Source: Prochlorococcus sp. AG-436-K22
GTDB lineage: Bacteria; Cyanobacteriota; Cyanobacteriia; PCC-6307; Cyanobiaceae
Length of the DNA stretch: 32,148 bases
Assembly (NCBI GenBank): GCA_003212555.1
Contig: QCPK01000015.1
Coordinates: forward strand, 1-32,148
Reading direction: 5' to 3'
Within the stretch, counting starts at the first letter, position 1. Each line of letters opens with the position of its first letter. The translations under genes and the position numbers were made by a program. The notes beneath the pieces were generated by a model. That model was not told the origin of the DNA and did no database searches. It worked only from the letters and a program-made list of their open reading frames with translations. This document shows, in pieces, positions 1 through 32,148 of the stretch.

Positions 1-1350
1 CATTCTTAATAAAATAAAGCCTTCTTTAACATGTGATATATTAGAACTTCCATAGGTACGTTGCTGGTATCTAATAGGAACTTCTACAATTTTTAAATTC
101 AATTTACTAGCTCCAAATAAAAGATCAAAATCGCCAAAAGGATCAAAATCACCAAAATACTTCCTACCTTCCTTAATCTGTAAATAATCTTTTTTCCAGA
201 GAACTTTTGTTCCACACAGGGTATCTTTTAATCTCTGCCGTAACAACCATGAGAACACTCCTGCAAAAAATCTATTTGCTAATGTATTTAGCATAGGCAT
301 AGCTAAAGGGCTTCTAGGGTAAACAAGACGACAACCATTAATAAACTCTCCATTGCCCCTAGATAAGGTAGAAACAAATGCAGGTAGATCTTCTGGTCTA
401 ACAGTTAAGTCTGCATCAAGAATAATTAATATTTCCCCCTCTGCTTCTTCAAAAGCTAGCCAGACAGCATCTGCTTTTCCCTTTCCTTTTTGCTTATATT
501 TTTTTAAAGATAGTGGACCTTGATATTCATCACATACCTTTTGAATTTGTTGCCAAGTGTCATCAGATGAGTTTCCTTCAACAAAAATAATTTCAGTATT
601 TGTCTGAAAATTGGGCATTCTTTCGATTGCTGCAGCAATATTGCCTGATTCATTTCTTGCTGGAATAACAATGCTAATTTTACTCTTCTGTTCTTGTTGT
701 TCATTCAACCTTGCTACAGTCCAATGAGTTAAACCAAAATTTTCTATTATTGGCAACTGACTTAACCATCTATTAGCAAAAGAAGTAATAAAAGGTATAT
801 TCCGCGGGATTATGCACCTATTGCCTTCTTTTAAAACTTCCCACCCAGAAATATCTAATAAATTCCGCACATCTCCAGGCGTCAGCCAACTTTCTGGGGG
901 TTGCGGTTCACGTTGTCCAAATTGTTCTGCAATTTTCAAAAAAGGTTGCCAAAGCCAATTATGGAAACTAATAACTAATCTAGTCTTATTATGAGAATAA
1001 ACAGCAAGCTTTTTCAAAAGCTCATGAACATCCTTAATTGTATTTAGTGTATTGTTAATGACAATAGTATCAAAAGGTTCAGGGTTACCTATATTCTCAG
1101 GACACATTTCTTCCGCATTGAGATTAAAGATATGAAGATGATTGTGACGCTCAGAAGCAATTCTAGATATTGTACTGTCTAATTCAATTCCTACTCCATA
1201 GGAGGGTTTAAGAGAAGCTAGTAAATCACCAGTGCCGCAACCTATTTCCAAAACTCTTTGCCCTTTAGGGATTAAAAGATTATGAATTCGCTCAAGATCT
1301 TGATAGTAAGTTTTATTTAATCTCCTATAAAAGAGCTTATCCCTTGTCAT
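1..1350 (-). CDS. SAM methyltransferase fused to family-2 glycosyltransferase (C-terminus cut by window edge)
   Basis: The reading frame starts with ATG at 1348-1350 and stays open for 450 codons to base 1, so the C-terminus lies outside the window. Residues about 30-150 form a class I SAM-dependent methyltransferase, with motif I VLEIGCGTGDLLA at about 33-45. From about residue 220 a GT2 glycosyltransferase begins with ISIVIPARNESGNI, followed by FVEGNSSDDTW, KGKGKADAV and the metal/sugar-binding ILDADLTV near 310. The order of motifs recalls dolichyl/polyprenyl-phosphate sugar transferases (DPM1/ArnC-like), so a polyprenyl-phosphate acceptor is likely but inferred. It follows the GT-C gene on the same strand by 74 bases and probably shares its transcript. 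Methyltransferase-GT2 fusions are, from memory, known in marine picocyanobacteria. The substrate of either half cannot be told from sequence. Confidence 0.85.
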   Translation of the reverse strand, partial: MTRDKLFYRRLNKTYYQDLERIHNLLIPKGQRVLEIGCGTGDLLASLKPSYGVGIELDSTISRIASERHNHLHIFNLNAEEMCPENIGNPEPFDTIVINNTLNTIKDVHELLKKLAVYSHNKTRLVISFHNWLWQPFLKIAEQFGQREPQPPESWLTPGDVRNLLDISGWEVLKEGNRCIIPRNIPFITSFANRWLSQLPIIENFGLTHWTVARLNEQQEQKSKISIVIPARNESGNIAAAIERMPNFQTNTEIIFVEGNSSDDTWQQIQKVCDEYQGPLSLKKYKQKGKGKADAVWLAFEEAEGEILIILDADLTVRPEDLPAFVSTLSRGNGEFINGCRLVYPRSPLAMPMLNTLANRFFAGVFSWLLRQRLKDTLCGTKVLWKKDYLQIKEGRKYFGDFDPFGDFDLLFGASKLNLKIVEVPIRYQQRTYGSSNISHVKEGFILLRM

Positions 1351-1424
1351 ATAAATAAAGTTGGAATGCTTATATAAATTATATTATAACTGATGTTAAA
1401 TTCTATCAGAAGCAATGAAATTCA

Positions 1425-3029
1425 TTATTCCTCTACTAAATAAATCAGAGACCATGGTCGAAATATTGGAGACTTAGTAATAACTTTATAAGTTTTGGAA
1501 TGTAATTCAGGGATTCTTGAATTATCAATCCAAGCATATTGACCTTTAATTAGCAATTCCGTTTCATCTAAGCGATGACCTAATCTCTTAGTTGGAAGTG
1601 CGAGACTTACGACCTGTGAAAAAGAGTGGGAGGTCAAGTTACCTTTTGGAAAAACAAAGTCAACCTCTTCTTCATGAAATTTCTCAGGAAAAACAATATT
1701 ACTATAAGCTATTCTGAAATCAGGAATTCTATCTGATAAAAGACCTGACTGTACTAAAATTACAAACGATAAATATAAGCCAATTATAAAAAAACCAAAG
1801 AATGATTTCGCTGATTTAGTAAATATTGATAAAGCCCAAAAGAGTCCTAAAAGAAGGAGAAGGGCTGAAGCTATATTTATATCTCCTGAAAAGGCTAATG
1901 GAAGGAATTTATACTTCAAGTTTAACAGTGAAAGGGAAGTAAAAATTAGTCCTAGAATTGATACTATCCATGAAAGAAATGCAACAATATTACTCCTATT
2001 TTGAACTAAATATTTCAAAGCTATAGTAGATTGCAATGCAATATAAGGAGTAAGTTGAAGAGCATAGTAAGGCGTTTTAGTATTAAATATACTAAGAAGA
2101 GTTAAGAGAATTAAAGGATAATAAAGTACTATCATATTTGTTTTCAATGAAAAATACTTAAAGCTAAAAATGCTACCAATTATCGCTAATATTGACCATG
2201 GAAAAGTTTTTAATGGAAGATTCCAAAGATAATAAAGTGGCGATTTACTGTACAAATCAGTACTTGATAAATGTTGTAATTTAGTATATAAATTTGAGAC
2301 CTCTAAAAACCCATAAAGGTTTATACTTAAAATTAACCATATTATAAAAGGCAAAAAGCCAATAACAATTCCTAAATAGAAATACTTAGAGCGTAAGGCT
2401 TTGCGTGAATACAAATAGAGATACGGAGCAATTGATAAAAGTGGCAGTAAGACCATAAAAGTCTTAAGCATAAAGGCCAATCCAATCCATATCCCAGATA
2501 GAAATTTCCAGATATTATCTTTACTTGAAGAAGTCTTTAGAAAAGAATATACCCCTACTAACTCTAATGCAAGTAAAGGCATATCTTGAGTCGCTAAGTG
2601 TAAATTATTGATCCATAAGAATGACATAGATAAAGCAAATGGGCTAATCCAAGAAAGATCTTTACCTAATAGGTTTTGAGAAATTTTATAAGTTGCTATT
2701 AGGGTGATAATGCCAGATATTAATGAAGGTAAGTGTGAAACAAAAATAGAGTTTCCAAGAACAGATTGAAAAGAAGCAATTAGCCATTGAAGGCCAATTG
2801 TTCTATCAAAAACCGGTTCCGACCACCACATTGGTGCAAGCCAGTTACCTGAATCCAGAATCCATCTAGACTGGAGTGCATAATAACCTTCATCTTGCGC
2901 AATGTAACTCCTAGAGCCAAAATAAAAAAATAAAGGAAAATAAAGAAAAATATGATACTTAAGGAATCTAATCTTGCGAGATATAAAATTTATAAAAGCC
3001 CTACACAAACCTTTCAAAGACATATTCAT
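1425..3029 (-). CDS. GT-C membrane glycosyltransferase (ArnT/PMT-like, family 39/83)
   Basis: The 534-residue protein is mostly hydrophobic, with about ten or more predicted membrane spans from residue 25 to about 450 and a soluble tail of about 80 residues. The first outer loop carries the family signature: acidic pair D46-E47 in AQDEGYYALQSRW, then NWLAPMWWSEPVFDRTIGL. In ArnT and PMT enzymes this acidic pair is catalytic, and the donor is a polyprenyl-phosphate sugar used on the outer side of the membrane. The acceptor (lipid, glycan or protein) is unknown. ATG at 3029 was chosen; ATG at 3023 is two codons in and equally possible. There is no strong ribosome site. The fused GT2 gene immediately downstream could make the donor, which would form a two-step pathway; this is inference from family roles and gene order. 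Confidence 0.82.
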   Translation of the reverse strand: MNMSLKGLCRAFINFISRKIRFLKYHIFLYFPLFFYFGSRSYIAQDEGYYALQSRWILDSGNWLAPMWWSEPVFDRTIGLQWLIASFQSVLGNSIFVSHLPSLISGIITLIATYKISQNLLGKDLSWISPFALSMSFLWINNLHLATQDMPLLALELVGVYSFLKTSSSKDNIWKFLSGIWIGLAFMLKTFMVLLPLLSIAPYLYLYSRKALRSKYFYLGIVIGFLPFIIWLILSINLYGFLEVSNLYTKLQHLSSTDLYSKSPLYYLWNLPLKTFPWSILAIIGSIFSFKYFSLKTNMIVLYYPLILLTLLSIFNTKTPYYALQLTPYIALQSTIALKYLVQNRSNIVAFLSWIVSILGLIFTSLSLLNLKYKFLPLAFSGDINIASALLLLLGLFWALSIFTKSAKSFFGFFIIGLYLSFVILVQSGLLSDRIPDFRIAYSNIVFPEKFHEEEVDFVFPKGNLTSHSFSQVVSLALPTKRLGHRLDETELLIKGQYAWIDNSRIPELHSKTYKVITKSPIFRPWSLIYLVEE

Positions 3030-3046
3030 GTTCTATACATCTCAAC

Positions 3047-3052
3047 ATTATA
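3047..3052 (-). promoter_or_regulatory. candidate -10 box for the glycosyltransferase pair
   Basis: On the minus strand the hexamer is TATAAT, a perfect consensus, ending 18 bases before the ATG at 3029. No convincing -35 element is seen 16-18 bases upstream, and the implied leader is only about ten bases. In such AT-rich DNA the match may be chance. Confidence 0.3.
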
Positions 3053-3080
3053 GAATAAAGAAATAAAAACTTCAGATGAA

Positions 3081-3108
3081 TTGATAAATCGAAGGCTTAT
3101 ATTATAAA
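3081..3108 (+). promoter_or_regulatory. candidate sigma-70 promoter for the ABC exporter
   Basis: TTGATA (3081-3086) and TATAAA (3103-3108) are separated by 16 bases, each close to consensus. Transcription would begin near 3115 and leave a leader of about 215 bases before the ATG at 3329. A second TATAAA at 3246-3251 could serve a shorter transcript but has no good -35 partner. Confidence 0.4.
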
Positions 3109-3180
3109 AGGGAAATGAATCTAGGGTTAGGATGAAAACGGAAAGTATTTAATATTTCATTAGCATATCGAAGTCATAAA

Positions 3181-3201
3181 AATTTGAAGCTTTTTCAAAT
3201 T
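3181..3201. repeat. perfect inverted repeat in the divergent control region
   Basis: AATTTGAA (3181-3188) and TTCAAATT (3194-3201) flank the 5-base spacer GCTTT. It could be a protein operator between the divergent glycosyltransferase and ABC genes or a stem-loop in the ABC leader. It is not followed by a T-run, so it is not a normal terminator for rightward transcription. Confidence 0.45.
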
Positions 3202-3267
3202 GATAGATATTCTATTGAGAAAAGAAGTCTATCGATTGATATCTTTATAAATGTATCTACCTAGTCG

Positions 3268-3288
3268 ACAGCCTGGAAACTGGCCTGT
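3268..3288 (+). other. second candidate stem-loop in the ABC leader
   Basis: ACAGCC (3268-3273) can pair with GGCCTGT (3282-3288) with one bulged C, leaving the 8-base loop TGGAAACT. It is the GC-richest spot of this leader and sits about 40 bases before the start codon. Read by eye only; no energy was calculated. Confidence 0.25.
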
Positions 3289-3328
3289 AAGCAAAATATT
3301 CAAGGCAAAGGGTGAGTAATTTCAAGTC

Positions 3329-5176
3329 ATGGCAATTAGAAGTAAGACATTTCATTTACTGGTGCGTCTTTTAAAGGCTCTACCCAAACAACGGAGAAAT
3401 TCAATATTGCGTCTAATTCCAGTCGCTGCTTTTGTTGGCTTAGCAGATGTAATAGTAGTAGGAATAGTTTCAAGATTATTTACAGTTGTTGTAGGTCAAC
3501 CAAATACACCATCTCTTCCATTTAGCTCATACATTCCAGAAGATCCTAAAACTAAGGTACTTTTGCTTGTTACATTATATCTAGGAATGAATTGGGTTGC
3601 CTCTTTGTCCAAATTAATTTTAAGAGGATGTCAAGAACATTTAAGATCGTCAATATGGCTAGATTTATCAGAGATTGCACAGAAAAAAGTTCTATCTCAG
3701 GAATATGAATATTTTTTAAATCACAAAAGTTCAGATCTATCTGCGAAAATACTACTGAATACATCAAGAGTCTCAGAAAAACTTATAAAGCCTATTTTAG
3801 AAATGACTAGTGGTATTTTAGTTATATCTTTTGTCTTCATAGCAATACTCACCTTTGCTAAATTAACAGCTCTTTATTTAATTATTGGCTTAGTTATTAG
3901 TTATGCTTTAATCTCTATTTTAGTCACCCCCTATATTAGATCTGCAGCACAACAAAGAATCTCACTTGAATCAGAAACTAATGATGTATTAACAGAATCT
4001 ATGAAAACTATAATAGATGTTCATATGACGGGCTCAGAGGAATATTTTGAAAGACGTTATTCAAAAGCTGGAAAAAAAGCATTGCCATATCTATGGAAAG
4101 CAGAGACATTACCAGTATTTCCTAGATCCTTAATTGAGCCATTGGGAATTACTTTAATTTTCTCCATTGGCTTATTTCCTCTATTCAGTAATTATAGCCC
4201 TACAAAATTAGTCGAAATTGTTCCTTTCTTAGCAACTATTGCTGTAGCCTCATTGAAACTGACACCTCCGCTTCAAGATCTTTTTAGAGGGGTAACTGAT
4301 CTTCGCGGGGGAATTCCAGATTTAAAAGAAACGCTTAGCATTTTAGAATTACCTATTGAAAGAATAACTTTAAAATCTCCAAAAGCTGCTTCTCCTAATG
4401 CTTTAACTCCTAGAAATTATGTGAGATTAAACCATATAAGTTATCAATATCCTTCAAGCAATAATTATGTAATTAAAGATATTAATATGACTATATCAGT
4501 AGGTTCAAGAATTGCATTTGTCGGTAAGACTGGAAGTGGTAAAACTACAACAGCAAATCAAATACTCTGTCTTTTAAGACCAACTAAAGGTTCCTTACAA
4601 ATAGATGGAATAGATGTAACCGATCTTGAAGTTCCTGCATGGCAATCATTTTGTTCTTATGTGCCACAGTCAATAACTTTATTAAATACTAGCATTCTAG
4701 AAAATGTGGCCTATGGTCTGGAAAAAAAAGAAATAAATCAACAAAGAGTATGGGAAGCTATTAAAGCTGCTCAATTAGAAGAATTAGTAGATAACTTACC
4801 AAAGAGTTTAAATACACAAGTAGGAGAAGATGGAATCAGATTATCAGGTGGGCAAAGACAAAGAATTGCCATAGCAAGAGCATTCTACCGTGAATCAAAA
4901 CTGCTAGTTCTAGATGAAGCAACTAGTGCACTTGATAATAAAACAGAATCAGAAGTAATGAAGGCGATTGAGTTTCTAGGACGAAGATGTACAATAATAT
5001 TTATAGCCCATAGATTAAGCACAATTTCGAGAGCTGATTGTATATATGAGTTTGAGAATGGTTCAATTAAAGCATATGGCGATTATGAGAAATTAATAGA
5101 TGATTCTCCAACTTTTCGTGAAATGATATCAATTGGAAGAGAGCAAAGTAAAATGAATGAAGAAATTATTCTTTAG
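3329..5176 (+). CDS. half-size ABC exporter (MsbA/PglK-like)
   Basis: The 615-residue protein has an N-terminal membrane domain (about residues 25-320, hydrophobic spans near 28-55, 75-95, 160-205 and 265-310) and a C-terminal ATPase. The ATPase motifs are complete: Walker A GKTGSGKT at 399-406, signature LSGGQ at 505-509, Walker B LLVLDE at 525-530 and the switch histidine H561 in AHRLS. One polypeptide with one membrane and one ATPase domain works as a homodimer in the inner membrane. The family flips lipids or lipid-linked oligosaccharides or exports peptides. The divergent glycosyltransferases favour a glycolipid or glycan cargo, but that is inferred. GGTGAG at 3311-3316 precedes the ATG at 3329 by 12 bases, a rather long spacing. 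The codons are strongly AT-rich. Confidence 0.88.
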   Translation: MAIRSKTFHLLVRLLKALPKQRRNSILRLIPVAAFVGLADVIVVGIVSRLFTVVVGQPNTPSLPFSSYIPEDPKTKVLLLVTLYLGMNWVASLSKLILRGCQEHLRSSIWLDLSEIAQKKVLSQEYEYFLNHKSSDLSAKILLNTSRVSEKLIKPILEMTSGILVISFVFIAILTFAKLTALYLIIGLVISYALISILVTPYIRSAAQQRISLESETNDVLTESMKTIIDVHMTGSEEYFERRYSKAGKKALPYLWKAETLPVFPRSLIEPLGITLIFSIGLFPLFSNYSPTKLVEIVPFLATIAVASLKLTPPLQDLFRGVTDLRGGIPDLKETLSILELPIERITLKSPKAASPNALTPRNYVRLNHISYQYPSSNNYVIKDINMTISVGSRIAFVGKTGSGKTTTANQILCLLRPTKGSLQIDGIDVTDLEVPAWQSFCSYVPQSITLLNTSILENVAYGLEKKEINQQRVWEAIKAAQLEELVDNLPKSLNTQVGEDGIRLSGGQRQRIAIARAFYRESKLLVLDEATSALDNKTESEVMKAIEFLGRRCTIIFIAHRLSTISRADCIYEFENGSIKAYGDYEKLIDDSPTFREMISIGREQSKMNEEIIL

Positions 5177-5267
5177 AATTGATAAAATATTTGTAAGGGT
5201 AATATTAATTTGTTTTGTATTTTGAAAAATTCTTAGATTTAATATAAAGGGATTGATTAGCTAACTA

Positions 5268-6503
5268 CTAGGTAGTGTAATCGGCATTTATGTGCACATA
5301 CTCAGAAGACAAGTCACACCCCCAAGACAAAGCCTTCTCTTTACCTTTGCCAATAATTAAATGAATAATTAGTGTATTTTTTCCCTTGCCTTTGACTATT
5401 TCTTTCATATATCGAGAAACAGATTGTCTATCAAAATCTAAAGGTAAGCCATTATCCATTAATTTATATTCTCCAATCCATAGAGACACATCCTCTAACT
5501 TAAATGGAATGCCAGCATTTCCAGCAGCGGCAATAATTCGCCCCCAATTTGGATCACAGCCATGCATAGCTGTTTTCACAAGAGATGAACTAGATATTTG
5601 ACGAGCAACAATCTGGGCTTGAGACATCTTTTCTGTACCTTCAACCTTAATTTCAAGAAGACAATTTGACCCTTCACCATCTCTGGCTATGGATTTAGCA
5701 AGATGAGTTGAGACAATTGTCAGCCCATGTTCTATATCTTCAAAATATTTTTGATCAACACATTCCCCTGCAGTAAATGCAAGAAAAGAGTCATTTGTAC
5801 TTGTATCTCCATCAACGCTTATTGAATTAAAAGAACAATTGACTACTCGCTTTATCATTGCTTTCCAAATATCTTGAGGAAGAGAAACATCACAAGTTAG
5901 AAAGCCTAACATCGTTGCCATGCTTGGGTGAATCATTCCAGAGCCTTTAGCCATTCCTCCTATCCGTACACATTTATCACCAAGGAAACTCTCTATAGAT
6001 ATATATTTTGGACTCAGATCAGTAGTCAAAATTGCACGAGCTGCCTGAAGTCCACCTTCTCTGTCCAATGAATTAACAAGCGGTTTAATACTTTCCAAGA
6101 GGTTTTGAATGGGGATTGACTCTCCTATTACACCAGTAGAACACATAAGAACCTCTTCTTCTAAAAGACCTAATTGTTCAGCAACCGCCTTGGTTGCAAT
6201 AATGCTATCTCGTAAACCTCTATCTCCTGTACATGCATTGGCGTGTCCAGAGTTCACAAGTATTGCCCTGGTACGGCCCGCCGTCTTTGCAAGACGTTCT
6301 AAACAAAGATCAACACATTTAGCTCGGACTGTTGACTGAGTAAAAGTCCCTGTGCAAAAAGAATCCTTAGGTGCAAGAATTAATGCTAAGTCACTCTTCT
6401 GTGAAGGTTTTAGGCCAGCACAAACTCCAGATGCCTGATATCCATCCGGAGCAGTTATTCCACCTGGGACAGGGGACCAGTGTGAGGATTGAAAAGAACT
6501 CAA
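5268..6503 (-). CDS. argJ: ArgJ, glutamate N-acetyltransferase / ornithine acetyltransferase
   Basis: ArgJ moves the acetyl group from N-acetylornithine to glutamate in the cyclic arginine pathway, and many forms also use acetyl-CoA. The 411-residue length is normal. Visible family blocks are WSPVPGGITAPDGYQASG at the N-terminus, NSGHANACTG at about 84-93 and KGSGMIHPSMATMLGFLTCD at about 186-205. In that block the precursor is known to cut itself just before Thr197 (Ala-Thr), giving two chains with Thr as nucleophile. No ATG or GTG lies upstream in frame before the stop, so the start is TTG (6501-6503), supported by AGGGAAG a few bases upstream. The next gene, coaE, starts 45 bases away on the other strand, also at TTG. 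The family call is firm. Confidence 0.95.
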   Translation of the reverse strand: MSSFQSSHWSPVPGGITAPDGYQASGVCAGLKPSQKSDLALILAPKDSFCTGTFTQSTVRAKCVDLCLERLAKTAGRTRAILVNSGHANACTGDRGLRDSIIATKAVAEQLGLLEEEVLMCSTGVIGESIPIQNLLESIKPLVNSLDREGGLQAARAILTTDLSPKYISIESFLGDKCVRIGGMAKGSGMIHPSMATMLGFLTCDVSLPQDIWKAMIKRVVNCSFNSISVDGDTSTNDSFLAFTAGECVDQKYFEDIEHGLTIVSTHLAKSIARDGEGSNCLLEIKVEGTEKMSQAQIVARQISSSSLVKTAMHGCDPNWGRIIAAAGNAGIPFKLEDVSLWIGEYKLMDNGLPLDFDRQSVSRYMKEIVKGKGKNTLIIHLIIGKGKEKALSWGCDLSSEYVHINADYTT

Positions 6504-6548
6504 TAGCTTCCCTGAAAAAGTAGACTCTTTATTATCCTGCGCTATTTC

Positions 6549-7181
6549 TTGAAAGTTTCAAAGGTTAAAACTGGAAACCGTTGGAATGGGAGCCAACGAC
6601 GTATAGGTATAACAGGTGGAATTGCTAGTGGAAAAAGTTCTATAGCACGATACCTAGAGAGATCGAAAAATATTCCAATACTTGATGCCGATGTATTTGC
6701 ACGAGAAGCACTTACACAAAACTCACAAATCAGCTTAGAAGTTATCGAAAGATATGGGGAGCAGATCACTAAGCAAAAAGAATGTCAAGAAGGAATAAGC
6801 AGACTGGCCTTAGGAGAAATTATCTTTTCTGACAAAAAAGAAAAATTATGGCTGGAAAGTCTAATTCATCCTTTTGTCAGAAAACGCTTAAATGAGGAAC
6901 TAACTAAGCTAAAAAATTCCCCAAAGTTAGCATTAGTTATTCCATTATTATTTGAAGCTAATCTTCATGATATTTGTAGTGAAATATGGCTTGTATCCTG
7001 TAGGATTGAGCAACAATATGAACGTCTAAAACTTCGAAATGGTTTTAACTACAAGGAATCAAAACTTAGGATTGAATCACAGTTATCAATAGATCATAAA
7101 AGAAAACTTAGTGATAGGATAATAGACAATAGTGGTACTATTCAATGTTCTTATAATCAAATAGATAAATTATTAAATTAA
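6549..7181 (+). CDS. coaE: CoaE, dephospho-CoA kinase
   Basis: CoaE phosphorylates the ribose 3'-OH of dephospho-CoA, the last step of coenzyme A synthesis. The 210-residue length fits the family. The P-loop GGIASGKS is at residues 23-30 and the acidic DAD motif (DADVFAREAL) starts at Asp46. HPFVRKRL in the middle, PLLFEANLH and the lid-like region around ERLKLRNG are also family-like. No in-frame ATG exists at the N-terminus. TTG at 6549 is the most likely start; an in-frame TGA at 6513 limits extension, and ATT at 6531 or CTG at 6537 are poorer options. No ribosome site is visible. It is convergent with gatB with only three bases between the two stop codons. Confidence 0.93.
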   Translation: MKVSKVKTGNRWNGSQRRIGITGGIASGKSSIARYLERSKNIPILDADVFAREALTQNSQISLEVIERYGEQITKQKECQEGISRLALGEIIFSDKKEKLWLESLIHPFVRKRLNEELTKLKNSPKLALVIPLLFEANLHDICSEIWLVSCRIEQQYERLKLRNGFNYKESKLRIESQLSIDHKRKLSDRIIDNSGTIQCSYNQIDKLLN

Positions 7182-7184
7182 TAG

Positions 7185-8663
7185 TTAATCAACATTAAGT
7201 TTCTTTGAAAGTATTTGATTAGAAAGTTTTGGATCAACTTTACCACTAGTCTTTTTCATTAGCTGTCCAATGAAAAATCCTTGCAATTTCGTTTTCCCAG
7301 CTCGATAAGATTGAACTTCATCAGGAAATTGAGAGAACAATTCGTCAATCTTTTTTTCTATTAATTTAGGATCACTAATCATTCCTAAATCTTCCGATTC
7401 AACTATCTTTTTAGGTGAACCACCTTTTTCAAGAAGTCCTGGCAAAATTTCCTTTGCAATTTTTCCACTTATCTTTCCTTCAACAATTAATTGAACCAAT
7501 TCAGCTAGTTGTTCTGGAAGAAATAAAAGCTTATCAAAAGTTATTCTCTGAGCATTTACATAAGCTGCAAGATCACCTGTGATCCAGTTTGATGCCAACT
7601 TTGCATCACAACCTGCTAAAACAACATTTTCAAAATAACTAGCCATATGAGAATCATCAGTCAAGACTCGCGAATCATATGCAGACAGAGCAAGTTCTTT
7701 TACATACCTATGACGTTTCGCAGAAGGTAATTCTGGCAATTCCGATCTCCATTGATCTTGTAGTTCAATACTTACTTCAATAGGACCTAGATCTGGATCT
7801 GGAAAATATCTATAGTCACTACTCCCTTCTTTTGAACGCATGCTTTTAGTAAGTTGCTTATTTTCATCCCACAATCTTGTTTCTTGAAGAACTTTCTCTC
7901 CACTTTCATAAGTTTTTATTTGACGTTTAATCTCATAGTCACATGCTTTCTGAATAGCAGAAAAAGAGTTCATATTTTTAATTTCAACTTTTGTTCCAAA
8001 TGGAGCATCAGGTCCGCGTCTAACAGAAATGTTTACATCACATCGTAAAGAGCCCTCCTGCATGTTCCCATCTGAAACGCCTAAGTAACGAACTATTCTT
8101 CGTATTTCAGAAGCGTATTCTGAAGCTTCACGACCAGTACGTAAATCTGGCTTACTAACAATCTCAGCCAAGGCAACACCAGCACGATTGTAATCAACCA
8201 ACGAATAAGTTGAGCCAGCTAAACGATCACTTCCTGCATGAACTAATTTGCCCGCATCCTCCTCCATATGCAACCTCTCGATTCCTATCGTTTTTAGATA
8301 AGTATCTTTTCCTTTTTCGGCTACCTCAACTTCAATCCACCCATCTTCTGCAATAGGTTCATCATATTGGGAGATCTGATAATTTTTTGGTAGGTCAGGG
8401 TAAAAATATTGCTTTCTATCAAATTTACAATGTTGGGCAATCTTAAGATTTAAAGCCATAGCCGCTTTAACAGCATACTCAAGAACTCTTTTGTTAAGGA
8501 CAGGAAGCGTTCCAGGAAGGCCACAAACCACAGGGTCAATATGGGTGTTCGGTTCATCGCCAAAATTTGTCGAAGCTGCAGTAAATATCTTGCTAGCAGT
8601 GCCTAGTTGCACATGAGTTTCTAACCCAATAACTGGTTCCCATTCAACTGCGGCTTGAGGCAT
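7185..8663 (-). CDS. gatB: GatB, Asp/Glu-tRNA amidotransferase subunit B
   Basis: GatB is the kinase/tRNA-binding subunit of GatCAB, which turns mischarged Glu-tRNA(Gln) and Asp-tRNA(Asn) into Gln-tRNA and Asn-tRNA with ammonia from GatA. The 492-residue protein shows VIGLETHVQL near residue 13, FDRKQYFYPDLPKNYQISQYD, LHMEEDAGK, DYNRAGVALAEIVSKPD and GNMQEGSLRCDVNISVR, all family landmarks. The C-terminal YqeY/tail domain is present (residues about 340-492). ATG at 8663 was chosen; GTG at 8666 is directly upstream and would add one residue, and AGAAG upstream fits either. gatA and gatC are not in the window. Confidence 0.96.
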   Translation of the reverse strand: MPQAAVEWEPVIGLETHVQLGTASKIFTAASTNFGDEPNTHIDPVVCGLPGTLPVLNKRVLEYAVKAAMALNLKIAQHCKFDRKQYFYPDLPKNYQISQYDEPIAEDGWIEVEVAEKGKDTYLKTIGIERLHMEEDAGKLVHAGSDRLAGSTYSLVDYNRAGVALAEIVSKPDLRTGREASEYASEIRRIVRYLGVSDGNMQEGSLRCDVNISVRRGPDAPFGTKVEIKNMNSFSAIQKACDYEIKRQIKTYESGEKVLQETRLWDENKQLTKSMRSKEGSSDYRYFPDPDLGPIEVSIELQDQWRSELPELPSAKRHRYVKELALSAYDSRVLTDDSHMASYFENVVLAGCDAKLASNWITGDLAAYVNAQRITFDKLLFLPEQLAELVQLIVEGKISGKIAKEILPGLLEKGGSPKKIVESEDLGMISDPKLIEKKIDELFSQFPDEVQSYRAGKTKLQGFFIGQLMKKTSGKVDPKLSNQILSKKLNVD

Positions 8664-8768
8664 CACTTACTTCTCAGTTTATTTATATGTATCCTATGGA
8701 AAAGTAACTCAAATTGGATAGCCATCGTGATTTTAAAACCTCAAAATCAATAATAAAAAGCCAAAACC

Positions 8769-9884
8769 ATGGCTCTCTCGAGCAACAACCCTTTACTAAT
8801 CCTAGGTGGTGGCTTGATGGGACTGGCATTAGCCCATTCATTAGCTAAACAAGGTCGGATCGTCGAAGTATTAAGCAGAAGACGAAATGAAGCCGCTGGA
8901 TTCGTTGCAGCTGGAATGCTCGCTCCACATGCAGAAGGGCTAAGCGGTCATCTTCTTCAACTTGGACAAGCAAGCCTTAGTGCAATACCTCAGTGGGTCA
9001 AAACAATAGAATTAGATAGTGGTATTCCGTGTGGTTTAAGAGAATGTGGCATAGTGGTACCTTTTAAAAAAATTGAAACTAGAAGTCAGTACCCAACTGC
9101 ACATCTTGGAGAGAATCTCAATCAAAATGAATTAAAAGAAGAAGTACCAGGAATTGCCTCTCACTGGCAAGCAGGGTTGCTTTTTAAAAAAGATGGGCAA
9201 ATAGACAACAGACGAAGACTAATGCGTGCTCTTGAAAAAGCATGCGTAGAATTAGGAGTGGGTTTTCAAGAAGGAGTTGAGGTTTTAGAAATAATACAAA
9301 ACCAAAATACTTTCAAAGGTATATACGTACGCACTGCAGAAGGTAGGACAAAACAAATAAAAGCAAAAGAAGCAATTTTATGTAGTGGTGCATGGAGCAA
9401 TCAGCTATTCCAGGAAATACCTGTTTCCCCGGTAAAAGGACAAATGTTTTCCATCCAAGGTCCAAAAAGAGCTTTGAAACGAATCGTCTTTGGGCCAGGG
9501 ATTTATTTAGTACCTCGTGAAGATGGACTCATAGTTGTTGGGGCTACTACTGAAATCAATGCTGGATTTACGGAAGGTTTAACACCAGCTGGACAAGCAA
9601 AATTACAAGAAGGATTAGTTTCCTTACTTCCTATTGCAAGGTCTTGGCCACATATGGAACGCTGGTGGGGCTTCCGGCCATGCACACCAGACGAAGCTCC
9701 AATACTTGGCAATTCATCAATAAAGGGACTATGGCTAGCGACTGGGCACCATAGGAATGGTGTTCTCTTGGCTGCTATTTCATCTCAATTATTAACCAAG
9801 CTCATATGCAAAGAACCTTTGACTGAAAAAGAGAATAATCTACTTTCAGCATTCACATGGAACCGTTTTTGTCCTAAAAATTAG
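8769..9884 (+). CDS. thiO: ThiO-like FAD-dependent glycine oxidase
   Basis: This 371-residue member of the DAO/glycine oxidase family begins with the FAD-binding dinucleotide fold LGGGLMGLALA (Gly13-Gly18). GFVAAGMLAPHAEG follows at about 43-56, and the FAD-closing segment GLWLATGHHRNGVLLA lies near the C-terminus. ThiO oxidises glycine to the dehydroglycine needed for the thiazole ring of thiamine, acting as a soluble flavoenzyme. The family also contains D-amino-acid oxidases, so the substrate is assigned by similarity of the motifs and by the usual cyanobacterial role. ATG at 8769 has no clear ribosome site. It diverges from gatB and converges with ndk with 28 bases between stops. Confidence 0.82.
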   Translation: MALSSNNPLLILGGGLMGLALAHSLAKQGRIVEVLSRRRNEAAGFVAAGMLAPHAEGLSGHLLQLGQASLSAIPQWVKTIELDSGIPCGLRECGIVVPFKKIETRSQYPTAHLGENLNQNELKEEVPGIASHWQAGLLFKKDGQIDNRRRLMRALEKACVELGVGFQEGVEVLEIIQNQNTFKGIYVRTAEGRTKQIKAKEAILCSGAWSNQLFQEIPVSPVKGQMFSIQGPKRALKRIVFGPGIYLVPREDGLIVVGATTEINAGFTEGLTPAGQAKLQEGLVSLLPIARSWPHMERWWGFRPCTPDEAPILGNSSIKGLWLATGHHRNGVLLAAISSQLLTKLICKEPLTEKENNLLSAFTWNRFCPKN

Positions 9885-9912
9885 ATCTAATAAATTTCAT
9901 CAATTGCCCAAT

Positions 9913-10368
9913 TCATTCAACTCTCCAGGACTGATCAGAAGGGATCCAATCATTTAACTCATCAGGCTTGAACCATAAACCAATCTCGAAAATTGCAGTT
10001 TCAGGAGCATCAGATCCATGAATCACATTTCTACCAATATTAATAGCAAGATCGCCTCGAATAGTGCCTGGCTCTGCTTCGAGAGGTTTTGTTGAACCTA
10101 TGAGTCGTCTTGCACTAGCAATAACACCATCACCTTCCCAAACCATTGCCACCACTGGTCCACTGGTAATAAAACCAACCAGACTAGCAAAAAAAGGACG
10201 TTCCTTATGCACCCCGTAATGCTGCTCAGCTAATTCCTTACTAGGAATCAATTGTTTTAAAGCGACCAGTTTAAAACCCTTGCGTTCAAAACGTCCAACA
10301 ATTTCGCCAACTAGTCCTCTTTGCACACCATCAGGTTTGATAGCTAGAAAAGTCCTTTCAACAACCAT
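9913..10368 (-). CDS. ndk: Ndk, nucleoside diphosphate kinase
   Basis: Ndk exchanges the terminal phosphate between nucleoside triphosphates and diphosphates through a phosphohistidine. The 151-residue length is standard. [20 protein letters not shown] opens the protein, and His117 in NVIHGSD is the phosphorylated residue; KPDGVQRG and [11 protein letters not shown] are nucleotide-binding segments. ATG at 10366-10368 is chosen because the family always begins within a few residues of this point; the frame is open for 34 more codons upstream, but that stretch does not resemble Ndk. speA lies divergently 149 bases away. Confidence 0.97.
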
Positions 10369-10517
10369 AAAACTAATTAAATTAATAATGGAGGTATCGT
10401 CTTCTGAAAAGTACCCTCTTGGCAAGCAAAGCAATAGGATTAAATACAACTGTTCGTAGACTGCTTGCAAAAAGTTGCAATCTCAAAGGTTTTAACTCTC
10501 AACTTTCTTGTTAGAAA

Positions 10518-12464
10518 TTGACCAAATCAAGCCCCAGCAATCAAAAAAGCACGTGGACTGTACAAGACAGTGCCAATTTGTATGGCCTTAATCGCTGGGG
10601 GGAAGACTATTTCACAATCAACAAGTCTGGAAATATTGACATTAGTCCTCACAGAAAAAAAGGCTGCAGTATAGATCTGAGACATCTTTTAGATGAATTA
10701 AAAGGACGCAACTTAAATCCACCTCTCTTACTTCGCTTTAATGACATTCTCGAAGATAGAGTTCAAAAACTTCATGATGCATTTGCACAAGCTATTCATA
10801 AATACGGCTATCAGAATCAATACCAAGGTGTCTTCCCAATAAAATGCAATCAACAAAGACATGTTGTCGAAGAAATCATAAAGATTGGTCAACAATGGCA
10901 CTTTGGTCTTGAAGCAGGAAGCAAAGCAGAGCTTCTAATAGCTCTATCCATGGTGAATGATCCAAAAGCTTTCTTAATCTGTAATGGCTACAAAGATAAA
11001 CGCTATATAGAGACAGCGATACTTGCACGTCAACTCGGCAAACAACCAATAGTAGTCATTGAACAAGCTGATGAAGTAGAACGCATTATTACCGCAAGCC
11101 AAACTCTTGGAGCACCACCATTAATTGGAATAAGGGCAAAGTTATCAAGTCAAAGTAGCGGAAGATGGAGAGCTTCAACAGGAGTAAATTCTAAGTTTGG
11201 ACTATCAATACCTGAAATCCTCAAAGCAGTAAAGGAACTAGAAAGCGCTAATCTCCTTCAGGAATTAACCCTCCTGCATTTTCATATCGGAAGTCAAATC
11301 AACGATATTGCTGTTCTAAAAAATGCATTGCAAGAAGCAGGTCAAATATATGTTGAATTAACTCGCCTAGGAGCACCAATGGGACACTTAGATGTAGGTG
11401 GTGGACTAGGTGTTGACTATGACGGCAGTCGTACCGCAACTACTGCATCTACAAACTACTCACTGCAAAATTATGCCAATGATGTAGTAGCAACTATTCA
11501 AGAGTGTTGTAACTCGCATTCTATCAAGGTGCCAACCTTAATTAGTGAAAGTGGGCGTAATCTTTCAAGCCATTTTTCAGTTTTGATTTTTAATGTCTTA
11601 GGTACAAGTTCAGTCCCAACAACTATTCCAACGCGTACGGAAAATGAATGCTTAAGTGTTCAAAACCTTCGAGAGACATTAGAAAGCCTTGAAAATATTG
11701 ACGAGATAAAAGAAATAGATCTGACAAAACTCCAAGAAGCATGGAATGACGCACTGAAGTTTAAAGAAGATGCACTAGCAGCATTTCGGCTTGGTTTTAT
11801 TGATTTAACCGCTAGAGCTACAGCCGAACAACTCACATGGGCATGCGCCAAAAAAATAACTGATCATATCCCAAACAATCTAGTGATACCCGAAGAACTA
11901 AAAGCTCTCAATGCTGCACTTGCCTCCACCTATTATGCCAACATTTCTATTTTTCGTTCAGCTCCGGATACATGGGCAATCGAACAACTTTTTCCAATTC
12001 TTCCAATCCACCGACTAGAAGAAAAGCCTAGTCAATTAGGCCATTTTGCAGATCTAACATGTGACTCTGATGGAAAGCTTGCACGATTTGTTGATAATGG
12101 GAAAGTGAAAGCCCTACTCGAATTACATACCTTTCACCCAGGTGAAGAGTATTTAATAGGCATGTTCCTTGGAGGTGCCTACCAAGAAGTCATGGGCAAT
12201 TTACATAACCTTTTTGGAAGCACGAATGCAGTACATATACGTTTAACCAGAAATGGAAAATACAAGCTTGATCATGTCGTGAAAGGGGATACCAAAGGCG
12301 ATGTACTATATGCAATGGAACATGACTCAGAGCAATTATTAGAGAGTCTACGTATGACAACTGAATCTGCAATAGAGAAAGGAAATTTAAAAATCCATGA
12401 TGCTCAACGTCTAATGGACCATATAGAAACCAGCCTGCGGAAAAGCACTTACTTACAAGAATAA
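10518..12464 (+). CDS. speA: SpeA, biosynthetic arginine decarboxylase
   Basis: SpeA converts arginine to agmatine, the first step of this polyamine route, using pyridoxal phosphate. The 648-residue length fits the large bacterial SpeA family (fold III decarboxylases). WTVQDSANLYGLNRWGEDYF opens the conserved part, the PLP lysine is most likely Lys109 in FPIKCNQQRHVVEEI, and LTLLHFHIGSQ, LDVGGGLGVDYDGS and SESGRNLSSH follow; the C-terminal LTCDSDGK holds the conserved Cys-Asp-Ser segment. The start is TTG at 10518: an in-frame TAG lies two codons upstream and no ATG precedes the conserved region. The ribosome site is not recognisable. It is convergent with alaS with two bases between the stop codons. 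Confidence 0.95.
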   Translation: MTKSSPSNQKSTWTVQDSANLYGLNRWGEDYFTINKSGNIDISPHRKKGCSIDLRHLLDELKGRNLNPPLLLRFNDILEDRVQKLHDAFAQAIHKYGYQNQYQGVFPIKCNQQRHVVEEIIKIGQQWHFGLEAGSKAELLIALSMVNDPKAFLICNGYKDKRYIETAILARQLGKQPIVVIEQADEVERIITASQTLGAPPLIGIRAKLSSQSSGRWRASTGVNSKFGLSIPEILKAVKELESANLLQELTLLHFHIGSQINDIAVLKNALQEAGQIYVELTRLGAPMGHLDVGGGLGVDYDGSRTATTASTNYSLQNYANDVVATIQECCNSHSIKVPTLISESGRNLSSHFSVLIFNVLGTSSVPTTIPTRTENECLSVQNLRETLESLENIDEIKEIDLTKLQEAWNDALKFKEDALAAFRLGFIDLTARATAEQLTWACAKKITDHIPNNLVIPEELKALNAALASTYYANISIFRSAPDTWAIEQLFPILPIHRLEEKPSQLGHFADLTCDSDGKLARFVDNGKVKALLELHTFHPGEEYLIGMFLGGAYQEVMGNLHNLFGSTNAVHIRLTRNGKYKLDHVVKGDTKGDVLYAMEHDSEQLLESLRMTTESAIEKGNLKIHDAQRLMDHIETSLRKSTYLQE

Positions 12465-12466
12465 AA

Positions 12467-15112
12467 TCAATCTAAAGCTTTAATTAACTGATCTCTTGCA
12501 AAACCTAAGGCACTGTCAAGTGCTTCTGGATCCTTACCACCAGCTTGAGCAAGATTTGGACGCCCTCCTCCTCCTCCTCCACAAAGCTTCGCAATTGGAG
12601 CAAGAAACTTTCCAGCATGAAGACCCTTATCAATAACTTCTGATCCAAAAGCAGTTACTAAAATCACTTTCTTCCCATTGTTCATCTCGGGTATGCCAGC
12701 TAATACCACAGCTGTATTAACACCTAATTTGTCTACCAAGGTTTGTGCTGCAGATTGCAAGGCATCTCCAGTCACACCATCAAGACGTTCAATAATATAT
12801 TGGCTCTTACCAAGAGATATAGCATTGGCAAGCAATAGTGAAGCTTTAGCAGAAGCCACTTCCTCCTGAGCTTTCTCAAGTAATTTGGTCAATGATTTGA
12901 CCTCACTTTGTAGTGCAATTACTCGATCAACAATCTCATTAGATTGCGCTTTAAAGCGATCGCTGAGAGTCTTAACAACCAAATCACGATCATTCAAATA
13001 ACTTAAGACACCTTGTCCCGTAATAGCTTCAATCCTACGTATCCCTGCAGCAATACCTGTCTCACTAACAATTTTAAATAATCCTATTTCAGAAGTATTA
13101 GAAACATGAGTACCACCACAAAGTTCCATAGAAACACCAGGGATCTCAACTACTCGAACTATCTCTCCATATTTTTCACCAAACATTGCAACAGCACCCG
13201 CAGATTTAGCATCATCAATAGACATTTCACTAACAAATAAAGCATGTTCTTCTGAAATCCAAGAATTAATTAATTGCTCAATTTGCATCAACTCTTCTAC
13301 TTCAATTGGACGTGAAGAGTGAAAATCAAAACGTAAGCGATCAAAGCCTACTAAAGATCCAGCTTGACTAATATCAGAATCAACAATCTTCTTTAATGCT
13401 GCTTGTAGCAGATGAGTGGAAGTATGATTTGATCGAACACATCTCCGACAAAAGCTATCCACACTCAGTTGAACAACATCACCCAAATGCAGCGTTCCAC
13501 TTTTAACAAGGCCTGAATGAACAAAAGCACCTTTTACTCTCCGAACAGCATCAATTTCAATCAAGCAACTAAAATTGTCTGAAGACAAAGTAGTAATAGT
13601 TCCTCTATCTCCAATTTGCCCACCACTTTCTCCATAAAACGTAGTGGTATCAAGAACCAAGTCAACCTTATCTCCTGCAGTGCATTTTTTAGAAGAAATC
13701 CCATTTATTACGATCGCCTGAACTTCACTTGATTGAGCAAGATTCTGATAACCCTCAAAAGTTGTTTCACCTAACTCAGCAACCACTTTATCAATAGTAT
13801 CTTGCAGCGTTAAGTCAATAGTCGTAACCGCAGCCTTGGCTCTTAGACGCTGTTGGTCCATTGCTAATTGAAAACCTTGTAGATCAACTTGTAAAGAATT
13901 TTCCTCAGCAATCTCTTGTGTTAATTCAACTGGAAAGCCATACGTATCATAGAGCTCAAATGCTTGTTCTCCTGAAATCTCTTTTGGATTAGAAGCAAGT
14001 AAGTCATGCAACAATTGCTCACCTCTACCTAGAGTAGCAAGGAAACGAACTTCTTCTTGTTGAAGTTCTCTTAAAATCTTCTCACGTTTTTGAATTAACT
14101 GTGGATAAGTAGTTTTCATTAACTCAATAGCAACTTCTGCAATCTGAGTCAAGAAGGGCTTCCTAATTCCAAGCAATCTACCATGCCTGACAACACGTCT
14201 AAGCAATCTCCTTAAGATATAGCCTCGACCAAGATTACTAGCTAAAACACCATCGCTTATTAGATGAACGCAGGCACGGGTATGATCACCAATAACCTTA
14301 AAAGATATTTTATCCTTCTCATCAACTTCATAGTAGTTAAGCCCAACTAAAGTGGAAGCCTTCTCTAATAATGGGAGAATTAAATCCGTTTCATAGTTAT
14401 TAGCTGCTCCTTGCAAAATTTGAGCCATCCTCTCTAAACCCATTCCTGTATCAATATTGCAATGTGTAAGCGATTCCAAGTTTCCCGTCGAATCTCGATT
14501 GTATTGCATAAATACCAAGTTATAGAATTCAATAAATCGACTACCATCTTCTAAATCAATTTCTTGAGTTCCAAGCTCTGGGTGAAAATCATAATAAAGC
14601 TCTGAACAAGGACCACACGGACCAGTTGGTCCAGATGACCAAAAATTATCAGCTTCATCCATCCGAATAATGCGACAAGGATCAACTCCCACAACATCTC
14701 GCCAAATAACTTCTGTTTCTTGATCTTCCCGAAAAACACTAACTACTAAATTCTTTGGATCTAAGCCATATACACTTGTGCTGAGCTCCCAAGCCCATTG
14801 AATTGCCTCCTTTTTGAAATAATCACCAAAAGAGAAATTTCCCAACATCTCAAAAAAAGTATGATGCCTGGCCGTTTTCCCAACGTTTTCTATATCATTT
14901 GTCCTGATACATTTCTGACTGGTAGTAACTCTTTTTGACGCAATTTCCTCATGCCCAAGGAACACAGGCTTAAAAGGAAGCATTCCTGCAATCGTAAGCA
15001 ATACAGTTGGATCCTCAGGAACCAAAGATGCACTAGGCATAGCTTTATGCCCTCGTTGCTCGTAAAAATTCAAGAATGTAGCCCTTATTTCCTCTCCTGT
15101 AAGAGATTTCAT
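12467..15112 (-). CDS. alaS: AlaS, alanyl-tRNA synthetase
   Basis: AlaS charges tRNA(Ala) and edits Ser-tRNA(Ala). The 881-residue protein has the class II catalytic core (PSASLVPEDPTVLLTIAGM, KPVFLG, RHHTFFEMLGNFSFGDYFK), a tRNA-recognition region, an editing domain and a C-terminal C-Ala domain ending with CGGGGGGRPNLAQAGG. The editing-site zinc ligands are visible as H563 and H567 (HTSTH) and C665 and H669 (CGGTH). ATG at 15110-15112 is chosen because this numbering places C665/H669 almost exactly where Escherichia coli AlaS has C666/H670, and the conserved EIRATFLNFYEQRGH starts eight residues later. ATG at 15145 and TTG at 15178 are possible longer starts. Confidence 0.95.
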   Translation of the reverse strand: MKSLTGEEIRATFLNFYEQRGHKAMPSASLVPEDPTVLLTIAGMLPFKPVFLGHEEIASKRVTTSQKCIRTNDIENVGKTARHHTFFEMLGNFSFGDYFKKEAIQWAWELSTSVYGLDPKNLVVSVFREDQETEVIWRDVVGVDPCRIIRMDEADNFWSSGPTGPCGPCSELYYDFHPELGTQEIDLEDGSRFIEFYNLVFMQYNRDSTGNLESLTHCNIDTGMGLERMAQILQGAANNYETDLILPLLEKASTLVGLNYYEVDEKDKISFKVIGDHTRACVHLISDGVLASNLGRGYILRRLLRRVVRHGRLLGIRKPFLTQIAEVAIELMKTTYPQLIQKREKILRELQQEEVRFLATLGRGEQLLHDLLASNPKEISGEQAFELYDTYGFPVELTQEIAEENSLQVDLQGFQLAMDQQRLRAKAAVTTIDLTLQDTIDKVVAELGETTFEGYQNLAQSSEVQAIVINGISSKKCTAGDKVDLVLDTTTFYGESGGQIGDRGTITTLSSDNFSCLIEIDAVRRVKGAFVHSGLVKSGTLHLGDVVQLSVDSFCRRCVRSNHTSTHLLQAALKKIVDSDISQAGSLVGFDRLRFDFHSSRPIEVEELMQIEQLINSWISEEHALFVSEMSIDDAKSAGAVAMFGEKYGEIVRVVEIPGVSMELCGGTHVSNTSEIGLFKIVSETGIAAGIRRIEAITGQGVLSYLNDRDLVVKTLSDRFKAQSNEIVDRVIALQSEVKSLTKLLEKAQEEVASAKASLLLANAISLGKSQYIIERLDGVTGDALQSAAQTLVDKLGVNTAVVLAGIPEMNNGKKVILVTAFGSEVIDKGLHAGKFLAPIAKLCGGGGGGRPNLAQAGGKDPEALDSALGFARDQLIKALD
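12566..12580. repeat. trinucleotide repeat inside alaS
   Basis: Five tandem TCC units (GGA on the coding strand) plus an adjoining GGG codon encode six glycines in the C-Ala domain. The glycine-rich sequence is usual for AlaS, but the identical codons make it a potential slippage site that would add or remove glycines without shifting the frame. Confidence 0.6.
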
Positions 15113-15207
15113 TGTGGATTCTGAAGACACTCGTTCAACTTCCATAGCAGACTTGAGAGTTGGGGAAAGAAGCACCAAACATGGCGTAAATTCAAAATAA
15201 AAAACAA

Positions 15208-15305
15208 GTAATTAGCTTCTCATAAAATCTACCTAATTACCTGCCATTATTATCTATGAAATTCTTCATAATCACTATTGTTATTGCTTTCTACAAAGAA
15301 AGCAA
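15208..15305. repeat. three inverted repeats in the alaS/helicase divergent gap
   Basis: Within 98 bases there are three: GTAATTAG (15208-15215) with CTAATTAC (15233-15240); TATGAA (15255-15260) with TTCATA (15265-15270); and TTGCTTTC (15284-15291) with GAAAGCAA (15298-15305, 6-base spacer). They could be operators for the divergent genes or hairpins in the helicase leader. No clear -35/-10 pair could be chosen here. Confidence 0.4.
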
Positions 15306-15342
15306 AATAGAAAAACAATTAGATGTTTAATGCATCCTTCAT

Positions 15343-18300
15343 ATGAGCTTGCTCCACGCTACTTGGTTAAGTCAATCTGAAGATTTGCCATCTGATAACT
15401 CTCCAGTTTTGTTCCTTTGGGCAGATACATGGCAAATGGCCACTCTCAAAAAACCAAAGACCAGTCCTTGTCCTCATCCTTACTCATTGTCTTCCAAAGA
15501 ATTAAAAATTTGGTTGGAGAAAAAAAACATATTGCCTAAAGAAGCAATAGATGGAACAGCATGCCTAACACTTCCCAGTAAGTCTGCTCTCAAAACCAGA
15601 AAAGCACCTAATGGCAAGGGCTCCGAAGGAGATCAAGAATGGGCGACGCTTCCCTTACTAGCAGGAGAAGCAACCCCAAAAAACTATGAATTGTGGCCAT
15701 GGAAAATTAATGGTCTCGCACTCAACGCTTGGGACGCCTCAAAATGGTTAACACAATTACCTCTATCTCAAAAAGATTCTGACTTAAGTGAAGAAATACT
15801 TTGGTGGACACATTTACAACGTTGGTCTTTAAGTCTGATTGCAAATGGATTATGGCTTCCGCAAATTGCATTAAGAAAAAATGAATACCAGCATCATCGT
15901 GCTCGCTGGGTACCATTACTTAATCAAGAAAATGAACGAAAAAGACTAGAAGAATTTATCCAAAAAATGCCATTAGGAGTCATGTGCTCAATTCCCTGGA
16001 TAGATAAAAGCAAGGGAAGCAAAAACAACAGTGGATCAAAATCAACAAAATCTCTTTCTGTAGCAAACCCTATTGCATCATCACTGGTTAAACAGGACCG
16101 AAATGTAGTGATAAATATCTTAGAAGAAATTCTTGATTCCCAGCTTCGAAAAGACTTTAAGAAGGAGACAACCAACTTAGATCCATTACTAGCAGCTTGG
16201 CAAACATCACTTGGATCAACAAATGGATTCATTGATTTGTGCGATGAAGATCTAAAACGTTTAGAAAAAGCTACTAAACATTGGAAGGGAGCCTTATATC
16301 CCAAGCTCAATGATGCAAAAACATGCCTTGCACTAATACCACCAATTAATGATGAAACAATATGGACCCTACATTTTCTTTTACAAGCAGAATCGAATTC
16401 AGCACTTACAATTTCTGCAGCTAAGGTTTGGGAAACAAACTCCAATAGCATAGATATTGGCGAAATAAAAGTTGCAAAAGCTAGTGAAATTCTTCTAGAA
16501 GGCCTAGGCAGAGCAATGCAAATTTTTCCTGCTATCGAACGAGGTCTAGAAACCCCCACACCTCACAATATGCAACTATCTCCAGATGAAGCGTTTGTAT
16601 TTATTAAAACAGCATCACAGCAACTACGAGACAATGGAATTGGCGTAATACTTCCCAAAAGTCTATCCACAGGCGTATCAAGTCGGCTAGGTATAACAAT
16701 CAAAGCAGAGCTTAAAGATGCAACTCACGGGGCTCGACCAGGAGACAGTCTAGATTGGAGTTGGAGTTTAATGATAGGTGGTATAGATTTAACTATAAAA
16801 GAATTAGAAATACTTGGAAAGAAAAAAAGTCCTTTAGTGAATCACAAAGGTACGTGGATTGAATTACGACCAAATGATTTACAAAAAGTTGAAAGATTTT
16901 CTTTTGACCCACCACACCTCAACCTTGATGAGGCATTAACTCTAACTTCCACTACAGGAAATACCCTTCTCAAGCTTCCAGTACATCAATTTAATCCTGG
17001 ACCAAGATTGCAGTCTGTTTTAGAACAATATCACCAACACAGTTCTCCTCAATCTATACCAGATCCGGAAGGGTTTCATGGGCAACTCAGACCATATCAA
17101 CAACGAGGTCTAGGCTGGCTGGCTTTTCTATATCAATTTCATCAAGGGGCCTGCCTCGCAGATGACATGGGACTTGGAAAAACTATTCAATTATTAGCAT
17201 TTATCCAACAATTAAAGAACCAGGGAGAACTGACAAAACCTTTATTACTTATTGCACCAACTTCAGTGTTAACCAACTGGAAAAGAGAATCTATAGCATT
17301 TACTCCAGGATTATCTCTTATTGAACACTATGGCACCCAAAGAGCAAAGACCATAGAACAACTCAATCATTCACTTAAGGAAATTGATATCTGTATAACA
17401 AGTTACAGCCTAGCCTGTAGAGATAGTAAGCTATTAAACAATATCAACTGGCAAGGTGTTGTCATTGATGAAGCACAAGCTATAAAAAACTCAAAGGCAA
17501 AACAAAGTATTGCAATCAGAGAAATTAGCCAAGGTCTAAAACATGATCCCCTTCGAATTGCACTTACAGGAACACCCATCGAAAACCGTATCAGTGAAAT
17601 ATGGTCTCTGATGAATTTCCTAAATCCAAAAGTACTCGGCGAAGAAGCTTTTTTTAATCAAAGGTACAAGCTTCCTATTGAACATTATGGAGATATCTCG
17701 TCTTTAAAAGACCTAAAATCACGTGTGAACCCATTTATATTAAGACGACTAAAAACAGACCAATCGATTATTTCAGACTTGCCAAGTAAAATTGAGTTAA
17801 ATGAATGGGTAAGTCTCAGTAAAGAGCAAGAAAGTCTTTATAACAAAACTGTCGAGACAAATCTACAAGAAATCGCAGCATCACCACTAGGCCAACGCCA
17901 TGGCAAAACCTTAGGACTACTAACTCGTCTTAAACAAATTTGCAATCACCCTGCACTCAATTTAAAAGAAAAAGAGATTAATCAAAATTTTCTAGAACGT
18001 TCATCAAAACTACAAAGACTTGATCAGATACTTGAAGAAATTTTGGAAACCAATGACCGGGCTTTACTATTTACTCAATTCACGGAATGGGGACACTTAC
18101 TTCAATCTTATCTAATGAAAAAATGGGAAACTGAAGTTCCTTTCCTGCATGGAGGAAGCTCAAAAATACAACGACAAGAAATGATAGATCGATTTCAAAA
18201 TGATCCACGAGGCCCAAAACTATTTTTACTTTCATTAAAAGCAGGTGGATTAGGGTTAAATCTAACTAGAGCTAATCATGTGTTTCACATTGATCGATGG

Positions 18301-18534
18301 TGGAATCCAGCTGTAGAAAATCAAGCGACAGATCGTGCATATCGAATTGGGCAAACTAAAAGTGTTATCGTTCACAAATTCATTACCACAGGATCTATTG
18401 AAGAGAAAATTAATCAAATGATCTTTGAAAAATCTCAGCTTGCTGAAAACATAGTGGGATCTGGAGAAAGTTGGCTTGGCAAGCTTAGTGTTGACGAGCT
18501 AAGCAAATTAGTTGTCTTAGACAACAATGCATAA
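15343..18534 (+). CDS. SNF2-family helicase-like ATPase
   Basis: The 1063-residue protein has a long N-terminal part (1-about 560, including the SNF2-associated region typical of bacterial homologues) and a C-terminal two-lobed SF2 ATPase. Motifs are complete: motif I DDMGLGKT at 607-614, motif II DEAQ at 709-712, motif III LTGTPIENR, motif IV region LLFTQFTEW, motif V SLKAGGLGLNLT and motif VI QATDRAYRIGQ at 994-1004. SNF2 proteins are double-stranded DNA translocases that remodel protein-DNA complexes rather than open strands; the bacterial role is not well defined. ATG at 15343 gives MSLLHATWL, which I recognise as the usual cyanobacterial N-terminus. A SWIM-domain gene follows 15 bases downstream, probably in one operon and perhaps in one complex. 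Confidence 0.92.
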   Translation: MSLLHATWLSQSEDLPSDNSPVLFLWADTWQMATLKKPKTSPCPHPYSLSSKELKIWLEKKNILPKEAIDGTACLTLPSKSALKTRKAPNGKGSEGDQEWATLPLLAGEATPKNYELWPWKINGLALNAWDASKWLTQLPLSQKDSDLSEEILWWTHLQRWSLSLIANGLWLPQIALRKNEYQHHRARWVPLLNQENERKRLEEFIQKMPLGVMCSIPWIDKSKGSKNNSGSKSTKSLSVANPIASSLVKQDRNVVINILEEILDSQLRKDFKKETTNLDPLLAAWQTSLGSTNGFIDLCDEDLKRLEKATKHWKGALYPKLNDAKTCLALIPPINDETIWTLHFLLQAESNSALTISAAKVWETNSNSIDIGEIKVAKASEILLEGLGRAMQIFPAIERGLETPTPHNMQLSPDEAFVFIKTASQQLRDNGIGVILPKSLSTGVSSRLGITIKAELKDATHGARPGDSLDWSWSLMIGGIDLTIKELEILGKKKSPLVNHKGTWIELRPNDLQKVERFSFDPPHLNLDEALTLTSTTGNTLLKLPVHQFNPGPRLQSVLEQYHQHSSPQSIPDPEGFHGQLRPYQQRGLGWLAFLYQFHQGACLADDMGLGKTIQLLAFIQQLKNQGELTKPLLLIAPTSVLTNWKRESIAFTPGLSLIEHYGTQRAKTIEQLNHSLKEIDICITSYSLACRDSKLLNNINWQGVVIDEAQAIKNSKAKQSIAIREISQGLKHDPLRIALTGTPIENRISEIWSLMNFLNPKVLGEEAFFNQRYKLPIEHYGDISSLKDLKSRVNPFILRRLKTDQSIISDLPSKIELNEWVSLSKEQESLYNKTVETNLQEIAASPLGQRHGKTLGLLTRLKQICNHPALNLKEKEINQNFLERSSKLQRLDQILEEILETNDRALLFTQFTEWGHLLQSYLMKKWETEVPFLHGGSSKIQRQEMIDRFQNDPRGPKLFLLSLKAGGLGLNLTRANHVFHIDRWWNPAVENQATDRAYRIGQTKSVIVHKFITTGSIEEKINQMIFEKSQLAENIVGSGESWLGKLSVDELSKLVVLDNNA

Positions 18535-18549
18535 AATTCCAAACTAATC

Positions 18550-19419
18550 ATGCATGAGACTGAAATAACAACAGCTCTAACTAAAAAAGGACTAGGAGAG
18601 CAAGCCTGGTGGGTCGAGCAATGGATGGAACTAATCAACTCATATCGCTATAAAAAACGCCTAGAACGTGCATGGAGTTATGCAAGAGAAGGAAATGTCA
18701 TATCAATACGCTTCGAGGGTCGAAGGGTTCATGCAAGAGTACAGGGTACAGAAGAAAAGCCATACAAAGTAAAGCTTTGGCTAGATGTTCTAGATGATGA
18801 GGATTGGGAATATGTAATTGACGCATTAGCAAAAAAAGCAAAATGGTCAGCTCAATTATTAGCTGGAGTTATGCCAAAAGACATTGAAAATGCTTTTGCA
18901 ACTACTGGGAAAAGGCTATTCCCCTTTAATCTCCAAGAAGTAAAAAGTGAATGCAGTTGCCCGGATCAAGCAAATCCGTGCAAACATATTAGTGCTATTT
19001 ATTTTTTAATGGGAGATCAATTTAAAGAAGATCCTTTTATTCTTTTCCAATTGCGTGGAAAAGATAGAACTACATTATTATCAAGTTTAGTCCACAAGAG
19101 ATTAATGTTAAGTCAAGAAAGGAAACAAGCAACTAACGAGTCTGAGAATACATCTTCTATAAGAGAAAATACCTGTCAAAATAATATGATAACCACTCCA
19201 GATCGCTGGTGGGAATATAAGAGTGCATTAGATGATGAACTGGTAGTCATCACACCTTCACAAGAAGAAACAGCTGGTCCTGCAATTGCAGGTGAATTAC
19301 CATTAGCTTCAAATCCACAATTCCCTGAATCACAAAATAATTTTATGCGAGCGTTACTCTCTTACAGTCAAGTTCAAGCCCAAAAAGCAATGTTGAGCGC
19401 AATGAAAATCAAAAACTAA
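18550..19419 (+). CDS. SWIM zinc-finger protein
   Basis: The 289-residue protein contains a SWIM motif of the form CxCx6CxH: C135, C137, C144 and H146 in the segment CSCPDQANPCKH, followed by ISAIYFLMGDQF. SWIM fingers bind zinc and mediate DNA or protein contacts, and in bacteria they are commonly found beside SNF2 ATPases. The N-terminal 120 residues (WWVEQWMELINSYRYKKRLERAW) are basic and aromatic-rich; the C-terminal 100 residues look poorly ordered apart from a last helix. The gene begins 15 bases after the helicase stop with no good ribosome site, which suggests translation tied to the helicase message. The function beyond zinc and nucleic-acid binding is not known. Confidence 0.85.
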   Translation: MHETEITTALTKKGLGEQAWWVEQWMELINSYRYKKRLERAWSYAREGNVISIRFEGRRVHARVQGTEEKPYKVKLWLDVLDDEDWEYVIDALAKKAKWSAQLLAGVMPKDIENAFATTGKRLFPFNLQEVKSECSCPDQANPCKHISAIYFLMGDQFKEDPFILFQLRGKDRTTLLSSLVHKRLMLSQERKQATNESENTSSIRENTCQNNMITTPDRWWEYKSALDDELVVITPSQEETAGPAIAGELPLASNPQFPESQNNFMRALLSYSQVQAQKAMLSAMKIKN

Positions 19420-19563
19420 ACGAAATTCAACTTATAAGATTTTCATAAATAAATTGCATCGCTAGCAAACTTAGAAACTAGACTCTAACGTTTCTGTTCT
19501 CTAGAATAACTCGCACATTCAATCGAGTACAACTTACAGTATTAATAATGATCGGTAGAACCT

Positions 19564-21336
19564 ATGGGAAACAACTCACCAACCGTCATTGAAACGTCAA
19601 CAAATAACCCTAAGCTTTCCTTACAATGCCAAAGCATAGGTCTAAATACAACTACAATTCGTTCACTGGATTGGGACCGGAGTCGCTTTGATATTGAGTT
19701 TGGTTTAAGAAATGGAACAACCTATAACAGTTTTATTATTCAAGGTGAAAAAACCGTTTTAATTGACAGCAGTCATCTGAAATTTAAAAAGATATGGTTA
19801 AAAATTTTACAAGAAAAAATTAATCCAAAAGCAATTGATTATTTAGTAGTAAGCCATACGGAACCAGATCATTCTGGGTTAATCAGTGACATCCTTGACC
19901 TAAACAACAATATTGAAATTTATGGTTCAAAAGTAGCTATACAATTTCTGCAAAACCAAGTTCATCGACCCTTCAGATCAACCGCTATAAAAACTGGTAA
20001 TGAGCTTGACTTAGGGGAAAATTCATCTAATGGAATTCACCATAAACTTCAATTTATCAGTGCTCCCAATCTCCATTGGCCAGATACTATTTTCTCATTT
20101 GATCATGGAACAAATATTCTTTATACATGTGATGCCTTTGGACTCCATTACTGTACTGATGAACTTTTTGATCTAGAACCTGATGTTATTAGTTCAGATT
20201 TCCGTTACTACTACGATTGCTTAATGGGACCAAATGCTCGCAGCGTCCTTCAAGCACTCAAACGAATTAAAAGCTTGCCAGATATTAAAACAATTGCCGT
20301 TGGTCATGGACCTTTACTGCATCACAACATAGAGCTATGGCTGAATAATTATCATGAATGGAGTCGTCAACGAAATACTACAGATGGATATGCGGCTATT
20401 TGCTATATCAGCCAATATGGTTTTTGTGATCGGCTTAGTCAAGCAATTGCTTTAGGAGCAAGTAAAGCTGAAGCTCAAATTCAACTTGTTGACATCAGAG
20501 CATCTGACACTCAAGAACTTAGTGCACTCATTGGAGAAGCAAAAGCTGTAATTTTGCCAACATGGCCAAGTCAAGCTGATACAGAACTTCAGAGTGCAAT
20601 AGGAACATTACTTGCAGCATTAAAACAAAAGCAATGGGTAGGAGTATATGAAAGTTATGGGAAAAATGATGAGCCAATCGATGTAATTGCCAATCAACTT
20701 AGAGGGCTTAGTCAAAAAGAAGCGTTTTCACCATTGAGGATTAAAAAGTCACCTGATGCCAATACATTTCAACGATTCGAAGAAGCAGGAACTGACCTCG
20801 GACAACTACTAAACCGTAAAAAGAATATTGCTACTATTAAAAGTTTTGATGGTGATCTAGTCAAAGCACTTGGACGCATTAGTGGAGGTTTATATGTCGT
20901 AACCGCAAGTCAAGGTCAAAATCAAGAGAAACGTCGAGGAGCAATGGTTGCCAGCTGGGTCAGTCAAGCTAGTTTCAGACCTCCTGGGTTAACTGTTGCA
21001 GTTGCAAAAGATCGAGCCATTGAGTCACTAATGCAAGTAGGCGATCGTTTTGTCTTAAATGTTCTAGAAGAGAATAATTACCAACAACTATTTAGACAAT
21101 TTCTTAAACGCTTTCCTCCAGGGGCAGACCGTTTTGAAGGCATATCAATAATTGACAATGTTGCACAAGGAGGACCTGTATTAATTGATGCACTTGCATA
21201 TTTAGATTGTCTAGTAAAACAAAGGCTCGAAACCACTGATCATTGGATCATCTATGCATTAGTAGAACATGGGAATATTTCCAATTCAGAGGCAAGGACT
21301 GCCGTCCATCATAGAAAAGTCGGGACCTCGTACTAA
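19564..21336 (+). CDS. flv3: flavodiiron protein, Flv3-like subunit
   Basis: The 590-residue protein has the three cyanobacterial flavodiiron modules: metallo-beta-lactamase-like di-iron domain (about 25-270), flavodoxin-like domain (about 275-425) and NAD(P)H:flavin oxidoreductase domain (about 430-590, with GAMVASWVSQASFRPPGLTVAV). The di-iron ligands are intact: H98, E100, D102 and H103 (HTEPDH), H171 (LHW), D190 (CDAFG) and H248 (GHGP). This points to the Flv3 class, which with Flv1 reduces O2 to water using electrons from the photosynthetic chain. The FMN phosphate loop is odd, S283-QYGFC-D, lacking the usual Asn-Thr. It overlaps the next gene by one base (TAATG), so the two are likely made in matched amounts. 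The Flv3 label rests on ligand pattern and order. Confidence 0.88.
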   Translation: MGNNSPTVIETSTNNPKLSLQCQSIGLNTTTIRSLDWDRSRFDIEFGLRNGTTYNSFIIQGEKTVLIDSSHLKFKKIWLKILQEKINPKAIDYLVVSHTEPDHSGLISDILDLNNNIEIYGSKVAIQFLQNQVHRPFRSTAIKTGNELDLGENSSNGIHHKLQFISAPNLHWPDTIFSFDHGTNILYTCDAFGLHYCTDELFDLEPDVISSDFRYYYDCLMGPNARSVLQALKRIKSLPDIKTIAVGHGPLLHHNIELWLNNYHEWSRQRNTTDGYAAICYISQYGFCDRLSQAIALGASKAEAQIQLVDIRASDTQELSALIGEAKAVILPTWPSQADTELQSAIGTLLAALKQKQWVGVYESYGKNDEPIDVIANQLRGLSQKEAFSPLRIKKSPDANTFQRFEEAGTDLGQLLNRKKNIATIKSFDGDLVKALGRISGGLYVVTASQGQNQEKRRGAMVASWVSQASFRPPGLTVAVAKDRAIESLMQVGDRFVLNVLEENNYQQLFRQFLKRFPPGADRFEGISIIDNVAQGGPVLIDALAYLDCLVKQRLETTDHWIIYALVEHGNISNSEARTAVHHRKVGTSY

Positions 21337-23171
21337 TGCCAAATCCTGCAATCAATCAATTGCTAGAAGAACAAACAAACAGTAAAAGCGTTATCAATTT
21401 TTCTATCGATGATGGATTTATTTCACTGAGATGTCTAAGTCCAAAGAAACTACGGTTTGAAATTGAATATTCCCTCGGGAAAGGTACAACCTCTAATTCT
21501 TTTCTTTTTTATAAAAAACAAGACTTAACAGCAGTGTTGGCTAATCCTCCAGGGTCAAATTTTGAAGAAGTATTTCTTCCAGCTTTAAACAAAGTTATCC
21601 CCAAAAATCTGAAAGAACTAATAGTCATTGTTGGTCATATCAATCCTAATCGAGTTAATCTTCTTCGAAAGCTATCTAATCAATACAATAATATAACAAT
21701 AATCTGTTCTAACCCAGGTGGCAAATTACTCAAAGAACTTTGGACTCAAATTAAGCCTACAAACGCTAACAATATAACTCTCAAACCAGACATTCCTCCA
21801 ATCCCAAAAATTAATTTAATAAAGCAAGAGACTTCTATATCTATATCTAATGGGTATGTAATCAAGTTAATCCCATCTCCAACAGCTCGTTGGCCAGGTG
21901 GACTTATAACTTTTGAAGAAAAAACAGGTTTTCTTATGAGTGACAAACTTTTTGGAGCACATATATGTAGTCAAGAATGGGAAGAAAAAAATAGGGTTAG
22001 TACAGAAGATGAGCGACGACATTACTTTGACTGTCTTATGACTCCCATGATTAGCCAAGTGAATCGTATTGTAGAAAAACTTGAATTACTGAATATCCGT
22101 ACCATTGCACCAAGTCATGGGCCCACTATTGAAACGAGTTGGCGTAGTTTATTAAATGATTACCAAAGATGGGGATGTCAACAAAGTAACGCATCTATCA
22201 ATATTGTTATGCTATTTGCCAGTGCATATGGAAACACCGCAGCGATAGCAGATACTCTAGCCAAGGGGATTAATTCAACAGGAGTCCACGTAAGAAGCCT
22301 TAATTGTGAATTTACTTCAGCAAATGAATTAGTAGCGGCTATTCGAGAAGCAGATGCCTATCTCATTGGCTCTCCAACTCTTGGTGGACACGCACCCACC
22401 CCTATTGTTTCAGCTCTTGGGACTCTTCTTTCTGAAGGAGACAGGAAAAAGAAAGTAGGTATATTTGGTAGTTATGGATGGAGTGGAGAAGCTTTAGATC
22501 TATTAGAAAGTAAATTACTTGACGGGGGCTTTGAATTTGGTTTTAATCCAATCAAAATTAAATTCAGTCCGAATGCAGAAATACTAAAAACGATAGAAGA
22601 AACAGGAACAAAATTTGGTCGGAAACTAATTTCAGAAGAAAGAAGACAGCAACGTCGACTAAGTGGGGGAATTAATATAAACAAAAGTGATCCTTCATTA
22701 TTAGCACTTGGAAAAATTGTTGGATCCTTATCTGTTTTAACAGCTCAAAAAAATGAAGAAGAAAGCAACATTAACAGTGCAATGGTTGCAAGCTGGATTA
22801 GTCAAGCCAGTTTCTCTCCTCCAGGAATCACAATTGCTGTAGCTAAAGATAGAGCTGTAGAGTCTCTCCTTCATAATGACGACCTTTTTGCCCTCAATAT
22901 TCTTAATGAGGATAATCACCACAAATTACTCAAACAGTTTCTCCAGCCTTTTCCCCCAGGAACAAATCGTTTGTCAGGTCTTAATCTCTTAAGGAGTCCA
23001 AGAAATCAACCCATTCTGCCAGAGGCTTTGGCCTGGATAGAATGTTGTGTCAAGCAACGTATGGAATGTGGAGACCATTGGTTAATTTATGCAGAAGTTC
23101 TGCATGGCAAGGTCCTAGATCAAAATGGAGTGACAGCTGTTCATCATCGTCGTACTGGAGCAAATTATTAA
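21336..23171 (+). CDS. flv1: flavodiiron protein, Flv1-like subunit with degenerate di-iron site
   Basis: This 611-residue partner has the same three domains as the preceding gene and resembles it along its length (for example MVASWISQASFSPPGITIAV). The di-iron site is altered: where the partner has H-E-D-H it has H101, N103, N105 and R106 (GHINPNR), and the later histidine is R185 (ARWPGG). D203 and H261 remain. This loss fits the Flv1/Flv2 class, whose members act only with Flv3/Flv4-type partners. In contrast, its flavodoxin loop is canonical (S296-AYGN-T301). Start ATG at 21336 shares a base with the upstream stop, typical of translational coupling. The flavin reductase-like domain at the C-terminus (about 455-611) should let the complex take electrons from NADPH or ferredoxin. 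Confidence 0.88.
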   Translation: MPNPAINQLLEEQTNSKSVINFSIDDGFISLRCLSPKKLRFEIEYSLGKGTTSNSFLFYKKQDLTAVLANPPGSNFEEVFLPALNKVIPKNLKELIVIVGHINPNRVNLLRKLSNQYNNITIICSNPGGKLLKELWTQIKPTNANNITLKPDIPPIPKINLIKQETSISISNGYVIKLIPSPTARWPGGLITFEEKTGFLMSDKLFGAHICSQEWEEKNRVSTEDERRHYFDCLMTPMISQVNRIVEKLELLNIRTIAPSHGPTIETSWRSLLNDYQRWGCQQSNASINIVMLFASAYGNTAAIADTLAKGINSTGVHVRSLNCEFTSANELVAAIREADAYLIGSPTLGGHAPTPIVSALGTLLSEGDRKKKVGIFGSYGWSGEALDLLESKLLDGGFEFGFNPIKIKFSPNAEILKTIEETGTKFGRKLISEERRQQRRLSGGININKSDPSLLALGKIVGSLSVLTAQKNEEESNINSAMVASWISQASFSPPGITIAVAKDRAVESLLHNDDLFALNILNEDNHHKLLKQFLQPFPPGTNRLSGLNLLRSPRNQPILPEALAWIECCVKQRMECGDHWLIYAEVLHGKVLDQNGVTAVHHRRTGANY

Positions 23172-23219
23172 TCAAAAATTCTGGTAGACCTAATAAAAGA
23201 ACACATGTAAATTATTCAT

Positions 23220-23744
23220 ATGAATACCAATAAAAATTTACTAGTTATAGCAGCTAGTGATGGGGAAAATCTAAAGCTTGCAAATCGATTTGTATCTTTA
23301 GGAAAAAAGATGGGAACAAACCCTGAATTGCTAGATCTGACTAGCCTAGATCTTCCACTATTTAGTCCAAAAAAGCATGCTGAGTTAGGAATTCCATCCA
23401 CAATAAAGAGTCTTCATTCTCAAATGGTGTCGAACACCTACTGGGTTATTTGTGCACCTGAATATAATGGTTCAATCCCACCTGTGTTAACAAGCGCAAT
23501 TGCATGGCTCTCAGTACAAGAGTCAGATTTTCGTAGCTTATTCAATGGAAGGCCGATTGCAATGGCAAGTGTATCTGGAGGAGGCTGCATGGAACTGCTT
23601 CTATCAATGCGAATACAATTCACGCATCTTGGTGCACAAGTAGTCGGTCGGCAATTAGCTAGTAATAGCAAAAACCCCGCTCAAGATTCATCCATCAACG
23701 ACATACTAAATAGATTGCTTCAAATGAAAGCATTAACCCTATAA
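23220..23744 (+). CDS. NADPH-dependent FMN reductase family protein
   Basis: The 174-residue protein is a flavodoxin-like fold reductase: the N-terminal strand LLVIAASDGENLKLANRF forms a phosphate-binding loop, and the FMN-ring motif is APEYNGSIPPVLTSAIAWL at about 80-98, typical of the SsuE/ChrR/azoreductase-like group. GRPIAMASVSGGGCMELLL holds the next strand and loop. The usual loop has more Ser/Arg residues (GSxRxxS); here it is ASDGENLK, a variant. Such enzymes reduce FMN, quinones or dyes with NADPH. It begins 48 bases after flv1 on the same strand and may be cotranscribed, so supply of reduced flavin or quinone to the same redox context is possible but only inferred. No ribosome site is seen upstream of the ATG. 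Confidence 0.82.
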   Translation: MNTNKNLLVIAASDGENLKLANRFVSLGKKMGTNPELLDLTSLDLPLFSPKKHAELGIPSTIKSLHSQMVSNTYWVICAPEYNGSIPPVLTSAIAWLSVQESDFRSLFNGRPIAMASVSGGGCMELLLSMRIQFTHLGAQVVGRQLASNSKNPAQDSSINDILNRLLQMKALTL

Positions 23745-23775
23745 GTCATTAAAAAATTAAACCTATATATAGGGT
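23736..23775. repeat. inverted repeat spanning the reductase stop codon
   Basis: ACCCTATA (23736-23743) pairs with TATAGGGT (23768-23775) across a 24-base spacer. It begins in the last codons of the reductase gene. No T-run follows, so an intrinsic terminator is only a weak possibility. Confidence 0.25.
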
Positions 23776-23904
23776 CTCTAAAAAATCTACAGAAAAAATA
23801 ATTATCTTCTTCACAACGATAAATTCATTATAAAGCTTATCTATAACTAACATTAACTCATCACATCATCACCTTAAGATCTCTTTTTTTCCGTTGATAG
23901 AAAT

Positions 23905-23931
23905 TTGTCTATTGCTTTAGTACACTATATA
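23905..23931 (+). promoter_or_regulatory. candidate promoter of the 77-residue gene
   Basis: TTGTCT (23905-23910) and TATATA (23926-23931) are 15 bases apart, about 20 bases before the ATG at 23951. The spacing is short and the match moderate. The 206-base gap after the reductase gene supports a separate transcript. Confidence 0.3.
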
Positions 23932-23950
23932 TGTGGTTTGAAATGTAGGA

Positions 23951-24184
23951 ATGGCTAACCTACCCATCCCTAATCAAATGGGTTCTTTCTTTGAAGAAAA
24001 TTCAATCTTTCATTACAAAGGTTTTCTTCTAATAGAACAGCACAACAAGAGTTGGTTAATTAGGCCAGAAAACAGCCCCTTACTCCTATTACCTTTTAGA
24101 ACAGATATTTGTTCTTTAGTTGAAGCTAAACAATTATTAGACGATCGACTTTCTGAAAAATCAACAATTCCAGAAGCTGCTTAG
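23951..24184 (+). CDS. small unknown protein, 77 residues
   Basis: I do not recognise this protein. It has MANLPIPNQMGSFFEENS, then a beta-like stretch IFHYKGFLLIEQHNKSWLI and a proline-leucine segment ENSPLLLLPFRT, and ends in a charged helix VEAKQLLDDRLSEKS. No signal peptide, membrane span or metal motif is evident; it looks like a small soluble beta-alpha fold. A purine-rich GTAGGA directly precedes the ATG, a very short spacing for a ribosome site. It stands alone between the flavin gene group and the convergent PBP2 gene (21 bases between stops). Amino-acid composition and codon use look coding, and I believe similar short proteins occur in marine picocyanobacteria, but that is from memory only. 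Confidence 0.65.
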   Translation: MANLPIPNQMGSFFEENSIFHYKGFLLIEQHNKSWLIRPENSPLLLLPFRTDICSLVEAKQLLDDRLSEKSTIPEAA

Positions 24185-24205
24185 TAAATTATAAAAGAGT
24201 AAGAA

Positions 24206-25996
24206 TTATTCTAGAGACTGATTGTGCCAAACCTTTAAAATTTGCTGAGCCATCGGCAATGCATGAACTGATCCTCCACCAGGTGTATTTTGAGCAAAAG
24301 CAACCACTACTATCTCACTTGATTCATAAGGTGCAAAGCAAGCAAACCAAGCGTGATCAGAGCCACCCGTACTATCTTCCGCTGTTCCAGTTTTACCAGC
24401 AGCTGGAGGTAAAGTAGGTAAATTCCTTTTCAGATCTCTACCTGTACCTGAATCAACTACTTTCTTTAATCCTCTCCTAATTGTCTCTAATGTACTAGGT
24501 TTAATATCCACTTTTCTTCTATATTTTGACGAGAGCCAATCAATACCTCCATCGACAAAATGAGGAGTAATTAAATATCCACCATTTGCAAAAACAGAAT
24601 AAGCCCGTGCTAATTGTAAAGGTGTCACTTGAACTACAGCCTGACCAATCGATGCACTAGCAATATCTTCTGGTATCCAAGGTGTTGTTCCAGGTTTACC
24701 CCATCCTCTTCCGGCAGAAGCCCACTCTTTATTGCCTACAAAACCTCTACTTTCCTCAAGTGAGGTCTCTACTCCTGTTTGATTATTAAAGCCAAGTTTA
24801 ATTGCAGAATCATACAATTGTTCAATGCCAACTGCCGCTCCAATCTGATAAAAAAAAGTATTACTAGAAACTCTAAAAGCATCCTCAAAACCAATCTCAC
24901 CCCAACCTTTTCGATTATGTTCTGGGAAACAATGAGATCCATACTTAATACAAGAGGCCGTTTTTAAACGAACATTTGGTTTAAATTTTCCACTCTCCAT
25001 CCCAGCCATCCCAGTAACGATTTTCCAGGTACTTCCTGGATCATATGCATTCAAAGCTCTACTTAATAACGGTCTCTTTGATGACAAAAATATTTCCTCA
25101 AATTCTTTTTGAGTTCTTATTGATTTTGTAAAAAAATTAGGATCATAGCCAGGTCGACTAGCCATTGCTTTAATAGCCCCTGTATTTGGTTCTAAAACAA
25201 CTATTGCTCCAGCAGACTTACCCTCAAGTGCTTTTTCTGCAGCCTTTTGTAAATGAAAATCCAAAGTTAATTGTAAATCATTTCCAGAAAGTGGAGGTTG
25301 GTAACCAATACTACGTTGGATATTTCCAGCTGCATCAACTTCTAACATTTCTCCTCCCCATTTACCCCGTAAATGTCTTTCAAATACTGCTTCTAATCCA
25401 CTTCTTCCGATCACATCTTTTATTTTATAACCTTGTCTAGAAAGATTTTTAAACTCGTCAAATGTAATTAATTGGGTATAGCCAAGAACGTGCGAGGCAA
25501 AATTACCATTAGGGTAATAGCGAATAAGTTCAGTACTTACTTCAAATCCTGGGAAGATTGATTCATGTTCACTAAAGTGCAATACTTGTGTATTAGTTAA
25601 GCTAGTTAATAATACAATACTAAAGTCATTATTTAAAACCCCTTTCTGATAAGATAAATTCAGAGTATCTGGATTAACTTTTAGTAAGATTGCAAGCCTT
25701 TTTATCAGGCCTGGTAATTCTTTCTTTCGTATTAAATGAGGTTGTACAATTAAATTATATCTTAATTTGTTATCAGCTAATAACTTACCATTTTCAGTTA
25801 TAATTTTACCCCTAATAGGGGGATTAGCTACTAAGCGAATACGATTTTCCTCAGAAAGAGTTCTATAGAATGAACCTTTAATAATTTGCAGCCAAAATAA
25901 TCTAGAAATGATAGATGAAAAAAATATAAGAACGATTAAAGATAATATATTAACTTGATTTGATGAAATTTTATCGTGTCTATTCCTATTAATCAC
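24206..25996 (-). CDS. mrdA: penicillin-binding protein 2, peptidoglycan transpeptidase
   Basis: The 596-residue protein is a class B PBP: one N-terminal membrane anchor (about 14-38, VNILSLIVLIFFSSIISRLF), a pedestal/dimerisation region and a C-terminal transpeptidase. The active-site motifs are all present: S322-TWK325, S377-S-N379 and K535-TG537, and the serine is the acyl-enzyme residue that beta-lactams attack. DNKLRYNL and DVIGRSGLEAVFERHLRGKWGG match the PBP2 (elongation) subfamily rather than FtsI. It would cross-link side-wall peptidoglycan in the periplasm, normally together with RodA. The start is GTG at 25994-25996, giving MINRNRHDK just before the anchor; no in-frame ATG is near. 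Two unknown genes lie directly upstream on the same strand, the nearest 39 bases away. Confidence 0.92.
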   Translation of the reverse strand: MINRNRHDKISSNQVNILSLIVLIFFSSIISRLFWLQIIKGSFYRTLSEENRIRLVANPPIRGKIITENGKLLADNKLRYNLIVQPHLIRKKELPGLIKRLAILLKVNPDTLNLSYQKGVLNNDFSIVLLTSLTNTQVLHFSEHESIFPGFEVSTELIRYYPNGNFASHVLGYTQLITFDEFKNLSRQGYKIKDVIGRSGLEAVFERHLRGKWGGEMLEVDAAGNIQRSIGYQPPLSGNDLQLTLDFHLQKAAEKALEGKSAGAIVVLEPNTGAIKAMASRPGYDPNFFTKSIRTQKEFEEIFLSSKRPLLSRALNAYDPGSTWKIVTGMAGMESGKFKPNVRLKTASCIKYGSHCFPEHNRKGWGEIGFEDAFRVSSNTFFYQIGAAVGIEQLYDSAIKLGFNNQTGVETSLEESRGFVGNKEWASAGRGWGKPGTTPWIPEDIASASIGQAVVQVTPLQLARAYSVFANGGYLITPHFVDGGIDWLSSKYRRKVDIKPSTLETIRRGLKKVVDSGTGRDLKRNLPTLPPAAGKTGTAEDSTGGSDHAWFACFAPYESSEIVVVAFAQNTPGGGSVHALPMAQQILKVWHNQSLE

Positions 25997-26035
25997 TTTA
26001 TATAATAAGAAAATAAGCTAGTGGCTTTGTGTAAA

Positions 26036-26395
26036 TCAATCATCTAAATATATCTTTAATTCGTTCATCCTAGATTCTATTCTATTTAGGATAATAACCA
26101 ACTCAGGATCACTAAAAGTTGCCTTACTATTATTAGCTTTAGGCTTTACTGATACTTCAACTTCTATAACAGGATTTCCTAAGCCTGGAATAACTCGATC
26201 AAGTTGCATTCTTACTAATTGCGCATCTTCTCTGCCTTCTTCTTTTAAGATTCCAATAGAAGTATCTGCGGACATTAGTCCATCGAGTATTTTACCTACA
26301 TTTTCTTTTTTAGCTCGATTAACAATTGCAATCCCTACAGGTAGTGCAGTCTCCATCAAAGCAATATGCCAGATTGAAAATAGATTTTGAGCCAT
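26036..26395 (-). CDS. unknown 119-residue protein upstream of PBP2
   Basis: I do not recognise a family. The first 30 residues are hydrophobic and helical (SIWHIALMETALPVGIAIV), the middle (VNRAKKENVGKILDGLMSADTSIGILKEEGREDAQLVRMQLDR in parts) is charged, and the C-terminus is an acidic helix (PELVIILNRIESRMNELKIYLDD) that could pair in a coiled coil. IPGLGNPVIEVEVSV looks like a beta hairpin. ATG at 26393-26395 was chosen; Met14 would shorten it. It lies 10 bases after the gene at 26406-27023 and 39 bases before PBP2, so a three-gene transcript is likely. The composition is ordinary for this chromosome. A cell-wall role is only suggested by position. Confidence 0.75.
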   Translation of the reverse strand: MAQNLFSIWHIALMETALPVGIAIVNRAKKENVGKILDGLMSADTSIGILKEEGREDAQLVRMQLDRVIPGLGNPVIEVEVSVKPKANNSKATFSDPELVIILNRIESRMNELKIYLDD

Positions 26396-26405
26396 GAAAC
26401 CTAGA

Positions 26406-27023
26406 TTAATTCATTTGAGTAGCATTTGTAGAGGAGAAATATGGCGTGCAACTATTACTAGAAAAACCTAATGACCAACCGCCAAAAATAGCCAAAGAGC
26501 ATACTGCTACAAATGGGATAAGAGCTTTTTGTGTGGTCTCCAAAGATAGCCATTCTTTCCATTCACGAAAAAAACGCTCCCTAGCAAAACGTTGCTTTTC
26601 TTGCACCTCAAGATTCCATCGCTTTCTAAAAGACTTTGCCACCCACCTCTCAAAAGCACGCTTTTTTGTGACAGCCATTTTACGTTCTATCTCAAGTAAC
26701 TGACCAGCATTTAAATCAGGATGGAAAGTACTTATCAACTCAAGACTTTTTAAAAACATTTCTATAGATGCATCTTTAATGTTCCGTTCATCTTCTTCTA
26801 AATAATTCCAATCAATTTCTGGATAAAAACGGGTACGATTCTGAGCAATTTGCTCTTCACTAATCTGACCGGGCTCTCTTAACCATCTATCCATATTGCT
26901 ATCTAATCTACGCCAATAAAGAAAAGGATTAAGAAAAATTGTTTTTCCTGATATTTTGATGCTGTCATACTGAAGTCTACGATCAACACCTAATTCAGAC
27001 TGATTAGCGACTGTCAATGCCAT
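26406..27023 (-). CDS. unknown 205-residue protein with C-terminal membrane segment
   Basis: No family is recognised. The N-terminal 90 residues are rich in aromatic and charged residues (FLNPFLYWRRLDSNMDRWLREPG, then RFYPEIDWNYLEEDER); a long basic helix follows (about 110-160, with ERKMAVTKKRAFERWVAKSF and EKQRFARERFFREWKEW), and one hydrophobic span is near 168-188 (ALIPFVAVCSLAIFGGWSLGF), leaving a short polar tail. This suggests a cytoplasmic protein tail-anchored in the membrane. ATG at 27023 gives MALTVANQSELG. The two following genes (119-residue protein, PBP2) are closely spaced on the same strand. I infer conservation in cyanobacteria from memory of gene order, not from a search. 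Confidence 0.75.
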   Translation of the reverse strand: MALTVANQSELGVDRRLQYDSIKISGKTIFLNPFLYWRRLDSNMDRWLREPGQISEEQIAQNRTRFYPEIDWNYLEEDERNIKDASIEMFLKSLELISTFHPDLNAGQLLEIERKMAVTKKRAFERWVAKSFRKRWNLEVQEKQRFARERFFREWKEWLSLETTQKALIPFVAVCSLAIFGGWSLGFSSNSCTPYFSSTNATQMN

Positions 27024-27174
27024 GTATAAGAAGTTAACTCAAAATAGCTATTATTCTTCTTTTTACCAGTCTAAAAACAATAAATACTACGCAAAATTAG
27101 CAAAAGATTTAGTTTAATTACTCTATACTCAATAGTTCCTATCAAGGATAGAAGATAAAAAGACTTGTATATCA

Positions 27175-27369
27175 ATGGTTTATATGTTTAATAATACCAA
27201 ATGGAACTTGCGTGAAACGGGTTTTATAGAGACTTATTTGCATTCATTCCTTACCCACTGGAGAGAGTCTAGATCTCCAAGATCAAATACTAGTCTCCAA
27301 TTAGAAAAAGCACCTTTGAGATTACCTAACTCCAATTTTACAATTGCTCAATTGGAGTACACTTTCTAA
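27175..27369 (+). CDS. doubtful 64-residue reading frame
   Basis: The frame runs from ATG 27175 to TAA 27369 in an otherwise gene-poor stretch and matches no family I know. It encodes a basic, Trp/Phe-containing N-terminal half (WNLRETGFIETYLHSFLTHW) and a Ser/Pro-rich second half. Codon choice is not unlike neighbouring genes, and a weak TATACT box lies at 27124-27129, but no ribosome site stands close to the ATG. A 9-base-arm stem-loop overlaps its last codons. It may be a small protein, a decayed gene or a chance frame. Confidence 0.35.
   Translation: MVYMFNNTKWNLRETGFIETYLHSFLTHWRESRSPRSNTSLQLEKAPLRLPNSNFTIAQLEYTF
27329..27358 (+). repeat. strong stem-loop at the end of the small frame
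   Basis: ACTCCAATT (27329-27337) pairs perfectly with AATTGGAGT (27350-27358) around a 12-base loop. The next bases are acactttct, a poor T-tract, so an intrinsic terminator or the end of a small RNA is possible but not shown. Confidence 0.4.
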
Positions 27370-27766
27370 TACTTCGGGTTAATCCTAATTGCGTTGCTGT
27401 AATCAAATATGCTCTATAAAATTTCCATCATTATATTTTGAAGTCCAAGGTTGAAATGAAAATCTGCTGTCTCCGAATTTGTTTTTGACGAACAGAAAAC
27501 ATTGCCTCAGCCATTGTCAATATAGCTCCCGTACCTATTACCCAAAGTTCTCCCAAAGATATAAACGATTACTCTTCCTTCTAATCTAATCCAAGTATGT
27601 GAAAAGCTCCTTATACAATTTCTCCTTTGAGATGATCACAACGTACTGCAGCGAAGTCAGGGTGAAGTGCCTACTTGAGATACCTTGTCACTCTATCACT
27701 TGAAAATTGAAAAGATTCCACGACGAAGTATATCTTTTAATCTATAACTATATTTTGTAGTCATTT
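27370..27766. other. gap of about 400 bases without a recognisable gene
   Basis: No tRNA, known RNA or long frame is seen between the small frame and the guaA stop. On the minus strand a 41-codon frame runs from TTG 27556 (or ATG 27514) to TAA 27431, encoding LGELWVIGTGAILTMAEAMF and then a basic tail; it resembles a tiny membrane peptide or a gene remnant, with weak support. No clear guaA terminator was found. Confidence 0.4.
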
Positions 27767-29353
27767 TCATTCCCACTCTATAGTTCCAGGTGGCTTACTA
27801 GTTATGTCTAGGACAACACGATTAACTCCTTTTACCTCATTTACAATCCGATTTGAAATTGTCTCTAGAAGTTCATTTGGCAGCCGAGACCAATCTGCTG
27901 TCATACCATCTTCACTAGAAACACATCTTAAAACAATTGGCCATGCATATGTTCTCTGATCACCCATTACACCAACTGAACGAACAGGCAATAAAACAGC
28001 AAAGGCCTGCCAGATATCATGATATAAACCAGCTTCTGCTATTTCTTCTCTGACTATTAGATCTGCATCACGAAGACAATTTAATTTTTGATTTGTCACT
28101 TCACCTAATATTCTAATTGCTAAACCGGGTCCAGGAAAAGGGTGACGTTCAACAATCTCATCTGGCAAGCCTAAAGACCTCCCAACTTTTCTTACTTCAT
28201 CTTTGAATAAAGTTCTCAACGGTTCAACTAACTTAAACTGTAAATCCTTAGGCAATCCGCCTACATTATGATGACTTTTTATCTTTACTGCGATTCTCTC
28301 ACCCGTTTTTGGATCAATGTTAGTTCCTGCACTCTCGATCACATCAGGATACAAAGTTCCTTGAGCAAGATAATCAAAAGGTCCTAAACGTATACTCTCC
28401 TCCTCAAAAACACGAATAAATTCAGTACCTATAATTTTTCTCTTCTCTTCAGGGTCAGTAACACCTTTTAGTTTCAAGACAAAGCGCTCTCTAGCATTAA
28501 TATATTCGACATTGATATTAAATTTCTGATCAAAAAACTCCATTAAGAATTCAGGCTCACCTTTCCTCATGAAACCTTGATCAATAAACATACATGTAAG
28601 TTGGTCGCCTATAGCCCTTTTCAAAAGAAAAGCAAGTGTAGAAGAGTCAACTCCACCGGATAATGCCAACAAAACTTTTTTCTTTCCAACTTGATGTCTC
28701 ACATGAGAAATTGCTTCATCTATAAAAGTCTTTGTGGTCCAATCAGGCTGACAACAACAAATGTTATATACAAAATTCCTAATCAATACCATCCCTTGAG
28801 TAGAGTGAACAACTTCAGGATGGAATTGGACACCATAAAAACGATTTTCATGTGATGCAATTGCAGCATCTAAAGTATTCCCTGTATGAGCCAGGCTTAC
28901 AAAATTATCGGGTAATTTCTGCACAGAATCTCCATGACTCATCCACATAATCGAACCATTTTCGACATTAGTTAATAATGCAGTTGGATCATCTACTTCC
29001 AAAGGGGCTTTTCCATATTCAGCTTTCCCAATTGCTGAGCCAACAACACCTCCCAATTGCTGAACCATAATCTGCATTCCATAGCAAACCCCTAAAACAG
29101 GAATACCTAAATCCCAAATAGCTGGATCAGGGCTAGGGGCACCCTTTTCATAGACTGAACTAGGGCCACCGCTAAGAATGATCCCTTTGGGATCAAGTTC
29201 TCGTAATTGTTTTGCAGTTGTGGTATAACCCAAAACCATTGAATAGACTTCTGTTTCTCTAATCCTTCTTGCTATTAACTCAGAATATTGTGAGCCAAAG
29301 TCAAGAATGATGATGGATGGCTTCCGATCAATTTTAGAATTAGAATCGTCCAT
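27767..29353 (-). CDS. guaA: GuaA, GMP synthase (glutamine-hydrolysing)
   Basis: GuaA aminates XMP to GMP with ammonia from glutamine and ATP. The 528-residue length is normal. The N-terminal class I glutaminase has Cys90 in GVCYGMQ and the His178-Glu180 pair in QFHPE. The ATP-pyrophosphatase domain has the P-loop LSGGVDSS at about 231-238, and the C-terminal dimerisation domain ends in the family signature [16 protein letters not shown] at 29353 ([13 protein letters not shown]) places the first strand [10 protein letters not shown] a dozen residues in, as usual. It follows cbiD by 59 bases on the same strand; cotranscription is possible though the pathways differ. Confidence 0.97.
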
Positions 29354-29412
29354 ATCTAAACAAAAATCAAAAGGTTCTTAGAAACTCAGAATAGATACAA
29401 TTTCAAATGATA

Positions 29413-30561
29413 CTAGTCTTCTAACTTCAACCCAAGAGATTTCATTTTGTTGAAAGCATAAGGGCCAGCCCACCTTAATTTTCTTTTTCGATCAAACATA
29501 ATTGCACCTATCTCAATCGAAGAAGATACATATCGTTGGAGATATTGTTTACTTCTTTTCTCAACTTCTAAAGCTAAGCGAGCCCAAAGCCTTTTAGCAC
29601 TAGTTAAATCATTTCTTTCTAATATCAATAAAGCTTCCTCAACAGAATTTGCACTCTCAAACCCCTTGATAAAAGTAGAAGATATACCCTCCTTAAATGC
29701 CAAAGCAATTAAAGTTTCTAAGCGATTATCAGCTAAATGATGATGTGTATGAAAAACACCCCCAGCTAATTTAATAAGTTTTCCATGATATCCAAATAAA
29801 AATAACTCTTTAACCTTTTCTTCTGCTGCTGAAACAAGTAAAGGGCCTAACCAGTTACCAGTTTTAATAATTTGATTAGGAGGTATCCCATGATCTAAGG
29901 CTAAGTTGAAACCATTTTCACCAATCACAAAGATTAGAGAACCTGAAAAACTTTCTTGTAAGCAACGTCCTCGCAAAGATTCAATTGTCTTTTGCAATTG
30001 TTGAGGTGATGCACTTACCTGTACATCAATCTGAGTTCCAATTAAAGCAAGTCCATCAACAACACCAAATGCATGATTACTAGTTTTCTTCGCTAATTCT
30101 TTTCCACAAGGAAATATTATTTCTAGTCGAAGCAAGTATCCTTTCTTATAAAAAGGGTAAAGATTAAAAGTCAACAATTCTCGAGCAAATTCAGAAATAG
30201 AGATTTCATAGGTTGAAGAGTTTTTCCCGACCCCATAACCAGGAATAATTTTCAACCAATTCTTAGATTCAGCCAAGCTCTTTTCAAGAGTTTGTTCCTG
30301 ATTAATCTTTATAAATTCTAGACAAGTCCATATTTCTAAATCACGTGTTAAATCTAATCCTGCAGCAGAGTCACAATTACTGATAGCAATTGCCTTTTCT
30401 CCGCTATCCAATAAAGCTGCCGATCTAATAGGAACAAATATTGACTCCTGATTATTAGAAAAATCAATCCTTTGTTTAGCATCAACCGATTTTTCAGTTA
30501 AAGCCTGAGCTGCCGCTTTAGCTGCTGCTGTTACCCAAATAGGAAGAGTGAATCCTCGCAA
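29413..30561 (-). CDS. cbiD: CbiD, cobalt-precorrin-5B C1-methyltransferase
   Basis: CbiD methylates C1 of the corrin ring in the cobalt-early route to cobalamin (in marine picocyanobacteria, pseudocobalamin). The 382-residue protein begins RGFTLPIWVTAAAKAAAQAL, the family start, and shows IIPGYGVGKN, a central GVVDGLALIGTQI, and FGYHGKLIKLAGGVFHTHHHLADNR, the conserved C-terminal block. In many CbiD proteins the central segment reads more like SGLGVIGTTGI; here it is changed, which is a variation rather than a break. No ATG is available: TTG at 30559-30561 is the likely start, with ATT at 30579 as the only upstream alternative before the in-frame TGA. No ribosome site is evident. The assignment of family is secure. 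Confidence 0.9.
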   Translation of the reverse strand: MRGFTLPIWVTAAAKAAAQALTEKSVDAKQRIDFSNNQESIFVPIRSAALLDSGEKAIAISNCDSAAGLDLTRDLEIWTCLEFIKINQEQTLEKSLAESKNWLKIIPGYGVGKNSSTYEISISEFARELLTFNLYPFYKKGYLLRLEIIFPCGKELAKKTSNHAFGVVDGLALIGTQIDVQVSASPQQLQKTIESLRGRCLQESFSGSLIFVIGENGFNLALDHGIPPNQIIKTGNWLGPLLVSAAEEKVKELFLFGYHGKLIKLAGGVFHTHHHLADNRLETLIALAFKEGISSTFIKGFESANSVEEALLILERNDLTSAKRLWARLALEVEKRSKQYLQRYVSSSIEIGAIMFDRKRKLRWAGPYAFNKMKSLGLKLED

Positions 30562-30635
30562 ATCAACAAAAGAAGTAATGAGTCAAGAAATTTGCTTGAT
30601 AGTTTTTTAAGATAGCTTTTATAGGTACTTCTTCT

Positions 30636-31790
30636 ATGCAAGACAAACTTACGTTAATGATCCCAGGCCCAACGCCGGTACCAGAAAGAGTCTTAAAAGC
30701 CCTAGGGAAACATCCTATTGGCCACAGAAGTCAAGAGTTTCAACAAATTGTAAAAAGAACAACTGAACTCCTTAAGTGGCTGCATCAAACGAATGGGGAC
30801 GTGCTAACAATCACTGGTAGTGGCACTGCTGCGATGGAAGCAGCAATTATTAACACTCTTAGCCAAGGCGACAAGGTCATCTGTGGAGAAAATGGAAAGT
30901 TTGGGGAAAGATGGGTAAAAGTTGCTAAAGCCTATGGCCTAGATGTCACAACTATAAAAGAGGATTGGGGGAAGCCTTTAGATCCTGAGAAGTTTAAATC
31001 TATCCTTGACAAGGACGATGAAATCCGTGCAGTAATAATAACTCATTCTGAAACATCTACAGGCATTATTAATGATTTAAAGGCAATAAGTAGGCACGTG
31101 AAGGCTCATAGAAATGCGATAATAATTGCAGATTGTGTAACGAGTCTTGGTGCATGTAATGTTCCAATGGATGAATGGGGAATAGATGTAATAGCATCCG
31201 GCTCTCAAAAAGGTTACATGATGCCCCCGGGACTCAGTTTTGTCGCAATGAATGAAAATGCTTGGGAAGCAAGTAAAAGATCTAATCTTCCAAAATTTTA
31301 TTTAGATCTTCAATCTTACAAAAAATCTATAGATAAAGATAGCAATCCATTTACACCAAGTGTGAACCTATACTTTGCACTTGAAGAATCACTTTCAATG
31401 ATGAAAGATGAAGGTCTATCTTCGATATTTAATCGACACAAAAGGCATATGAATGCAACTCAGGAAGCAATGAAATCAATGGGTCTTGATCTTTTTGCAA
31501 AGGATGGTTTTGGGAGCCCCGCCATTACCTCCGTAGAACCGACTGGCCTAGATGCAGAAACAATACGAAAAACCGTAAAAGTCAACTTTGATATTCTTCT
31601 TGCAGGTGGGCAAGATCATCTCAAAGGCAAGATCTTCCGTATTGGCCATCTTGGCTTTGTCAATGATAGGGATATTATTACTGCAGTGGCTGCAATAGAG
31701 TCAGCTTTAGATCAACTCAATGAATTAAAAAAACCTCTAGGAACAGGAGTTGCCACTGCTACAAAAATCCTAAACAAACAATCCAATTAA
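30636..31790 (+). CDS. class V aminotransferase (alanine/serine-glyoxylate type)
   Basis: This 384-residue PLP enzyme begins MIPGPTPVPERVLKAL with HPIGHRSQEF, a signature of alanine-glyoxylate/serine-pyruvate aminotransferases. GSGTAAMEAAI binds the cofactor phosphate, DCVTSLGA carries the aspartate that contacts the ring, and Lys192 in SGSQKGYMMPPG forms the Schiff base; RIGHLGFV near the C-terminus binds substrate carboxyl. The likely role is glyoxylate-to-glycine conversion in photorespiration, using alanine or serine as donor. Cyanobacterial members are sometimes labelled soluble hydrogenase small subunit, an old misnomer. ATG at 30636 is preceded by no ribosome site. TTGATA at 30596 with TATAGG 18 bases on could be a promoter, but would leave almost no leader. 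Confidence 0.92.
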   Translation: MQDKLTLMIPGPTPVPERVLKALGKHPIGHRSQEFQQIVKRTTELLKWLHQTNGDVLTITGSGTAAMEAAIINTLSQGDKVICGENGKFGERWVKVAKAYGLDVTTIKEDWGKPLDPEKFKSILDKDDEIRAVIITHSETSTGIINDLKAISRHVKAHRNAIIIADCVTSLGACNVPMDEWGIDVIASGSQKGYMMPPGLSFVAMNENAWEASKRSNLPKFYLDLQSYKKSIDKDSNPFTPSVNLYFALEESLSMMKDEGLSSIFNRHKRHMNATQEAMKSMGLDLFAKDGFGSPAITSVEPTGLDAETIRKTVKVNFDILLAGGQDHLKGKIFRIGHLGFVNDRDIITAVAAIESALDQLNELKKPLGTGVATATKILNKQSN

Positions 31791-31836
31791 TTTTCTTGGA
31801 CATCAAGTTAATCAGGCAGTCTTAGGGACCAAAGTC

Positions 31837-32124
31837 TTAAGCAGCAATATCATGATTGCTAACCCTTTCTTCATGCCAAATCTCCTCAGCATCGACATCA
31901 TTAGAAGAATTATTTAGCAGACCCTTACATTCTTGCAAAAGCTGATCTACGCCATCAAGCATAACCATCTCTTCATCTGATTGGACATCTTTAGATTCAG
32001 TAGAACGCAACTCTAAAGATTCGATTCGCTGCTCAAGCGTCACCAATCTTTGTGAAATTGCAGCCACTGTCTGAGCAAGATCTTCAGCAGTCCGAGTTAT
32101 TCTAAATGAACAAGAATTGGGCAT
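31837..32124 (-). CDS. small acidic coiled-coil protein, 95 residues
   Basis: The family is not recognised. After a short polar start, residues about 13-42 form a heptad-patterned helix (AEDLAQTVAAISQRLVTLEQRIESLEL), good for a coiled coil; the rest is very acidic (SKDVQSDEEMVMLDGVDQLL, then NSSNDVDAEEIWHEER). No membrane span or signal is seen. ATG at 32122-32124 has no clear ribosome site. It converges with the aminotransferase with 46 bases between stops, where no strong hairpin is seen. It is probably a conserved cyanobacterial unknown that multimerises; its partner is unknown. Confidence 0.7.
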   Translation of the reverse strand: MPNSCSFRITRTAEDLAQTVAAISQRLVTLEQRIESLELRSTESKDVQSDEEMVMLDGVDQLLQECKGLLNNSSNDVDAEEIWHEERVSNHDIAA

Positions 32125-32148
32125 TTAATGAAGTTTGCAAATGAACTA

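Follow-up and report, generated by a model that had tools for sequence, protein, structure and literature searches.

Reciprocal alteration of diiron ligands and presumed FMN loops in a Prochlorococcus flv3–flv1 pair

Known flavodiiron pairs and the flv3–flv1 locus

Cyanobacterial Flv3 and Flv1 act as an oxygen-reducing safety valve that protects photosynthesis. In Synechocystis, O2 photoreduction is lost when either Flv1 or Flv3 is missing, and the level of Flv3 depends on Flv1 (PMC4390876). In a published model of the Flv2/Flv4 heterodimer, the FMN is supplied by Flv2 and the iron by Flv4, and the loss of diiron ligands in Flv1 and Flv2 is already in print (PMC4390876). A passage of PMC7785958, citing Borges 2019, ascribes to a Synechocystis class-C type-2 protein mutations that prevent metal binding. 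The functional oligomeric state is treated as an open question in a 2024 expert review (PMC11449116), and Prochlorococcus strains with flv3–flv1 operons have been named (PMC4390876).

The window analyzed here, a stretch of 32,148 nucleotides from Prochlorococcus sp. AG-436-K22, contains a standard member of this already known kind, the alpha-cyanobacterial flv3–flv1 operon encoding class-C flavodiiron proteins. Two open reading frames on the forward strand, as are all features described below, were assigned by best match and tree to flv3 (19564–21336, 590 aa) and flv1 (21336–23171, 611 aa, lacking a canonical diiron site). Flv3 is composed of metallo-beta-lactamase, flavodoxin-like, and flavin-reductase domains. 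The C-terminal flavin-reductase domain (PF01613) spans 20869–21315 in Flv3 and 22719–23153 in Flv1. Both proteins match the class-C domains PF19583 and PF01613, and Flv1 also matches PF00258. In Flv3, PF00258 was missed at E 0.001, yet the solved flavodoxin-like domains 3hly and 3fni were matched; together with 2klb, these are solved flavodoxin domains of the Flv3 class. Across the homologs, PF00258 matches 35/54 members of the Flv3-led alignment A1 (four Flv1-class rows included) and 48/50 members of alignment A2 (three Flv3-class rows included); the matches in A1 count against the reciprocal-loss explanation favored below.

The stop codon of flv3 and the start codon of flv1 share one base in the sequence TAATG (21334–21338). 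This overlap, like the two reading frames, had been described in a first-pass annotation and is present as stated there. It is the rule in the family: of 33 pairs examined in picocyanobacteria, 25 have it. The further proposal that the overlap supports equal production is not supported, since Flv3 is reported at a 6-fold higher level than Flv1 in Synechocystis, but the two genes occupy separate places in that organism. About 50 bases downstream of flv1 lies a gene for a flavoprotein with an FMN_red domain match (PF03358; 23220–23744). It was located in 32 genomes of the same family, in 26 of which it adjoins flv1, and it is possibly part of the same transcript. A scan of named genomes with a single protein query yielded 16 loci, 15 from Prochlorococcus and one from Nostocales; 15 Prochlorococcus loci (L033–L045, L047, and L048) served for gene order only, several being duplicates of genomes already counted.

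Diiron ligands and presumed FMN loops

The alignment places all seven diiron ligands in the window Flv3, in agreement with the first-pass annotation: H98, E100, D102, and H103 (19855–19872), H171 (20074–20076), D190 (20131–20133), which we take to be the bridging ligand, and H248 (20305–20307). This set, HEDHHDH, is that of Flv3 (cluster B). The window Flv1 carries the set HNNRRKH of Flv1 (cluster A), composed of the motif H101-x-N103-x-N105-R106 (21636–21653), R185 in place of a ligand histidine (21888–21890), K204 in place of the ligand aspartate equivalent to Flv3 D190 (21945–21947), and H261 at a ligand position that is kept (22116–22118). Four losses had been listed previously for this subunit (N103, N105, R106, and R185). 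These are real, but K204 was overlooked, so that five of the seven ligands are substituted (N/N/R/R/K) and the count of four is rejected.

Flavodiiron proteins generally bind FMN in the flavodoxin domain of each subunit. To compare the flavin sites, we picked alignment columns from flavodoxin and flavodiiron motifs, not from coordinates, and we refer to them as presumed FMN loops. In Flv1, all three are canonical: SAYGNT at residues 296–301 (loop 1, 22221–22238), as noted earlier, IGSPTLGGHAPT (loop 2, 22365–22400), and FGSYGWSGEA (loop 3, 22464–22493). In Flv3, all three are altered. The unusual loop 1, SQYGFCD at residues 283–289 (20410–20430), had been recognized in the first-pass annotation, which was incomplete in that loop 2, PTWPSQADTEL (20557–20589), and loop 3, YESYGKNDEPI (20647–20679), are non-canonical as well; loop 3 lacks the tryptophan and contains the acidic residues E363 and D369. 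Over the compared columns, loops 2 and 3 read LPTWPSQADTEL and YESYGKNDEP in Flv3 versus IGSPTLGGHAPTPI and FGSYGWSGEA in Flv1. Loop 1 of Flv3 retains Ser, Gly, and often a further Ser, so weak FMN binding is possible.

Distribution and variability of the pattern

Alignment of the two classes at these positions, as had been suggested, reveals the same reciprocal pattern in all proteins of both classes that were read. The ligand set HEDHHDH is found in 79/80 Flv3-class proteins, the remaining one being truncated, and in 0/82 Flv1-class proteins. HNNRRKH occurs in 74 of the 82 Flv1-class proteins and also in the chain of 6h0c. Conversely, canonical loops 1, 2, and 3 are present in 82/82 Flv1-class and 0/80 Flv3-class proteins; the same counts hold for loop 1 alone, defined as SAYG[NS]T, and for the tryptophan of loop 3. 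In loop 3 of the Flv3 class, Asp at 369 and Asp or Glu at 363 are invariant (80/80). The unusual loop is thus no peculiarity of the window. We found no supporting point for a single-genome oddity or sequencing artefact, and the class-wide pattern already refutes this explanation, to which we assign practically no probability.

From loci L046 and L049–L119, open frames entered these counts at a length of at least 350 aa. This leaves out a 349-aa Flv3 piece of genome G023, the Flv3 of G031, which is split in two, and short fragments from G038 and G042; G007 and G015 gave only a weak match in the homolog search. Of 16 further relatives of G060, the proteins of seven were read (G061–G064, G066, G069, and G070). 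None of 21 additional Flv3-class rows, one of which (L171) duplicates a counted gene, has a canonical FMN loop. Five additional Flv1-class rows comprise three full sequences and two cut after loop 1, and loop 2 of one of the five (L172) is GTPT and not GSPT.

The Flv3 and Flv1 classes are each monophyletic in the tree (support 1.0 and 0.998), with the window members inside their respective clades, which points to a single ancient reciprocal loss. The polarity of the change is given by flavodiiron proteins that hold both halves of the site. Four short flavodiiron proteins from the phylum all have HEDHHDH, and in L194 this set is combined with the loops SAYGNT, GSPT, and GSYGWSGEA. In two of the four, L184 and L195, the loops are non-canonical (SVYGGT, ASTT, ENGSW), though both keep the tryptophan in loop 3.

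The two classes also differ in how freely the loops vary. In picocyanobacteria, the column entropy of the presumed FMN loops is 0.85 bits in Flv3 versus 0.05 in Flv1, compared with 0.81 versus 0.93 for the rest of the domain. In the beta set, the corresponding values are 1.22 versus 0.19 and 1.29 versus 1.03. The Flv3 loops therefore vary like the remainder of their domain. In column permutation, with loop columns chosen by us, the degree to which the loops are more variable in Flv3 than in Flv1 was beyond chance (2/20000 and 4/20000).

Candidate active unit and comparison with known systems

Judged from these sequences, each subunit appears to keep what the other has lost, as had been proposed for the window pair, and the proposal is strongly supported by the loop counts and the reversed ligand counts. 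Flv3 would have kept the iron site and Flv1 the flavin site, and the partners probably have to work together. The explanation that we consider best, with a probability of roughly 70%, is a reciprocal loss of half-sites that leaves one working site per heterodimer, in which FMN of Flv1 and iron of Flv3 together reduce O2 to water. After one ancient duplication, the two copies would have lost opposite halves of the ancestral active site, Flv3 giving up the canonical FMN cradle but keeping the diiron site, and Flv1 retaining the cradle as five of the seven ligands changed to N/N/R/R/K. In a head-to-tail heterodimer, FMN of Flv1 would then face the iron of Flv3, providing the electron path of a putative electron sink, with one dead site in each pair. 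The head-to-tail geometry is an assumption, since the Flv1 core whose structure has been solved is a bent monomer. Single-chain models of both proteins had good confidence at the residue level (84.2 and 85.9), but the pTM of Flv3 was only 0.60, and its domain arrangement was left unused.

A forced heteromer, as the first-pass annotation put it, is the best reading of the reciprocal loss, although unproven. It has to be set against the report that heterocyst Flv3B is functional as a homo-oligomer, since the likely Flv3B proteins (L128/L130, L135, and L144) have the same degenerate FMN loops as other Flv3-class proteins, and the slow activity that recombinant Flv3 and Flv4 show by themselves also counts against it. 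A return of Flv3B to a canonical FMN cradle that would let it act alone is unsupported. Next to these likely Flv3B genes lie Flv1 partners with a Ser-containing ligand set, HSNRRKH.

The Flv3B report is also a point for a different explanation, in which Flv3 still holds FMN in an altered pocket and acts as a homo-oligomer, the loops being a tuned variant and not a loss, with Flv1 in an auxiliary or regulatory role. Flv3B is reported to function without Flv1B, overexpressed Flv3 rescues in part, and recombinant Flv3 and Flv4 each show slow NAD(P)H:O2 activity alone, with Flv1 named alongside. An auxiliary Flv1 is compatible with PMC4390876, and the invariant acidic residues at 369 and 363 indicate that part of the Flv3 loop is under selection. 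However, Flv3 homo-oligomers in Synechocystis do not perform O2 photoreduction in vivo, and the loops of Flv3, as variable as the rest of the domain and uniformly without the loop 3 tryptophan, also speak against it. We consider this explanation unlikely.

The acidic residues allow two other proposals. The loop region of Flv3 has about six of them, with a net charge of −4.8 to −5.7 in the Flv3 groups versus −1.0 in Flv1, and FNR-L is reported to bind Flv3 and not Flv1. The flavodoxin-like domain of Flv3 might accordingly have become an acidic dock for an electron donor, ferredoxin or FNR for example, from which electrons reach the iron bypassing the FMN of both flavodoxin domains. Ferredoxin is itself acidic, which makes an acidic dock for it unlikely, and the nearly invariant FMN loops of Flv1 (0.05 bits) are hard to explain if FMN is unused; this proposal seems very improbable. 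A somewhat better, still doubtful, candidate extends the reciprocal-loss explanation: the loss would have become fixed a single time, ahead of the divergence of the sampled cyanobacteria, and the second, dead site would have been remade as an electrostatic lock. Fixed basic residues in the emptied iron pocket of Flv1 (R106, R185, and K204) would face fixed acidic residues in the emptied FMN cradle of Flv3 (D289, E363, and D369) only in the Flv1/Flv3 heterodimer. Such a lock would favor the heteromer and leave one catalytic site in each. Changed pseudo-site residues are found in a few Flv1 proteins (L049, L050, L051, and L118), and the Flv3 partners that were read, those of L049, L050, and L051, show nothing obvious that would correspond.

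A reciprocal loss this clean across both classes predicts an active unit with a single site, built from iron of Flv3 and FMN of Flv1, and mutation of the FMN loops should be far more harmful in Flv1 than in Flv3. It also sharpens the puzzle of how the reported Flv3B homo-oligomers act with degenerate FMN loops. We did not find a class-wide loss of FMN loops in Flv3/Flv4 stated in the literature searched, the coverage of which excluded key primary papers.

Class A/B flavodiiron proteins, such as E. coli flavorubredoxin (6etb/4d02) and those of L169, L184, L194, and L195, share with the window pair the beta-lactamase and flavodoxin core and the ligands HEDHHDH. They differ in that a single chain carries the complete site, and they form homo-oligomers. 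To our knowledge, they have no fused flavin-reductase domain. For the Flv2/Flv4 heterodimer of beta-cyanobacteria, likely Flv4/Flv2 pairs (for example, L129, L133, and L136) show the same reciprocal pattern; it is another pair of paralogs, with a small ORF between the Flv2 and Flv4 genes (PMC4390876). From the Flv1/Flv3 hetero-oligomer encoded by the alpha-cyanobacterial flv3–flv1 operon we find no difference: the window pair matches its relatives in domain order, gene order, ligand pattern, and size.

The flv3–flv1 pair and its gene neighborhood

The ORFs at 19564-21336 and 21336-23171 are identified from their sequences as Flv3 and Flv1, respectively. Each contains a beta-lactamase-type diiron domain (PF19583) followed by a C-terminal flavin-reductase domain (PF01613), and the nearest solved chain for both is the Synechocystis Flv1 core (6h0c). 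Loci titled Prochlorococcus encode proteins 96 to 68% identical to those of the window, and a flv3–flv1 operon is given for most Prochlorococcus strains in PMC4390876.

A one-base overlap of the two genes (TAATG or TGATG) is observed in 25 of 33 picocyanobacterial pairs and in none of the 33 non-picocyanobacterial pairs in the same table (12 beta, of which L078 and L087 are without a usable flv3–flv1 distance, and 21 Nostocales). The overlap is compatible with translational coupling. In two picocyanobacterial pairs (L103, L116) the genes lie more than 1 kb apart; ORFs between flv3 and flv1 are described for some alpha-cyanobacteria in the same text (PMC4390876). An FMN_red gene (PF03358, 23220-23744), located about 50 bases 3' of flv1, could belong to the operon as its third gene. 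It was found in 32 of 37 same-family genomes searched, the window among them; by hand count, it adjoins flv1 in 26 of these and lies apart in six (G017, G018, G021, G022, G035, G036).

On the same strand, 5' of flv3, the window carries at 15343-19419 a putative SNF2-like helicase, assigned by inspection, and a SWIM zinc-finger protein (PF04434). Among 15 Prochlorococcus loci, the SWIM gene is immediately 5' of flv3 in seven and more than 3.5 kb away in L039, L040, L043, L044, L045, and L047, while none is seen in L041 and L048. Two flv3–flv1 pairs occur in a picocyanobacterial genome of roughly 3 Mb (G018; L051, L104), whose second Flv1 has V at the first ligand histidine; two flv genes per alpha-cyanobacterium are given in a table of PMC4390876.

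Reciprocal losses in the two classes

The diiron ligand positions read HEDHHDH in the window Flv3 and HNNRRKH in Flv1. Re-reading of the sequence bears out the ligand letters given for both subunits in the first-pass annotation, including N103, N105, R106, and R185 in Flv1. Its total of four replaced ligands was too low, as K204 occupies the position of D190, so that five of the seven are replaced. The loop SQYGFCD of Flv3 is indeed unusual, and the other two loops of this domain also deviate, with PTWP where the canonical sequence is GSPT and ESYGKND where it is GSYGWSG. We take the three loops to bind FMN, by analogy with flavodoxin and flavodiiron structures.

The pattern is not peculiar to the window. 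The comparison set, to which the window pair belongs, comprises 80 Flv3-class and 82 Flv1-class proteins of picocyanobacteria, Nostocales, and other cyanobacteria, and the complementary arrangement proposed from the single pair holds throughout. HEDHHDH is present in 79/80 Flv3-class proteins, the remaining one being truncated, and HNNRRKH in 74/82 Flv1-class proteins, the other eight being close variants (one truncated). Each of the canonical loops SAYG[NS]T, GSPT, and GS[YFH]GWSG is found in 82/82 Flv1-class and 0/80 Flv3-class proteins. No exception occurs among 21 further Flv3-class rows of a phylum-wide sample, one of which is a gene already counted, and the L079 pair (G048:C1) displays the full reciprocal pattern. 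In two Flv1 proteins, at L049:2595-4427 and L050 (complement 830-2638), the replaced iron site is altered further, to NNDRRRY and HNQIRKH, and all three FMN loops are canonical.

Over the 26 FMN-loop columns, mean entropy in picocyanobacteria is 0.85 bits for Flv3 and 0.05 for Flv1; the remainder of the domain gives 0.81 and 0.93, respectively. The beta set gives 1.22 and 0.19 for the loops and 1.29 and 1.03 for the remainder. In Flv3, the loops thus vary as much as the sequence around them. Permutation was significant for the FMN-loop columns (2/20000 and 4/20000) and not for the iron columns (19214/20000 and 5843/20000), because Flv1 varies more across that whole domain. Entropy at the iron columns is 0.04 bits in Flv3 and 0.54 in Flv1, against 1.30 in the rest of the Flv1 domain, so the replaced site is still under constraint. 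On a whole-domain measure the contrast is modest, since the Pfam flavodoxin model matches 35/54 rows of the Flv3-led alignment and 48/50 of its Flv1-side counterpart, each of which holds few rows of the other class.

Across 30 columns around the FMN loops, the net charges are -4.8, -5.4, and -5.7 for the three groups of Flv3, compared with -1.0, -0.96, and -1.0 for those of Flv1. Acidic residues at 369 (D) and 363 (D/E) occur in 80/80 Flv3-class and 0/82 Flv1-class proteins, and D/E at 289 in 78/80 and 0/82; D/E at 370 is uninformative (76/80 and 82/82). Together with R106, R185, and K204 of Flv1, the acidic positions of Flv3 suggest a charge-swapped dead site that could favor the heteromer.

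Direction and age of the losses

HEDHHDH and the loop-3 tryptophan are both kept in four short flavodiiron proteins of the phylum (L169, L184, L194, L195) and in the aligned E. coli flavorubredoxin (6etb). The loops of L194 are exactly SAYGNT, GSPT, and GSYGWSGEA, combining Flv1-type loops with Flv3-type ligands; loops 1 and 2 are non-canonical in L184 and L195. With flavorubredoxin as the outgroup, the tree recovers one clade of Flv3-class proteins (support 1.0) and one of Flv1-class proteins (0.998). The simplest reading of these sequences is a single duplication and then a single reciprocal loss, both preceding the divergence of the sampled cyanobacteria.

A proposed shared active site and its published counterparts

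In homo-oligomeric flavodiiron proteins, the FMN of one monomer lies beside the iron of the other, according to PMC4390876 and PMC6658166. The same plan in the Flv3/Flv1 pair would yield one complete site, formed by Flv3 iron and Flv1 FMN, and one empty site.

Several reports weigh against such a strict division. Heterocyst Flv3B is described as functional as a homo-oligomer, and recombinant Flv1, Flv3, and Flv4, each on its own, as slow acceptors of electrons from NAD(P)H (PMC11449116); the Flv1 core structure is a bent monomer (PMC6658166). We assigned as likely Flv3B those Flv3 proteins adjoining a Flv1 with Ser in its ligand set (L128/L130, L135, L144), a pattern given for Flv1B in PMC6616624. 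Their loops are as degenerate as in other Flv3-class proteins, and loop degeneracy may therefore be compatible with some function.

The reciprocal pattern is real and well supported, in a known family and partly published already. What the present analysis adds is how widespread and how clean the reciprocal loss is, together with a testable prediction of one site per pair. In the literature searched, which was partially covered, we found no statement of a class-wide lack of canonical FMN loops in Flv3 and Flv4. Mutations preventing metal binding are noted for the divergent Synechocystis class-C type-2 protein in PMC7785958, citing Borges 2019. In section 3.4 of PMC4390876, canonical ligands are absent from Flv1 and Flv2, O2 photoreduction is lost in either single mutant, and Flv1 is needed for Flv3 accumulation. 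The same section contains a model of the same kind for the heterodimer of Flv2/Flv4, the sister pair to Flv1/Flv3, which implies that its authors compared FMN sites. Given this model and the partial coverage, we do not claim that the class-wide loop loss is new; with the published ligand loss and mutant data, most of the idea in the first-pass annotation has already been published for the sister pair.
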